In this document: in pieces, positions 1-53,890 of the stretch
Layout: each line of letters starts with the position of its first letter
How positions within the stretch are numbered: the first letter of the stretch is position 1
Position numbers and translations under genes: made by a program
The notes under the pieces: generated by a model
Seen by the model: the letters and a program-made list of their open reading frames with translations, nothing else
Database searches by the model: none
What the model was told of the DNA's origin: nothing
Source: Dehalococcoidia bacterium
GTDB taxonomy: Bacteria > Chloroflexota > Dehalococcoidia > Dehalococcoidales > UBA1222
Length of the DNA stretch: 53,890 bases
Direction: 5' to 3'
NCBI GenBank assembly: GCA_003597995.1
Contig: QZJY01000060.1
Span: 1 to 53,890 of the forward strand

Positions 1-1189
1 TGGTTTTCTTAGCACCAACACAAAATATTTGATCATATTCAGTTTTTAATTGCGATAATCTATCTTTGTATTCTTTAATATTTTTCTCCAATGTTTCTAA
101 CTTGGTAGCACGTTCATTAAACTCAGTTTCATGTGTAAGTAATCGTTTATTAACTATTTCAATATTTTTGGTTTTATTTTCAATTACTTTATAGAAATTT
201 TCCAAGGGTTGATTAACATCTTGAATAGTCAATGTATTTTTTAAATTACGCACTTCACCATTTTCATCAATATCTTCACTAGGTAAACTAGGATCATCAA
301 TATATTCTGGTTCAGCGGATTCTAAAGCTGGCATTTCATCATCTAATTCATCGCCTTCATCGTGATATGAAACATTGGATTTTTCAGTTTCTTGTGGTTC
401 AACCCGCGATAAATCGCTAGATTTGAAGCTTGAACCAAATTTTGGTTCAACCCGCGATAAATCACTCGATTCAATGGTTTTACGTTTTGCATCATATTCC
501 AATCGCTTTTTTAATTTAAGTTCGAAAATATCTTTTAATTCGGTTAATTGTTTAATTTCATGTTTAGTTGCTTGTAAACGCATTTGCAAATAATTTTGAT
601 TATCTTTCAAAGTATCGAGTTCGCGATTAAAAGTATATGTTTTATATTTGATAATTTTCGCACGGACCAGAAAACTTTCTTTAACTTTGGCTTTAACCAC
701 AATACGTTTATCAGCAGTATTGGGATCATCTTTTAATTCCGCTTTAATAGCCTCGATTTCGGTTTTTAATGCGTTCCATTGCTCGGTTAATAATTGTTCG
801 GGTTTACTTGCGGTTAATTGTTTAATTTTTGCGTTATAAAGATTAGCAAATTTTGGATCGTTTTCGCTTATATAATTTTTGGCCGCAGCTGGGCTAAATT
901 CATCTAACATTCTATATAAAAAGCCAATTAAACTGGTCATTGCAAATCGTTGACAATATTTTTCGGTTAAATTTATTACAGAAAATGCCAAATATCGGTT
1001 ACGATCGCCAATAAAAACAGGCTTTTTGTACGGATTGGAATAACTACGTAATGCAGTAATCATGCCTTCATCCAATTGTTGAACAAATTGAGCACGCTTT
1101 TCTGGTGTCATTTTTTGCATTATTTTCCACATTTTGCCAATTTCGGCTTCAAATGCTTGTTTTTTAACGATAGCTTGTTCTTTAGACAT
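1..1189 (-). CDS. Hypothetical coiled-coil protein, partial (C-terminus off the left edge)
   Basis: Reading the minus strand from an ATG at 1189 gives 396 codons with no stop before the window ends, so the 3' end is missing. It starts MSKEQAIVKK. The first ~150 residues are mixed and probably globular, the middle is Lys/Glu/Leu-rich helix, residues ~260-300 contain a repeated SSDLSRVEP motif, then comes an acidic Glu/Asp stretch and a C-terminal coiled coil. Codon use is strongly AT-biased (TTA, GAT, AAA, ATT), unlike the GC-richer genes from about 1.5 kb onward. I do not recognise the family. Size, bias and coiled coil would fit a protein of an AT-rich eukaryotic virus or of an AT-rich bacterium, but that is inference. 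The upstream gap to 1247 is almost pure A/T and lies between divergent genes. Confidence 0.75.
   Translation of the reverse strand, partial: MSKEQAIVKKQAFEAEIGKMWKIMQKMTPEKRAQFVQQLDEGMITALRSYSNPYKKPVFIGDRNRYLAFSVINLTEKYCQRFAMTSLIGFLYRMLDEFSPAAAKNYISENDPKFANLYNAKIKQLTASKPEQLLTEQWNALKTEIEAIKAELKDDPNTADKRIVVKAKVKESFLVRAKIIKYKTYTFNRELDTLKDNQNYLQMRLQATKHEIKQLTELKDIFELKLKKRLEYDAKRKTIESSDLSRVEPKFGSSFKSSDLSRVEPQETEKSNVSYHDEGDELDDEMPALESAEPEYIDDPSLPSEDIDENGEVRNLKNTLTIQDVNQPLENFYKVIENKTKNIEIVNKRLLTHETEFNERATKLETLEKNIKEYKDRLSQLKTEYDQIFCVGAKKT
396..463. repeat. 20-bp direct repeat inside the left partial gene
   Basis: The 20-mer beginning GGTTCAACCCGCG occurs exactly at 396-415 and again at 444-463, 48 bp apart. 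It encodes the repeated SSDLSRVEP motif on the minus strand and stands out as GC-richer than its surroundings. It looks like a recent in-frame duplication of 16 codons. Confidence 0.85.
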
Positions 1190-1247
1190 TTTTTAATTAT
1201 CAATTATATATTGTATATATATTATATTTAAAGGATATAAATATATT

Positions 1248-2072
1248 ATGAGAAAACACATTAGAAAGAGTAATAAATATATCAAGAAAGATATAGATAA
1301 TAATATAAATAATATTATACCTGATAGTAATATAGATATGAATATAAAAGATATAGATATAAAGAATAAAGAAGATAATAATAAAGATAGTAAAGATATA
1401 AAAAAGAAAGATAATAAAGATATAAATACAAGTGTAATAAATATACCTGTATTAGATATTAGTATAAATAAATATATGTCTATAGGCACTCCCCTTAAAA
1501 ATCCATTCCACGAAAGATTCTGTCAGCTATATTCCCGTAATCTAAACGCTACCACAAGTTATTTGCAATCCATAAAAGACGTAACGCCCGATAATGTAAT
1601 AACTTACGATACGGCAAGAACCAATGGAAGCCGCTTGCTCACATATGCCGATATTCGGACACGCTTATCAGAAATTACAGACCACACCGCGCAAAACCTT
1701 GATATAAGCCGAACAGATATACTTGAAGGAATTCAGAACGAGGTTAATCTTGATCCGGCGGATGTTTTCAATTGGACTGGTGAAGCTCTCGAATTAAAAA
1801 GTTTAAAAAATATACCGCTACAGGTTCGACAAACTATCAAGTCGATTAAAGAAAATAAGGACGGCAAAATCGAAGTTACTTTTTACGATAGGCAACGGGC
1901 GCGGGAGCAATTGATGAAATATCTTGGCATGCTGACGGATAAAGTTGACATAAACGTAACTCACGAATTGGGTAACGCACTTGCCGCCGCACATGCCAGA
2001 GTCGTGAAACGTTCTAACCGTGAAATCGATGCACCTGGAGCGATAGAGGCAGATTTTACAGAGATTGACTAA
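1248..2072 (+). CDS. terS: Terminase small subunit (TerS-like), with low-complexity N-terminal extension
   Basis: Residues ~85-150 show the phage small-terminase signature: FHERFCQLYSRNLNATTSYL, then TARTNGSRLLTYADIRTRL. These correspond to the helix-turn-helix DNA-recognition region of Terminase_2-type proteins that bind packaging sites and hand DNA to TerL. The C-terminal part is helical and acidic. The first 76 residues are almost entirely Asn, Asp, Lys and Ile (ATA codons) and are not typical of the family. An internal in-frame ATG at 1476 (MSIGTPLKNP) begins just where composition changes and could be the true start (198 aa), although no good ribosome-binding site precedes it. AAAGGA lies ~12 nt before the 1248 ATG, a longer spacing than usual. 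The partner TerL is about 15 kb away. Confidence 0.75.
   Translation: MRKHIRKSNKYIKKDIDNNINNIIPDSNIDMNIKDIDIKNKEDNNKDSKDIKKKDNKDINTSVINIPVLDISINKYMSIGTPLKNPFHERFCQLYSRNLNATTSYLQSIKDVTPDNVITYDTARTNGSRLLTYADIRTRLSEITDHTAQNLDISRTDILEGIQNEVNLDPADVFNWTGEALELKSLKNIPLQVRQTIKSIKENKDGKIEVTFYDRQRAREQLMKYLGMLTDKVDINVTHELGNALAAAHARVVKRSNREIDAPGAIEADFTEID
1258..1475. repeat. Low-complexity A/T tract (GATATA/AATAAA-type)
   Basis: Imperfect reiterations of GATATA, AAGATA and AATATA run through the extended N-terminus of the terminase gene, with almost no G+C. They end abruptly near 1480, where normal coding composition begins. Such a tract could be slippage-expanded coding DNA or the non-coding flank of a different replicon. 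Confidence 0.7.
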
Positions 2073-2136
2073 TTTTGACCGCACCGCAAGCCCGCCACTG
2101 CATTTTCTCAAGTCAAGCCATATCCAAGTATAGGCA

Positions 2137-2168
2137 AAAAAATAGCCCGGCCTGTGGTAGCGCCGGGC
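2137..2168 (-). terminator. Intrinsic terminator of the minus-strand gene 2181-2636
   Basis: On the minus strand GCCCGGC (2168-2162) pairs with GCCGGGC (2151-2145) across a 10-nt loop and is followed by TATTTTTTT. It lies 13 bp beyond the stop codon of the gene it serves. There is no T-run on the plus strand, so it is directional. Confidence 0.85.
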
Positions 2169-2180
2169 AAGAGTTGAGAG

Positions 2181-2636
2181 TTACACAATACTCCATATCT
2201 CGTATAATCTACCCAGGGAACAGTAATACAGTGTCATGTTGCCGTGGTCATTGACTTGTAGCACTTCGCCAGTGTAGCCAGTGGGGATATCGGATAAATC
2301 GTCAACTTTCAGCCCGTCGAAGTTGTATTTAAAATCTTCACAGAGCCAATATCCAAAATCCGCACCGTCTCCAGGGTGCGCACCAAAATAAAAATACGGC
2401 ATGCAGTATTCGTTCAGTGCGTCAAACAAAGCTTCCAAGTCATAATCTGCGTCCTCAGTTTCGTAATACTCGTCACTCTCCATGCGAGTATTAATCTCTT
2501 CGATTAGTCCCTTGTGGCCCTTGAGGAGTTTGCTCTGGTGCTCCAATTCCCACAAGAAAGCGGGTATCAAGTCTTCTGGGCGCATAGTACCCGATGAAAC
2601 AGAGCCGATGTTATCGTTGTGTAGTCTGCTATACAT
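2181..2636 (-). CDS. Hypothetical protein, 151 aa
   Basis: The ATG at 2636 is preceded by AAGGGG at good spacing. The protein is acidic, with a helical N-terminal half (PEDLIPAFLWELEHQ) and an aromatic, glycine-rich second half (FGAHPGDGADFGYWL). No signal peptide or membrane segment is seen and the family is not recognised. It is the only gene on this strand in the left arm. It has its own sigma70-like promoter, a palindrome in the leader and its own terminator, so it is a self-contained transcription unit. It could be a separately controlled early or lysogeny-type gene, but nothing in the protein proves this. Confidence 0.75.
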   Translation of the reverse strand: MYSRLHNDNIGSVSSGTMRPEDLIPAFLWELEHQSKLLKGHKGLIEEINTRMESDEYYETEDADYDLEALFDALNEYCMPYFYFGAHPGDGADFGYWLCEDFKYNFDGLKVDDLSDIPTGYTGEVLQVNDHGNMTLYYCSLGRLYEIWSIV

Positions 2637-2666
2637 TATAGTCCCCTTGCCAGAGGTTAAGGTTAT

Positions 2667-2682
2667 GGTTCGTTATCGAACC
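2667..2682. promoter_or_regulatory. Palindrome in the leader of the 2636 gene (possible operator)
   Basis: GGTTCG-TTAT-CGAACC is a perfect 6+6 inverted repeat, 8 bp downstream of the minus-strand -10 box. The position suits a repressor operator or a 5' UTR hairpin. Confidence 0.45.
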
Positions 2683-2689
2683 TATATCT

Positions 2690-2718
2690 AATATACAATA
2701 ATAATAATAAATAGTCAA
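2690..2718 (-). promoter_or_regulatory. Sigma70-like promoter for the 2636 gene
   Basis: On the minus strand TTGACT (2718-2713), a 17-bp AT-rich spacer, then TATATT (2695-2690). The same -35 sequence recurs in plus-strand promoters of this phage. Confidence 0.65.
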
Positions 2719-3115
2719 GTGAATTAACGCTTATGTATATACTCGTTAATTGCTGCAAAGGCACTGGCGGCCGGTACTGGCGCGGATCATAGGAAAAAAG
2801 AATTACTTTTCCTGGCAGCGACAAAAAGCCCCCCCAGGGGAGGGGCGACCGGTGGCGGCCCTTCAAAGGAATCCATCTCTCCTGTCATCTATTGCTCGTG
2901 GGTGTTTTTCTTGATTGGGGGCCTCCTGCATCTTTTTCGAACCCCTTGTGTATACTTACAGCGGTGGGTGGTTGTTTGTGAGGAATTGTTGTATATGATT
3001 GGCATTAAGGCAGATGGGTGGTAATGGTTGGAGGTGGTCATCCGCAACTCTTACGGGTGGTGTCCCCCTGTGCCTCTCTCTCCCTCTTCTACAATGCAAA
3101 GTTTTTCGAACGCTC
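2719..3115. other. Intergenic region between divergent units
   Basis: No convincing gene. A minus-strand hairpin with a T-run lies at 2823-2846. The 10-mer TTTTTCGAAC occurs twice (2933-2942 and 3102-3111), the second copy just upstream of the promoter at 3116. A TATACT at 2951 lacks a good -35 partner. Short frames on both strands here have no ribosome-binding sites. Confidence 0.5.
2823..2846 (-). terminator. Terminator-like hairpin on the minus strand
   Basis: Read on the minus strand, GCCCC (2846-2842) pairs with GGGGC (2832-2828) and is followed by TTTTT. No minus-strand gene precedes it, so it either protects against read-through or ends an unannotated small transcript. Confidence 0.5.
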
Positions 3116-3144
3116 TTGCTTTTTGTCTTTATGGTTGTTATAAT
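3116..3144 (+). promoter_or_regulatory. Strong sigma70-like promoter for the small-gene array
   Basis: TTGCTT (3116-3121), 17-bp spacer, TATAAT (3139-3144), followed at once by an ACAACAACAATT leader. The ribosome-binding site of the next gene lies ~20 nt downstream. Confidence 0.75.
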
Positions 3145-3172
3145 ACAACAACAATTAAACCAAGGGGGTGGT

Positions 3173-3526
3173 ATGCCGGACAAGGAACTCTTGTTTTCGG
3201 TGACGCGGAAGGATTTTGATATAGCGACGTTTTCTGGTTCTGGCGCGGGTGGTCAGCATCGGAACCGGCATCCGAATTGTGTGAGGATAACGCACAGGGC
3301 TTCGGGTGCGACGGCGACGGGAACGGAGCAGCGCAAGATGCATCAGAATCAGATAGTGGCGTTCAGGCGGCTGGTGGAGACGCCGAAATTCAAGGCGTGG
3401 TTGAAGCTGGAGATATGCCGTGCCGCCGGGATGTTTGACGATGTTGATGAGAGGGTCAATCAGGAGATGCGTCCTTCTAATTTGCGGGTTGAGGGTCAAG
3501 TTGGTGGCAAGTGGACGGAGATATAG
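3173..3526 (+). CDS. Peptide-release-factor-like GGQ protein
   Basis: 117 aa from the ATG at 3173, preceded by AAGGGGGTGG; the longer upstream frame has no such site. Residues 21-45 carry the class I release factor catalytic motif, SGSGAGGQHRNRHPNCVRIT, with GGQ at 26-28. A basic segment with QRKMHQNQ follows, as in RF-1 domain proteins. The GGQ loop normally enters the ribosomal peptidyl-transferase centre and hydrolyses peptidyl-tRNA. Codon-recognition domains are absent, so this is a stand-alone catalytic domain comparable to ArfB/YaeJ or PrfH. It may rescue stalled ribosomes during infection or interfere with host translation. The family is clear; the role is inference. Confidence 0.8.
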   Translation: MPDKELLFSVTRKDFDIATFSGSGAGGQHRNRHPNCVRITHRASGATATGTEQRKMHQNQIVAFRRLVETPKFKAWLKLEICRAAGMFDDVDERVNQEMRPSNLRVEGQVGGKWTEI

Positions 3527-3546
3527 CCTTATTTAAAGGGGGTGGT

Positions 3547-4143
3547 ATGAAGGTACTGGTGGCCTGTGAATTTAGCGGCGTGGTCAGGGACGCTTTCCTG
3601 AAACGTGGGCATGATGCGTGGTCGTGTGACCTGCTGCCGTGTGAAAGCCCGATAGGGGCGCGGCACTACCAGGGCGACGTTCTGTCTATGATCGACTTTT
3701 CCAAGTTCGACTTGATGATCGCGCATCCACCATGTACACATCTAAGTAAGGCGGGCGCGTGGTGTTGGAAATTTAAGGAGCAAGAGCAGCGCGAAGCCCT
3801 GGATTTTGTGCGCAAGTTACTGGAGGCCCCGGTTCTCCGGATATGCCTGGAAAATCCCGTAGGAAAAATCAATACAGCCGTCCGAAAGCCTGACCAGATT
3901 ATCCACCCCTGGATGTTTGGTGACCCTTGGCTTAAGGAAACTTGCTTATGGTTGAAAGACTTGCCAGTGCTACGCGCCACAAACAAAGTCGAACCACAGG
4001 GAAACTGGGTTAAGCCGGGGAATAAGCGTCCGTGGCGGCGCTTTGATGCTGTACCCGAAGGGGGGCGGGGCAACACTAAAGATCGAAGTCGGAGTTTTCA
4101 AGGCATCGCCGAGGCAATGGCCGACCAATGGGGAAGTTTATAG
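3547..4143 (+). CDS. C5-cytosine methyltransferase-like protein
   Basis: 198 aa; the ATG at 3547 follows AAAGGGGGTGGT. The N-terminus VLVACEFSGVVRDAF is a SAM-binding motif I. Asp/Cys at 28-32 fits motif II, and HPPC at 60-63 matches the Pro-Cys catalytic motif IV of DNA cytosine-5 methylases. LENP at 101-104 resembles motif VI (ENV). It is shorter than full C5 methylases and has no obvious target-recognition domain, as in a family widespread in phages. It probably modifies phage DNA against restriction, or it may be a derivative acting on nucleotides. There is no cognate restriction enzyme nearby. Confidence 0.75.
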   Translation: MKVLVACEFSGVVRDAFLKRGHDAWSCDLLPCESPIGARHYQGDVLSMIDFSKFDLMIAHPPCTHLSKAGAWCWKFKEQEQREALDFVRKLLEAPVLRICLENPVGKINTAVRKPDQIIHPWMFGDPWLKETCLWLKDLPVLRATNKVEPQGNWVKPGNKRPWRRFDAVPEGGRGNTKDRSRSFQGIAEAMADQWGSL

Positions 4144-4145
4144 CC

Positions 4146-4173
4146 TTGCCTTTTCTTTTCTTTTGGTTATATT
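4146..4173 (+). promoter_or_regulatory. Sigma70-like promoter with ACAAC leader
   Basis: TTGCCT (4146-4151), 16-bp pyrimidine-rich spacer, TATATT (4168-4173), then AACAACAAAACAACATT and the GGAGG of the gene at 4205. It starts 3 bp after the methyltransferase stop. Confidence 0.6.
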
Positions 4174-4204
4174 AACAACAAAACAACATTAACCTGGAGG
4201 CATC

Positions 4205-4441
4205 ATGGAGAGTATTGGCGCTGGGCTTTGGCTGGGGGACATGAGGGGGCTGGGAGGACAACAGGAGTGGCAGGTCGTCGATTCAGAAGGCATCTCCCGT
4301 GGGAGGATTTTCCGTGATATTGGGGTTTATGGAAACGGTGGCGATCATTCTTTTGAGCCATCGGTAAGCCGTTCGTTATTCTCTTCTGCCGAGTTGCGGG
4401 TGATAGCGGACACGATTGACCGGCTGGAGGGGGAGATATGA
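4205..4441 (+). CDS. Hypothetical protein, 78 aa
   Basis: Start supported by TGGAGG 7 nt upstream. Gly-rich N-terminal half (GAGLWLGDMRG), charged helical C-terminus ending in EGEI. No motif recognised. First gene behind its own promoter; its stop overlaps the next start (ATGA), so translation is coupled. Confidence 0.65.
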   Translation: MESIGAGLWLGDMRGLGGQQEWQVVDSEGISRGRIFRDIGVYGNGGDHSFEPSVSRSLFSSAELRVIADTIDRLEGEI

Positions 4442-4521
4442 TTGAAGTTCTGCAAATCATGCTAATGACCTGTAGGGATTGTAATGGCCGAAACTGGCAA
4501 GGTATCGAACTAAGACCATGA
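4438..4521 (+). CDS. Microprotein, 27 aa, CxxC
   Basis: ATG overlaps the previous stop (ATATGA) with GGGGGAG just upstream. The peptide MIEVLQIMLMTCRDCNGRNW contains one CxxC. Coupling and the ribosome-binding site favour expression, but the length allows chance occurrence. Confidence 0.4.
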   Translation: MIEVLQIMLMTCRDCNGRNWQGIELRP

Positions 4522-4525
4522 CGCC

Positions 4526-4792
4526 ATGACGCGTATGACACCAGAATCGGTAAACTATTTTAAAACCCCTTTCATGGCGACTTTCCGAAATCTGACGTCA
4601 TTCACGTCATGCGTCATAGATGAGTGTGGCAAGTCATGGTGGATGGAGGTTGCCGATGCGTTCATTGCCGCACATGAAGTTTTTCGTATGAAATGTGCCT
4701 TGATGGACGACGTTGCCACGGAGGCGGGCTGGACTTCCCACAAGGGTTACGACTACTGCCCTTCATGTAAGCCCGATTTCAAGGGGGAATGA
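4526..4792 (+). CDS. Hypothetical protein, 88 aa
   Basis: Begins MTRMTPESVNYF; a second in-frame ATG lies at 4535 and neither has a strong ribosome-binding site. Ends with YCPSC, half of a zinc ribbon, and has Cys at ~29 and ~35. Soluble, with amphipathic helical segments. Not recognised. Its stop overlaps the next gene (AATGATG). Confidence 0.6.
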   Translation: MTRMTPESVNYFKTPFMATFRNLTSFTSCVIDECGKSWWMEVADAFIAAHEVFRMKCALMDDVATEAGWTSHKGYDYCPSCKPDFKGE

Positions 4793-5052
4793 TGTGGATT
4801 CTCGTTCTGGTGGTCGGCATAGTGGTGGTGGTGATTGTGCTGATGGTCATAATGGAGAGGAGTAACCTGAAGATTCCCGATGCTTACGTTGTCGAATGCC
4901 TGATGGTTAGTTGCAGACACCATGATGGCGAGTTTATGAATTGCTTATTGCGGGAGGTCGAAATTGGTTCGGACGGGCTTTGTTCGCGGTATGAGAAGTT
5001 AAGCGACGAGGAGCTTCTCAATAAGTGCAGGGGAAAAATTTCTAACGCATGA
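4789..5052 (+). CDS. Small membrane protein, 87 aa
   Basis: ATGATG at 4789/4792 after AAGGGGG. Residues 3-22 form one very hydrophobic segment (ILVLVVGIVVVVIVLMVIM), followed by a ~65-residue soluble tail with four cysteines (CLMVSCRHH, CLL, CSR). The N-terminus lacks a cleavage motif, so it is probably an anchor with the tail in the cytoplasm or periplasm. Function unknown. Confidence 0.65.
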   Translation: MMWILVLVVGIVVVVIVLMVIMERSNLKIPDAYVVECLMVSCRHHDGEFMNCLLREVEIGSDGLCSRYEKLSDEELLNKCRGKISNA

Positions 5053-5062
5053 AGGGGGAAGT

Positions 5063-5209
5063 ATGCGAGTAGGTGACTATGAAATCCCGGTAGTGGTTGT
5101 AGACGGCTGGCCTGATGATGAGATCGGCATATACGATTCGATCAGTGGCGACAGGCTGGGGGCGATAGTCAACATCGGAAATTCTGAGGAGGAAAAATGC
5201 GTATCATAA
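5063..5209 (+). CDS. Hypothetical protein, 48 aa
   Basis: ATG at 5063 preceded by AAGGGGGAAGT. Sequence MRVGDYEIPVVVVDGWPDDE is beta-rich and acidic. It overlaps the following start by 13 nt, typical of this compact array. No family assigned. Confidence 0.55.
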   Translation: MRVGDYEIPVVVVDGWPDDEIGIYDSISGDRLGAIVNIGNSEEEKCVS

Positions 5210-5376
5210 TCGAGATTCCGCCGTCGAATGTCCGCTTTCCGGTGGAGACAAGCGAGTTTAAGATTATCAAGAAAAGCAAGTCCAGCTATGGGGAGACGGC
5301 AAGTTCGGACGAACTAAGCTTGGTTGGTGAGGTAACCGGAGTATATCTGGAGACCGCCGATAACACCCCATCCTGA
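5197..5376 (+). CDS. Hypothetical protein, 59 aa
   Basis: ATG at 5197 preceded by GAGGAGGAAAA. Sequence begins MRIIIEIPPSNVRFPVETSE, predicted beta-rich. Last gene before a ~430-bp non-coding stretch that ends in a strong terminator. No family assigned. Confidence 0.55.
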   Translation: MRIIIEIPPSNVRFPVETSEFKIIKKSKSSYGETASSDELSLVGEVTGVYLETADNTPS

Positions 5377-5757
5377 CACTCCTTTTTCCGGTTGAAGGCT
5401 TAACCGGTTCGGTTTCGTAGCTGGTTTCAGGGCGGGAAAAGGTGGTCAAGGGGTCTCTTTTGCCCCTATAAAACATGGCCGTCGCTTCACCCGGCTTTCG
5501 TGGTTGTATTTTCTGGGCTTCAGGCATGTCCCGACAAGGGCGCGGGTGAGAAAATCGCCCTACGGGGCTGGAAATCGGTCGGAGACCAATCCGGCGATGC
5601 CAACGAAATGGTAGTTTGTCCAAAATTCCGGCCTGTTCGTTATTATTGGACGGAAGAAAAACCTGAACATTCCCCTTGCAGTCTCGGCCCTTTGTGATTA
5701 GATTATAGATGCCAACGCCTTCATCCTTAAGCTTGGCAGATTTTCTCCCCCACACCA
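5377..5757 (+). ncRNA. Non-coding interval, candidate structured RNA
   Basis: No gene with a ribosome-binding site is found on either strand. Local pairings include CCGGTT/AACCGG (5388-5393/5402-5407), an AGGGG/CCCCT hairpin near 5450-5467, AGGGCG/CGCCCT near 5540-5560 and GGTC-GGA-GACC near 5577-5587. The interval ends exactly in the intrinsic terminator at 5758. It could be a separate small RNA or a long trailer of the upstream operon. No known RNA family was recognised. Confidence 0.35.
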
Positions 5758-5808
5758 TCGGCCTTGCGGGACTCTTGTCAAAGTCTTCCCGCAGGGCCGA
5801 ATCTTTTT
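5758..5808 (+). terminator. Strong intrinsic terminator
   Basis: TCGGCC-T-TGCGGGA (5758-5771) pairs with TCCCGCA-G-GGCCGA (5787-5800), with an additional ACT/AGT inner pair, followed by ATCTTTTT. It ends the unit that starts at 4146. Confidence 0.88.
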
Positions 5809-5900
5809 CCAGTCAACTACCCGTCAAATAAGCAGAACCTTGCCCGGCGCGGCCATGAGCCGATTGGGCCGTTTATGGGCCGATTCCAATCAACTAAGCC

Positions 5901-5929
5901 TTGACTTTTCCCCTTCCTGTCCATATACT
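5901..5929 (+). promoter_or_regulatory. Sigma70-like promoter with ACAACAAC leader
   Basis: TTGACT (5901-5906), 17-bp spacer, TATACT (5924-5929), then GTAACAACAACACTTATCC and the AAGGGGG of the gene at 5960. Confidence 0.75.
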
Positions 5930-5959
5930 GTAACAACAACACTTATCCAAGGGGGTAAA

Positions 5960-6241
5960 ATGAGCGACGAAAAGGTTTTTACCTATACGTCTACCGATCC
6001 AAAGTATCGGGGTCAGACGTTGATAATGCTGGCGATGAAAGACAAGGCTGAGGAAGCGGTGTATCGCGCCGCACCGGGTATGCTGGTAGCACTGAAAAAA
6101 ATACAAGGCTTGGTTGGGGATGCGTTCAGGTCTTTGCCGACAGCCACTTTAGAAGAAGGCGCAATTATAGTAGGCGTTGCGTTAGCTGATATACAAAAAG
6201 AGGCTCGCGACGTAATCGACCACGCCAAGGAGATAGCATGA
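5960..6241 (+). CDS. Hypothetical protein, 93 aa
   Basis: ATG at 5960 chosen because CCAAGGGGGTAAA precedes it; the longer frame would start upstream of the promoter. Begins MSDEKVFTYTSTDPKYRGQT. The C-terminal half is helical and Ala-rich (LEEGAIIVGVALADIQKEAR). First gene of the unit; its stop overlaps the next start. Not recognised. Confidence 0.65.
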   Translation: MSDEKVFTYTSTDPKYRGQTLIMLAMKDKAEEAVYRAAPGMLVALKKIQGLVGDAFRSLPTATLEEGAIIVGVALADIQKEARDVIDHAKEIA

Positions 6242-6330
6242 AATACCTTCCGCTCATCCTTTATTCCATCGGCAGCCTGTGCTTTCTGGCTGGCAGCCTC
6301 GTCACCATGTACCAGATTTGGAGGGGATGA
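6238..6330 (+). CDS. Membrane microprotein, 30 aa
   Basis: ATG overlaps the previous TGA, with AAGGAG ~5 nt upstream. MKYLPLILYSIGSLCFLAGS forms a single membrane helix and is followed by LVTMYQIWRG. Coupled on both sides, so probably translated. Function unknown. Confidence 0.5.
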   Translation: MKYLPLILYSIGSLCFLAGSLVTMYQIWRG

Positions 6331-6614
6331 TGACCGACCACCTCCTTTCCCGTGAATGTCCGGCCTGTCATGGCTACAAGATGCCGGGGCTGGTTGTCTG
6401 TATGGATTGCTGGCCGAGGATGAATGGTAAAGTCAAGGAAAGGCTATTGAAGCCGGATGTGTACGCCGTCGGTAGGCGGCTATATTTCTACCAGATGCTG
6501 GAGCAAACCGGCAAGATCGACATGGAGATATCCTTCCCCGACAAGAAAAACCTGGAACGGGAGTCGGTCAAGTCCCGTGGCTCCAAGAAGTCGCAGCAGA
6601 ACGAACTTCTATAA
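6330..6614 (+). CDS. Zinc-ribbon hypothetical protein, 94 aa
   Basis: Start at the ATG overlapping the previous stop (ATGATG at 6327/6330), with GGAGGGG just upstream. Cys pairs ECPACHGY and VVCMDCW at residues ~9-29 form a CxxC-x14-CxxC zinc ribbon; the remainder is basic and helical, ending in a Lys/Ser/Gln-rich tail. Such proteins often bind nucleic acid or a host enzyme. No family assigned. Confidence 0.65.
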   Translation: MTDHLLSRECPACHGYKMPGLVVCMDCWPRMNGKVKERLLKPDVYAVGRRLYFYQMLEQTGKIDMEISFPDKKNLERESVKSRGSKKSQQNELL

Positions 6615-6623
6615 GGGGGATTT

Positions 6624-6866
6624 ATGCTGACACGCCTGAACCCGAACACGGCCTATGGTGTCTTCCTCGCTGTTGATGAGCGGGGTGAGTTTGAGTTTTT
6701 TGTGACCAGCGGCGTTACGCTGTCCGATGCTATGGATCAAGCGCCAGATCGTGCCGACTTGTACCGCATTGGTTTTTTTATAACGGATGAAAACGCCAAG
6801 CTCCGTGGCCTACTGCCACTGCATGATGGCTGCGAATTTACTTATGATGCCAAGGGGGATTTATGA
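6624..6866 (+). CDS. Hypothetical protein, 80 aa
   Basis: ATG preceded by AAGGGGGATTT. Begins MLTRLNPNTAYGVFLAVDER; alternating beta and helix, acidic, with no cysteines needed for metal binding. Stop overlaps the next start (ATGA). Unknown function. Confidence 0.65.
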   Translation: MLTRLNPNTAYGVFLAVDERGEFEFFVTSGVTLSDAMDQAPDRADLYRIGFFITDENAKLRGLLPLHDGCEFTYDAKGDL

Positions 6867-7177
6867 CCGAACAGCTTGCCATGCTTGGAACGCCATCGGT
6901 CGAGTTGGCCGAGAAGGCTGTCAGGACAACGGCCCGCAAGGAAAAGGTTGACCGCATGATGGTCGTTCTGGCCCACGAGGGCTACCATGTGACCATCAAG
7001 TATGAACCTGACGGCGATGAGTCCTGCGTCATCAATGACAACGAGTTCTTCGTCGCCATCCGTGGCAGCCGCAAGCGTTGCGCCGAGATGCTGGAGGATG
7101 CTTACGCCGAGATACTGCACAAGTGGTATACCATCCAGGACTACCGCGCTGTCCTGAACAGCGGATTGGAGGAGTAA
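6863..7177 (+). CDS. Hypothetical protein, 104 aa
   Basis: Coupled to the previous gene by ATGA, with AAGGGGG upstream. MTEQLAMLGTPSVELAEKAV is helical, then a beta region (YHVTIKYEPDGDESCVI) and a C-terminal helix. No motif recognised. Stop TAA overlaps the next ATG. Confidence 0.65.
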   Translation: MTEQLAMLGTPSVELAEKAVRTTARKEKVDRMMVVLAHEGYHVTIKYEPDGDESCVINDNEFFVAIRGSRKRCAEMLEDAYAEILHKWYTIQDYRAVLNSGLEE

Positions 7178-7566
7178 TGCGTACTGTAGCTCAATCTGTT
7201 TCCGACATGCAAGATAAGATCGCCGCTCTCGAAACCGAGAATGCTAAGTTACGTAAGCATGGCGGTTGGGAACACGGCCAGTATAACGAATGGATACAGT
7301 TGACGGGCGACAACGAGGCGTCAACCCTCGGTGGCCCTTCGATTCGCGTCCACAAGCGCCACGAGTTTTCTGATGATTTGGTGGACTTCCTGCTTATTCC
7401 ACTGGACGACCAAAAGACCTATCGAACAGAGAGTGGACAGATAAAATCGATGCTTAACAAGCACGAACTCTACTTCTTTTATCAGGCGGCTATGCACCAC
7501 CTCACGGCGCGTTATTGTCGCATCTGTAAATCGATAGACAAAGCCAACGCGACCAAGGAGGCATAA
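7177..7566 (+). CDS. Hypothetical protein, 129 aa
   Basis: ATG at 7177 in GGAGGAGTAATG. The N-terminal ~35 residues form a short coiled coil (MQDKIAALETENAKLRK). The C-terminus has a CRICK motif near residue 118. Not recognised. Overlaps the next start (TAATG). Confidence 0.65.
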   Translation: MRTVAQSVSDMQDKIAALETENAKLRKHGGWEHGQYNEWIQLTGDNEASTLGGPSIRVHKRHEFSDDLVDFLLIPLDDQKTYRTESGQIKSMLNKHELYFFYQAAMHHLTARYCRICKSIDKANATKEA

Positions 7567-7949
7567 TGGAACCGGTCAAGACTAAACGCAGTTGGGTAGT
7601 GGAGTTCGGGCCAGCGATCATCATCATCGGCTGCGCCCTGATAGCCGTCGCCTGCATGGTCTGCGATCCGCAGCCGCTACCGGCGCAGTACGTGGTGCCG
7701 CATCCCGACAACATGATGTATGAGCCACCGCCTAACTATGATTTAATAGACTCATCCGTCTCTTTTCTGCCACCGCCGGAGTACAAGGTTATTGCCGACA
7801 GCCTGTTCGTGCTGGAAAATCCTGTCAACCTTTACGTATGGGAAGGCCAGTCGTACAGCAAGCGCTGGTGTTTCGTCGGCATCGTTATCCCCGCCGATAC
7901 TGTTATCGTACGCTACGAAGGAGAGACTACAGAAAGGTACTGGAGGTAA
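7566..7949 (+). CDS. Membrane-anchored protein, 127 aa
   Basis: A short basic N-terminus (MEPVKTKRSW) precedes a hydrophobic segment at ~12-33 (FGPAIIIIGCALIAVACMVC), then a proline-rich linker and a beta-rich domain likely outside the inner membrane. IAVACM could be read as a lipobox, so a lipoprotein is possible. Unknown role, perhaps envelope remodelling or superinfection exclusion. Confidence 0.65.
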   Translation: MEPVKTKRSWVVEFGPAIIIIGCALIAVACMVCDPQPLPAQYVVPHPDNMMYEPPPNYDLIDSSVSFLPPPEYKVIADSLFVLENPVNLYVWEGQSYSKRWCFVGIVIPADTVIVRYEGETTERYWR

Positions 7950-7951
7950 AA

Positions 7952-8167
7952 ATGGCTTACGACGTAGATGAACTTCAATGCAGATTTACTTACCACGCCC
8001 CGAAAGAGGGCCAGCCAGAGATGTATGAATCAATACGCAAGAACGCGCTTCATCTGGCGTATATTTTGGTGGAGCATTGCCCCGAAAGCCGGGAATTGTC
8101 GCTGGCATTGACGCATCTTGAGGAGGCCGTTTTCTGGGCAAACGCCGCCATCGCAAGGCGCGGTTGA
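7952..8167 (+). CDS. acb2: Acb2-family anti-CBASS cyclic-nucleotide sponge
   Basis: 71 aa; the ATG at 7952 follows TGGAGGTAAAA, better than the longer upstream frame. The small all-helical protein has the hallmark pattern: RFTYHAPKEGQPEMYESIR at 11-29, EHCPESREL at 41-49, LALTHLEEAVFWANAAIAR at 51-69. This is the Acb2 hairpin family (also seen as T4 Vs.4 and Tad1-related proteins). Its hexamers bind cyclic di- and trinucleotide signals and so disarm CBASS effectors. Length is normal for the family. It sits at the end of a run of unknown small genes, a usual place for counter-defence functions. Assignment is from motif memory. Confidence 0.8.
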   Translation: MAYDVDELQCRFTYHAPKEGQPEMYESIRKNALHLAYILVEHCPESRELSLALTHLEEAVFWANAAIARRG

Positions 8168-8203
8168 CACTTCCTTGCTTTTTATAATTATTATGGTTAT
8201 TAT
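8164..8203 (+). promoter_or_regulatory. Promoter region upstream of the 8222 gene
   Basis: Perfect TTGACA at 8164-8169 and TTGCTT at 8175-8180. The latter is 17 bp from TATTAT at 8198-8203; a TATAAT at 8183 is too close to either -35. The -35 overlaps the acb2 stop. The exact start is ambiguous. Confidence 0.5.
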
Positions 8204-8221
8204 TGTTGCATGGAGAAAACG

Positions 8222-8392
8222 ATGACCATCTACTGTCGTAAGTGCGGCCAGCCGGAGAGAGCGCTCAACCTGCATACCGGCGAACGCCATAACGTAAAAC
8301 ATGGCGATAACGTCAAGTCCATCCTGTGTTCCAACTGTATCCAACTGGCCTACCTGGAAAAAGATCGCAAGAAAAAGGAGGCGGCGGCATGA
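8222..8392 (+). CDS. Zinc-ribbon protein, 56 aa
   Basis: The ATG at 8222 has GGAGAAAACG before it; the in-frame ATG at 8210 lacks a site. CRKC (5-8) and CSNC (~36-39) form a treble-clef or zinc ribbon, followed by a basic, Lys/Glu/Ala-rich tail. Likely a nucleic-acid or protein-binding accessory factor. Stop overlaps the next start. Confidence 0.65.
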   Translation: MTIYCRKCGQPERALNLHTGERHNVKHGDNVKSILCSNCIQLAYLEKDRKKKEAAA

Positions 8393-8748
8393 ATCGCAAG
8401 GATATGCTCCAGTTGTGTATAGCCGCCCCACTGGCCGCGATAGGGATTAAGGCCGCCTTGGGACAAGCCCCGCCAACTGTTCCGCGTTACGAGATATTTT
8501 GCGAACCAGCGTGCTATGGTGACGAGGAAACCGGCGTAGCTGTACGAGATGGAAATGCGATTATTGAAATTCACGTATTGCCTGACCGCTCCTTGCATGA
8601 TTCCGTAAAAAGGATTATGGCTATAGAAGATCGCTATCAGCCTTGTCGTGTACATGTTGAGAGGTACGGCATTGGGATGGCCTATCTCGACATGGCGCGA
8701 GACAACGGAAGGCAATGGTATGAAGTTGATCGCAGGGGGTGGATGTAA
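8389..8748 (+). CDS. Exported or anchored hypothetical protein with Tat-like N-terminus
   Basis: 119 aa, ATGA-coupled, with AAGGAGGCGG upstream. The N-terminus MNRKDMLQLCIAAPLAAIGI resembles a Tat-type or membrane-anchor signal: charged N-region RKD, hydrophobic core, then ALGQAPP as a possible cleavage region. The mature part is beta-rich with two cysteines (IFCEPACYG). The next gene has nearly the same first 24 residues from its second Met, so the signal module is duplicated. Function unknown. Confidence 0.65.
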   Translation: MNRKDMLQLCIAAPLAAIGIKAALGQAPPTVPRYEIFCEPACYGDEETGVAVRDGNAIIEIHVLPDRSLHDSVKRIMAIEDRYQPCRVHVERYGIGMAYLDMARDNGRQWYEVDRRGWM

Positions 8749-9015
8749 ATGCCTTATAAACGAATGAACCGGAAGTCGTTTTTGGGCCTATGTATAGCCG
8801 CTCCGCTGGCCGCCATCGGCATTAAAGCGCTGCCGAAGAAGCCCCATCTAAACTTGGATGAGAAGACGGTGTGGGTGGATTGCAGGTGCGCCAAGGGCCG
8901 GGGTGATGGTACACCGTCCAATCCATACGCTACTATCGGAGAGGCCGTCGAATCCTTTGGGGGGCCAGCCACGGGAACTGTCGTTTTAACTGCCGAGGGA
9001 CTTTATGCCTTATAA
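8749..9015 (+). CDS. Tat-like signal fused to a truncated beta-helix N-terminus
   Basis: 88 aa; start at 8749 or at the ATG 8764 (MNRKSFLGLCIAAPLAAIG). After the signal comes the cap of a pectate-lyase-like right-handed beta-helix: TVWVDCRCAKGRGDGTPSNP, YATIGEAVESF, then GTVVLTAEGLY. The same cap opens the long beta-helix proteins at 25875 and 26816, but here the protein stops after the first strand, about 50 residues in. It may be a decayed or exchanged receptor-binding gene, or an N-terminal cassette in use. The next gene begins inside its last codons. Confidence 0.6.
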   Translation: MPYKRMNRKSFLGLCIAAPLAAIGIKALPKKPHLNLDEKTVWVDCRCAKGRGDGTPSNPYATIGEAVESFGGPATGTVVLTAEGLYAL

Positions 9016-9220
9016 GCGCCTATCTACTTACAGTCATAGGCTTACGCTTGTACTTGGCAGTCCGATACGCGGCCTGACGCATAGGCAGTGGAAGGATTGC
9101 AGGGCTTGGATCGGTCGTCGCGCCGTTCCTCCGGCGACGAAGAAGGCGTGGCTGAACAACGCCATGCTGATGCACCGGCTGGCAGCGGTTGTATCGCCAA
9201 GAAAACACTACTGGTCGTAG
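9005..9220 (+). CDS. Basic hypothetical protein, 71 aa
   Basis: ATG at 9005 overlaps the end of the previous gene by 11 nt. It starts MPYKRL, echoing MPYKRM of gene 8749 because the ATGCCTTATAA sequence is repeated. Rich in Arg, Trp and Ala; no acidic patch, possibly nucleic-acid binding. No ribosome-binding site better than GCCGAGGGA. Last gene before a long non-coding, structured interval. Confidence 0.5.
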   Translation: MPYKRLSTYSHRLTLVLGSPIRGLTHRQWKDCRAWIGRRAVPPATKKAWLNNAMLMHRLAAVVSPRKHYWS

Positions 9221-9256
9221 ACCAATCCCCTCCCGATCCTTCGTGGTCGGGGGCGC

Positions 9257-9306
9257 GAGGGCGAGTCTCTAACGTACAGTGCGTTGGACAAAGGCAACTC
9301 GCCCTC
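9257..9306 (+). ncRNA. Structured RNA element (9-bp closing stem)
   Basis: GAGGGCGAG (9257-9265) pairs perfectly with CTCGCCCTC (9298-9306). Inside, CTAACG/CGTTGG forms a 6-bp stem with a 7-nt loop. First of three folded parts of the 9221-9782 gene-free interval. Confidence 0.45.
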
Positions 9307-9493
9307 TGCTAACGGCGGAGCGAACATGGACGTGGACTTCGCCTAAAAAAATACAGCCGAACGTCCGTCGCCTCGTATCCGGTATGCCGCTATACAAATC
9401 GATCTTTACCAGCGGAGAGCACGGGGCGGCTTGGGGCAAGACGCCGGATTACCCAAGCCACGTTCGTCCTAAAATAAAAGAACTGAAAACTTT

Positions 9494-9568
9494 GGAGCGG
9501 AGCGCGGTGCCAATGACCGACTGGTAAGGCGGCCCTGTTGGCCGGTTCGATTCCGGCCCGCTCCATCA
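9494..9568 (+). ncRNA. tRNA-like element, non-canonical
   Basis: Seventy-five nt with a perfect 7-bp acceptor (GGAGCGG/CCGCTCC) and a perfect T-arm (GCCGG-TTCGATT-CCGGC), ending ATCA. The central 40 nt do not fold into standard D and anticodon arms. A CTGGTAA loop resembles tRNA-Thr(GGT) but its flanks do not pair. The first 8 nt match the start of the tRNA-Tyr at 21645. It could be a degenerate tRNA or a tRNA mimic within a larger RNA. Confidence 0.45.
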
Positions 9569-9570
9569 AA

Positions 9571-9722
9571 ATCCGAAGCGGCGCGATAATTGTGGACGCG
9601 CTTAGTCTGTTCGCCAGAGAGATCGCCCTCGGTTGGTACGTCCCATCCTGTAGTCCACATGCAGGGGGCAACGTGGTGTGCAGTGGCTTGAGCCAACTGC
9701 CGGAAACCAGCCAGCTTCGGAT
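9571..9722 (+). ncRNA. Candidate structured ncRNA domain, three nested stems
   Basis: Closing stem ATCCGAAGC (9571-9579) with GCTTCGGAT (9714-9722). Inside are TGTGGAC (9591-9597) with GTCCACA (9653-9659), and GCAGTGGC with GCCAACTGC (9680-9700, one bulge). All are perfect or near-perfect and mutually compatible, giving a multibranched fold immediately 3' of the tRNA-like element. Overlapping minus-strand frames have no ribosome-binding sites. Confidence 0.5.
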
Positions 9723-9795
9723 ATTTTAAGAACCGACAGTTCGTACCAGTTTTCCGAGCGATGTAACTATATTTCTGCAAAAGGGGGATATAAAG

Positions 9796-9948
9796 ATGAA
9801 CTTTGATTTATATCCAATCAAAGCTGAAGGCGCGTTGATGCCTACGCCCGGCGGGTGTGTTGAGAGTAAATTGTGGCGGAGCGGGGTTTTACTTAAAATT
9901 AAACGAGCGATTTATGTGCTATTCCCAAGTCTCGATAAGGGATGGTAG
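9796..9948 (+). CDS. Hypothetical protein, 50 aa
   Basis: ATG at 9796 preceded by AAGGGGGATATAAAG. Begins MNFDLYPIKAEGALMPTPGG; basic C-terminus. First gene after the structured RNA interval. Not recognised. Confidence 0.55.
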   Translation: MNFDLYPIKAEGALMPTPGGCVESKLWRSGVLLKIKRAIYVLFPSLDKGW

Positions 9949-9953
9949 TTGGA

Positions 9954-10097
9954 ATGGAATGTCCGATCTGCAATAATATTTGGGAACCGATAGTCGTCCT
10001 GAACGCTGGCGAGATTCTGCCGGAAACGGTGACATGCCCGGCCTGCGGTTGTGAAGTCGAAGTTGATGACGATTGGGAGATGGTGGAGGAAATATGA
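9954..10097 (+). CDS. Zinc-ribbon protein, 47 aa
   Basis: ATG at 9954, 5 bp after the previous stop. CPIC at 3-6 and CPACGC at ~28-33 make a CxxC/CxxC zinc ribbon; the rest is very acidic (EVEVDDDWEMVEEI). Stop overlaps the next start (ATATGA). Confidence 0.6.
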   Translation: MECPICNNIWEPIVVLNAGEILPETVTCPACGCEVEVDDDWEMVEEI

Positions 10098-10261
10098 AAC
10101 TCAAATCCTACAAGTCGTTCCACGACCAGTTTAAGGAGTGTCGCCGGGATGGGGTCAACACCTATCAGGGTGAGCTTAAGCCGTTGCATTGCACCAAGTT
10201 CAATGCGGACTGCAAGGGTTCGACATGCAAGCATGAAAGGATAATCTACGAAGATGATTAA
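10094..10261 (+). CDS. Hypothetical protein, 55 aa, cysteine-containing
   Basis: ATG at 10094 coupled to the preceding TGA and preceded by GGTGGAGGAAAT. Basic N-terminal half (MKLKSYKSFHDQFKECRRDG), three further Cys (HCTKFNADCKGSTCKHE) that could bind metal. Overlaps the next gene by 8 nt. Not recognised. Confidence 0.6.
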   Translation: MKLKSYKSFHDQFKECRRDGVNTYQGELKPLHCTKFNADCKGSTCKHERIIYEDD

Positions 10262-10574
10262 GCTGCCAAAGTCCTATATGACCTGCGGCGTTCCACTTAA
10301 GATAGTTCGCGTTGAAGGCTGTGGCGGCGAGTTTGAGACCGACCTTAATAGCGGGACGATAGGACTTGGCCGGGAAGCGCAGGAGGCCGACTTGGTGTTG
10401 GCCTTCATGCATGAAATAGCGGAAGCTTCGGCATCCGAGATGGGTGTGCGCTACACAAAGACGATAGGGGCAAAGCAGTATCTTTTTTGCTGCGACCATG
10501 AGCAGTTTTCGTTGTGGATACAGGAAGTGGCCCGTGGTGTTTACGATCTGCTTCAAGCCAACCGGAGCAAGTGA
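10254..10574 (+). CDS. Putative metallopeptidase-like protein (HEIAE helix)
   Basis: 106 aa. The layout matches small phage proteins with a zincin-type helix: a beta region from residue 1 to ~40 (MTCGVPLKIVRVEGCGGEF, then TIGLG), LAFMHEIAEA at ~49-58, and CDHEQFSLW further down. In active zincins the motif is HExxH; here the second His is replaced (HEIAEA), while the later His in CDHEQF may be the third ligand. It may be inactive or use different ligands. Substrate unknown. TGATG coupling to the next gene. Confidence 0.55.
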   Translation: MIKLPKSYMTCGVPLKIVRVEGCGGEFETDLNSGTIGLGREAQEADLVLAFMHEIAEASASEMGVRYTKTIGAKQYLFCCDHEQFSLWIQEVARGVYDLLQANRSK

Positions 10575-11035
10575 TGTATATCCTTCCTAACTATAGCTTT
10601 ACTTGGCTCAAGAAGGCTTGGTTCGGCCTTGGACTGGTGGTCTACGTCTGTATCTTTGCCGTAGTGGCGGGGGTGATTTTGGCCGTCGAATTTAAGAGAT
10701 ACCTGATCTACGTCGGGGCCGTCATCGGCCTGCTGCTGGTGATCGTTCTGACATCATGCACCATCAAGGCTACGATACTGCCTGCGCCGATAATGGCAGC
10801 GGATACCGTGGTTGATACCATCTACGTTTTCCCCCACCGAGCTATCGACTTTATAAACGACATGACAACCAATAGACCGAAGTGGCAACAGTATTTCAGC
10901 GGCTACCGGATAACCGCCGACGATACGCTGTACGTCAAGTTCTCCTACGAGTCAATGGGCGAGGATGCCCTGCCGGAAGAAACACAGTGCTGGATATGGG
11001 ATAAACGCTGGAATGCGTGGCATTTGAAGGAATAA
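10574..11035 (+). CDS. Membrane protein, 153 aa
   Basis: ATG at 10574 overlaps the previous stop. Two hydrophobic segments at ~17-37 (GLGLVVYVCIFAVVAGVILA) and ~44-63 (IYVGAVIGLLLVIVLTSCTI) precede a ~90-residue beta-rich domain with Trp/Tyr clusters near the end. The general plan resembles the 7566 gene: a membrane anchor plus a beta-rich tail ending in a VIV or LYV strand. Function unknown. Confidence 0.65.
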   Translation: MYILPNYSFTWLKKAWFGLGLVVYVCIFAVVAGVILAVEFKRYLIYVGAVIGLLLVIVLTSCTIKATILPAPIMAADTVVDTIYVFPHRAIDFINDMTTNRPKWQQYFSGYRITADDTLYVKFSYESMGEDALPEETQCWIWDKRWNAWHLKE

Positions 11036-11038
11036 CTC

Positions 11039-11127
11039 GTGCTGTGCCGGGGCACGTGAGTGATAAAATAGTGGCCAAAACCCCCTGGGCCTCGAAGCGG
11101 GGAACCATAAGACCCCCGGCACAGCAC
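11039..11127 (+). ncRNA. Structured leader RNA: 14-bp stem enclosing a possible pseudoknot
   Basis: GTGCTGTGCCGGGG (11039-11052) pairs perfectly with CCCCGGCACAGCAC (11114-11127). In the 61-nt interior, two GGCC segments alternate with CCCC and GGGG in the order GGCC, CCCC, GGCC, GGGG, the arrangement of an H-type pseudoknot. The element begins right after the stop at 11035 and ends ~10 nt before the AAGGAGG of the gene at 11146, so it could act as a riboswitch, ribozyme or processing site. No T-run follows. No known class identified. Confidence 0.5.
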
Positions 11128-11145
11128 CTTAACTAAGGAGGCAAT

Positions 11146-11445
11146 ATGAACTGTCCAAATTGCGGACGCGAGATGTCCGAACAGGAAGTGATCCAGCATC
11201 TTCAGAAGAAGATCGAGCGGCTGGAGGCCGAACTGTCGGCGGAAAGGATGAAGCCAAAGGAGATACTGCCAGTGCCGTATCCGTATCCGCCAGTGCCGCA
11301 GTGGCCGCCGTATTATACTTGGACAACTCCCAACACCGGTACGCCGCCGCCGAAGCCCGATTATGAAATTACTTGTGGCGACGATATCCATCATGCCGTT
11401 TTTACTTGGAGTTGCAGTGGCTTGCCGCATCCGTCTGCACGCTAA
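11146..11445 (+). CDS. Zinc-ribbon/coiled-coil hypothetical protein, 99 aa
   Basis: ATG follows AAGGAGGCAAT. N-terminal CPNC at 3-6, a helical coiled coil at ~11-37 (VIQHLQKKIERLEAELSAER), then a proline/tyrosine-rich linker (PYPYPPVPQWPPYY) and a Cys-containing tail. Looks like an adaptor rather than an enzyme. Not recognised. Confidence 0.6.
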   Translation: MNCPNCGREMSEQEVIQHLQKKIERLEAELSAERMKPKEILPVPYPYPPVPQWPPYYTWTTPNTGTPPPKPDYEITCGDDIHHAVFTWSCSGLPHPSAR

Positions 11446-11462
11446 CTCAACCTGGAGGCAAC

Positions 11463-12470
11463 TTGGCGATACGCCTTGATACCGCGCAAGAGAGAATCGA
11501 TTACGCTGACAAGCATGGGGAGCAAGCCGCGCTGGAGCATTTCGCCCTCCGGCCTGAGACGCTTTTGCGTTACAGGATGCTCCTTGAAAATCACGAGCGG
11601 GGCCGTGAGATGCAGGAGTATCAAGCCATCTTCGACAAGTGCGCCCCGAAACGGTGGACTGACTATCCAAGGCTGTATGGTGACCATCTGGTTCTGAACG
11701 ATATCCACTTGCCGTTTATTGACATGGCCTTACTGGACAAGGCGTTACAGGTTGCGGATATACTTGGCTTAAAGCAACTCGTAATTTTGGGTGATCTGAT
11801 TGACTTCGAGTCTGTGTCCAAGTTTGACTTCGGCGGCGATCAATATACGCTCATGGATGAGCTTTACATCGCCCGCGACTACCTGAAGGAGATGGAGAAG
11901 CGGTTCGACCGTATCACGTTCATCCGTGGGAACCACGATGAAAGGGTGATAAAATTTCTCAAACGCATTAAGAAGATGTTCGAGGCAAATACTAAGGATG
12001 ACGAGTTTGCCGCCTACAGTGCCATTCTCGGCGTAAACGTCTCGGATACGCCGTGGCATCAGTATAAGAAGTTCTTTGAATCCGACAAGGTAGTTGTAAG
12101 CAACTACGCCAAGTGCGAGATCGAGGGCAAGTATATCGGCCTGCATCCATCCAGTTATTCCAAAAACCCGCCGACAGTGGAGAAACAGTTTGCTTACAAG
12201 TACCATCGGCATATCATTGGAACGCACGCCCACATGTCGGCGCTGGGCTTCGATATGTCCGCCGACTATATAACCATCCAGCTTGGCGGCATGGTAGATA
12301 AAGACTTGGTATTCTATAAGAATATGCGCGAAACCACGCATCCCGACTGGCTTCCGGCGTTCGGCTGGATCAAGGATAAGAAGCTCGGCTACTACATGGA
12401 TCACCCCGACCTGATGCAGTTATTCGACTACGTAGCAATCGGGCGGGAGCAATCAACCAAGGGGGAATGA
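11463..12470 (+). CDS. Calcineurin-like metallophosphoesterase, TTG start
   Basis: 335 aa from a TTG at 11463, chosen because CTGGAGGCAAC precedes it; the upstream ATG at 11373 lies inside the previous gene. All metal-binding motifs are present: D80-x-H82 (LNDIHLP), GD at 110-111 (LGDLID), GNHDE at 156-160, GLHP, and GTHAH at 253-257. The two-metal site of this superfamily hydrolyses phosphomono- or diesters. The ~70-residue N-terminal helical region (AQERIDYADKHGEQAALEHF) is additional. Phage members are often grouped with DNA repair or nucleotide genes, and here it lies near the HAD/kinase fusion. Precise substrate unknown. Confidence 0.85.
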   Translation: MAIRLDTAQERIDYADKHGEQAALEHFALRPETLLRYRMLLENHERGREMQEYQAIFDKCAPKRWTDYPRLYGDHLVLNDIHLPFIDMALLDKALQVADILGLKQLVILGDLIDFESVSKFDFGGDQYTLMDELYIARDYLKEMEKRFDRITFIRGNHDERVIKFLKRIKKMFEANTKDDEFAAYSAILGVNVSDTPWHQYKKFFESDKVVVSNYAKCEIEGKYIGLHPSSYSKNPPTVEKQFAYKYHRHIIGTHAHMSALGFDMSADYITIQLGGMVDKDLVFYKNMRETTHPDWLPAFGWIKDKKLGYYMDHPDLMQLFDYVAIGREQSTKGE

Positions 12471-12703
12471 TGGAACTGACAATACGATTTAACCAAGACG
12501 AGCAGGGTTATTATGTGTCGGCTGGACACAAATGGGGAGAAATGGGCGAATCGCAGGGGCGGTGCGCTACTATCCTGATGGGAATTCAAAACGTGTTGCA
12601 AAGGCAAATTATGGATCATCGATCTCGCATTAAGGCGCTTCAGTCTGAATTGGAGATGCTGGATGAGACCTTGAAAGAACTGTCTTGCGTTAAGGGGGAA
12701 TGA
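12467..12703 (+). CDS. Hypothetical protein, 78 aa
   Basis: ATGATGG with AAGGGGG upstream, overlapping the previous stop. Begins MMELTIRFNQDEQGYYVSAG (beta), then a helical, Leu-rich C-terminal half from ~45 (RSRIKALQSELEMLDETLKE) likely forming a coiled coil. Stop overlaps the next start in the same AATGATGG arrangement. Not recognised. Confidence 0.65.
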   Translation: MMELTIRFNQDEQGYYVSAGHKWGEMGESQGRCATILMGIQNVLQRQIMDHRSRIKALQSELEMLDETLKELSCVKGE

Positions 12704-13986
12704 TGGCAGATTATAAAGACAAGCCTTTGATCTGTATTGATTTTGATGGCACAATAGCGCAGTACGACGGATGGAAGGGCATCGGCGTTTTTGGTGAACC
12801 GTTGCCGGGAGTGGCGGCAGCACTGGCAAGATTACGGGACAGCTTCCGCTATCAGATATGCGTCTTCACTACTCGCGGCGAAGTGGACGCGATCAGGGAT
12901 TACCTGAAGCGCAATTGCATTCCATTCGATTACATCAACGATGCTCCGGTGATGGATGGACAGAATCCCGGCAAGCCGCCAGCCAAGTATTTCATCGATG
13001 ACAGGGCTGTGCGCTTTGAGGGTAGCTGGACGCGGGTCATGCGCCAGATTGAGGAGCTTGACGAAATCGAGATGACCAGGAACGGCGCGGCGTACCATGT
13101 GGGGATAACGGATGAACCTGCCCCTGAACTTCCGACTCACGCCTGCCAGTGCGGTTGTACGACCGATGAAGCCAGTGGCTATGTGCCCCGGTACGCGATG
13201 AAATCCTACGGCTATTCGTTGACGAAAGACAAAGCTACAGGCGAGTCAACATGGAAGGCGATTGGTGAAGCGCCACCCGTGGTCGTCAGTGAACCGGAAA
13301 GCTGTTGGTGTGGCAGAGAGCTTGAGTCCAAAGGTTCTCCTGACTTCATCGGCGATGATGTAAACACCATGCCGGTCTGCACTATGCACTACTCCTGTCC
13401 CGTCCACGGCCAGTATTACGATAAGCCGAGAGGGATAGCGATCTCAGGCAAGGCCCGAAGTGGAAAGTCCACCTTAACCGATATGCTTATCAAGGCATTT
13501 CCATCTCCGTCGTCTTGGCACGAGGAGTCTATCGCCACGCCGCTCAAGATCGAGTGGTTCAAGACTAATTGCGTAGAAAGATTCGCAATGGGCGAGGTGG
13601 CCGATATTGTGAGCGAGGTGAATCGCCTTAAGTTGTCCGACCCCAAGGTGCGTCCAGGTCTGATAGTTTTGGGACAGATGCGTCGGGCGCAAGACCCAGA
13701 CTACTGGCTTAAACAGTTGCCCTTGGGCGAAGGAGCCATTGTCTCGGATTGTCGGTTTAAGAATGAATTTGAATATCTCCAGCAGCATGGGTTTTATATG
13801 ATTCGAGTCAATGCGACTGCGGATACGCGGGCAGCGCGAGGACAAATGGATATAGACGATTCATCAGAGACCGAGTTGGACGACCCGGAAATCCAGTGGG
13901 ACAAAGTGATTGACAATGACTCTACCTTCTTGGTGTTGGCCGACAATGCCGATGATGTTGTGCGTAAGGTAAGGAGGCTTGGATAA
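12700..13986 (+). CDS. HAD phosphatase / zinc-binding linker / deoxynucleoside monophosphate kinase fusion
   Basis: 428 aa. Residues 10-125 are a HAD-family phosphatase: IDFDGTIA with nucleophile Asp14 and Asp16, FTTRGE as motif II and FIDDRAV as motif IV. Residues ~145-245 are Cys/His-rich (CQCGC, CWCGRE, CTMHYSCPVHG) and probably bind zinc. From ~246 a P-loop, SGKARSGKST, opens a kinase domain with the SDCRFKNEFEYLQQHGFYMI element of T4 gp1-type dNMP kinases. The fusion would join nucleotide dephosphorylation and phosphorylation, perhaps reshaping dNMP pools or processing modified nucleotides. The domains are clear; the combined role is inference. Confidence 0.8.
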   Translation: MMADYKDKPLICIDFDGTIAQYDGWKGIGVFGEPLPGVAAALARLRDSFRYQICVFTTRGEVDAIRDYLKRNCIPFDYINDAPVMDGQNPGKPPAKYFIDDRAVRFEGSWTRVMRQIEELDEIEMTRNGAAYHVGITDEPAPELPTHACQCGCTTDEASGYVPRYAMKSYGYSLTKDKATGESTWKAIGEAPPVVVSEPESCWCGRELESKGSPDFIGDDVNTMPVCTMHYSCPVHGQYYDKPRGIAISGKARSGKSTLTDMLIKAFPSPSSWHEESIATPLKIEWFKTNCVERFAMGEVADIVSEVNRLKLSDPKVRPGLIVLGQMRRAQDPDYWLKQLPLGEGAIVSDCRFKNEFEYLQQHGFYMIRVNATADTRAARGQMDIDDSSETELDDPEIQWDKVIDNDSTFLVLADNADDVVRKVRRLG

Positions 13987-14363
13987 TGCCGAAGTTAATG
14001 GATTTAACGGGTCAGCGATTCGGCAAATTGCGGGTCGTTGAGAGGGCCGACAACACTCGTGACGGTAGAACGAGGTGGCTATGCAAATGCGATTGCGGAA
14101 AGATAGTAATCAAGGGCGGTCGCCATTTAAGAAACTCAGACTGTCCCTCTTGCGGTTGCCGCTTCATGAAGATAAGGGCACCGTCAATAACAACCTTTGC
14201 CCTGCGCGGCAAGAAGTACACGCATATAGTATATCCGACCGGATTCATCGTTCCACCGGAGGAATATATGGTGGATGGAAAACCAGATACCCAGAAGATG
14301 ATGGATGCGATACAGAAAAGAACGTGTATGGTCTTTGATCCCGACACCGAAGAAATCTCTTGA
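13986..14363 (+). CDS. Zinc-ribbon DNA-binding protein related to homing-endonuclease N-termini
   Basis: 125 aa, TAATG-coupled. Residues 5-58 match the DLTGQRFGKLRVVERADNTR...WLCKCDCGK...SCGC motif that precedes HNH or AP2 domains in phage homing endonucleases and also occurs alone. CxC and CxxCxC provide zinc ligands. The remaining ~65 residues (GKKYTHIVYPTGFIVPPEEY) hold no HNH His/Asn signature. It could be a degraded homing endonuclease or a stand-alone DNA-binding protein. Confidence 0.7.
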   Translation: MPKLMDLTGQRFGKLRVVERADNTRDGRTRWLCKCDCGKIVIKGGRHLRNSDCPSCGCRFMKIRAPSITTFALRGKKYTHIVYPTGFIVPPEEYMVDGKPDTQKMMDAIQKRTCMVFDPDTEEIS

Positions 14364-14449
14364 CAAAACGGGTTGACTTTATTACTCCATTAATATGGAG
14401 GGGTATGTCGTTCAGCATGGAAGCGTCTTAATTATCCCAAGGATGGGAC
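14360..14449 (+). promoter_or_regulatory. Spacer before the propeller/terminase operon, possible promoter
   Basis: TTGACA at 14360 and TTGACT at 14373 stand close together, but neither has a convincing -10 at 16-18 bp. The leader carries a short TCCC/GGGA pairing around AAGGAT, which is the ribosome-binding site of the next gene. Confidence 0.3.
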
Positions 14450-17020
14450 ATGAAGAAACTCGTCGTACTCGTTCTGCTGCTGTTCGCCTGTCCGTTGCAG
14501 GCGCAGGTCACAAGCGCCACTGTAGCAATACTTGATTCCGCAGCCACGCGCCGTTCTGTAAAGTATGCCGATGCTTCATACGCGGTCGCACGAAACGCTA
14601 CGGTTGGCGAAGCGACGGCAACCGAGTTCGCGGTTTTTAATGCGGACACGACCGTCACCGATTATACCGTGTCTCGCGGCTTCCTGATGCTTGATTTGAC
14701 GGATTTGACGCCAGCCGTCAGGGTTGACTCGGCCCGGTTGTTCATGTACTTATTGGGCGATCCAATAGATTTCCAGGACAGCGACTCCACTCACGTTGTC
14801 GAGGGCACTTACACCGGGGGTTATGAAGCTTCAGATACTATTAGCACCGCATGGTACAGTCAATTCACTGGATGGACGGATTCATCGGCGTATGGCGTCG
14901 TTAATTACACAGAACCATTTGTTCAGGATACAAGTGATAATGGCTGGCAGAGCCGGTTATTCACGCAGGCCGGACTCGATACGCTCCTCAGTAAAATCGG
15001 GGCAGATACAATCAGGATGGCCCTGCTGAATGGTCAAGACATTGCCAACTACACTCCGACTTCGGCGACGCAGGGGTTAACCAGTTGGCGTTCCACGCCC
15101 GCAAACTCGCTGCCATACCTTACTATCTATTATCGATCCGCCGCTTATGATACTGTCGTTTCCGCATCGAGCGGCGGACTGCTCCTGAACGCCGATACCA
15201 CGTTAGATTACCAAGTTCACGATTCAACCCACGCGTCCAGCGTCTCTACGACAACCATGAATATCGGATACCGAACGGGCGGCAATGGCAAGTATCATGT
15301 CAACCGGACGGCCCTGACGTTTGCAACCGATCAACTGACATGGGCCGACTCCATTGTTTCTGCATCATTATTTATATATCCTACTATTGTGGTCGATTCG
15401 CTGGATATCGTTGTCGGAGAAGGGACGTTCAGCGGAGCAATTGCCACCGACTGGTTCAACGACTTCACCGGATGGGTGGATGGCGCACCCTACACGGCGA
15501 TGAATGTGTTTGTTGACAGCACCAGAATAGCAAGTACGGATACGTCGAGTTGGGTTGAATTGCCACTTACTACGGCTGGCAAGGCGGCCTTGCTGGCGGC
15601 GATGGCTAATGACAGCCTACGGATGATGATCTTGTCATCTATGGACGTCAACCGGTCGGACTTTCCGACCGACTCCAGCCGGTGGGGTGTCATTTCAGCT
15701 ACCACATACAAGCCGTATCTTATGATAGACTACACCACGCTGGCCCCGCCAGCGGTTATAACCAACAAGGATGTGGACACCACGTTCTTTGTCGGTGGCA
15801 ACGTCTATGCCACGCTTGGCGCGAGAATAGACTCTGTAGGGGATGGTCTGGACAGCGTAGGTTTCCGCTACTATCTGGTAGGCGATGCTGGCAATCCGCT
15901 CTATACCGTTTCCGATTCGAGCGGTGCCACATGGGTTTCCGATTCCTTTTTCCTCAACACATCCAGCGCCGATACCCTGACAATTGATACATTTTATGTC
16001 GTAACCGCATTTGCTGTCAACAGAGCGAATCGAATTTACAGTACGGTCAACGATACCATTAGTACGGAATACGCTATCTCCACTCTCTGGGAAACGATAT
16101 CGACACTACCGGAGGACAGTATCATCGCCAATCCAGTGCGGGCGATCTGGCCGGATGCGATTGACCGCCTATGGTTCGGCACCGCTATGGGACTTTACCG
16201 GCAAGACAGCGATACGACGATAGCGCGGTATGTATATGATGATTCATCCTTCGCGCAGAAAAGTAGAAACAACATACTCGCTGGCATCGGGTTGCCAGAC
16301 AGTACGATATTCACCGGTTCCCCGGTCGGCCTTACCCGCCACGATACACTCTCTTTCACTTCCGACTCGTTAATTACCGAAGGCATTATCCCTGATAGCG
16401 TTGTATGGACACTGGTACCCGACAGTGGCGGCGTATCTCAGGCGTGGGTCGCCAACGGCATGGGCTACGTCTATATCTTCGGCGATACCGTGGAAACCGT
16501 ATTCGATTCCGACAGCGGACTGATCGGCGACAGGGTATACGATGTGGCCTTTGACTCCACCAGTTCGGCGTGGCTGGCGACCGACAACGGCGTGAGCCGC
16601 ATCATAGGCGGCTACTGGATAGACTATACTACTACCAATAGTTGGATTAACGGCAACGTGAACTATGCGATAGCGATTTGCGGCGTTGATTCCAGCATCT
16701 GGTTCGGTGGCGATGATGGCCTTGTCCAATTCGATAACGACACTACATGGACGGATTGGAGCGATAGCCTTGTTAACCGCAGGGTGAAGGATATCGTCTA
16801 CGATAATGTCAACCTTGTTTTGTGGATCGCCACGGATTCGGGGCTTGTGGCGTATCAGCCAGACACGCCCAATGGCGTCAGTTGGCGCAGGTACTATCCG
16901 GCGAGCACGAGTGACAGTCTGCCGCAGTACCGGATACTCAGCGTCTATCCAGACACAGCAGGCCGCGTCTGGGTCGGGCATTCTGCGGGTGTAACGAGAT
17001 TGACGGAGACCTTTAACTAA
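14450..17020 (+). CDS. Exported multidomain beta protein with C-terminal propeller
   Basis: 856 aa. A clear Sec signal occupies residues 1-23 (MKKLVVLVLLLFACPLQAQ). Two similar ~200-residue beta domains follow (24-215 and ~220-430) with FLMLDLTDLTP, VDSARLFMYL and YLTIYYR or YLMIDYTT endings, resembling DNRLRE-type surface domains. Next is a ~110-residue Ig-like region. From ~550 to the end, six or seven propeller blades repeat a W-(F/V/I)-G-T/D-x-x-G-(L/V) signature (RLWFGTAMGLYRQD, SAWLATDNGVSR, SIWFGGDDGLVQFD), as in regulator-type beta-propellers. Its stop overlaps the terL start (TAATG). It may be a host-surface adhesin captured as a receptor-binding or virion protein. The role is unproven. 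Confidence 0.75.
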   Translation: MKKLVVLVLLLFACPLQAQVTSATVAILDSAATRRSVKYADASYAVARNATVGEATATEFAVFNADTTVTDYTVSRGFLMLDLTDLTPAVRVDSARLFMYLLGDPIDFQDSDSTHVVEGTYTGGYEASDTISTAWYSQFTGWTDSSAYGVVNYTEPFVQDTSDNGWQSRLFTQAGLDTLLSKIGADTIRMALLNGQDIANYTPTSATQGLTSWRSTPANSLPYLTIYYRSAAYDTVVSASSGGLLLNADTTLDYQVHDSTHASSVSTTTMNIGYRTGGNGKYHVNRTALTFATDQLTWADSIVSASLFIYPTIVVDSLDIVVGEGTFSGAIATDWFNDFTGWVDGAPYTAMNVFVDSTRIASTDTSSWVELPLTTAGKAALLAAMANDSLRMMILSSMDVNRSDFPTDSSRWGVISATTYKPYLMIDYTTLAPPAVITNKDVDTTFFVGGNVYATLGARIDSVGDGLDSVGFRYYLVGDAGNPLYTVSDSSGATWVSDSFFLNTSSADTLTIDTFYVVTAFAVNRANRIYSTVNDTISTEYAISTLWETISTLPEDSIIANPVRAIWPDAIDRLWFGTAMGLYRQDSDTTIARYVYDDSSFAQKSRNNILAGIGLPDSTIFTGSPVGLTRHDTLSFTSDSLITEGIIPDSVVWTLVPDSGGVSQAWVANGMGYVYIFGDTVETVFDSDSGLIGDRVYDVAFDSTSSAWLATDNGVSRIIGGYWIDYTTTNSWINGNVNYAIAICGVDSSIWFGGDDGLVQFDNDTTWTDWSDSLVNRRVKDIVYDNVNLVLWIATDSGLVAYQPDTPNGVSWRRYYPASTSDSLPQYRILSVYPDTAGRVWVGHSAGVTRLTETFN

Positions 17021-18522
17021 TGGCCTTCAAAGCTACAGCCGATGACGTGAAGCTCGGCGAGTATATGATGCAATTTTTTTATGATCCATTGGGTCATGTT
17101 ATGGCATCGTATCCTTGGGGGCAGTCGGGCACTCCACTTGAAAACGAAGAGGGGCCAGATACATGGCAATCCAAGTTTCTCGTAGACCTTGGCAGGCATA
17201 TAGAGGAGGTGGCGGATGGCAAGCGCTCAAATGTCAAAATGGCCGTGGCGTCGGGCTGGGGCATCGGAAAAACTTGTCTTGTGGCGTGGCTGATTAGATG
17301 GTTCTGCGACACTCGCCCATATCCGCAGTTAGTAGTAACCGCAAACACTGAAAAGCAGTTAAGTACGAAGACTTGGCGTGAACTTGCCAAGTGGAATAAT
17401 ATGGCGCTTAACGGCCACTTGTGGGACTGGACTGCAACCTCGTATCGTCTCAAGGGCAACGAGGACACGTGGTACGCTTCTGCAATTCCGTGGTCGGAAC
17501 ATAACGCGCAGGCGTTCGCCGGTACGCACGAAAAATACGTTATGATGATTTTTGATGAAGGCTCGACAATCCATGATAACATCTGGAACATTGGTAACGG
17601 CGTAATGACTACGAAGGGGGCCGTTTGGCTTGCCTTCGGGAACCCGACACAAAACACCGGCCAATTTCATGCGATTTTCCATAAAGAGCGGGACATTTGG
17701 GATACTCGCTCAATAGATTCGCGTACCGCGAAAGTCACAAACAAAGAGGAACTTAATCGGCGTGTTGCCCTTTATGGGGAGGATGATGATGTTATCCGAG
17801 TGTCTATCCTCGGCAAATTCCCGAAGCGTTCCAGTATGCAATTTATTTCCAGTGCACTTGTTGAAGGAGCGCTGGAACGTGAGCATAAACTCGATTCTTA
17901 TCGTCACGCGGCTAAAGTTATCGCAGTGGATGTGGCACGGTTTGGGGATGACTCTACTGTATTTTGTTGCCGCAAGGGCGTCAAGCTATTGTGGATGAAG
18001 GGGTTCCACGGGATAGACACAATGCAGACCGCGCAGTTGCTCGCCAAGTATGAGGATGAAGAGCGCGATGTTGATGCAATTTTTGTCGATGTTGTCGGCA
18101 TCGGCGCTGGTGTGGTTGATCGGGGCAGGCAATTGGGCCGTCGGTGGATGGAGCACAATGGTGCGCACGCCTCGTCTGATGGCAAATGGTCGAACAAGCG
18201 TGCGCAGTGCTGGGGAGAAATGCGCGATTGGCTGGAAGTGGGGGATATGACGACCCTGTCTCAAAAAGACAAAGATGTAATGACCGACGACCTGACCGGC
18301 CCAATGTATGGATTTGATCGGGTTGAAAGACTCATCCTTGAGAAAAAAGAAGATATGAAAAAACGGGATTTAGCCTCGCCGGACTGGGGTGACGCCTTAG
18401 CTATGACCTTCACTCAGAAAGTTATCCCGCAACACATGCTGGAAGATGAGTACGACTACGCCGAGGCCGAGCGGCAGCGTATGCGGGCTGACAGAACCAG
18501 AAGCATGATAACCGGATATTGA
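17020..18522 (+). CDS. terL: Terminase large subunit (packaging ATPase-nuclease)
   Basis: 500 aa. Walker A SGWGIGKT at 78-85, Walker B MMIFDEG at 175-181 with catalytic Glu180, and the TANTEKQL/TWREL region typical of the ATPase. The C-terminal RNase H-like nuclease shows its acidic residues: D304 (VDVARFGDD), D357 (FVDVVGIGAG) and D458 (SPDWGDALAM). The protein docks on the portal, pumps DNA into the prohead and cuts it. Length is normal. Overlaps the upstream exported-protein gene and lies 32 bp before the portal gene. Its small subunit is ~15 kb upstream instead of adjacent. Confidence 0.93.
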   Translation: MAFKATADDVKLGEYMMQFFYDPLGHVMASYPWGQSGTPLENEEGPDTWQSKFLVDLGRHIEEVADGKRSNVKMAVASGWGIGKTCLVAWLIRWFCDTRPYPQLVVTANTEKQLSTKTWRELAKWNNMALNGHLWDWTATSYRLKGNEDTWYASAIPWSEHNAQAFAGTHEKYVMMIFDEGSTIHDNIWNIGNGVMTTKGAVWLAFGNPTQNTGQFHAIFHKERDIWDTRSIDSRTAKVTNKEELNRRVALYGEDDDVIRVSILGKFPKRSSMQFISSALVEGALEREHKLDSYRHAAKVIAVDVARFGDDSTVFCCRKGVKLLWMKGFHGIDTMQTAQLLAKYEDEERDVDAIFVDVVGIGAGVVDRGRQLGRRWMEHNGAHASSDGKWSNKRAQCWGEMRDWLEVGDMTTLSQKDKDVMTDDLTGPMYGFDRVERLILEKKEDMKKRDLASPDWGDALAMTFTQKVIPQHMLEDEYDYAEAERQRMRADRTRSMITGY

Positions 18523-18554
18523 TGTCTTTTTATATTCTAACAAGGACGTAACGC

Positions 18555-20561
18555 ATGGCGACAACGGAAGTTGCGGATCGCAAGAAGGTGGCCCGGAACA
18601 CCAAGGTCAAGAAACTGCTTGAGTATACCGGGATGCTGAATGTCGCCGACTCGCTCAAGGAAGAAGAGTTGCGCGAGATCGGCGTGCTTGTAGCCGAAGA
18701 GTACGAGATCGACAAGCAGAGCCGGGTTGAGTGGGAAGCCCAGATGGAGCAGGCCGAGAAGCTGGTGCGCCTGCTGATGCAGAAGAAAACGTGGCCGTGG
18801 GACGGCGCTTCTAATGCCATCTATCCCCTGCTGGCTCAGGCGTGTGTCCAGTTCAATAGCCGTAGCCTGCCGCTGATGATGAAGGGGCAGCGGGCCGTCA
18901 AGTGCAGGGTGAACGGGCCAGACCCGCAGGGAGCCAAGGCTAAGATCGCCTCGCTGGTTAGTGAGCACATGAGTTGGCAGCTTACGGATGAGATGGAGGA
19001 CTGGATCGGCGAGAAGGATGCCATGCTCCTGTCGCTTCCTGCTTACGGCTGCGCTTTCCAGAAAGTCTACCGCGACATTCCGAACCAACGTAACGTCTCC
19101 GAATACTACAGTCCGCTGGACATAGTGATCCACTTTAAGGCCCGTAGCTTGTCGAGCGCCAAGCGGATTACGCATGTTTTTGAACTATCCAAGCGTGAGA
19201 TAGTCGAGCGCCAGCGGGCGGGGCTGTACCTTGAGGATGTCGAACTCGGCCACGGTGACAGCGAAGCCAAGACCGGCGAACTGCGGGAGAAGGAACCATC
19301 ATACGTCATCCTCGAACAGCACCGTTGGCTGGACTTGGACGACGATGATCTCGATGAACCTTATGTGGTTACTATTCATAAGGATAGCAAGAAAGTTCTG
19401 CGTATCAGGCCGCGTTTTAATGAGCAAGGTATCAGTATCACCGCTGATGAGAAGCGTATCGCCAAGATCAAGCCTATCCAGTATTTCGTGCGCTATCTTT
19501 TCATGCCTGCCCCGGATCGCAATATCTACGGATGGGGCTTCGGCCAACTGCTGCTGCATCCCAACCATATTCTGAACAGCATCATCAACCAGACTATCGA
19601 CAGCGGAACGTGGTACAATACGACCGCTGGCGTGGTGTCGCACGACATCGGCATCGGCCAGGGGACTGTCAGTTTCGCTCCGCATGAGTTGAAGGTCAGC
19701 CAGAATAACTTCGATGACATCACCAAGAAAATCTTCATGTTGCCCGCCCGTGAGCCGAGCATGGTCATGTATCAGGTGCTCGGCCTCCTGCTCGAATCCT
19801 TTGAACGCCTTGGCAACAGCGTTGACGTACTGACCGGTGAGCACAGTACGGCCAATCAGCCAGCCAGCACTACGCTGGCCCTGATCGAGCAGGGCATGAA
19901 GTTCTATAAGGCCGCGTCCGGCAGACTGTTCAAGGGACTGAAGGATGAGTTCCGGCTACTGTTCGACCTGAACGCCAAGCACATGTCCATGACGCAGGAG
20001 CAGTTCTTCCGCCTGTTCGAGACAGAGGATCGCGCCATCAGCGGCATGGCATACAACACCGAGTCGCTGGATGTGGTGCCGGTCGGAGCCGCCGAAGAGA
20101 TTACAGTAGTGGAGAAACTCATCAAGGCCGAGCAGGGTCTTGCCGCCGCCAAGGAGATGGGCCTGCCGTGGCAGTACATGCGCGAGCACTACCGCCGCTA
20201 CTATGACGCGCTGAACGTAGAAGATATCGATGCCATCCTGCCGCCGCCCGACTGGCAGCCAGCTCCTGATCCAAAGGCCGCAGCCGAACAGGCCAAGGTC
20301 GATATTCTGGCACAGGACTCCAAGCGCGAAGACCTGAGATTTGGTGTGGAACTAAAGAAGCTGCCGTATGAGCTTACGAAACTCAAGCTGGAACTTCTTG
20401 AGATGAAGGAAGATATTAAGAACAAGGGCATGAAGGAACAGGTCAACGCCGCCGTCAAGATCACTGCCGCCGAAACCAATCGCAAGAAGGTGGAGGCCGA
20501 CAAAGCCAAGGCCGAAGCCGCCGCCAAGAAGCCTGCGGCCAGGAAGAAGGAGAGTAAATGA
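18555..20561 (+). CDS. Portal protein
   Basis: 668 aa, directly after terL. The N-terminal ~100 residues are helical (wing/stem support), followed by PWDGASNAIYPLLAQACVQF and LLSLPAYGCAFQKVYRD, SPLDIVIHF and RITHVFELSKRE, a pattern shared by large podoviral portals of the P22/Bcep22 kind. NHILNSIINQTIDSGTWYN fits the crown/stem region. The C-terminal ~120 residues are a long charged coiled coil ending in an Ala/Lys-rich tail, like the P22 barrel. Dodecamers form the DNA channel at the unique vertex. ATGA overlap with the next gene. Confidence 0.88.
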   Translation: MATTEVADRKKVARNTKVKKLLEYTGMLNVADSLKEEELREIGVLVAEEYEIDKQSRVEWEAQMEQAEKLVRLLMQKKTWPWDGASNAIYPLLAQACVQFNSRSLPLMMKGQRAVKCRVNGPDPQGAKAKIASLVSEHMSWQLTDEMEDWIGEKDAMLLSLPAYGCAFQKVYRDIPNQRNVSEYYSPLDIVIHFKARSLSSAKRITHVFELSKREIVERQRAGLYLEDVELGHGDSEAKTGELREKEPSYVILEQHRWLDLDDDDLDEPYVVTIHKDSKKVLRIRPRFNEQGISITADEKRIAKIKPIQYFVRYLFMPAPDRNIYGWGFGQLLLHPNHILNSIINQTIDSGTWYNTTAGVVSHDIGIGQGTVSFAPHELKVSQNNFDDITKKIFMLPAREPSMVMYQVLGLLLESFERLGNSVDVLTGEHSTANQPASTTLALIEQGMKFYKAASGRLFKGLKDEFRLLFDLNAKHMSMTQEQFFRLFETEDRAISGMAYNTESLDVVPVGAAEEITVVEKLIKAEQGLAAAKEMGLPWQYMREHYRRYYDALNVEDIDAILPPPDWQPAPDPKAAAEQAKVDILAQDSKREDLRFGVELKKLPYELTKLKLELLEMKEDIKNKGMKEQVNAAVKITAAETNRKKVEADKAKAEAAAKKPAARKKESK

Positions 20562-20917
20562 TAGTCAAGCAAAGCGAGTTCTCTGCGGGAGAACGATTAG
20601 AGAAGGGCGCGGTTGTATATGAGCGAGATGGGAAGTTGTATCACGTTCCCGCTTCTATTGGGGTGGCGCTAAAGACGGTAGAAGCCGGAGAATTACCCGT
20701 TTGGATCAGGCCAGAAAATGTTATTGAGCACGGCCCCTGTCCCGCTGGCGAGAAGATATGGAGTGGCGATATCCTTTGTTGGCGAGATTCTCAAGTATGC
20801 CCATCGCCAACATTCGCTGGAATAATACACGACGATGTTGATGAAGGCGATTATCCTACGATGATATTATTCACAATGGATGTGTTCGATGAATGTTTAG
20901 CCCGGAGCTTCGCATGA
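20558..20917 (+). CDS. Hypothetical protein, 119 aa
   Basis: Start overlaps the portal stop (AAATGA), with AAGGAG upstream. Beta-rich, with KGAVVYERDGKLYHVPAS and GEKIWSGDILCWRD segments resembling small barrel folds. Lies between portal and scaffold genes, so a head-assembly accessory is plausible. Not recognised. Ends in an ATGA junction. Confidence 0.65.
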   Translation: MIVKQSEFSAGERLEKGAVVYERDGKLYHVPASIGVALKTVEAGELPVWIRPENVIEHGPCPAGEKIWSGDILCWRDSQVCPSPTFAGIIHDDVDEGDYPTMILFTMDVFDECLARSFA

Positions 20918-21147
20918 TTATAGTCCAAGGTATCCGCAGGGATGAGCTTCAGCAGTGGAAGGGCAGCCAGATGACACAGGCCATCTTCAAGGCCATAGCC
21001 GACAAGCTGGACATGAAGCGCAGGGATTCAGGGCGTGGCGTCGGTCTCGATGTTGAGAACGCCGACAAGACGCAGGCGAACTCGTTCAGGGCATACGGCT
21101 ATTGCGAGGCGCTGGATGAGGTGTTGAACCTGACCACGGGCGACTAA
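20914..21147 (+). CDS. Hypothetical protein, 77 aa
   Basis: ATG at 20914 overlaps the previous TGA, with GGAG upstream. Helical: QGIRRDELQQWKGSQMTQAI and YGYCEALDEVLNL. Likely small structural or assembly-associated. Not recognised. Confidence 0.65.
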   Translation: MIIVQGIRRDELQQWKGSQMTQAIFKAIADKLDMKRRDSGRGVGLDVENADKTQANSFRAYGYCEALDEVLNLTTGD

Positions 21148-21179
21148 GACGACATCCTTATCCTTTTATCAGAAATCTC

Positions 21180-21208
21180 TTGACTTTTGGCTAACAACTT
21201 ATTATAGG
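21180..21208 (+). promoter_or_regulatory. Sigma70-like promoter upstream of the tRNA cluster
   Basis: TTGACT (21180-21185), 17-bp spacer, TATAGG (21203-21208). It precedes the 55-aa gene, the tRNAs and the structured RNA that ends at the terminator 21945-21985, suggesting one transcript. Confidence 0.55.
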
Positions 21209-21215
21209 TAATTAG

Positions 21216-21383
21216 ATGACACGGTCTGAACTTTATAAGTTGATTCAGGACAAGGTTGATGCCGAGGTCGGCAACCGGACTACCGGGGACTTGTCGTTCA
21301 AGATAAGGTTGCAGGAGGGTGGCATCAGGCAAGTTGAAGCGCATCTTGTTCAAGCGCTGAAGGTTGCGATAGTAAGAGGATAA
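21216..21383 (+). CDS. Hypothetical protein, 55 aa
   Basis: ATG at 21216, only a weak site (TAGGT) upstream. MTRSELYKLIQDKVDAEVGN is helical and amphipathic, with a second helix (GIRQVEAHLVQALKVAIVRG). First frame of the tRNA transcript. Moderately likely to be real. Confidence 0.45.
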   Translation: MTRSELYKLIQDKVDAEVGNRTTGDLSFKIRLQEGGIRQVEAHLVQALKVAIVRG

Positions 21384-21459
21384 AACTTTCCAAGAAAAAC
21401 ATACTACTTTTTCTTACTGGAGACAAGGTGGACTCATCAAGTAGTGGCTATCTAAATGC

Positions 21460-21545
21460 GGAGGGCCGGACACTGGTGCGTCAAACTGTCTCGAAAACAG
21501 CCGCCGGTTAAACGGTTGTAGGTTCGACTCCTACGCCCTCCGCCA
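21460..21545 (+). tRNA. tRNA-Ser(CGA)
   Basis: Acceptor GGAGGGC/GCCCTCC with discriminator G and encoded CCA. Anticodon arm ACTGT-CTCGAAA-ACAGC gives anticodon CGA (codon UCG). Long class II variable arm (CCG/CGG) and a T-arm with TTCGACT. 86 nt. Confidence 0.93.
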
Positions 21546-21548
21546 TAA

Positions 21549-21634
21549 GGAAGGGTGCCCGAATGGTAAGGAGTCGCACTGCTAATGCGATAAGGCTAAC
21601 TGCCGTACAGGTTCAAGTCCTGTCCCTTCCGCCA
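21549..21634 (+). tRNA. tRNA-Ser(GCT)
   Basis: Acceptor GGAAGGG/CCCTTCC, discriminator G, encoded CCA. Anticodon loop CTGCTAA within CGCA/TGCG gives anticodon GCT (codons AGC/AGU). Class II variable arm; T-loop TTCAAGT. Only 3 nt after the previous tRNA. Confidence 0.93.
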
Positions 21635-21644
21635 TATTGAATCG

Positions 21645-21727
21645 GGAGCGGACGCCTAATTGGTATGGCAGCGGGCTGTAACCCCGTGGTCTCTGACATG
21701 CAGGTTCAAATCCTGCCCGCTTCACCA
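21645..21727 (+). tRNA. tRNA-Tyr(GTA)
   Basis: Acceptor GGAGCGG/CCGCTTC with one G-U pair, discriminator A, encoded CCA. Anticodon stem GCGGG/CCCGT around CTGTAAC gives anticodon GTA. A GTC/GAC variable stem makes it a bacterial class II tRNA-Tyr; T-arm GCAGG-TTCAAAT-CCTGC. Confidence 0.93.
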
Positions 21728-21777
21728 GTGATAGACTCATCTGCCAGCCAGTAAATGGCGTAAGCGCAGAAGGAGAT

Positions 21778-21912
21778 CGGGTTGCGCTCTGCGGCAACCC
21801 GCAACATACCGTGGCAGCGGATAAGGCCAATCCGTATTGCGCGCAGGGTGCGGGCCGCGACTGCGGTCGCGGTCGGCCCGACCAAACATAACGCAGTAGC
21901 AGTCCGCTGCTA
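21778..21912 (+). ncRNA. Candidate structured RNA downstream of the tRNA cluster
   Basis: Four consecutive strong hairpins without a gene: CGGGTTGC/GCAACCCG (21778-21785/21794-21801); GCGGAT/ATCCGT (21817-21822/21830-21835); CCGCGAC-TGCG-GTCGCGG (21855-21872) inside GGG/CCC; and TAGCAG-TCCG-CTGCTA (21897-21912). The run ends at the terminator 21945-21985. It could be an independent ncRNA released by tRNA processing. No known family recognised. Confidence 0.45.
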
Positions 21913-21944
21913 AGATAACCCGCTCGTGCAGGGCGGCTTTACCG

Positions 21945-21985
21945 AAGCCCGGATGGAGAGGCAACTCTCTGTTCGGGCTTTTTCC
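21945..21985 (+). terminator. Intrinsic terminator with GNRA tetraloop
   Basis: AAGCCCG (21945-21951) pairs with CGGGCTT (21974-21980). An inner GGAGAG-GCAA-CTCTCT hairpin has a GCAA loop, and TTT follows, giving a five-T run with the stem. It closes the tRNA/ncRNA transcript before the co-chaperonin gene. Confidence 0.82.
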
Positions 21986-22013
21986 ATTTACACCTTTTCA
22001 GAAGGATCAGCAG

Positions 22014-22388
22014 ATGCAGACAACTTCCGAACTAACCCGCAAGACGATGAAGATGAGAACGGCGGATGCGCCCCCCGGAGAACCGGCGGGACACCGGCTG
22101 CTTATCAAAATCGTCAATGAGGAGAAGCGCACTCGCGGTAATATCATCATACCCGCAGAGGACAAGCGCGCCTGCGAGACCGGCCAAGTGCTGGTGGTAG
22201 GGCGCAATGCTTTCCTCGGCTACGGCAATGACGATCCGTGGTGCGAAGCAGGCGACATGATTCACTTCGTTCGGCATTCCGGTAAGGACGTCAAGTTTGT
22301 TGACGACCTGAATGAATACCGCGTAATCAACGATGAAGATGTGTACTATGTCCTGAGCGGCAATGGTTCGGGAGGGCAGAATGGCTGA
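22014..22388 (+). CDS. GroES-like co-chaperonin (Cpn10 fold)
   Basis: 124 aa. The barrel pattern of Cpn10 is present: AGHRLLIKIVNEE at the start, then TRGNIIIPAEDKRACETGQV as mobile loop and following strand, VLVVGRNAF, WCEAGDMIHFVRHSGKDVKF, and a final INDEDVYYVL. This parallels GroES up to its terminal ESDILAI. Phage co-chaperonins (T4 gp31 type) cap host GroEL so that it can fold the large capsid protein. The position immediately before scaffold and capsid genes fits that role. AAGGATCAGCAG precedes the ATG. It overlaps the next gene by 8 nt. Confidence 0.82.
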   Translation: MQTTSELTRKTMKMRTADAPPGEPAGHRLLIKIVNEEKRTRGNIIIPAEDKRACETGQVLVVGRNAFLGYGNDDPWCEAGDMIHFVRHSGKDVKFVDDLNEYRVINDEDVYYVLSGNGSGGQNG

Positions 22389-23307
22389 TACCGAGACGAA
22401 AGAGACGATAGTAACCGAAGCGGCTGTGGAAGGCAACGAAGATAACTACGGCGGATTCGATTCCGAAGACCCTGTAGTCAAGATTGCCGAGAGCCACGGT
22501 TGGCTGTCGAAAGATAAATACAAGGGCGATGCCGAGAAGTGGACTACGCCCGACAAGTATATCAACGCGCAGTGGGACATCAACGATGCGACCAAGAACA
22601 GCAACAAACGTCTTGAGCGCACCGTGGAACAGCTTGAGAAGCAGCTTTCCAAAATCTCCCGTGGCTACGAGGAGATGAACAAGCGGGAGCAGAACAAGGT
22701 ACAGTCTGAACTGAAAGAACTGCGCAAGCAGGCCATCGAGGAAGGCGATGCTGCGAAGGTCGATCAGATTGATGAACAGATTGAAACTCTGAAGCAGGGT
22801 GATGCTGGCGGCGGGGAGCCTGCCGTACATCCTGCCGTGGATGAATGGATGGGGCAGAACGAGTGGTATCGTCCGGGCGGTAAGGGTGCTCCGGCTGAAG
22901 TACAGGACATTGTGGAACTGGTCGAGGAACTTAACGGTCTCGATGAGTATTCCAAACTCTCGCCGCAGTTCCGGCTGGCGAAAATCGACCGAGAGGTCGC
23001 TTCTTACGTTGAGATGCGGCGTCCCGATCTGATCGGCAAGTACAAGTTCAACGGCATCAAGCCTGCGACTGTGAACGGCAAGGCGGCTCCGAAGGCCGAT
23101 GATGATGATGATACCGGAAAGACCCGCAGGTCAATCTCTGATGTCGAGGGCAATGTAACCCGTGGCGGGCGTGGGGCAAAGGGCATCAGCTACGACAGCC
23201 TGAACGAGACCGAGAAGGCCATGTGTGATTCGCAGACCAGGGCCATTCCGGGCTATACGAAGGAAGAGTGGCTGAAGGACTACGCGATGCAGAAAGCGAG
23301 AGGGTAG
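22381..23307 (+). CDS. Scaffold-like head assembly protein
   Basis: 308 aa from ATG 22381, with GGAGGGCAGA upstream. Acidic N-terminus (MADTETKETIVTEAAVEGNE), a central coiled coil at ~75-145 (RTVEQLEKQLSKISRGYEEM, REQNKVQSELKELRKQ), a Gly/Pro linker, and a basic C-terminus (KGISYDSLNETEKAMCDSQT). Charge polarity, coiled coil and location between portal and capsid match scaffolding proteins that guide procapsid assembly. No protease motif seen. Family not identified by sequence. Confidence 0.65.
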   Translation: MADTETKETIVTEAAVEGNEDNYGGFDSEDPVVKIAESHGWLSKDKYKGDAEKWTTPDKYINAQWDINDATKNSNKRLERTVEQLEKQLSKISRGYEEMNKREQNKVQSELKELRKQAIEEGDAAKVDQIDEQIETLKQGDAGGGEPAVHPAVDEWMGQNEWYRPGGKGAPAEVQDIVELVEELNGLDEYSKLSPQFRLAKIDREVASYVEMRRPDLIGKYKFNGIKPATVNGKAAPKADDDDDTGKTRRSISDVEGNVTRGGRGAKGISYDSLNETEKAMCDSQTRAIPGYTKEEWLKDYAMQKARG

Positions 23308-23311
23308 AACC

Positions 23312-24124
23312 ATGACAGACATACAGAAGAAATACCACCTGACGCTTAAGGATGGCCTGTATTACAAGGTAGATGGCTCCGCCTTTCCCAAGAAAGCCGC
23401 TCCGAATCTGGTCAGGGGTAAACTAACTGGCGATGGTTACAAGGTGACTGTCGTGCCGGTTCAGCCGGAAGGCTTTGCCCTGCGGATTCTTGACATGAAT
23501 GAAAATGCAAGTACGGCCAGTGCGCCGATAGAAAGAGAAGATACAATGCGACAGGCAATTGTGCAGGAGCAGCCCGAAGCGGGCACGACTCAGAATGAGT
23601 CAATCGAGGAACTACGGAACAAGCTGGCTCGACTGGAAGCTGAACAGAAGCAGGGTAACAATGGCGGTACAGATGCGCCGTCAGGGGCAGCCAAGGGCAG
23701 TGCCCCGCGCAAGCGTCCTGAGAGGACACCCTTCTCGTTCAACAAGCTCAAGTTTCCTCAGCGGCCCGGCTACATGCGGCGCGTATTCAACGATGTTGAT
23801 GGTGGAATGCGTATCGCTCAGGCCAAGGCGGCTGGTTGGGAAGTGGTCGAAGACCCTTACGCCGTAGTGGATTCCGATAAGAACGTGAACGCGCCGAGCC
23901 AGATGGGCAAGGGCGTGACCCGCCATGTCGGAACCAACGACTCTCACGGTTCAATCACCGGCGTTCTGATGGAAATCCCGCAGGAATGGTATGACGAGGA
24001 TCAAGCCAAGAAGAACGAGGTGGTTGACAAGTCCGAAGCGGGGCTGCGCCGCGTCAACAAGGATGGCGTTGTCGGCGGCCTGACCGTTGGAGACCAAACA
24101 CCCGAAAAGAAGTGGCGGGACTAA
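23312..24124 (+). CDS. Conserved phage head-region protein, 270 aa
   Basis: The N-terminal ~70 residues are beta-rich (KYHLTLKDGLYYKVDGSAFP) and the middle is a coiled coil plus Gly/Ala/Lys linker. The C-terminal ~110 residues (RPGYMRRVFNDVDGGMRIAQ, AAGWEVVEDPY, LMEIPQEWYDEDQAKK) match a protein commonly found just upstream of capsid genes in podoviruses, often labelled hypothetical or scaffold-related. No enzymatic motif. It probably assists capsid assembly together with the preceding gene. Confidence 0.6.
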   Translation: MTDIQKKYHLTLKDGLYYKVDGSAFPKKAAPNLVRGKLTGDGYKVTVVPVQPEGFALRILDMNENASTASAPIEREDTMRQAIVQEQPEAGTTQNESIEELRNKLARLEAEQKQGNNGGTDAPSGAAKGSAPRKRPERTPFSFNKLKFPQRPGYMRRVFNDVDGGMRIAQAKAAGWEVVEDPYAVVDSDKNVNAPSQMGKGVTRHVGTNDSHGSITGVLMEIPQEWYDEDQAKKNEVVDKSEAGLRRVNKDGVVGGLTVGDQTPEKKWRD

Positions 24125-24146
24125 CTCCCGCAAGGAGTGATTTACT

Positions 24147-24773
24147 GTGGCAAATCTTGATCGCGTCAATGGGTTCAAACCCGTTGGCACCCTCAGCGGA
24201 GGCAAAGGCTCCATTGGATGGATTCAGAAGTGCCTTGTCGATGAGGATGATTCCACTGCCGTTGCCGTAGGCGATATTGTCGTCTTGGCTTCTGGCAACG
24301 AAAGTCTTGGCATTCCGACCGTAGCTGCGTCGGCTGCCCAAGATGTGCCTTACGGCGTAGTCGTGGGCATCGAAAACTGGGACGGTAGCGATTCTTCCGT
24401 CACCCAGACTCTCGACAAACCGCGCTATCGTCCGGCGTCTGTTCGTGGCTACGCACTTGTAGCCATCGCCCCCGATCTGGTTATGGAAGCCCAGATCAGT
24501 ACCGGCGGCGACCTTGAAGATGGTGACATTGGTGCCAACGCCGATCTGGTCGCTGGTGGCGTTGATACTGCGGCCCAGACCTCCGGTATGGAACTGAACT
24601 ATGCCACGATGGCGGCCACCAATACGCTGGTCTTCAAGATCATCGAACTGCTGCCGCGTGAGGATAACGCTCTCGGCGCTCATGCTAAGGTTCTGTGCAC
24701 GTTCAACCTGCACGATCTGGCTGGCGGCGCTGACACCACTGGTTCCACTGGTTCTACTGGCGTTCATGCTTAA
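24147..24773 (+). CDS. Putative head decoration protein, GTG start
   Basis: 208 aa from GTG 24147 with AAGGAGTGATTTACT upstream. Beta-rich, with a sandwich/barrel region AVAVGDIVVLASGNESL, YGVVVGIENWDG and VRGYALVAIAPDLVMEAQ, typical of small capsid decoration proteins encoded just before the major capsid gene. The C-terminus is a Gly/Ser/Thr tail (TTGSTGSTGVHA). Role inferred from fold pattern and position. Confidence 0.6.
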   Translation: MANLDRVNGFKPVGTLSGGKGSIGWIQKCLVDEDDSTAVAVGDIVVLASGNESLGIPTVAASAAQDVPYGVVVGIENWDGSDSSVTQTLDKPRYRPASVRGYALVAIAPDLVMEAQISTGGDLEDGDIGANADLVAGGVDTAAQTSGMELNYATMAATNTLVFKIIELLPREDNALGAHAKVLCTFNLHDLAGGADTTGSTGSTGVHA

Positions 24774-24832
24774 TCTCGGCTGTTTTGTTTTTAACGAGCA
24801 GATTTACTAACTGCATATCACGGAGATAAACA

Positions 24833-25756
24833 ATGTCTGTACCGATTACCCGTGGTGATCTTGCGAAGATGCTCTGGCCGGGATTGAACAAGATTTTCGG
24901 CCAGGAGTACGCGGAACACCCTGTTATTTACGAACGTCTGTTTAAGAAGTTCACTTCAACCAAGGCATACGAGGAAGAAGTCGGTCTGACCGGCCTCGGA
25001 CTCGTGCCGATCAAGACCGAAGGCTCTCCCGTGCTGATGGATAGCATGGCTCAGGGCTACATCAAGCGCTATACGCACGTTACCTACGCTTCCGGCTTCA
25101 AGGTTACTATGGAAGCGGCTGAGGACAACCAGTACCAGCTTACGCAGCAGATGATGAGAAGTCCGCGTGCGCTGGCCTACTCGATCCGTCAGACCAAGGA
25201 AACGATTGCGGCCAACATCTTCAACCGTGGGTTTACCTCGACGTATCCGGGTGCCGACAGCCTGGAACTGTTCTCGCTGCTCCATACCAATGGCGGCGGC
25301 AACGGTGGAACCTACCAGAACGAACTGACGACTGCGGCTGACCTGAGCGAAGCGGCTCTGGAACAGGCTTCCATTGACATGGGTGCCTGGACGAACGACC
25401 GTGGCCTGAAGATCAGCGCCCAGATTACCGCACTGGTAGTCCCTGTCGCGCTGAAGTTCGAGGCGTACCGGATCACCAAGAGCGTCCTGCGTCCGGGCAC
25501 GGCGAACAATGACCCCAACGCGCTGCATGCAATGGGCACCGTGCCGGAGATCATCGTATCGCCGTATCTGACCGACAGTGATGCGTGGTTCCTTCTGACG
25601 GACGTGCCCGATGGCCTGAAGTATTTTGAGCGCAAGGGCGACACGTTTGAAATCGACAACGAGTTCCTGACGATGGACGCCATCTACACCGGTCACTTCC
25701 GTTGCAGCTTTGGCTGGACTGACCCGAAAGGTGCTTTCGGATCAAGTGGGGCATAG
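24833..25756 (+). CDS. Major capsid protein (HK97 fold, Mu gpT-like)
   Basis: 307 aa; CACGGAGATAAACA precedes the ATG. The N-terminus LAKMLWPGLNKIFGQEYAEH and VIYERLFKKFTSTKAYEEEV, the spine-helix region MRSPRALAYSIRQTKETIAA, SLLHTNGGGNGGT, and C-terminal strands EIIVSPYLTDSDAWFLLTD and GLKYFERKGDTFEID match the Mu gpT-type HK97 capsid family. No N-terminal delta domain remains, consistent with separate scaffold genes upstream. It forms the icosahedral shell. A hairpin follows the gene. Confidence 0.88.
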   Translation: MSVPITRGDLAKMLWPGLNKIFGQEYAEHPVIYERLFKKFTSTKAYEEEVGLTGLGLVPIKTEGSPVLMDSMAQGYIKRYTHVTYASGFKVTMEAAEDNQYQLTQQMMRSPRALAYSIRQTKETIAANIFNRGFTSTYPGADSLELFSLLHTNGGGNGGTYQNELTTAADLSEAALEQASIDMGAWTNDRGLKISAQITALVVPVALKFEAYRITKSVLRPGTANNDPNALHAMGTVPEIIVSPYLTDSDAWFLLTDVPDGLKYFERKGDTFEIDNEFLTMDAIYTGHFRCSFGWTDPKGAFGSSGA

Positions 25757-25774
25757 GCTATACCTGCTTGACAC

Positions 25775-25806
25775 AGATTGGACTGGCTTTCGGGTCAGTC
25801 CAGTCT
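25775..25806 (+). terminator. Hairpin after the capsid gene
   Basis: AGATTGGACTG (25775-25785) pairs with CAGTCCAGTCT (25796-25806), 11 bp with one G-U. Followed by GAATTAAAAAA instead of a T-run, so it may be a weak terminator or an mRNA-stabilising element that raises capsid expression. Confidence 0.5.
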
Positions 25807-25874
25807 GAATTAAAAAATATCCGAACTGCGGGTATTTCACTTATCGACGCCACTGGCGTCCGCAGGAGATGCAA

Positions 25875-26789
25875 ATGGTATACTCAAATTTCCCTAAAGG
25901 GTTCAGGGATGGCGTGACCATTCTTGACCTTCCTCACCAGCCGCTGGTCAACCCGGCCAATAAGGTGCTCTGGGTTGATTCCGGGGCTGACCGTAACGGC
26001 GACGGTTCGTATCATGTACCGTATGCCACTGTGGCTGCCGCGATCTCTGCGGCCAGTGCCGGCGATACGATTATGATTGCCGCCGGACACACTGAGAACC
26101 TTTCCAGCGCAACCATCTTTGCCGTAGCGACCGCCAGCCTGACGTTTATCGGCATGGGCGAGGGGCAGCGTATTCCGAAGTTTACAACTACGGCTACCGC
26201 TGGCGCTCTGATGGTCACGGCAGCCAACTGCGTGTTCCAGAACCTGCGGTTCGTAGCTGGTATCGACAACACCGTGCAGGCTATCGATCTGTCGGCTGAT
26301 GCCGATGGGACTATTATCCGTCGGTGTATCTTCGAGGACACGGCCAGCAACAAAGAGTTCCTGAAACACATTGACATCGCCACCACCATCGCCAACGTCA
26401 TTATCGAGGACTGCGAGTTCATCTGTACCGCAGGCGGCGGCATGACGAGTTCGATCTTCTTTACAGGGTCGAGTTCCGATGTTGTGATCCGCAATAACTT
26501 CTTCTGGGTGGATGCCTCGGCCTCAGTCATCGATCACCTGACGGGCATTGCAACGAACATCCTGATCCATGACAACCGGATGGTCAACCTTGACGCTACC
26601 ACCGTTCTGGGCCTCGGCATTAAATCCGACAGCACCAGCACTGGACAGGTATTCGATAACTATATCTTCTGTAGTGAAGCGGCTTCCGCGATCTTCGCGG
26701 TGACGAACGATTTCTTCGTCTGCGAGAACTACAGCACCAATAACATCAACGCCAGTGGCGTATTGCAGCCTGCTGCCGATACCATCTAA
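25875..26789 (+). CDS. Right-handed beta-helix protein 1
   Basis: 304 aa from the ATG at 25875, which has AGGAG at good spacing (the ATG at 25869 is too close to it). The cap KVLWVDSGADRNGDG, PYATVAAAISA and AGDTIMIAAGHTENLS begins a pectate-lyase-like parallel beta-helix. The coils repeat I-I-R-x-C-x-F and V-V-I-R-N-N-x-F (GTIIRRCIFED, NVIIEDCEFI, DVVIRNNFFW). No catalytic Asp/Glu cluster is evident. Such folds occur in tailspikes and capsid-decorating proteins; the location right after the capsid gene suggests virion surface attachment. The next gene is a paralogue. Confidence 0.75.
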   Translation: MVYSNFPKGFRDGVTILDLPHQPLVNPANKVLWVDSGADRNGDGSYHVPYATVAAAISAASAGDTIMIAAGHTENLSSATIFAVATASLTFIGMGEGQRIPKFTTTATAGALMVTAANCVFQNLRFVAGIDNTVQAIDLSADADGTIIRRCIFEDTASNKEFLKHIDIATTIANVIIEDCEFICTAGGGMTSSIFFTGSSSDVVIRNNFFWVDASASVIDHLTGIATNILIHDNRMVNLDATTVLGLGIKSDSTSTGQVFDNYIFCSEAASAIFAVTNDFFVCENYSTNNINASGVLQPAADTI

Positions 26790-26815
26790 CTGACGACGCC
26801 GAAGGGAGACGACAA

Positions 26816-27733
26816 ATGAGTAAGCTTTTAGCAGCTTCCAGCGCGGGTGCCGTCATTCAGGGTATCCCGACTTCACAGATTCCGAACTCGAATAAAAAGA
26901 CCATCTGGGTGGATGCTAATTTCACTCAGGGTCGGCGCGATGGCTCACGGCTCGGCCCGTATGCCACTATTGACGCGGCTATTGCCAAGGCTGCGACCGG
27001 GGATACTATCCTGATCGCTGCGGGCCATACCGAGAATATGTCTACCGCCGCCATCTTCGCCGTTGACGTTGCGGGATTGACTATCCGTGGCTTGGGCGAA
27101 GGTGAACGCAGGCCGACATTCACCTCGACTGCCGCCGCTGGCGCGTGCATGATTACTGTCGCCAATACGGTGCTGGAGAACCTCAAGTTCGTGGCGAACT
27201 TCGCTACCGGCACCACGCAGGCCATTGATCTCGCCGCCGCCGCCGATGGCACGATCATCCGTAATTGCGCCTTCCGTGATACCAGTGCGGCCAATGAGTT
27301 CCTGATCCATATCGACATCGCCACTACGATTGCGAACGTGGTGATCGAAGGCTGCGATTTCACGACCGCCGCCGGTTCGATGACAAGTTCGATTTTCTTC
27401 ACCGGCACCAGCAGCAACGTTGTGATTCGCAACAACCGTTGGCAGGTGGATGCTTCGGCTTCGGTTATTGACCATCTGACCGACAACCCGTCGCTGATCC
27501 GTATCCATAACAACCGGATCGTGAACATTGATGTTACCGCTGGCCTCGTTATCGGTCTCAAGTCCGATGATGCCGGTACTGGCATTATCTATGACAATTA
27601 TATCCAGTCGCCGTCCACTGGCGCTGCGGTTCTGGCGGCTACGAACGATTTTCATGTAGCGCAGAACTTCTGTAGCAACGACATTAATACCAGTGGCGTT
27701 CTCAACCCGGCTGCTGATACTTACGCGAGTTAA
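26816..27733 (+). CDS. Right-handed beta-helix protein 2 (tandem paralogue)
   Basis: 305 aa, colinear with the preceding protein after a different ~25-residue N-terminus (MSKLLAASSAGAVIQGIPTS). Shared stretches include KTIWVDANFTQGRRDG, PYATIDAAIAKA, GDTILIAAGHTENMS, IHIDIATTIANVVIEGCDF and TSSIFFTG. The tandem pair arose by duplication, with third-codon positions already diverged. Distinct N-termini may direct the two copies to different partners. Function inferred as virion surface or receptor interaction. Confidence 0.75.
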   Translation: MSKLLAASSAGAVIQGIPTSQIPNSNKKTIWVDANFTQGRRDGSRLGPYATIDAAIAKAATGDTILIAAGHTENMSTAAIFAVDVAGLTIRGLGEGERRPTFTSTAAAGACMITVANTVLENLKFVANFATGTTQAIDLAAAADGTIIRNCAFRDTSAANEFLIHIDIATTIANVVIEGCDFTTAAGSMTSSIFFTGTSSNVVIRNNRWQVDASASVIDHLTDNPSLIRIHNNRIVNIDVTAGLVIGLKSDDAGTGIIYDNYIQSPSTGAAVLAATNDFHVAQNFCSNDINTSGVLNPAADTYAS

Positions 27734-27751
27734 ACTGTCCGCTTGGGAGAT

Positions 27752-27767
27752 CGGGGCTTCGGCCCCG
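27752..27767 (+). terminator. UUCG hairpin between late genes
   Basis: CGGGGC-TTCG-GCCCCG, a very stable UUCG-capped hairpin 18 bp after the stop of gene 26816. No T-run follows, so a processing or stability element is as likely as a terminator. Confidence 0.5.
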
Positions 27768-27801
27768 GTCATCCTGACATCATAATGTTAAGGAGGAATT
27801 A

Positions 27802-29052
27802 ATGAGGCCAGTTAATGTAACAATCGGCCTGTCTCCGGCGGATGCGGATGGGATATGCGCGTCGCAGACTACTGCTGCGGCAGCCGAACTCGATCTCAGT
27901 GGCGGGGCATTAAGCGCCGCCACGGGTATCGCTCGATTGGCTACAGCCGCTCAGATCGTTATTACCTGCGCCGCCGATGAGACTGGCAACACTTTCATCG
28001 TTACCGGCGTTAATGGTAGCGGCCTGCCCGTCGAGGAACGCATTACCGGCGTAAGTGCCTCTGCGGCTACGAGCGTCCAGAGTTACCGCGAGGTGTCCCG
28101 CATCTATATTACGGGAGCCACTTCCGGCAACGTCAGCGTTGGCGTCTCCGGCTCTACGCAGTCGATTTCGGTCAACCAGACAGCCACCGCCGCAAGGGCG
28201 TTGACGATCACCGGCATAATGAGTTACGAAGCCAAGATGACCGGCTACGCCGACAACGGCGCACCCCTGCCTGTTCTGATTTATTCCGCTGGTGATGATA
28301 CGGGTGATACGTTTACGATCTACGGCCAGGATGGCAACGGCGTGGATATCTCCGAAGCCGTTACCGGGGCCAACGCCGATACAGCCACCAGCACCAAGAC
28401 ATTCAGGAAGGTCTACGCCATCTACGACAGTGGAGCATCTACCGGAGCGGTATACGCCGGGTGGGCTTCCGATGTGGATGGTATCGCCAAGAGCCAGACG
28501 ATGGCCGGGGCGGGCTACCTTGTAATGAACGGTGCCAAGTGTACCACTCAGCCGCGCCACGTATCCATCTATTCCAGTGCCGATGAATCAGCCTTCACGT
28601 TCACCGTAGTCGGCACCGACCGTACCGGCGCTCGCTTGACTGAGGACATCACCGGCCCGACCGCTGCGGCTACCGCTAAAGGCAATAAGAACTTCGCTAC
28701 CGTTCAGGCTGTGTATATCAACGGCAACGCGGCTGGCAATATCACCGTCGGCTCGGCTGACGAGTGTGAAAGCAAGCCGATCATCGTTGACTACTTCACC
28801 AGCGGCATGTCGGTTGCCATTCTCCATTCCACCAGCGACAGCCAGACGCATCGCTTCCTGGTTACGCTGGATAACCTGCTGTCGGGCGAACGCAATGAGG
28901 ACACCGCCCGCTGGCTGGAGGAGACCGGCACTGCAACAGCGAATGAAACATTTTCGTCTACATCCGTGGTCAAGGCGGTTCGCCTTGAGATCACCGGCCA
29001 CGTTCGCGGGGCCGTTGACATGCTGATGAACTTCCCTGGGTATAACGATTAA
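27802..29052 (+). CDS. Ig-like repeat protein of the neck/head region
   Basis: 416 aa after AAGGAGGAATTA. Three tandem ~100-residue modules (about 10-135, 135-240, 240-330) share a pattern: ADxDGIxxSQT, an Ile/Val strand, ADETGNTFIVTGVNGSG or ADESAFTFTVVGTDRTG, EDITGP, a Thr-rich turn, F-(R/A)-(K/T)-V-x-x-(I/V)-Y and SGNVSVG. Single copies of the same module sit inside the neck proteins at 30508 and 31552. The last ~85 residues differ (VDYFTSGMSVAILHSTSDSQ). No signal peptide. Likely a virion decoration protein, possibly adhesive. Confidence 0.65.
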   Translation: MRPVNVTIGLSPADADGICASQTTAAAAELDLSGGALSAATGIARLATAAQIVITCAADETGNTFIVTGVNGSGLPVEERITGVSASAATSVQSYREVSRIYITGATSGNVSVGVSGSTQSISVNQTATAARALTITGIMSYEAKMTGYADNGAPLPVLIYSAGDDTGDTFTIYGQDGNGVDISEAVTGANADTATSTKTFRKVYAIYDSGASTGAVYAGWASDVDGIAKSQTMAGAGYLVMNGAKCTTQPRHVSIYSSADESAFTFTVVGTDRTGARLTEDITGPTAAATAKGNKNFATVQAVYINGNAAGNITVGSADECESKPIIVDYFTSGMSVAILHSTSDSQTHRFLVTLDNLLSGERNEDTARWLEETGTATANETFSSTSVVKAVRLEITGHVRGAVDMLMNFPGYND

Positions 29053-29333
29053 TGGGACGCACAGGTAAATACCGTCCGGGCGAGTACCTTGTTAATTGTG
29101 CGATCTGCGGGCGCAATCGGTATTCCAGTGATGTCACTAAAAACTGGAAGGGGCAAATGGTCTGTACCGACAGTTGTTTCGAGACCAGGCATCCCCATGA
29201 CAGGGTGAAGGTTCGGCCCGACACCGCCAGACCTGCAAATCCACGACCGGACGGCAACCAGACCGAAGCCTTCACCCCGATGGGGACTATTACTGCGGAT
29301 GACCTTCACGAGTACGATGGTGTAGCGCTGTAG
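29052..29333 (+). CDS. Conserved small phage structural-region protein, 93 aa
   Basis: TAATG overlap with the previous gene. GRTGKYRPGEYLVNCAICGR, WKGQMVCTDSCFE and RHPHDRVK follow a pattern familiar from small proteins encoded near neck genes in many podo- and siphoviruses. CxxC and CTDSC suggest a zinc site. The C-terminal half is Pro/Thr-rich. Exact function unknown. Confidence 0.7.
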   Translation: MGRTGKYRPGEYLVNCAICGRNRYSSDVTKNWKGQMVCTDSCFETRHPHDRVKVRPDTARPANPRPDGNQTEAFTPMGTITADDLHEYDGVAL

Positions 29334-29341
29334 GAGATGAT

Positions 29342-29509
29342 ATGCCGCGCCCGAAGAAAGGCGAAAGCAAGCAGGCTTACGTAAGCCGGGCTATCCCGAT
29401 AATCGCCGATGAACACCCGGAGTTGTCCCGGAAAGCTCGTGTCGGGCGGGCGTTCGGAATGTATGACTCGCACAAAAAGAAGTGCAGACGCAGAGCCTTG
29501 ACCGAATAG
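29342..29509 (+). CDS. Small basic phage protein, 55 aa
   Basis: ATG at 29342 with TAGGAGATGAT upstream. MPRPKKGESKQAYVSRAIPI followed by a short helical tail (RKARVGRAFGMYDSHKKKCR) is a pattern seen in small head-tail-region proteins of other phages. Very basic, possibly DNA-contacting. Function unknown. Confidence 0.65.
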   Translation: MPRPKKGESKQAYVSRAIPIIADEHPELSRKARVGRAFGMYDSHKKKCRRRALTE

Positions 29510-29519
29510 GCGGTGAACG

Positions 29520-30482
29520 ATGGCTACAAGCGGTGTTGTAACTTTAAGCACCAGTCAGGACGCCCTGATCCGCCGGGCTTTCCGGCTGCTTGGATTAATA
29601 CAGGTGGGTGGCACGCGCTATCCCGAAGAGATGGACAATGCGGCTGAAGCCCTGAACTCCATGCTCAAAGAGTGGGATTCTCAGGGCGTTGGTTTGTGGC
29701 TGATAAAGCCGGTCACTTTATATCCTCAAATGGATAGTGCATCTTACAACCTTGGGCCAAGCGGCGACCACGCAACGCTGTCCGGGGTCAGCACCGAGAC
29801 CTCCGCTGCCGCTTCAAGCGGCGCAAGCACTATATCTGTAGATAGTGCAACAGGAATAGCGGACACATACTACATCGGTGTTGAACTGGACAGCGGTTCT
29901 TTTCAGTGGACTACCGTGAATGGTACGCCGCCCGCCTTGGTTGTAACGCTGGATGACGTACTGACCGATGATGTCGATGATGGCGCTACGGTAGTTTGCT
30001 ATCAGACTAAGATCGCAAGGCCGCTCAGGATCAAGAACCCGCGTTACAAGAACAGTAGCGGCTACGAGCGTCCGCTTGATCTGTTGAGCCGGAGCGAATA
30101 TCAGGGGCTGACCGACAAAACCACCGCACAGAGCGATGGGCCGACAGCCGTGTACTACGACCCTCAGCTTACCAATGGCAAACTGTACGTTTGGCCGGTA
30201 AACTCCAACGTTGACGGCGAGATACTGTTCGATGCCGAGATGCCGATGGAGATTCTGAGCGCCAGAACTGACGAACCTCTGGTCGCCAATGAGTGGCAGA
30301 ACACTATCGCGCTTAATCTGGCCGCGCTTATTGGTCTTGAATATCCGCTGGAAGTAAGCAAGCAGCATCTCGCCTATGTGGATGCGCGTGCGCGGGAAGC
30401 GTTTATGAAACTCAAGCGTTGGGACGAAGAGGTCACGAGCCTCTTCCTTGGCCCTGATTTGTCAATGGGCGGTTATTTCTAA
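29520..30482 (+). CDS. gp4-like neck (tail accessory / packaged-DNA stabilization) protein A
   Basis: 320 aa. The helical N-terminus DALIRRAFRLLGLIQVGGTR and EALNSMLKEWDSQGVGLW, then a beta domain, LLSRSEYQGLTDKTTAQSDG, YDPQLTNGKLYVWPVN and C-terminal helix NLAALIGLEYPLEVSKQH match the P22 gp4-type family that closes the portal after packaging and starts the neck. The beta domain has its own ~85-residue region with Ser/Thr-rich strands. First of three paralogues. Confidence 0.75.
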   Translation: MATSGVVTLSTSQDALIRRAFRLLGLIQVGGTRYPEEMDNAAEALNSMLKEWDSQGVGLWLIKPVTLYPQMDSASYNLGPSGDHATLSGVSTETSAAASSGASTISVDSATGIADTYYIGVELDSGSFQWTTVNGTPPALVVTLDDVLTDDVDDGATVVCYQTKIARPLRIKNPRYKNSSGYERPLDLLSRSEYQGLTDKTTAQSDGPTAVYYDPQLTNGKLYVWPVNSNVDGEILFDAEMPMEILSARTDEPLVANEWQNTIALNLAALIGLEYPLEVSKQHLAYVDARAREAFMKLKRWDEEVTSLFLGPDLSMGGYF

Positions 30483-30507
30483 TTTCACGCAGATGGAGAA
30501 CTGAAAC

Positions 30508-31545
30508 ATGATACCACGCAACTTGATTAATTCTGCCCTGCGTGCGATTAATGCTATCGGGGCGAATGAAGTTCCTACCAACGACATGTTCGAGGATGCC
30601 CGCGAGCTATTGAACATGCTGCTGGACTCGTGGAGCGCGGAAGAACTACTGCCCCATGATTACGTGCAAACATCTTTCGACCTGTTGGCTGCGATAGAGA
30701 ACTACACTATCGTCGATGGTGCCGAGGCTGATGCCGATGGCATCTGCGTATCTCAGGCTGTTAGTGGAGCGAGCACCCTAACCATTAATGGAGTGGGAAC
30801 TGGTTCGGTGACGGTAGCCAGCGGCGTAGCTACAATGGACTACCCGCGCCACGTAAGCGTCCTGAGTGCCGGAGCTAACACGGCGGTCACTATGACCGTC
30901 GTTGGAACCAATACCTATGGCGACGCCATCAGCGAAGTCATTACTATGGGCGGCAATGGCGTTACCACTTATGGCGTTAAACAGTTCAAGACGGTCACAT
31001 CGGTTACATCTTCGGGCGCGGCATCCGGCAACGTATCCGTCGGTAGCGACGCCATTATTGACATCCGCCGTCCGATCAAGATTGTATCGGCCTTCTGTCG
31101 CACCTCGGCTGGCGTCGATACGCCTGTGCTGATCGCTTCCCGCGAGCGCTTCAACGAGATCAGGGACAAGGATGAGGCTGGCACGCCGACCAAGTTGTAC
31201 TATGACCGGCTGTATCCGAGCGGTGAAATCTACATCCATCCGACCCCGGCGGCTGCCGGTACACATGACCTCCACCTTGACCTGTGGTTGCCGTTCGTTA
31301 CCATCTCGGCATCTTCGGTCGATACCGACATTAACCTGCCGAGCGAGTATCTGTTGGCCTTCAGATGGAACCTCGCGGCTGAACTGGCTCCTGAGTATGG
31401 CAAGAACGTGACCGAGTTCGTGTTCGCCCGTGCGGCGGAAACCAAGAACGTCATTCGGATGCTGAACAGTATGCCGCCGAAGCCGCTCAGTATGGCGTCG
31501 CCGATCCCACTGGTTAATAATCAGCCAGCGTTTAACAAGAACTAA
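30508..31545 (+). CDS. gp4-like neck protein B with inserted Ig-like module
   Basis: 345 aa. N-terminal helices LINSALRAINAIGANEVPTN and ARELLNMLLDSWSAEELLPH and the C-terminal part (RERFNEIRDKDEAGTPTKLY, NLPSEYLLAFRWNLAAELAP) are the gp4-like core. Residues ~72-188 are an inserted module, ADADGICVSQAVSGASTLTI through TMTVVGTNTYGDAISEVITM to SGNVSVGSD, of the type repeated in the 27802 gene. The core is thus split by a decoration domain exposed on the neck. RBS ATGGAGAACTGAAAC is weak but well placed. Confidence 0.72.
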   Translation: MIPRNLINSALRAINAIGANEVPTNDMFEDARELLNMLLDSWSAEELLPHDYVQTSFDLLAAIENYTIVDGAEADADGICVSQAVSGASTLTINGVGTGSVTVASGVATMDYPRHVSVLSAGANTAVTMTVVGTNTYGDAISEVITMGGNGVTTYGVKQFKTVTSVTSSGAASGNVSVGSDAIIDIRRPIKIVSAFCRTSAGVDTPVLIASRERFNEIRDKDEAGTPTKLYYDRLYPSGEIYIHPTPAAAGTHDLHLDLWLPFVTISASSVDTDINLPSEYLLAFRWNLAAELAPEYGKNVTEFVFARAAETKNVIRMLNSMPPKPLSMASPIPLVNNQPAFNKN

Positions 31546-31551
31546 GGATAC

Positions 31552-33426
31552 ATGACCGGACGGCAACTGATAACTTCAGCTTTGCGAGCGGTCAACGCCA
31601 TCGGCAGCGATGAGGCTCCTGAGTATGGCATGTTCGAGAACGCACGCGAAACGCTGAATCTTCTACTTGGTTCGTGGAGTGCGGAGGAGTTAATGCCGCA
31701 CCACTACAGCCCGGTGACGATTCCGCTGTTCGCCAATACGCCGAACTATACCATAAACAACGGGACGGCGTTCGACTCCGATGCCATCTGTCTGGCGCAA
31801 ACGCCAGCGGCTGGCGGTAGTCAAGCGCTGACCATCAACGGAACGCTGGCCTCCAGCGGCGTGGCGACTACGGATGTTCCCCGCCATGTTATCATCGCTT
31901 CTACCGCCGATGATTCCGCCAGAACTTTTACCATAGTCGGCACCAATGATTATGGGGATAAGCTGACGGAAGTCGTGTCCGGCCCGAATACCGCTACGAC
32001 CAGAGGACTGCAACGCTTCAAGACAGTAACGAGCGTAACGGTCGATGATGACACGGCGGGAGCTATCTCGGTAGGGACGGATTATATCATCAATGTCCGC
32101 CGCCCCGTCAAGATCGTCAGCGCCATATTGCGGGACTCCGATGGCTACGATGCGGTAATCAAGGTTATCGACAAGAACCGTTACGACGAAATTGGGGATA
32201 AGGATGAGGCCGGAGCACCCACGAAACTGTACTACGACCGGGTGAATCCTACGGGCGAGGTATACATACATCCTGTACCGGCCACCGGCGTAGCTCTGGG
32301 GATAAACACCGGGACTGAATGTATATCCAATGGCGGGTTTGGGTCATCCACCGGATGGACACTGGATGGCGGAACGTACTGGTCGATAAGCGGTGGTCAA
32401 TTAATAAGAACCGCCCCGGTCAGCGAAATGCTTAATAATACTTCGTTTGACACTACCGGTTCATGGACAATTTCGGGCAACGGCAGTCAACCGGACTGGG
32501 TTATTTCCGGCGGCAAGGTGGCATTTGCACAGAACGGCGACACGCTTGAAAATCTATATCAGGCCACGGCGGATATGGTGAGTGCGCTACAGCCGCTTAC
32601 GCAATATACGGTCACGGTAGTCATCGAAGCAGGCCCGGTGTTCACTAATTCCGGGCTGTATATTTCACTTGGCGCAGGTAGTGTGAACCAAGGGGCAGCG
32701 GGAACGTCATCTTACATTAACACTGCCGGAACACATGCCGAGACAGTAACGACACCGGCTGTCATCCATGCCAATGGCGTATGGCCGCTTGTTCAACTGC
32801 CCGGTCTAAGCGGAACGCAGTTCAGTATACTAAGCCTCTCCGTAACCCCGGTGGACGCCGATGATACGGTGACTCAGCTTGATGCTGATTTGGCGGCATC
32901 TTTCGTTCCGGGGGATAAGTACACCGTGACGTTCGACACTGAGGACGTTACGGATGGCACCGTATCCCCGGCGATAGGGGGCACATCCGGCCCCGCTGTG
33001 TCGTGGAATGACTCGCACTCGTTTGAAGTCACTTGCGGCGTCGGCGCGGACTTCGAGTTGGTAGCATCCAGTGATTTTACGGGCAAGGTGGACAATGTAA
33101 GCGTCTCCGATCTTCCATATAGCACGCTGACGCCAGTGGATTATCAACTTATCATGGACTTATGGCTACCGTTCGTCGAGATTGATGCCGCCAATGTCGA
33201 TGATGACATCGGTCTGCCGGGAGAATACCTGCTGGCGCTGCGTTGGAATCTGGCGGCGGAGTTGGTGCCGGAATATGGTAAAGAGGTTTTGCCTTACGTC
33301 ATCATCCGGGCCAGGCAGACAAAAGACACGATCAAAATGCTTAATGGGATTATTCCGAAAAAGTTCAACGCGGGCCGTCCGGTGCCATCGATCAATGGCC
33401 AGCCAGCCATAACGCGGATAGGATAA
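31552..33426 (+). CDS. gp4-like neck protein C with Ig-like and nested jelly-roll insertions
   Basis: 624 aa, paralogue of protein B (LITSALRAVNAIGSDEAPEY, GLPGEYLLALRWNLAAELVP). It has an Ig-like module at ~70-185. At ~250 the core breaks after GEVYIHPVPATG and resumes at ~525 with YQLIMDLWLPFVEID. Between them is a galactose-binding/CBM-like jelly roll (ISNGGFGSSTGWTLDGG, SISGGQLIRTAP) that is itself interrupted by a second complete jelly roll (MLNNTSFDTTGSWTISGNG to LSVTPVDADDT) before its C-terminal half (GDKYTVTFDTEDVTDG to VDNVSVSDL). Likely displays carbohydrate-binding domains at the neck. Confidence 0.72.
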   Translation: MTGRQLITSALRAVNAIGSDEAPEYGMFENARETLNLLLGSWSAEELMPHHYSPVTIPLFANTPNYTINNGTAFDSDAICLAQTPAAGGSQALTINGTLASSGVATTDVPRHVIIASTADDSARTFTIVGTNDYGDKLTEVVSGPNTATTRGLQRFKTVTSVTVDDDTAGAISVGTDYIINVRRPVKIVSAILRDSDGYDAVIKVIDKNRYDEIGDKDEAGAPTKLYYDRVNPTGEVYIHPVPATGVALGINTGTECISNGGFGSSTGWTLDGGTYWSISGGQLIRTAPVSEMLNNTSFDTTGSWTISGNGSQPDWVISGGKVAFAQNGDTLENLYQATADMVSALQPLTQYTVTVVIEAGPVFTNSGLYISLGAGSVNQGAAGTSSYINTAGTHAETVTTPAVIHANGVWPLVQLPGLSGTQFSILSLSVTPVDADDTVTQLDADLAASFVPGDKYTVTFDTEDVTDGTVSPAIGGTSGPAVSWNDSHSFEVTCGVGADFELVASSDFTGKVDNVSVSDLPYSTLTPVDYQLIMDLWLPFVEIDAANVDDDIGLPGEYLLALRWNLAAELVPEYGKEVLPYVIIRARQTKDTIKMLNGIIPKKFNAGRPVPSINGQPAITRIG

Positions 33427-33430
33427 GACA

Positions 33431-35266
33431 ATGCCAAGGATTCCATTTCCGATTGTAGGCGGTTCATACAACGGCGTATCCTCTGACGCTAATCCACAGA
33501 GGTCTATCAACTGGTATCCAGAGGATGACAAGAGTGGTGGCCGAAAGATGTTGCGGCCTACTCCGGGCCTGACTTTACTGACAACACTGCAAGAGGAATC
33601 TCTCGGCAGCGAAATGATTACCAGTGGAAACTTCAGTAGCCCTTCGCCGTGGACGCTTGCCGCCAAGTGGAGTATTAGTGGTGGCAAACTTGTGCATATC
33701 GCTGGCGCGGCGGACACTGCTTCGCAGGTGGCTGGCAGCATGGTGGCGGCCCCGGTGGCTGGTTCGACATACAGGGTGACGTTCACCGTCGAAAGTATCA
33801 GCGCCGGATTATTCACAGTAACCCTTGGCGGAGCCACTTACGCTTCCCCGATTATAGCCAGCGGAAGTTACAGTTTCGAGATAACGGCTACGGACACCAC
33901 AGGCCTTATCCTGACGGCTACCGCGAGTCTGGCCGTCTCGTTGGACAGCATGAGCGTCAAGACGTTGACCTATCCGCAGTACGCCATTCGTGGTATGCTG
34001 CCGGTGGGTGACTATCTGTATGTTGTCTATGGCCCGTACCTGCGCCGCCTTGACAGCGCCTTCAGTTCGACTACGCTGAACAGCGACTGGCTGATGAACT
34101 CCACCGGACTGGTTACTATGGCGCACATCCGTTCCGGTGACGGGTTCCAGATAATGATCTGTGATGGAACGGACAAGTCCGCCTATATATATGATACCGA
34201 TACGGAATTATTTACCGTGCTTAACGAACTGGACTATGACTTTCAGGGCGGCGGGTCGGTTGCGGCCCTTGATGGATACTTTCTATCCCATCAGGTCGAT
34301 GGTGATCGCATCTACAACTCGGAAGTTTCTGAAGGCTTGTCTTGGGATGCCGCCGATGACAGCCGGGCATGGGTCAAGACTTCGGATATACAACGTATAT
34401 ACGCCCACGATCAACTGCTGTGGATATTCAAGCAGGATGGTGCGGAGGTGTTTTACAATTCCGGCGAGGCGGGGGATACGCAGCCGACCTTCCAGCGCAT
34501 GAGTGGTGGGGCGATCAACATAGGCACCATCGCTTCGTGGAGCGTCGCTTCTATCAAGGACAAATTGTTCTGGCTCGGCAGCGATAAGACGGTGCAAATG
34601 GCTACCGGTCAGAGCCTGCGTACCGTAAGTACGCCGCAACTCAGCTATCAGATAGAGGCGATGGCGACGGTCAGCGATGCGGTTGGATACGGCTATACGG
34701 AAGAGGGGCACGACTTCTATGTGCTGTCATTCCCATCGACCGATGTAACTTATGTCTATGATTCGAGCATGGATGAATGGCACGAGCGGGAGAGCTACGA
34801 CTCAGACAGGCAGACGGATGGGCGGCACCGCAGCAATTGCTATGCCTACTTTCAGGACAGGCATGTCGTCGGCGATTTTGCCAACACAAAACTATACGAA
34901 CTTGATACTACGGTACGCACCGAGGATGGCAACAGGATCATCCGGCAAAGAATTACGCAGAATATAAATCAGGATAACCTGATGTTGTTCTTGAACCGCT
35001 TCGAGGTTCACTTCGAGGGCGGGATAGGATTAGCCAATGGGCAGGGATCGAGTCCATTGGCGATGCTGCGCGTCAGCAAAGATGGCGGGCACGTGTGGTC
35101 TGGTGTCCGTACTGCGCCAATGGGCGGCAAGGGCAATTATGATACGCGCTCGTACTGGGCGCAACTTGGCAGCGGCAGGGACTTCGCTGTATGGTTGTCC
35201 GTGTCCGACCCTGTCAAGGCTATCGTTATCGGCGCTTACCTCGACTATGAGCAAGGATACGCCTGA
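33431..35266 (+). CDS. gp10-like packaged-DNA stabilization protein with jelly-roll insertion
   Basis: 611 aa. The start IPFPIVGGSYNGVSSDANPQ with RSINWYPE and KMLRPTPGL, and the later propeller-like body (AIRGMLPVGDYLYVVYGPYL, WIFKQDGAEVFYNSGEAGDT, DFYVLSFPSTDVTYVYD), match the P22 gp10 tail-hub family that sits below gp4. Residues ~57-172 are an inserted jelly roll (MITSGNFSSPSPWTLAAKWS, ISGGKLVHI to VSLDSMSVKTL) related to those in the preceding gene. AAGACA/AAGGAT is a weak ribosome-binding site; stop overlaps the next start. Confidence 0.75.
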   Translation: MPRIPFPIVGGSYNGVSSDANPQRSINWYPEDDKSGGRKMLRPTPGLTLLTTLQEESLGSEMITSGNFSSPSPWTLAAKWSISGGKLVHIAGAADTASQVAGSMVAAPVAGSTYRVTFTVESISAGLFTVTLGGATYASPIIASGSYSFEITATDTTGLILTATASLAVSLDSMSVKTLTYPQYAIRGMLPVGDYLYVVYGPYLRRLDSAFSSTTLNSDWLMNSTGLVTMAHIRSGDGFQIMICDGTDKSAYIYDTDTELFTVLNELDYDFQGGGSVAALDGYFLSHQVDGDRIYNSEVSEGLSWDAADDSRAWVKTSDIQRIYAHDQLLWIFKQDGAEVFYNSGEAGDTQPTFQRMSGGAINIGTIASWSVASIKDKLFWLGSDKTVQMATGQSLRTVSTPQLSYQIEAMATVSDAVGYGYTEEGHDFYVLSFPSTDVTYVYDSSMDEWHERESYDSDRQTDGRHRSNCYAYFQDRHVVGDFANTKLYELDTTVRTEDGNRIIRQRITQNINQDNLMLFLNRFEVHFEGGIGLANGQGSSPLAMLRVSKDGGHVWSGVRTAPMGGKGNYDTRSYWAQLGSGRDFAVWLSVSDPVKAIVIGAYLDYEQGYA

Positions 35267-35580
35267 TGGCTAATATAAACATGCGTGCCCCACTGGAAAC
35301 ACAGATGTTCATCGACGGGAAGATGACCAACCCGTGGAGAGAATATTTCGGGACGCTGAATAATAAACTGAATGATGCGATCACGACTATAACGCCCGTC
35401 GCCGCAGGTTCGGATGCGGTCAGTGTTGACACGCCCGTTGCCGTGAGCGGGGCGGATACGGTTAGTTTGAGCGGCTTGAATACACAGTTGGAGACGCTGG
35501 CTACCCAGATTAACGCGGTTGTCACCGCACTGAACGGACTTAAAAGTAATTTGGTGACAACGGGCGTACTGACGGGGTAA
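35266..35580 (+). CDS. Hypothetical structural protein, 104 aa
   Basis: TGATG-coupled to the gp10-like gene. N-terminal part APLETQMFIDGKMTNPWREY, then low-complexity Val/Ala/Ser/Thr strands and a C-terminal coiled coil (LNTQLETLATQINAVVTALN). The order gp4-gp10-small coiled coil resembles P22 gp4-gp10-gp26, where gp26 is the tail needle. The similarity is positional only; this protein is much shorter. Confidence 0.6.
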   Translation: MANINMRAPLETQMFIDGKMTNPWREYFGTLNNKLNDAITTITPVAAGSDAVSVDTPVAVSGADTVSLSGLNTQLETLATQINAVVTALNGLKSNLVTTGVLTG

Positions 35581-35625
35581 CGGGAACATATAAGACAAAG
35601 ATACAATCTTTTATAAGGAGCACCT

Positions 35626-36336
35626 ATGTTCGGAATAGACGATCTGATCGCGGCTGGAGTTGGCACTGTCACCAGCGCCATCGGTGGCATTGGCGCTTAC
35701 AAGGCGCAGAAGAAAGGTATTAATCAGGCGCTGGAAACGCAGCGCGAGTCCAAGGCTGCGCTCGAACCGTGGCAGCAGGCCGGAGAGGACGCGCTCAAGG
35801 AGTGGTCATCCAAGGTCATGGCTGGCCCCGGTGAATTCAAGGAGAGCGAAGGCTACAAGTGGACGCTGGGCGAAGGCGAGAAGGCCATCAAGCGCGGCGC
35901 TTCCACCAGCGCAGGCTTCGGCACGGGTGCGATGGGCAAGTCGCTCATCCGCTACGGTCAGGGACTGGCATCCAATGAGTACGACAAGTTTCAGGATCGC
36001 TACCTGAAAAGCCTCGTTCCCTACCAGCAACTCACGGGCGTAGGCCAGTGGGCGGTAGGTAATAAGATCAGCATCAATGACCAGATAGCCGATCTTGAGG
36101 TGGACAAGGGCATGGCCAAAGCCAACGCATGGGTTACGGGAGCGAACGCCGTCAGGGGTGGTATCAGCGATGCGGTCAGCCTGAGCCAGCTTGGCGGCAA
36201 TCAAGTCCCGATGGGTACGTCTACTCCGCCGATCAGTCCGAGCATAGGGAGTTTCTCTGGCGGCTACAATGCGAACAATCTCAGCATGAGCAGCACCAAT
36301 CCATACAGACAACCGCTGGTTCCGGGGAGGCTTTAA
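35626..36336 (+). CDS. Putative DNA-ejection (internal virion) protein, 236 aa
   Basis: ATAAGGAGCACCT precedes the ATG. The hydrophobic Gly/Ala N-terminus (LIAAGVGTVTSAIGGIGAYK), long helices and the PGEFKESEGYKWTLGEGEKA, IKRGASTSAGFGTGAMGKSL and RYGQGLASNEYDKFQDRYLK stretches are typical of podoviral ejection proteins. These are stored in the head and released into the cell envelope with the DNA. It precedes two further proteins of the same class. RBS GGGGAGG of the next gene lies in its last codons. Confidence 0.7.
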   Translation: MFGIDDLIAAGVGTVTSAIGGIGAYKAQKKGINQALETQRESKAALEPWQQAGEDALKEWSSKVMAGPGEFKESEGYKWTLGEGEKAIKRGASTSAGFGTGAMGKSLIRYGQGLASNEYDKFQDRYLKSLVPYQQLTGVGQWAVGNKISINDQIADLEVDKGMAKANAWVTGANAVRGGISDAVSLSQLGGNQVPMGTSTPPISPSIGSFSGGYNANNLSMSSTNPYRQPLVPGRL

Positions 36337-36338
36337 TC

Positions 36339-37163
36339 ATGGCGCGTATACCGTTGCAGCAAGTTGAAACCGGGCCGCTGATTGCCCCCGCTCTCCACAT
36401 GGCGAACCAGATCAGGGAAGGCCGCGCCCGTGCGGCTATCACCGAAGAAACGGCAAGGAACGCCCCTGAGTCTCAGCGGCTGGCTATCGGCCAGCAGAAG
36501 GCTACGCTTGAAGGTACGCAGCAGATAAACCAGATGCGCCCGAAACAGGAAGAGCGTGCCGCCGGTCAGGATGATCGTTCCAAGGAAATCCACGGTCTTA
36601 ATATGGCGAAGGGATTGCTCGAAGCCAGCAAGGCTGCGATGGCGGACGTTACCGACCCCAAGGAGTACATGCGTCGGCGCGATATAATGATTAAGCAGAA
36701 CCCCACTTTCGAGGGACTGCTTGATGAACTGACTCCCGAAGAACAGACACCCGAAGGCTTTATAAAAGCGCGGGAGAAACGCGCCAACGACCTGATGAAA
36801 CTGGATAAAGACCTCCAGTATAAGTTCGATGCCCTTGAAACCACCAAGCGCGGTCAGGACATCCAGCTTAAGGTCGCCGAGATATACGCCAACGCCCGTG
36901 AGGCCAACAAGACAGACCCGGAGCAACTGAAGGCCGCAGATAAACGCCTTATCTACCAGCGGCTGTACGATGAATGGGCGGATGAGTATAAGGAGCAAGT
37001 TGAAGTCGAAAACCCGGAGACTGGTCTACTGGAAAAGGTATGGCGTACCAGACCCGACGCTCCCAAGTTCGATATGAAGTGGAAGAAGCAACGCTTTGCC
37101 GAAGACCTGCAACTACTTGGCAACGATGAAACCAGTGGCGCTAAACCTAAACTGGAATACTAA
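36339..37163 (+). CDS. Putative ejection/internal virion protein, 274 aa
   Basis: ATG at 36339 chosen because GGGGAGGCTTTAATC precedes it, instead of the frame-extending ATG at 36129. Mostly alpha-helical and Glu/Lys/Arg/Ala-rich (ANQIREGRARAAITEETARN), with a long central helix and polar C-terminus. Comparable in position to P22 gp20/gp7 or T7 internal core proteins. No catalytic motif. Stop overlaps the next start. Confidence 0.65.
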   Translation: MARIPLQQVETGPLIAPALHMANQIREGRARAAITEETARNAPESQRLAIGQQKATLEGTQQINQMRPKQEERAAGQDDRSKEIHGLNMAKGLLEASKAAMADVTDPKEYMRRRDIMIKQNPTFEGLLDELTPEEQTPEGFIKAREKRANDLMKLDKDLQYKFDALETTKRGQDIQLKVAEIYANAREANKTDPEQLKAADKRLIYQRLYDEWADEYKEQVEVENPETGLLEKVWRTRPDAPKFDMKWKKQRFAEDLQLLGNDETSGAKPKLEY

Positions 37164-40100
37164 TGCCGAATAGCATTGAAAAACTGTACGAGGCTGGCAG
37201 CGAAAAGTTCGACCTCGGCGACTTCGATACCTTCTATAACAAGATGGGTAATCCGCAGAGCCGCCAGAAGTTCTACGCCGCCATGACCAAGCACTATGAC
37301 CTTGGCGAATACGATGCGTTTGAGTCCAAGGTCAATCAAGGCTTCCTGCCGTCTGATAATCAGGAGCCGGATCAGCTTGAGGCAAGGCCGGGGTACGCCG
37401 AAGAACAGCCGCCAGCGCCAGCCGACATGGTAAGCCGCTTTGTTCAGGATAGTACCGCCAACGATCCGTTCCTGGCTGGCCTGAGCGCTGACATCGACGC
37501 CCAGCTTTCGGATACGCTTAACCTGCTGAATCAACCATCGGATATGGGTGGAAGTTACAATACGCCCATACCGGAAGATCAGCAGCAAGCCTATCTTGAG
37601 CAGAGCGCGGTAGAAAGCAACCAGCGCGGTCGTGATGCTCAAATGGATGTCGGTGATTATGATATCCAAGGCAACTTCCTTGCCGGTCAGGGTAAGGATG
37701 AGCGCGGGCATGGTAGCGATCAGTTCAAGAAACCGAATCATCCGACATTTTCCGTTGAGTCCCAGTATTCCGGGCAGGGCGGCGAACAGGGCGGAACGTG
37801 GGGCGAAGAAAACGGACAGCCGACATTTACTCCGGGGCCGAGTAATCTTAAATACCACAGCAGGAAAGAACTTGAAGATTACTTCAAAGAAGCCGAGCCG
37901 AATGTCAAGTTAAAGTGGCCGGAACAGATAGACATGGGCGCTATCCAGCCGCAGGCCGAACCGGCAAGCACCACTGACGTTGAAGGCGGACAGCCGCAGC
38001 CAGCGCCGCAGCCGATGGAGGCTGGAATCGCCGATGATGATGGGGTTCTTGGCGCGGCAGTGACGGGGACGTTGCACGGCATTTTTGGTTCACTTGGCGC
38101 TGGTACGTTCGACACGATAGCTGCTGGTGCCCGCTCGTTGCGCAAACAACTTGAAATGCCAGAAACCGACCTGACCAGACGGTCAGGCATATCCGCTCTA
38201 CCAGAAAGCGCCACCGAAATTGGGGCATCAAAAATAGCGGATAAACTTACCAAGATGGCTGAGAAATATCAGCAGCCAGAAGACTTGCAGGGGAAGAACC
38301 TCTATGACAACCCTGAGATCATCCTTGATCCAAGGTTCACTGCTTATGGATTAGGAGATATGTTGCCATCGTTCTTGGCCGCGATGATACCATCGACGGC
38401 TGCCCTTAAATTTGGGCGGCCTGTCGCGGGCGCAGTCGGTGGGGCGACGGCGGGCTTGATGGAAGGCGCTGGCATTTATCGTGAGACTCTGGATCGCGGC
38501 GGATCGCACGACGAAGCACTAAGGAATATGTTGTATATGACCGTTGGTGCTGGCTTGCTGAATAAAATAGGTTTCGACCGCATGTTCGCCAAGGGCGTCA
38601 AGGGTAAGCGACTCATTAAGAATACGGCGACGATGTTCGTCGAAGCGATCACCGAGTATCTGGAAGAGCCGCTTGGCGCGACGATCTTGGGCGTGCCCAA
38701 GGAAGAATTTATCCAACGTATGAAGGATGGTTTGGCCGTACTCGTGCCCGCCGCATTTATGGGTGGAGTCGGCAGCGTAACGAGCGACAAGATAGAAGAC
38801 AGGCAGAATCGCAAGAACTTAGAAAGATATATGAAGCCGTTCATCGAGAACCCACAACAGTTCATCGATGACAGGCTGGCTTTTATTAACAGCTTAGAGC
38901 AGAAAGCCGCTCCTACCGACGAGGCCAAGCAGCCGTCCACCGGCATGACCGCCGAAGAAGAAACTGCGCTGAAGGCTGAAGAGGCAACAACTGAAGCCGC
39001 CGAAACAGAGCCAGCCGAAGTCAAGTCCGTACTGGACGAACTGTACGGGCCAGAAGAACGGCCTACGGCTGCACCAGTAGTTCCAACCGAAGACATCTCC
39101 GCCCAAACGCAGACCGAACTCGATGAGGCTGCCGCTGGCATGGACATTTCTGCGTCCGTAGCTGCACAGGAAGCTCGTGGCGAAGAGATCACTGCCGAGC
39201 CTACCCCTGATATACCCGCAGGGGAGATCGCCGCTGAAACGAGCCGTGAGTCGGCGGTTTCTGGGGAACGTACCATAGAACGTCGCTTGTCCGATAGGGA
39301 AGTTGAAGTTGAGCGCCGTCTGTCCGAACAAGCGCCGATCATGGGCGTGGATGATGAGCGTGTGCCGTTTATCAACGCCGATGTCGAACGCCTTGGCTCG
39401 GCTGAAGCCGTAGCCGAACGCTATGATACCGATAGCGCGGAAGATAGGTATGCCCGGCAGCACGCGGAGAAGATATTCGGACAAGCAGGTCAGGAATTAA
39501 CTCTTGCCAAATCCGGCAGGCCATACAAGACTCAGCAGGCTGCCAGCCGCGTAGCCCGTAAGCTTGGGGCCGACTACGAAGCGGTTCCAACCGAAGGCGG
39601 TTTCGGCATCCGTAAGGCCGAGACTACGGCCAAGCTTGTATCTGAAGCTGTACAGGTCGAACCGACGATTGATACCGAAGCGGTATCAACTGGTTCCGAA
39701 ATGGAATCAGTTGCACAGGCTAAACGCATGGTTGCTGGAATGGACTACGATGGCATCCAGAAGCTTATTGATGACCGCGAGACGGAACTGGAAGAGCAAG
39801 GCGTTACGGATTATCAAGAACAATCCAATGACCCGCTGCTGACCGCGCTATACGAGGAGCGCTTTGCAGTAGAGCGCGAAAATATGCGGAACCTCGATTC
39901 TAACGTCAGGCGTGAACTTAAGGCAAGCGTACCGGCCATACCGGAAATGTTCCCGCGTAGGCTGAAGGCGGGCGTAGAACCTTCTGCGGAGACGCTTGAT
40001 TTTATCTTAAGAGACGAATTTGGAATTAATCCCAAAAGCCAGACCGCTACATACTTTACATCGCAGGCAGTTAAACGGCTATTTGGGGGCGATTATACTT

Positions 40101-43100
40101 CTAAGCAAAGTTTGAAAAAAGCACACGAAGGCATTACCAAGACCCTTATAAATGGTTGGGCAAGAGAGCACAATCTCGACTCGGATGGAATCTTTTCTCC
40201 GGTATCTGGATTGGGACAGGGGGAACAGCGGGCGATCTTGGAATATTTTAGCAAGGTGGCGGACAATATCATTACCACCGTCCGCAACCAGTTGTTATCC
40301 ACGACAGATGCCATTGCACCCAATTTGGGTACAAGTGTTCCCAAAATAGGAACAACCCCGTCGAAATCGATGGGATTAGAATCGGCTGAACGTCAGGCAG
40401 AGCCTCGTCCAAGTGATACCGATGTCATACTGGCTTCTTCCGGCAGGCCGTTCGTAACCGAACAAGCCGCTAAACGGTTCGCCGCCACAAGGGGCGAGGG
40501 ATACGAAGCGGTTCCTTATGGCGACAAATGGGCCGTCAAGAAACCTGCGCCGAAGCCGAAGCGGGAACTGACCGAGGAAGAACGGGCTAAGGTCGAAAAG
40601 GAACTTGACAAGTTGGAGCGGGAAGCCGGTGTCCTTGATGTAACCCCGCGCAAGAGTATCGGTATGCATATCGACAAGCCGGGGGCCATCGATGAGTTGG
40701 CGGCTGAAGAAGAAGGGCCGCCGGAAGGCATACAGTTCTCCATCGCTTCTTCCCGTCCCGCTGGCGAACCGGGCATGGGCGTCATTGAAGTAATGAAAAT
40801 ACTTGACCCGATCAAGGGTAAGTTCAATATACCGATCAGGGTACTCGGCTCGGCTGAGGACATAGAAGATGCCGAAACAAGGGAAGCCGCCCTTGCCGAA
40901 TTAAAGAAGGGCAGCGTCATCTCCGGCTACTATGATGACAAGGCTAACAACAGGCGTGGCGAGATTGTCCTGCTGGCCGATGGCATCCGTAACGAGAAGG
41001 AACTACTGGAAGCCGTTCTACCGCATGAGATAGCCCACTACGGCATACAGGGCGTGCTCGGCAAGGAGGGCTACAAGGCTTTCCTGGCCGACTTGCGTAG
41101 CGATCCGGTTATCGGGCCGCAGATTAACGCACTGATTAAACAACATGGTTGGAAGCCTGACTACGCCGCTGGCGAATGGTGGGCCAACAACGCCGAAGGT
41201 AAAAATCCAGATGAGATATCGCCGACCATCTGGCAGCGTATCGTCATACTGTTCAGGAAAGCCATGCGTGCCATGCGCGGGGCCAAGCGGTGGAGATTTA
41301 CCAACATCGAAATAGACAACATGCTGCGGAAGGGGTATGAGTATGCGACGGCCAAAGATGCTGCCGAGATACGAGCCGGAACCGGCGAAGCTGCATTCAA
41401 AACGCAGTCGCTCAACGACCTTGTGACGCAACTGGCCCAGATTGAGAAATCGATTTCCGAATTGCCACCGGTCAGGAACGCCATGCCGACTACCGGCATA
41501 CGCCAGCGGCTGGAAACCAAGGCTCAGGAACTTGAAGAACGCATAGCCAATTGGGATGGGCCACAATTCAGGAGCAGGAAGGCCGAGGGCGAAGGCATGG
41601 AGCGCAAGATCACTGATGCGGCCCGTGCTGATGCGGAACAGTCACTCGATGACATGCGCAAGGATGTTATGGAGTACGCCAAGAGATACATCCCCGGCAG
41701 CGGTATGAGCCGTGACGAAGCCCGGAAACATCTTAACGCCATACACAATGCCAAGGATACCAATGCACTCGCCGGGGCTTTCGTCCGGTTAGAGGCTGCG
41801 GTCATGGGCGAAGAAGATGGCCTTGGCGTGGACTCGCAGGGGAACGTCATCCGCACCACTTTCGAGTTGCCGGAAGAAACACGGTTGCAGCATCTGCGCC
41901 GCTGGTTACAGGACTCGATGGCTCGGTTACAGACAGTCCAGAAAGAAATAGTCAAGCAGACCGGTAAAGAGATCACGCCTGAAATGGATGCCAACATGAG
42001 GCAGGTACTGGAAGTTGGCCGGGCGGCTCACCGTGTCGAGAAGTTCATGGAGAAGATGGTGCGGGGCAAGGAAAGTTTCCTTGGCCGCATGAATGAGGCT
42101 GGTATTAATCAGCGGGACTTCTCTCTGTACCTGACGGCCCTGCATACGGAAGAGCGCCGGAACGCTACCATTGGCCGCAAAATAGAGAAGGCACGTAGCG
42201 AAAAGCAGGCGACGTATTGGCGCACCCGGCTGAATGATGAGAACGATGATTTCGGCAGCGGTATGAGCATGAAAACAGCCAAGCGCGTTATCAAAGACAT
42301 GCAGGCGTGGCATCCCGATATCCAGAAATTCGCCGAAGAGTTTTACGATAATACAACGCGGGCCGCCCTGCGGATGAGACTGGAAAGCGGACTGATCTCA
42401 CAAGAGTTTTATGACAAGCTGAACGAAACGTACAAGAATTACGTTCCGCTAAAGGGCCGGAGCGATATCGAAAGCAAGCGTCCAGGCGTAAGTAAGACCA
42501 CTGGAATGCTTGCGACCGGCATACGCAAGGCTCGTGGCCGCCAGTCTGATGCTGATGACCCCTTCGCCCAGACGCTGGTTGATTTTACTGATGCCATCAC
42601 CCGTTCCGAGCAGAACCGGGTACGTCAGGCGTTCCTGAAACTTGTCGAGGCCAATCCTGAACCGGGCGTGTGGAGCACGCAGCCTGCTCCCGAACCAGTG
42701 GAGTCCATTGGTGAGGAAGGCAACATCCAGTATGAAGAGCCGCTGCGTAAGTACGATGACAACGTACTGGAAGTTCGCGTAGACGGAGAGTCTCACCTGA
42801 TCTCCATCCATGACATCCCCTTGTCGCAAAGTATGAAGGGCTTGGGCATGGAGCGCAGTTTCCAGTTCTTCAGCGCGATCAATAGTTATCTGCGGGCCGT
42901 AAACATTATGCTCTCGCCGGAGTTCCTGATAACGAACTTTGAGCGCGATCTCCAAACGGCACTCGTTCATGTGTCTGGTGAGCAGAGTGCAAAGATGGCG
43001 GGGCAGACGCTCAAGCACCTGCCGAGCGCGATGAAGGGCATCTGGAAAGACCTGCGCGGTAAGAACAATGAATGGTCTCAGTATTATGAAGAGATGAAAG

Positions 43101-44635
43101 AAGTGGGTGGCAAGGTAAGTTGGATGCGTCTTGAGAGCACGCCGGAGATGATGAGGAAGATCGAAAAGGAACTGAAGAACCTCAACGAGAACGATGTTGC
43201 CAAGTCGCTGGAGGCGTTCAAGGCTGTCGGCAGGCTGGTGGAAAATGCCAACGAAGTCGTTGAGATGGGAACGAGGCTCGCCTTCTATCGGACGATGCGC
43301 GAGAATGGGTTCTCCGCCGATAAGGCTGCGCAAGCCGCCAAGGAACTGACCGTAAACTTTAACACTCGTGGGCAGGTCGGCCCGCTCATCAACAGCTTGT
43401 GGCTATTCGCCAACGCCGGAGTCCAGGGTAGCTATAGAATCGTTTTCAAAGCTCTTAAGCACAAGAGGGTGCAACAGATAGTCGGTGGCATAGTCGTACT
43501 CGGCTTTCTCCAGAGCCTGTTCAATCGCTGGATGGATGATGATGAGTGGGATCAGTTCAGCGATTACAATAAAGACAACTATTGGATGTGGATGATGCCG
43601 AACGGCAAGACCGTTGCGGTCAAGGTGCCATACGGCTACAACGTCTTTAAGGTGGCCGGGAACCTCGCCGAAGAGGCTGCGTTCGGCAACCTGACGCTCG
43701 GCCAAGCCGGTAAGCGTATGTTCTCAGCCGTCAACGATGCGTTCAACCCCTTGGGCGGCGGATCGTTCTCGCAATTCCTGTCGCCGACGGCCTTCGACCC
43801 GCTGGTGCAGATAACTGAGAACAAGAACTTCTACGGTGGCCCGATCACGAAGGAGCAGCCGGAGTACGCGCCAGATCAACCAGCCCACACGTTGCATTTC
43901 AAGGGCGTAAGTATCTGGGCCAAAGCGCTGACGAAGTGGCTGAATAAAATAACTGGCGGCACAGATGTCGTGAGTGGCAAGGTGGATGTCAACCCGGAGA
44001 TGATAGATCACTTCTCGGATTGGGTTGGCGGCGGACTCGGCAGGTTCATAACCAATACGATTAACCTTGGCGCTACTGCAATCAGCGAGCGCGACCTGCC
44101 GCAGATCGAAAAGATTCCGGTGGCTCGCCAGATGCTTAGAGAGAGCAGCGAGTGGGTGGATACCGGCTACATATATGAAACGCTCAATCGTTCGGGCGCA
44201 AACATATTGTCGGCGAAAGAAATGGAGCATTTCAACGAAGCCGTTGAACGCGCATCGGCGGCGGGGAAGATAACACCGACGCAAAAGGATCGCTATCTCA
44301 AGGATATGCGGAGTAATCAGGCTGCCGCTGAAGCATCGCTACAAGGTTCCCCGGCGAGGGCAAGTCTGCTTGCCCGCTACGAGGCGTTCCACTCTACGCC
44401 GCTGGAAGACCGCGATAAGAGCGAGATAAAGGAAATTCATAAACTCATTAATGAGCATAACCGGCGGGCGGTTAAGTCGGGCGAGCAGAAAATCTCTGAG
44501 CAGGCACTGGATTATCGCAGGGATAGGGCATACGAGAAATTATATGGACGCAAAAGACCAAAACAGCGCGGCGAATCTCAAGGACGTCCTCGGCCTCCAG
44601 AGCCGCCAAGACCCAATAGAAAACCTATTAGATAG
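37163..44635 (+). CDS. Giant polyvalent ejection protein with metallopeptidase and LPD38 domains
   Basis: 2490 aa, by far the largest gene. N-terminal repeats FDLGDFDTFYNKMG/YDLGEYDAFESKVN; a Gly/Ala-rich hydrophobic stretch at ~395-440 (MLPSFLAAMIPSTAALKFG); an acidic linker; two copies of a ~35-residue motif at ~780 and ~1090 (SGRPYKTQQAASR, SGRPFVTEQAAKR, each ending YEAVP). A zinc metallopeptidase motif HEIAHYG lies at 1288-1294 with GEWWAN downstream, and a long helical region at ~1450-1850. The C-terminal domain from ~1916 (SPEFLITNFERDLQTALVHV, SYRIVFKALKHKRV, WMDDDEWDQFSDYNKDNYWM) matches LPD38, a polyvalent-protein domain. Such proteins are injected with DNA and act early in the host. 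The proteolytic target is unknown. Confidence 0.82.
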   Translation: MPNSIEKLYEAGSEKFDLGDFDTFYNKMGNPQSRQKFYAAMTKHYDLGEYDAFESKVNQGFLPSDNQEPDQLEARPGYAEEQPPAPADMVSRFVQDSTANDPFLAGLSADIDAQLSDTLNLLNQPSDMGGSYNTPIPEDQQQAYLEQSAVESNQRGRDAQMDVGDYDIQGNFLAGQGKDERGHGSDQFKKPNHPTFSVESQYSGQGGEQGGTWGEENGQPTFTPGPSNLKYHSRKELEDYFKEAEPNVKLKWPEQIDMGAIQPQAEPASTTDVEGGQPQPAPQPMEAGIADDDGVLGAAVTGTLHGIFGSLGAGTFDTIAAGARSLRKQLEMPETDLTRRSGISALPESATEIGASKIADKLTKMAEKYQQPEDLQGKNLYDNPEIILDPRFTAYGLGDMLPSFLAAMIPSTAALKFGRPVAGAVGGATAGLMEGAGIYRETLDRGGSHDEALRNMLYMTVGAGLLNKIGFDRMFAKGVKGKRLIKNTATMFVEAITEYLEEPLGATILGVPKEEFIQRMKDGLAVLVPAAFMGGVGSVTSDKIEDRQNRKNLERYMKPFIENPQQFIDDRLAFINSLEQKAAPTDEAKQPSTGMTAEEETALKAEEATTEAAETEPAEVKSVLDELYGPEERPTAAPVVPTEDISAQTQTELDEAAAGMDISASVAAQEARGEEITAEPTPDIPAGEIAAETSRESAVSGERTIERRLSDREVEVERRLSEQAPIMGVDDERVPFINADVERLGSAEAVAERYDTDSAEDRYARQHAEKIFGQAGQELTLAKSGRPYKTQQAASRVARKLGADYEAVPTEGGFGIRKAETTAKLVSEAVQVEPTIDTEAVSTGSEMESVAQAKRMVAGMDYDGIQKLIDDRETELEEQGVTDYQEQSNDPLLTALYEERFAVERENMRNLDSNVRRELKASVPAIPEMFPRRLKAGVEPSAETLDFILRDEFGINPKSQTATYFTSQAVKRLFGGDYTSKQSLKKAHEGITKTLINGWAREHNLDSDGIFSPVSGLGQGEQRAILEYFSKVADNIITTVRNQLLSTTDAIAPNLGTSVPKIGTTPSKSMGLESAERQAEPRPSDTDVILASSGRPFVTEQAAKRFAATRGEGYEAVPYGDKWAVKKPAPKPKRELTEEERAKVEKELDKLEREAGVLDVTPRKSIGMHIDKPGAIDELAAEEEGPPEGIQFSIASSRPAGEPGMGVIEVMKILDPIKGKFNIPIRVLGSAEDIEDAETREAALAELKKGSVISGYYDDKANNRRGEIVLLADGIRNEKELLEAVLPHEIAHYGIQGVLGKEGYKAFLADLRSDPVIGPQINALIKQHGWKPDYAAGEWWANNAEGKNPDEISPTIWQRIVILFRKAMRAMRGAKRWRFTNIEIDNMLRKGYEYATAKDAAEIRAGTGEAAFKTQSLNDLVTQLAQIEKSISELPPVRNAMPTTGIRQRLETKAQELEERIANWDGPQFRSRKAEGEGMERKITDAARADAEQSLDDMRKDVMEYAKRYIPGSGMSRDEARKHLNAIHNAKDTNALAGAFVRLEAAVMGEEDGLGVDSQGNVIRTTFELPEETRLQHLRRWLQDSMARLQTVQKEIVKQTGKEITPEMDANMRQVLEVGRAAHRVEKFMEKMVRGKESFLGRMNEAGINQRDFSLYLTALHTEERRNATIGRKIEKARSEKQATYWRTRLNDENDDFGSGMSMKTAKRVIKDMQAWHPDIQKFAEEFYDNTTRAALRMRLESGLISQEFYDKLNETYKNYVPLKGRSDIESKRPGVSKTTGMLATGIRKARGRQSDADDPFAQTLVDFTDAITRSEQNRVRQAFLKLVEANPEPGVWSTQPAPEPVESIGEEGNIQYEEPLRKYDDNVLEVRVDGESHLISIHDIPLSQSMKGLGMERSFQFFSAINSYLRAVNIMLSPEFLITNFERDLQTALVHVSGEQSAKMAGQTLKHLPSAMKGIWKDLRGKNNEWSQYYEEMKEVGGKVSWMRLESTPEMMRKIEKELKNLNENDVAKSLEAFKAVGRLVENANEVVEMGTRLAFYRTMRENGFSADKAAQAAKELTVNFNTRGQVGPLINSLWLFANAGVQGSYRIVFKALKHKRVQQIVGGIVVLGFLQSLFNRWMDDDEWDQFSDYNKDNYWMWMMPNGKTVAVKVPYGYNVFKVAGNLAEEAAFGNLTLGQAGKRMFSAVNDAFNPLGGGSFSQFLSPTAFDPLVQITENKNFYGGPITKEQPEYAPDQPAHTLHFKGVSIWAKALTKWLNKITGGTDVVSGKVDVNPEMIDHFSDWVGGGLGRFITNTINLGATAISERDLPQIEKIPVARQMLRESSEWVDTGYIYETLNRSGANILSAKEMEHFNEAVERASAAGKITPTQKDRYLKDMRSNQAAAEASLQGSPARASLLARYEAFHSTPLEDRDKSEIKEIHKLINEHNRRAVKSGEQKISEQALDYRRDRAYEKLYGRKRPKQRGESQGRPRPPEPPRPNRKPIR

Positions 44636-44643
44636 GAGCAGTT

Positions 44644-45855
44644 ATGGCTGATCGAGCGTTACAAATCTTAGCGCCGCGTTACAAAAGCTGGAAGGACGAC
44701 GGCACCGTCAACTCCGGCGGATTTATCTACTTCTACGAGGCTGGCACCACCACGCTGAAGGATACCTATCAGGATGCTGAGGCCACCGTCGCCAATGCCA
44801 ATCCCGTAGAACTCAATAGCCGTGGCGAGGCGGCTATCTATGGTCGCGGAACTTATAAGATCATAGAGAAGGACAGCGATGAGGTGCAAATCGGCGATGC
44901 GATGGATGGCGTACTCTTTCTGGATGTGACCGATGACATCCTGGCCTTGCTGAACGATGCCACTACGGCTCAGATGCGAAGCACGCTCGGCCTTGGAACG
45001 GCGGCCACGAAGAACGCTGGAACGTCTGCGGGTGAAGTTCTCCTGCTCGCCGTCTCCGGCACCCTGCCAGCGCTGGATGCCTCGAATCTGACCAACGTAG
45101 CCCAAGGGCAGGGGCCGCTGCCGTATGGATACAAGAAGGGTCTGACGCTATCCGTTGGAACCAATACAACCACGTTCGGCATTTCTGCTGGGGCGTGCCG
45201 GAGTAGTGGCAACGTCGCCAATATGGCATTGACTTCGGCCTACACCAAGACTATGGCATCCTGGGCGGTGGGTACTGCCGCCGGGAGTCTCGATGCCGGT
45301 TCGGTGGCTACATCCACATGGTATCACGTCTATGCCATTTACAACGCCACAACGGGAGTGACCGACATACTGACATCCCTCAGCGCAACCGACCCAGACC
45401 CGCCGGAAGGGTATGCGACATTCCGGCGCATTGGCGCTCTCCTGACTGATGGCACGCCGTATATCACCACCTTTGTTCAGTACGGCGATGAGTTCCTGTG
45501 GAAAGACCCGCCGCTGGATGTTGATCTGGATGGAACCCTTGGGGCCACCGCATCGCTCCATGCGTTATCGACGCCCCTTGGCGTTCAGGTTCGGGCCATA
45601 CTAAACATGGCCGGTACTCATGCCTCGACCGTGACCGCTATTTATGCCAGCAGCCCGGATGTTACTGATGAAGCGCCGGATTATAACGCGAACTCGCTCG
45701 TAGGGCAGATCAACACAGCATCAACGACTGCGGCGACCGCCACGGCGGGGCATGTTGTCATTCGTACCGATACCAGTAGCCAGATCAGGTTGCGGGCATC
45801 GAACGCGAGTACGTACTGTAGCGTCACGACACTTGGCTGGATCGAAAACTTTTAA
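44644..45855 (+). CDS. Tailspike/fibre with P22-type head-binding domain
   Basis: 403 aa after TAGGAGCAGTT. The first ~90 residues (LAPRYKSWKDDGTVNSGGFI, YFYEAGTTTLKDTYQD, NPVELNSRGEAAIYGRGTYK) have the GG-x-I-Y-F-Y-E-A-G-T-T pattern of tailspike N-terminal domains that attach to the podoviral neck. A TTAQMRSTLGLGTAATKNAG segment is the short trimeric connector common in fibres. The C-terminal ~250 residues are beta-rich (QIRLRASNASTYCSVTTLGW) and probably form the receptor-facing domain. No hydrolase motif seen. Confidence 0.78.
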   Translation: MADRALQILAPRYKSWKDDGTVNSGGFIYFYEAGTTTLKDTYQDAEATVANANPVELNSRGEAAIYGRGTYKIIEKDSDEVQIGDAMDGVLFLDVTDDILALLNDATTAQMRSTLGLGTAATKNAGTSAGEVLLLAVSGTLPALDASNLTNVAQGQGPLPYGYKKGLTLSVGTNTTTFGISAGACRSSGNVANMALTSAYTKTMASWAVGTAAGSLDAGSVATSTWYHVYAIYNATTGVTDILTSLSATDPDPPEGYATFRRIGALLTDGTPYITTFVQYGDEFLWKDPPLDVDLDGTLGATASLHALSTPLGVQVRAILNMAGTHASTVTAIYASSPDVTDEAPDYNANSLVGQINTASTTAATATAGHVVIRTDTSSQIRLRASNASTYCSVTTLGWIENF

Positions 45856-45864
45856 GGAGGCCAC

Positions 45865-46284
45865 ATGAGTTTCTTCAAAAGCGGGTTCTTTGACACGGGA
45901 GCCAGTGGCCTCGGTCAGAGGGAAAAAACAAACGAGATTACCACCACTGATGCCACGGCAACGGATATCCTGTCAATACCGCTTGCCGAAGGCCAGACAA
46001 TGAGTCTCGAAGTTCAGATCACCGGCAGGCGGACGGACAGCGGCAACGCTGGCCTGTCGGTTTCGTACCGGCTGGCCGGGGCTTTCAAGCGTAACGCCAG
46101 CGGCAATGTTACACAGGTCAGCCTGACACAGAGCGATCCCGTGTTCTTTGATGATGGGGCCGCATGGGATGCCACGCTGAATGCCGATACCACCAATCAA
46201 ACGGTGGACGTTCGCGTTACCGGTGAGATTGATGTTACGATAAAGTGGACAGCAAGAGCCAATTACACTATTCAGAGTTCATAG
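45865..46284 (+). CDS. Hypothetical tail-associated protein, 139 aa
   Basis: AAGGAGGCCAC precedes the ATG. All-beta pattern (GQTMSLEVQITGRRTDSGNA, GLSVSYRLAGAFKRN, NQTVDVRVTGEIDVTIKWTA) like a small jelly roll found near fibre genes in other phages. Likely a fibre-associated or chaperone-like structural protein. Not assigned to a family. Confidence 0.6.
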   Translation: MSFFKSGFFDTGASGLGQREKTNEITTTDATATDILSIPLAEGQTMSLEVQITGRRTDSGNAGLSVSYRLAGAFKRNASGNVTQVSLTQSDPVFFDDGAAWDATLNADTTNQTVDVRVTGEIDVTIKWTARANYTIQSS

Positions 46285-46292
46285 GAGGAACG

Positions 46293-47459
46293 ATGAGCAG
46301 AAAACTGATTTATAGGGGTGCGATACAGGCACTGGCTGCGGTCGTTCTCCTGTGCGCCCCCTTGTTCGCCCAGATAACGGCGGTAACGACTCCCGGCTTT
46401 AAGAACGGGACGCTGACCGTAGGCCGGGATGCCGACAGTCTATACAAGTTGCCATCCGTGGCTACGGCAGAAACGGGTTACGTCATGCTATCCAACGGAT
46501 TGAACGGTGAGATGACGTGGGGAACCTCCTCGGCCTCCGGCGATACCGTAATCCTCGGCAGTGACACAATCTTTGTAGCGCAGATCGCCAAGGATACGGC
46601 TAACGCCCGCTGGAAACTGCTTGGCGATACCGTCCAGACCGACAGCACGGTTCGCATGGATGGGGATATGACGTATATCCGCAATGTCCGGCTCGGCGAG
46701 TCCGGTGGCGTCGGCGGCAACGTCACGTCGTCCACGGCAATATCCATTGATGTCTTAATCCCGACAGAGAACAGTTTTGCTACCACAAAGTTCTATGTGG
46801 ATAGTCTGCTGGCGAAGGCGATTCTTGATTCTGCCGCAACGGTTCGTGGCGAAATAAGAGATACCGCTACCGCAGTCTGGAATGATAGCGTCGGGGCAGT
46901 CGAGACCCGTGCCCGCGAAGATGCCGGGGATACGGCGGCAGTGTATCTGGACTTAGCTAAGGCCGACATGCGGGATAGCTCTACCGTGGTCTGGAACGAT
47001 TCCATCCCGGCCTATACCAGCCGCGATTCGACACGCAACAAGGTTCTCCGTCCTAATACCCTGCCGGATTCATCGGTAAGCGGTGAAGTATTCTACGCTA
47101 TCGCCGGAGCCGCCTTGACATTCGGTGATCTCGTTTACTGGCGCAACGATACTCTGTTCCTTGCCAACGGTGACACCACGGGCGCAACTTACCTGCTCCC
47201 TGCCGCAGCCATGAGTGCAGACAAGACGACCAGTTCGGGCGCTGTAGGTATGTTCCTGCGCACCGGCTATGCCCGCGCCGAGGGCTGGATACACCTGCCT
47301 ATTGGCGGCGTGGTCTACGTAGATACCGTGGCTACCGGCCAGATGAGTCGCTACGCCCCGACCGTGGCAGGTATGGGTTCACAGCCCGTGGGGGTGACGG
47401 TGGATTCGACTTCCGGCGTGGTCGATTTCCGGCCCACTTACGTCATAACGGTGAAGTAG
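46293..47459 (+). CDS. Fibre-like protein with Sec signal peptide
   Basis: 388 aa from ATG 46293, preceded by TAGGAGGAACG. Residues 1-27 form a signal peptide (MSRKLIYRGAIQALAAVVLL then CAPLFAQ). The middle is Asp/Ser/Thr/Ala-rich with repeated DSATVRGEIRDTATAVWNDS and ADMRDSSTVVWNDS units, suggesting a trimeric or coiled fibre. The C-terminal ~110 residues (GDLVYWRNDTLFLANGD, EGWIHLPIGGVVYVDTVATG, QPVGVTVDSTSGVVDFRPTY) resemble a beta-barrel domain common at phage fibre ends. A cleavable signal on a virion protein is unexpected. Confidence 0.65.
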   Translation: MSRKLIYRGAIQALAAVVLLCAPLFAQITAVTTPGFKNGTLTVGRDADSLYKLPSVATAETGYVMLSNGLNGEMTWGTSSASGDTVILGSDTIFVAQIAKDTANARWKLLGDTVQTDSTVRMDGDMTYIRNVRLGESGGVGGNVTSSTAISIDVLIPTENSFATTKFYVDSLLAKAILDSAATVRGEIRDTATAVWNDSVGAVETRAREDAGDTAAVYLDLAKADMRDSSTVVWNDSIPAYTSRDSTRNKVLRPNTLPDSSVSGEVFYAIAGAALTFGDLVYWRNDTLFLANGDTTGATYLLPAAAMSADKTTSSGAVGMFLRTGYARAEGWIHLPIGGVVYVDTVATGQMSRYAPTVAGMGSQPVGVTVDSTSGVVDFRPTYVITVK

Positions 47460-47469
47460 GGGAGGGCGA

Positions 47470-48975
47470 ATGGAACGGCGTGACTTTATAAAATTAGCGA
47501 TGTCGGGATTCGCCGGAATGGCCGTAGCTGACGGTCTTGCCGGAGAGCGCTTGTCGGGGCAGCAGGGCGTTTTGAGGGCAACGAACTTGATAACAGACCC
47601 GGCAAAACAAGTAATCACTGACCCGGTTGTGCGCCGTGTCCTGGAGCGGATGCAGGTCGATCCAGATAACGATGCTGTCTTCAAATACGATTATGCACCG
47701 GGCCATGAGACGACAAAAATGTATCAGGTGCAAGCCGGGCGATATAAGGGTGCTCATGTTGTAGTCGCCTCGCACCTGCCAATGGTTACACCTGATAATG
47801 AGGTGGTAATTCCCGGTTTTGAATTATCCGGCGGGATATACAGGCCAAAAACGAACTGGTTTACCGCAGAAGTCAGCGGTGAAAGCGTCCAGGTCTGGCA
47901 ACTTGGATTGTCTGAATATGTTGCTTGGGCACCGGCCTTATATCTGAACGGAGTGAGAAAAGACCCCATTGGTTCGTGGGTGCATCATGTTACTGATCCG
48001 CAAAATCCAAACTATCAGGGTAACGTGCTTGATCTTAATTATGGGATATGTACCCGCCGGTTGAGATTAATCGAAGGGCGTTTCATGGAGCGGTGGATAT
48101 TTACCGAGAATCCCGGCGGGGACGTGCGGATTGTCCATAATAAATCTGGCAACCTGTCCTTACGGTTAGGCGGTGGGCGGGTCCTCGTTGAAAACGGTGA
48201 TGAAGAATTTATCTCGGCGGAAGTTTTTAATGATACTTCTTACCCGCTTGTTGTCTGTGCTACAGCTACATTGTACACCGGAGCTTCTGATGGGACAATT
48301 AGTTATTTCCTGGCCACCGGATCGTCGTGGGCCGAACTTAAAGCCCTTTCCGCTGGAAGCAGTACGGCCTTAGCGGGTACGGGCGCATCCGCCGGATGGC
48401 TTAGATGTGATGCTAATACCGATAAATTTGATATTCTTGAGCACCAGTTCTACCCGTTCGACAATTCATCGGTGTCGGCTCTTAATACGGTTCTTTCTGG
48501 AACAGTCAGCTTTTATGGGTATAGCTCGGTGGTGGACGATTGGGCCGCTTCTGCATTGTGTCTTGTAAAAGGCACTCCGGCTGATCCGACGGCTTTAGTT
48601 GTGGGCGATTTTGACCAGTTGACCTTGACTGAACTGGCTATCCGCAAGGCCATGAGCGCATGGAGCGTAGCGGGGTATAATGATTATACACTCAACGCCG
48701 CCGGTATAGCTCATGTTCAGGCAAACCTGGGCGGATATTGCACGTTCGTCACCCCTAACGGGTACTGGGTTGATAATAGTGCCCCTGCATGGACAGCGGG
48801 CTACGATTGCATGTGCTCGAATTATTTTTCGGAACAAGGGGCTGGTTATAAACCAAAAGAGGTCTTTGTTTACGAGCTTTCTGAACCCGCTGGCCCGGCT
48901 AAGGTGGCAGGCGTGGCGAGTCCAGCTAAGGTGGCAGGCGTGGCGAGTCCAACGAGTGTGGCTGGCGTGAATTAA
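47470..48975 (+). CDS. Exported protein with Tat-type signal and C-terminal 9-residue repeats
   Basis: 501 aa after GGGAGGGCGA. The N-terminus MERRDFIKLAMSGFAGMAVA contains a twin-arginine motif (R-R-D-F-I-K) and hydrophobic core. The body is beta-rich and aromatic (PKTNWFTAEVSGESVQVWQL, GRFMERWIFTENPGGDVRI), without an enzyme signature I recognise. The C-terminus carries two perfect and one degenerate copy of the AKVAGVASP repeat. It sits among fibre and lysis genes, so it may be a virion adhesin or a protein acting outside the cytoplasm. Real gene, unknown role. Confidence 0.65.
   Translation: MERRDFIKLAMSGFAGMAVADGLAGERLSGQQGVLRATNLITDPAKQVITDPVVRRVLERMQVDPDNDAVFKYDYAPGHETTKMYQVQAGRYKGAHVVVASHLPMVTPDNEVVIPGFELSGGIYRPKTNWFTAEVSGESVQVWQLGLSEYVAWAPALYLNGVRKDPIGSWVHHVTDPQNPNYQGNVLDLNYGICTRRLRLIEGRFMERWIFTENPGGDVRIVHNKSGNLSLRLGGGRVLVENGDEEFISAEVFNDTSYPLVVCATATLYTGASDGTISYFLATGSSWAELKALSAGSSTALAGTGASAGWLRCDANTDKFDILEHQFYPFDNSSVSALNTVLSGTVSFYGYSSVVDDWAASALCLVKGTPADPTALVVGDFDQLTLTELAIRKAMSAWSVAGYNDYTLNAAGIAHVQANLGGYCTFVTPNGYWVDNSAPAWTAGYDCMCSNYFSEQGAGYKPKEVFVYELSEPAGPAKVAGVASPAKVAGVASPTSVAGVN
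48898..48972 (+). repeat. 27-bp tandem repeat at the 3' end of gene 47470
   Basis: Two identical 27-bp units (48898-48924 and 48925-48951) beginning GCTAAGGTGGCAGG, then a diverged partial third copy to 48972. They encode the AKVAGVASP repeat. Confidence 0.9.
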
Positions 48976-49036
48976 TAATGGCCACATGGCTCAACCGACT
49001 TAAAACACAACAATAATTTTAGGGAGGAACAATGTG

Positions 49037-49345
49037 ATGATAAACGGAGTAAGAAACGCGGTGCTTGTCTGCGCCTTACTGGCCGCGCCATTGGTGGCTG
49101 GCAATAAGGCGGAAGGCAAGCCGGATACTACAAAGCTGGACACCTTGCTGGTCAAGGTAGAACAACTCAAAATGGAACAGATGGAGACTAAGGCCCGGCT
49201 GCTGTCTATCCGCAGATTCCTGATAGCGGAAGCCTATGCCGCCGAGCCGGACAGTGTCAGGCGGGACTCGTTGACGACTATAGTAGAGAGCGACACCCTT
49301 ATTGCCCGAAGGATTGCCGCAGATGGACGAAGAAACCAGAAGTGA
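49037..49345 (+). CDS. Exported small protein, spanin-like candidate, 102 aa
   Basis: ATG 49037 (or GTG 49034) after AGGGAGGAAC. The signal MINGVRNAVLVCALLAAPLV then AGN is followed by a helical, charged segment (DTLLVKVEQLKMEQMETKAR) likely coiled coil. The location just before a membrane protein and an endolysin suggests a periplasmic lysis component such as a spanin. There is no lipobox Cys at the cleavage site, so it is not a classical o-spanin. Confidence 0.55.
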   Translation: MINGVRNAVLVCALLAAPLVAGNKAEGKPDTTKLDTLLVKVEQLKMEQMETKARLLSIRRFLIAEAYAAEPDSVRRDSLTTIVESDTLIARRIAADGRRNQK

Positions 49346-49625
49346 ATTGGATAAACAGCTTGACTTTATCAAGTCGAGAGCCAGTAAGGATGAGGTAAAT
49401 CATCTGCGTTCCGCTTTCTATTGGGTGATCGGCACCGCCGCCCTGGCTGCGCTGACTGCCGTAGGCGCTGGATTTTCCAGCTATAGTTCGTATGGCAGCG
49501 CCGACCGCAGGATCGCGGTAGTCGAAATCCAGTTGACCGGCATCAACGCCCGGCAGGTGGAGAACAACGAGATACTGAAAGAGATAGAACGCCTGCTAAG
49601 GGACAAGCACAATGCGATTGACTGA
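49323..49625 (+). CDS. Membrane-anchored coiled-coil protein, lysis region, 100 aa
   Basis: ATG 49323 overlaps the previous gene by 23 nt (alternative ATG 49302). Helical N-terminus (EETRSELDKQLDFIKSR), one membrane segment at ~34-56 (FYWVIGTAALAALTAVGAGF) and a C-terminal coiled coil (VEIQLTGINARQVENNEILK). Such architecture fits a holin-like or i-spanin-like protein. The overlapping pair 49037/49323 recalls nested lysis genes. Assignment by context only. Confidence 0.6.
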   Translation: MDEETRSELDKQLDFIKSRASKDEVNHLRSAFYWVIGTAALAALTAVGAGFSSYSSYGSADRRIAVVEIQLTGINARQVENNEILKEIERLLRDKHNAID

Positions 49626-50094
49626 GCACTTTACGCTTCGGGAGTTCCGCTGCCACTGTGGTTGCGGAGCCGAGAAGGACTGGGTCGAGGAAATAAAAAA
49701 GACGGCCGAGATACTTGAACTGCTGCGCCAGCGCATCAATACCAAGCAGGAGTATGTCAAGTACCGCAAGTTGCTGGATGACCAGTCGTATCGTGAGTTG
49801 TCGATAGCCATAAGCTGCGGAGTACGGTGCCCGAAGCATAACGCGGCAGTTGGTGGAGCGGGGAAGAGTCAGCACTTATCAGAGATAGATAAGGCTGTAC
49901 GCGAAGTGGCTTATGGTGGTGCTGCCGACACATCCGTTCCAGGCTTACCGGCTCCACTATGGTACGCCGAAACCGAGGGATTCTTCAAAGGCAGAATCCT
50001 TTACATAAAGAAGAAGTTCGTTCACGTTGACCGCCGGGTAGGAAACGCCTACTCCGCTATCAACGATCCACAAAACGCTGAGAAGGAGGCGTAA
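49612..50094 (+). CDS. Peptidase M15-type endolysin
   Basis: 160 aa, overlapping the previous gene by 14 nt. LTEHFTLREFRCHCGCG at 3-19 and AISCGVRCPKHNAAVGGAGK at 66-85 match phage L-Ala-D-Glu/D-Ala-D-Ala peptidases of the M15 family. Predicted zinc ligands are H88 (KSQH), D106 (AADTSV) and H138 (FVHVD), with D140 adjacent. The H88-D106 spacing is about ten residues longer than usual because SEIDKAVREVAYGG is inserted. It cleaves peptidoglycan cross-bridge peptides at lysis. No signal, so it needs a holin. Confidence 0.85.
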   Translation: MRLTEHFTLREFRCHCGCGAEKDWVEEIKKTAEILELLRQRINTKQEYVKYRKLLDDQSYRELSIAISCGVRCPKHNAAVGGAGKSQHLSEIDKAVREVAYGGAADTSVPGLPAPLWYAETEGFFKGRILYIKKKFVHVDRRVGNAYSAINDPQNAEKEA

Positions 50095-50095
50095 T

Positions 50096-50335
50096 ATGGA
50101 ACAGGTATATGCAGCTTGGGATTATATCATCACCAACTGGCAGGTGATCGCACTGGTGATAGTGCCGTTCCTTTCGACCCTGGTGCTGAAACTGGGACGC
50201 ATCGGATGGCTTCTCAATCAAGTCCTTGCCCGTGTCAAGGACGGTAGCCTGTCGGTTCAGGAAAAAGCTGACACGTTTGATGATGTCATATCTGTTTTCC
50301 GTGGCTGGCTGCCCAACCGCAGTAAAAAGGAGTAA
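50096..50335 (+). CDS. Holin-like small membrane protein, 79 aa
   Basis: Starts 1 bp after the endolysin stop, with AAGGAGGCGTAAT upstream. One membrane segment at ~15-33 (WQVIALVIVPFLSTLVLKLG) and a charged C-terminus (NRSKKE). Size, topology and adjacency to the endolysin suggest a holin, but sequence alone is not diagnostic. Confidence 0.6.
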   Translation: MEQVYAAWDYIITNWQVIALVIVPFLSTLVLKLGRIGWLLNQVLARVKDGSLSVQEKADTFDDVISVFRGWLPNRSKKE

Positions 50336-50338
50336 CCC

Positions 50339-50512
50339 GTGGCAAAAAGGAAATGGTGGCAGTACCTGCTTTTCTTCGTCCGTGCCGCCGCAGATGAGGT
50401 CGAAAGCGGCAATATCGGAGCAGGAAAGAAAACCGCCAAGGGCGGCGAGATTGTCGGCAAAGCCCTTGACGGCGTTATCGAAGCGACTGATGACCAGAAC
50501 AGCCCTGCTTAG
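50339..50512 (+). CDS. Small late protein, 57 aa, GTG start
   Basis: GTG at 50339 with AAAAAGGAGTAACCC upstream. Sequence begins MAKRKWWQYLLFFVRAAADE: a basic/aromatic start, a short hydrophobic stretch, then a Gly/Ala/Lys-rich helix (GNIGAGKKTAKGGEIVGKAL). Last gene of the late operon; its stop lies inside the terminator hairpin. Possibly lysis-related. Not recognised. Confidence 0.55.
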   Translation: MAKRKWWQYLLFFVRAAADEVESGNIGAGKKTAKGGEIVGKALDGVIEATDDQNSPA

Positions 50513-50527
50513 GTGGGGCTGTTTTAC
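50498..50527 (+). terminator. Late-operon terminator between convergent genes
   Basis: AACAGCCC (50498-50505) pairs with GGGCTGTT (50516-50523) and is followed by TT. It overlaps the stops of both convergent genes (50512 plus, 50524 minus). The T-run is modest but position and stem are convincing. Confidence 0.75.
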
Positions 50528-50745
50528 TCTCCCTGCGTCCGTTCCTTGAGTATCGCCAGAACCCGCTCGGCAGATTTTCGCAACTGTTTCTTGCGATCCA
50601 TAATGGGAAAATCAGAATCCGTCTCAATGTTTAACCGCTTGCACGTTATATCCACTGCGTCACTGTAAACCCATAGCGTCACCTTGACGGGAGCCACAAA
50701 TGACAATATGGATATTTCGTCCAACATCTCAGCAAACTTAGACAT
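50524..50745 (-). CDS. Hypothetical protein, 73 aa
   Basis: ATG at 50745 preceded on the minus strand by TAGGAGGGAAGT. MSKFAEMLDEISILSFVAPV, then a beta region and a basic helical C-terminus (MDRKKQLRKSAERVLAILKE). Last gene of the minus-strand recombination operon. Unknown function. Confidence 0.65.
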   Translation of the reverse strand: MSKFAEMLDEISILSFVAPVKVTLWVYSDAVDITCKRLNIETDSDFPIMDRKKQLRKSAERVLAILKERTQGE

Positions 50746-50754
50746 ACTTCCCTC

Positions 50755-50991
50755 CTACGAGTTGGCTTTAACGAACGCCGCCATCTCCTTAAGCATGTCC
50801 GGCGTTATCTTTTCAATGCCGTTCAACTGGCGGTAGACCTTGCTCAGATCGAGCTTGCGTTCCTCGGCAAACTTGCGCCGCGAACCCCACTTGCGGCCAT
50901 AAAGTTTCTCCAGAAAATCAACGAAGTTCAACCGCTTGAGTTCCATGTTCAAATCTGGCTCGACATGAATTGATTTCTTTTCCCTCGGCAT
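50755..50991 (-). CDS. Small HTH (XRE/Cro-like) protein, 78 aa
   Basis: Start at ATG 50991 (GGTGAGTAAT upstream); an in-frame ATG at 51003 overlaps recT. A helix-turn-helix is suggested by SRRKFAEERKLDLSKVYRQL followed by NGIEKITPDMLKEMAAFV, matching the XRE pattern (helix 2, recognition helix, then I-x-P-x-x-L). The basic N-terminus (MPREKKSIHVEP) may contact DNA. It could regulate this operon or the early/late switch. No operator identified in the window. Confidence 0.6.
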   Translation of the reverse strand: MPREKKSIHVEPDLNMELKRLNFVDFLEKLYGRKWGSRRKFAEERKLDLSKVYRQLNGIEKITPDMLKEMAAFVKANS

Positions 50992-50992
50992 A

Positions 50993-52024
50993 TTACTCAC
51001 CATCCTTGTTGAGTATTTGCAGTATGGACTTGGCTTCGTCCTGCGTCAAGTCCGTATCGTATAACTTCCTGATGCCCAACTTCTCCTTGGCCTCGATCAC
51101 TTCCCGTTCGGAAAAGATAGCCATCGCAGCCTTGAGCCGTCCCTTGTAGTCAGCAACCGGCAACGCCTCCTCCTTCGGCTTGCGTCCACGCTTGGCCGGG
51201 GCAGGCCCTTCGACTTCGCCAGTCGATTCGTTGATGGTCTCAGCAGGCGGCTCCTCGGCAACAGGCGTAGCCACTTTTGCCGCCAGCTTATCGGCCAGCT
51301 TGCTGGTCTTTTCTCCATCTTCCATCGGCTCGATCTCAAAGTCCACCATGCCGACAGCCTTATTGTCAGCCTCGATAGCCTTGTCCAGCAGGTCACTGCT
51401 ACTCGGCAGGTACTTGAACAGGCGGCGCACCACAGTCTTGCGGGCCATCTCCATGTAGTCCGTGACCCACGGCCCATTGTTAGCGGCCTTGCTACGCTTG
51501 CGGATAGCGTCCACCTGTTCAATGCTCATAAATTCAAACTGGCTGGTGCCATCGTTAAAGTGGGCCACGGCATAAACGCCAATCGGCTTGCCAGTGGGCT
51601 TGCGTATCTCTGGAACGTGAACGAGCTTTGGCGTTGTACCAAATTCCATCTCGAAGCGGTCGGCATCGTGAACGATATGTGCCTCTATCTGAGACACATC
51701 GCCAGTGCGCTTGGCGAGGTCGATCATTCCGCGAAACCCTGGCATCATCTGAGCGGACGTGCCGTATTTTACGAGGTAGGCGTGCCCCCTTGCGGGCGTA
51801 AAATCTAAGCCGAGTTCTGCGGCATTGACCACAGCCGTGAACAGTGACAGCGGAGTACACTCTTGCAGGTTGCGGTCACGGGCCACTGCCAGCATGGCAC
51901 TCTTAAGAAAGCGCTCCACGTTGACATGGCTCGGCAGCATGGATGCGATCTCAGGCCGCTTGACTTCGATGTACTCCTTCAACGTCTTGGGCTGTACGAC
52001 AGCAACATCAGTTCCGTTCGACAT
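50993..52024 (-). CDS. recT: RecT-family single-strand annealing protein
   Basis: 343 aa from ATG 52024, with AAGGAGAGTAAGA upstream; the frame open to 52180 overlaps another gene and lacks a site. KTLKEYIEVKRPEIASMLPS, FTPARGHAYLVKYGTSAQMM, PGFRGMIDLAKRTGDVSQIE and ARKTVVRRLFKYLP are diagnostic of the RecT/Redbeta annealase fold. The C-terminal ~90 residues are acidic and Ala/Pro-rich, with a basic RGRKPK patch, perhaps for SSB interaction. Works with the exonuclease encoded upstream (52211-53176) in recombination-dependent replication and repair. Confidence 0.9.
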   Translation of the reverse strand: MSNGTDVAVVQPKTLKEYIEVKRPEIASMLPSHVNVERFLKSAMLAVARDRNLQECTPLSLFTAVVNAAELGLDFTPARGHAYLVKYGTSAQMMPGFRGMIDLAKRTGDVSQIEAHIVHDADRFEMEFGTTPKLVHVPEIRKPTGKPIGVYAVAHFNDGTSQFEFMSIEQVDAIRKRSKAANNGPWVTDYMEMARKTVVRRLFKYLPSSSDLLDKAIEADNKAVGMVDFEIEPMEDGEKTSKLADKLAAKVATPVAEEPPAETINESTGEVEGPAPAKRGRKPKEEALPVADYKGRLKAAMAIFSEREVIEAKEKLGIRKLYDTDLTQDEAKSILQILNKDGE

Positions 52025-52211
52025 TCTTACTCTCCTTCTCATAAAGAAACATACCTTCGTTGAACAGATTGCACAGCACGCCACCCTGAAAGCATAGTAT
52101 AAATGCGGCTGGCCGTGGCTTGCCCCACCAATTCGGAACAATAACCGAACGCTTGGATTGAGCAGCGACCTTAAGGTCATTGAGACTCTTGATCTGCCTA
52201 CCGAGAGCCAT
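52008..52211 (-). CDS. Hypothetical protein between exonuclease and recT, 67 aa
   Basis: ATG at 52211 overlaps the exonuclease stop (TGATGG), with GGAGAGGC upstream; GTG 52214 is also possible. It overlaps recT by 17 nt, so translation is coupled on both sides. Sequence ALGRQIKSLNDLKVAAQSKR, VIVPNWWGKPRPAAFILCFQ. Not recognised. Conserved placement inside a recombinase operon suggests an accessory role. Confidence 0.6.
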   Translation of the reverse strand: MALGRQIKSLNDLKVAAQSKRSVIVPNWWGKPRPAAFILCFQGGVLCNLFNEGMFLYEKESKNVERN

Positions 52212-53176
52212 CACGCCTCTCCTTGCTTAATCCTTGGGGTTCTGGATACGGACTCCTTCAGGAACGAATTGTATATCTCAGGGGCTTCGGCCTTGAGTCT
52301 GCTCTGATCGAGTATCGACTTCACGGTCGGGAAGTAGGTGAGCACCCGGCCATCGAGTAGTTTCACGCCTTCCGCATCACCGAGCGGGGTCAGGACACGG
52401 GACAGCGCTTCCTTTTCCAGCTTCTCGGCCTCCAGCCGGGCCGTGCGCTTGGCATCCCAGTCATTGATAAGGTCATCCGGTACGGTAGCCCAAGATTGCG
52501 GCTGGCGAATAACGCGCTTGATAATATCAAGACCGCCGAGGCCGAAGGAATCTTCGGGCGGCTGGACTTTCGGGATGACATAGGTATTCCAGAAGGCAGT
52601 CGCCTGCGCGATGATCGCCTGTATGATCTGTTCGTTGCGCTCGACCTTGTATAGCTCCCTCTTGAGTCCCATGCGACCGAGCAACGCTACGACATGGACG
52701 CGCTTGAGGTTGTGGCAAGCAATTTGGGCTTGGCACTGAAGGATCACGCGGCTCGGAATTTGATCTGTTCCCGGCTCTCCCCATTCGTTATCCTTGCCGC
52801 CAAATTCCATGTCGTTTATGCTGGTCGTTTTCGCTTCTATGGCTTCACCCAGGCTTAGTTCGTACTCATCATCGCTGACAATGAGCGCATCCAGCGTTGC
52901 GGCAAGGATGGGACACTGAGGATGGATGGCGAACAGTCGTTCGGGTTCCACCGTAGCCTGTACCCCAAGTTCCCGTATAGCATACTTAATCAGCGGCTCT
53001 TCAAAGTCGTCGCCCATTTCACCCGCCGCCGTGTTTAACTCCTTGTGTTCCAGCGGGAAGGTTTTCATCAACCACAGGTCTGTACCAGTGAGCTTAATAT
53101 GCTCTCCGAAAAGAGCCGGAACCTCAGATGCTCCAATATAATGCGCCCGCCCGGCAAGCTGTTCCTTTGTAAGCAT
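52211..53176 (-). CDS. YqaJ-type viral recombinase exonuclease (lambda Exo-like)
   Basis: 321 aa. The N-terminal RAHYIGASEVPALFGEH is the YqaJ signature; GEMGDDFEEPLIKYAI, ILAATLDALIV (catalytic Asp), GEAIEAKTTS (E-x-K) and IPSRVILQCQAQIACHNLKR (conserved Gln) complete the PD-(D/E)xK nuclease core. It digests one strand from double-strand ends to load the RecT annealase. The C-terminal third is helical. ATG 53176 overlaps the previous stop (TAATG). Confidence 0.88.
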   Translation of the reverse strand: MLTKEQLAGRAHYIGASEVPALFGEHIKLTGTDLWLMKTFPLEHKELNTAAGEMGDDFEEPLIKYAIRELGVQATVEPERLFAIHPQCPILAATLDALIVSDDEYELSLGEAIEAKTTSINDMEFGGKDNEWGEPGTDQIPSRVILQCQAQIACHNLKRVHVVALLGRMGLKRELYKVERNEQIIQAIIAQATAFWNTYVIPKVQPPEDSFGLGGLDIIKRVIRQPQSWATVPDDLINDWDAKRTARLEAEKLEKEALSRVLTPLGDAEGVKLLDGRVLTYFPTVKSILDQSRLKAEAPEIYNSFLKESVSRTPRIKQGEA

Positions 53177-53319
53177 TAAAACTCCTCTCCGCTATCTTCC
53201 GTGTCATAGACTTCTTCCAGCAAGTCTTCCATCTTGCAGCCGACATCGCCCGGCTCCATGCCATCCTCAATACTGGCGATCAGCTTGCGTAACTCGCAGA
53301 TAAGTTCATGTCTGTTCAT
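53176..53319 (-). CDS. Acidic microprotein, 47 aa
   Basis: ATG 53319 overlaps the stop of the upstream gene (ATGA), with AGGAG 7 nt away; a second ATG at 53325 is too close to that site. MNRHELICELRKLIASIEDG, then a very acidic tail (EEVYDTEDSGEEF). Helical and probably a small protein-binding factor. Ends in a TAATG junction with the exonuclease. Confidence 0.6.
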   Translation of the reverse strand: MNRHELICELRKLIASIEDGMEPGDVGCKMEDLLEEVYDTEDSGEEF

Positions 53320-53504
53320 CTCCATACTCCTATCCATCCGGGGTGGCCGAAAGTTACTTGACGCTGGTAGGTCTCAGTATGCCCGCATTTCAGGCAGCGC
53401 CGGACATCACCTACCTGCGGATCATGGTGGGCACGGTCATACTCCCATTCATGGTCACAGCTTGCCTTCGTTCCAGCCGACCACCAGTCATTGTGGGGTT
53501 GCAT
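53316..53504 (-). CDS. Zinc-ribbon-like protein, 62 aa
   Basis: ATG 53504 overlaps the upstream gene (alternative start 53528). A putative metal site is made by CDHEW at ~16 and CLKCGH at ~37; aromatic residues flank it (WEYDRAHH, HPGWIGVWR). A recognised family is not apparent. Its stop is coupled to the next start. Confidence 0.6.
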   Translation of the reverse strand: MQPHNDWWSAGTKASCDHEWEYDRAHHDPQVGDVRRCLKCGHTETYQRQVTFGHPGWIGVWR

Positions 53505-53890
53505 CTTCTGCCTCGATAATCTTGCCATTTTTTAGGGTGTAATAGACATCCTCTTTGATTGTTTTCCCGTCTACGGGAACCGCTCTCATCCCCTTGATTT
53601 GCCACTCGCCATCAGCATTGCGTTCGCGCTCGGTAAGCACAATCCAGTCGGTAAGCCGCCCCCGCGCCCTACCGTCAACGCCCGTGACTAACGCCACCGA
53701 ATGTTTACCCTCGGCACTCGCCGCGCCACTGTCCCCGGTAGCACTCGCCGCGCCCCTGTACCCGGTAGCACTCGCCGCGCCACTGTCCCCGGTAGCACTC
53801 GCCGCGCCCCTGTCCCCGGTAGCACTCGCCGCGCCCCTGTCCCCGGTAGCACTCGCCGCGCCACTGTCCCCGGTAGCACTCGCCGCGCCC
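53488..53890 (-). CDS. 9-residue-repeat protein, partial (N-terminus off the right edge)
   Basis: Open for 134 codons from the right edge to the stop at 53488. The visible N-terminal part is six copies of a GAASATG(D/Y)(S/R) repeat. It continues into EGKHSVALVTGVDGRARGRL, TDWIVLTERERNADGEWQIK and VDGKTIKEDVYYTLKNGKII, the C-terminal domain I associate with repeat proteins of gut and environmental phages (DUF7666-like). A GTG at 53697 could serve as an internal start but the repeats are in frame, so the longer gene is preferred. Function unknown; repeats may form a beta-solenoid. Confidence 0.75.
   Translation of the reverse strand, partial: GAASATGDSGAASATGDRGAASATGDRGAASATGDSGAASATGYRGAASATGDSGAASAEGKHSVALVTGVDGRARGRLTDWIVLTERERNADGEWQIKGMRAVPVDGKTIKEDVYYTLKNGKIIEAEDATPQ
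53714..53890. repeat. 27-bp tandem repeats at the right edge
   Basis: About six and a half near-identical 27-bp units of the form GGTAGCACTCGCCGCGCC plus a variable 9-mer (ACTGTCCCC, CCTGTCCCC or CCTGTACCC). Variation falls at two codons of the encoded 9-residue repeat. They run to the window end, so the copy number is incomplete. Confidence 0.93.

Follow-up and report, generated by a model that had tools for sequence, protein, structure and literature searches.

Nested insertion of jelly-roll family members in a predicted head–tail adaptor of a short-tailed phage

We propose that the 624-residue protein encoded at 31552–33426 is an adaptor-ring subunit of a P22/SU10-like short-tailed phage, with one member of a jelly-roll family carried in a hairpin loop and a second member nested inside the first, and we put the probability of this reading at roughly 0.68. 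The domain order N1-N2-C2-C1 is real at the level of sequence. The gene lies in a short-tailed-phage structural block on contig C60 of a 1.8-Mb assembly; the whole stretch analyzed, 53,890 nucleotides long, is referred to below as the window. The features needed for the argument, in window coordinates, are:

29520–30482, forward strand: third gp4-like gene, more distant, in which the insert is also absent (phrog_12985, E 5.4e-20; alignment)
30508–31545, forward strand: adaptor-gene paralogue lacking the nested insert, with an “empty site” near residues 245–256 (56% identical to 31552; alignments)
31552–33426, forward strand: predicted gp4-like head–tail adaptor (P22 gp4/SU10 adaptor type) with the nested insert, a single open frame of 624 residues
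31768–32079, forward strand: first site of insertion into the gp4 core (residues ~73–176), holding a module of ~100 residues (sequence matches and alignments)
32314–32418, forward strand: N half of the outer jelly roll (residues 255–289; 27.7 bits in the independent profile, model positions 1–31)
32419–32859, forward strand: inner domain, divergent but belonging to the same family (residues 290–436; 20.2 bits, positions 3–91 of 117)
32860–33117, forward strand: C half of the outer jelly roll (residues 437–522; 34.2 bits, positions 41–116)
33142–33423, forward strand: C-terminal part of the gp4-like core (residues 531–624; 58% identical to the C-terminal portion of 30508; matches P22 gp4 chains at profile positions 226–279)
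33431–35266, forward strand: gp10-like hub/nozzle protein, head closure Hc3 (phrog_578, E 7.3e-88)
33602–33970, forward strand: one uninterrupted copy of a domain from the same jelly-roll family, within the gp10-like protein (residues 58–180; 77.8 bits, profile positions 1–117)

As judged by profile comparison, the 31552 protein matches phrog_12985 (E 2.3e-27) and phrog_637, head–tail adaptor Ad3 (E 7.2e-5); its match to Pfam P22_Tail-4 falls just under the cut-off of 21 bits (20.1 bits, E 7.4e-4), and that to Pfam SU10_adaptor is below cut-off (E 0.88). Sequence of the gp4-like type is found at both ends of the protein, and a profile built from 11 relatives reached P22 gp4 chains of known structure. 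The gene is placed between a capsid-like gene (24833–25756) and the gp10-like hub gene, as is the case for P22 gp4 and SU10-type adaptors.

Several further properties of this region are recorded here. Three gp4-like adaptor genes stand in a row between 29520 and 33426. The ~100-residue module found at the first site of insertion in 31552 also occurs once in the 30508 protein and three times in the protein encoded at 27802–29052, and copies in these two proteins show 47, 35 and 29% identity to that of 31552. Two adjacent genes, 25869–26789 (306 residues) and 26816–27733 (305 residues), are visibly similar and probably a tandem duplicate; the former weakly matches DUF1565. Downstream of the neck genes, a single open frame of 2490 residues occupies 37163–44635, a size seen for internal virion or polyvalent proteins.

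Compared with the 30508 protein, which continues uninterrupted across a β hairpin at the corresponding place, the 31552 protein contains ~285 extra residues (~246–530) within its one open frame, in agreement with the claim of the initial annotation that the gp4-like core is interrupted. We analyzed the extra segment with an independent profile that includes no window sequence and was built from 11 sequences of other phages related to the gp10 insert. Joined together, the two outer pieces score 63.8 bits, near the sum of the separate halves (27.7 + 34.2). Against the gp10 insert, the joined halves reach a local score of 167 (shuffle mean 32.9, z 22), and the N and C halves taken singly give z values of 11.6 and 13.2, respectively; in each of the three comparisons, none of 1000 shuffles attained the observed score. 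The two halves thus match the gp10-like insert together, as had been annotated; the first of them, put at ~40 residues, is present with a length of ~35. The outer pieces are complementary halves around an inserted domain, the A1-B1-C-B2-A2 arrangement by which nested domain insertion is recognized.

The inner domain is related to both of the others, with z values in shuffle controls of 8.9 against the gp10 insert and 8.3 against the joined outer domain. Its profile match stops at position 91 of 117, leaving the last strand outside the coverage, and its similarity to Pfam HpiC1-like (E 0.013) is below cut-off. When aligned by MAFFT with five partner rows, contiguous domains split unaided into the two outer halves. 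When more rows were included, the short fourth strand was sometimes misplaced onto the inner domain, 4–14 of its residues being moved there in many of the sets, and in every set tried the N half of the single-domain rows was placed on the outer N half.

Two AlphaFold models of the insert were obtained. The first, from six rows, is confident for the outer C half only (mean pLDDT 50.7). In the second, from 22 rows (mean pLDDT 68.0, pTM 0.60), the outer N half has block means of 82–94 (model residues 11–40) and 66 (41–50) and the outer C half of 82–97, and the predicted outer-domain strands are 32–35 and 38–41 in the N half and 193–197, 211–223, 226–230, 242–249, 256–260 and 265–275 in the C half, so that the insertion point lies between strands 38–41 and 193–197. 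The inner domain is of low confidence in both models, with block means of 38–59 in the second. The 22 rows were kept from many row sets tested, in that MAFFT placed the conserved Q of the single-domain rows on the outer domain’s own Q. Since the alignment had already split the single-domain rows, and since the rows were selected for correct placement, the second model is not independent proof of the pairing of the halves; what it shows is that the pairing is structurally sound, with the outer halves predicted to form one jelly roll. Of the nested jelly rolls originally described, the outer one is accordingly upheld by its complementary halves and by a high-confidence model, and the completeness of the inner one is less secure; from its homology we infer that it, too, is probably a complete jelly roll.

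The modeled outer domain has a β-sandwich jelly-roll fold that resembles known carbohydrate-binding modules (CBMs). VIA-align pairs it with CBM16 2zex at Z 12.3 (rmsd 2.6, 119 aligned of 147, model range 6–276) and, with low-confidence stretches excluded, with 2zew at Z 12.1 (118 aligned). CBM61 (Z 11.3) and CBM4-2 (Z 10.8) are among the other high-ranking matches, and CBM35 is among those of Foldseek. Sequence identity to these solved folds is 11–23%. None of the Pfam CBM families scores above cut-off for the window pieces, and CBM_4_9 is below cut-off for two relatives (L118, E 0.075; L167, E 0.042). We therefore claim only a CBM-like fold and do not assign the domain to a CBM family; for the annotated label “carbohydrate-binding”, the predicted fold speaks in favor and the Pfam cut-off against. 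Some of the BFVD structure matches are long alignments to uncharacterized phage proteins.

Based on these observations, we propose that a CBM-like jelly-roll module would have been inserted into the β-hairpin loop of the non-helical part of the adaptor, and that a second, divergent family member would occupy the loop that follows strand three of that module. Both domains would project outward from the 12-subunit ring, near the place where fibres dock in related phages; the insert should point this way by analogy, because the dock loops of the SU10 adaptor protrude radially. They may provide accessory, low-affinity binding to surfaces, most likely to glycans as the host is approached, and not form part of the DNA channel. 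Sugar binding is suggested here by the similarity of the predicted fold.

A serious rival, which we regard as possible though tentative, is that the inserts are structural, serving as a fibre or spike anchor or as a neck stiffener and binding no sugar. The analogous region of SU10 is reported to dock long tail fibres (PMC9509320), the Ig-like domain of the R4C adaptor was judged structural by the authors of that study on account of its position near the head (PMC10276861), and in phage RcapMu a member of the family stands at the C terminus of a fibre-J-like protein whose gene is followed directly by one for a tail spike. Against this, the closest solved folds are glycan-binding modules, although fold alone is not decisive for function, and the authors of the work on Agrobacterium phage Milano favor low-affinity surface binding as the role of capsid jelly-roll and Ig-type domains (PMC10491603). 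We favor accessory surface binding over a structural or fibre-anchoring role.

We searched for adaptor relatives bearing the insert. A scan with gp4-like alignments gave 545 encoding stretches, of which the best 80, together with 13 further loci, were taken as a set of 93. The jelly-roll family is absent from the fetched stretches of all 93, and a gp10-like match is present in 81 of them. The relatives with only the outer domain that the initial annotation had suggested looking for were thus not found among these gp4-like loci. No second phage with the nest was found in the phage records and IMG/VR stretches searched, and closer relatives of the whole 624-residue protein were found neither in 50,697 phage records nor in plasmid records, IMG/VR (by peptide patterns) or genome contigs. 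Among 400 genomes of the same phylum, the gp4 profile matched that of the window alone. In a set of 101 genomes related to the window’s assembly (its own included; two matched), the sole outside match, G012 (E 2.9e-4), has two in-frame stops and an RNA-polymerase-like gene nearby, and we regarded it as a chance hit. A DNA pattern designed for a tandem pair of N halves, which by its spacing would miss the window’s own nest, retrieved eight IMG/VR stretches, none of which encodes the domain by profile and four of which have low-complexity, W-rich frames. The sole match to the inner domain alone, L121, was set aside as a chance match to a short peptide.

Among the gp4-like relatives, one from IMG/VR (L037) passes the Pfam SU10_adaptor cut-off (2.2e-8). 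Eight of the best 80 IMG/VR relatives (L053, L061, L063, L068, L071, L077, L078 and L105) have a different module, in two tandem copies, at the first site of insertion. Many gp10-like frames (L037, L039, L048, L050 and others) have 100–200 extra residues near the jelly-roll site of the window’s gp10-like protein, and the first 60 of 202 rows suggest an insertion hot spot at this site.

Members of the jelly-roll family are widespread. The family is encoded by at least 517 of 599 IMG/VR viral stretches examined and by 36 of 61 stretches of genome contigs, and in named phages it occurs in fibre-J-like tail proteins such as that of RcapMu. In Edwardsiella phage vB_EpM_ZHS, a stand-alone member of 141 residues (ZHS_9; L017, 3953–4378) is encoded next to a gene for a putative head fibre. 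No Pfam model covers the domain above cut-off; binding-type domains can in this way be stacked on a phage neck ring and escape recognition by current family libraries. Multiple matches, mostly in tandem, are present in 28 of 123 domain-bearing open frames. Split domains, by contrast with these arrays, are confined to two proteins among the 123 frames and 238 loci, namely the window protein and L231, and these two also hold the only internal N-only half matches among 169 domain matches; one other internal C-only half match was found, in L127.

L231 is a Tad-type protein from an alphaproteobacterial metagenome-assembled genome (positions 1–2565), with a vWA domain split into VWA_2 (171–229) and VWA (740–841). 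Between these, residues 303–647 are arranged as N1 (303–333), N2 (337–366), a full domain (369–479), C2 (492–563) and C1 (565–647), giving three levels of nesting, and model position 31 is once more the point of the break. Eighteen genomes of the L231 family were searched and ten matched. The triple nest stands at the same vWA site in three genomes (L231, L251 and L252); L253 has one contiguous domain there (302–409, 102 bits), four (L254–L257) have none, and two (L258, a fragment, and L259) gave no domain match. No level of the triple nest stood out as ancestral when all three were compared with the single domain of L253.

Another explanation of the window nest is that it arose from partial duplications, the N half first and the C half next, or from self-copying of a resident domain, and not by capture. 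Local stretches of likeness between N1 and N2 (40 of 47 nucleotides) and between C1 and C3 (103 of 139 nucleotides) are compatible with self-copying in L231. In the window protein, however, the outer domain is closer to two copies elsewhere (scores of 187 and 173) than to the gp10 copy (167) or the inner domain, and the inner domain resembles the outer (85) no more than it does four unrelated phage copies (94–100). Because copies elsewhere score higher than local ones, neither domain looks like a recent local duplicate, within the weak resolution of such scores. Old self-copying followed by divergence would still fit, and we consider this origin unlikely overall; capture, which had been annotated as repeated, is plausible to the same resolution.

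The improbable reading that three tandem domains are present, two of them decayed to a relic N half and a relic C half that do not pack together around a complete middle domain, draws on the tandem arrays common in the family and on the poorly defined last strand of the inner domain, but was rejected on the complementary break points, which fall at the same model position with halves that sum to a full domain, and on the half-domain counts given above, besides which both interrupted levels of the triple nest show this break again and the second AlphaFold model builds a single jelly roll from both halves. The preference of the initial annotation for a nested over a tandem arrangement is upheld by these points.

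Taken with the nest in the adaptor, the triple nest suggests that the jelly-roll family can serve as guest as well as host at a single loop. We would go further, at about even odds, and regard the family as a recursive insertion module, in which the loop after strand three accepts a whole copy of its own family, guest and host meeting at one fixed place; at these same odds, such Russian-doll stacks would occur in unrelated proteins (a phage adaptor and a Tad vWA protein), with none, one and three levels surviving among relatives. This series offers natural material for the study of insertion tolerance, of the folding of nested chains and of how a phage surface module spreads through a permissive loop.

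Finally, we compared the arrangement with known systems. Nested insertion as such, and a jelly roll within a jelly roll in a phage neck, are already known. An ECOD-based catalogue lists 48,551 insertion events with nests of up to six levels, and its multi-level insertions share the A1-B1-C-B2-A2 architecture with 31552; the accessible part of that survey gives no example of self-insertion by one family at a shared loop of unrelated host proteins (PMC13114784). In the open-licence literature we likewise found no account of a single family that nests in itself at a shared loop of unrelated proteins and whose relatives have none, one or three levels, and no papers on jelly-roll nested domain insertion or on a domain inserted in a vWA/Tad protein. 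The CBM families 16, 4, 35 and 61 share the predicted jelly-roll fold of the outer domain and differ from it in sequence, as judged by the low identities and Pfam scores given above. A gp4-like core is probably common to 31552, SU10 gp11 and P22 gp4/Sf6 gp7. SU10 gp11 is reported to consist of a helix bundle, a fibre-dock domain with radially protruding loops and an embracing loop, with the dock domain absent from the P22 and Sf6 adaptors; unlike in 31552, a CBM-like insert is not among the features given in the accessible part of that account (PMC9509320).

The closest parallel, likened by its published architecture, is the collar protein gp13 of phage Milano, in which a jelly roll (residues 1–69 and 167–230) is interrupted by a jelly-roll-like domain (70–166) that, in the DALI search of its authors, resembles glycan-interacting proteins (PMC10491603). 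This precedent qualifies the statement that such nesting is unusual in neck proteins, which otherwise accords with the absence of the domain from all 93 gp4-like loci. As far as that published account extends, gp13 differs from 31552 in being the collar protein of a contractile-tailed phage and not a gp4-like adaptor, and in having two levels in all, whereas the jelly-roll pair of 31552 itself sits within a third domain, that of the adaptor.
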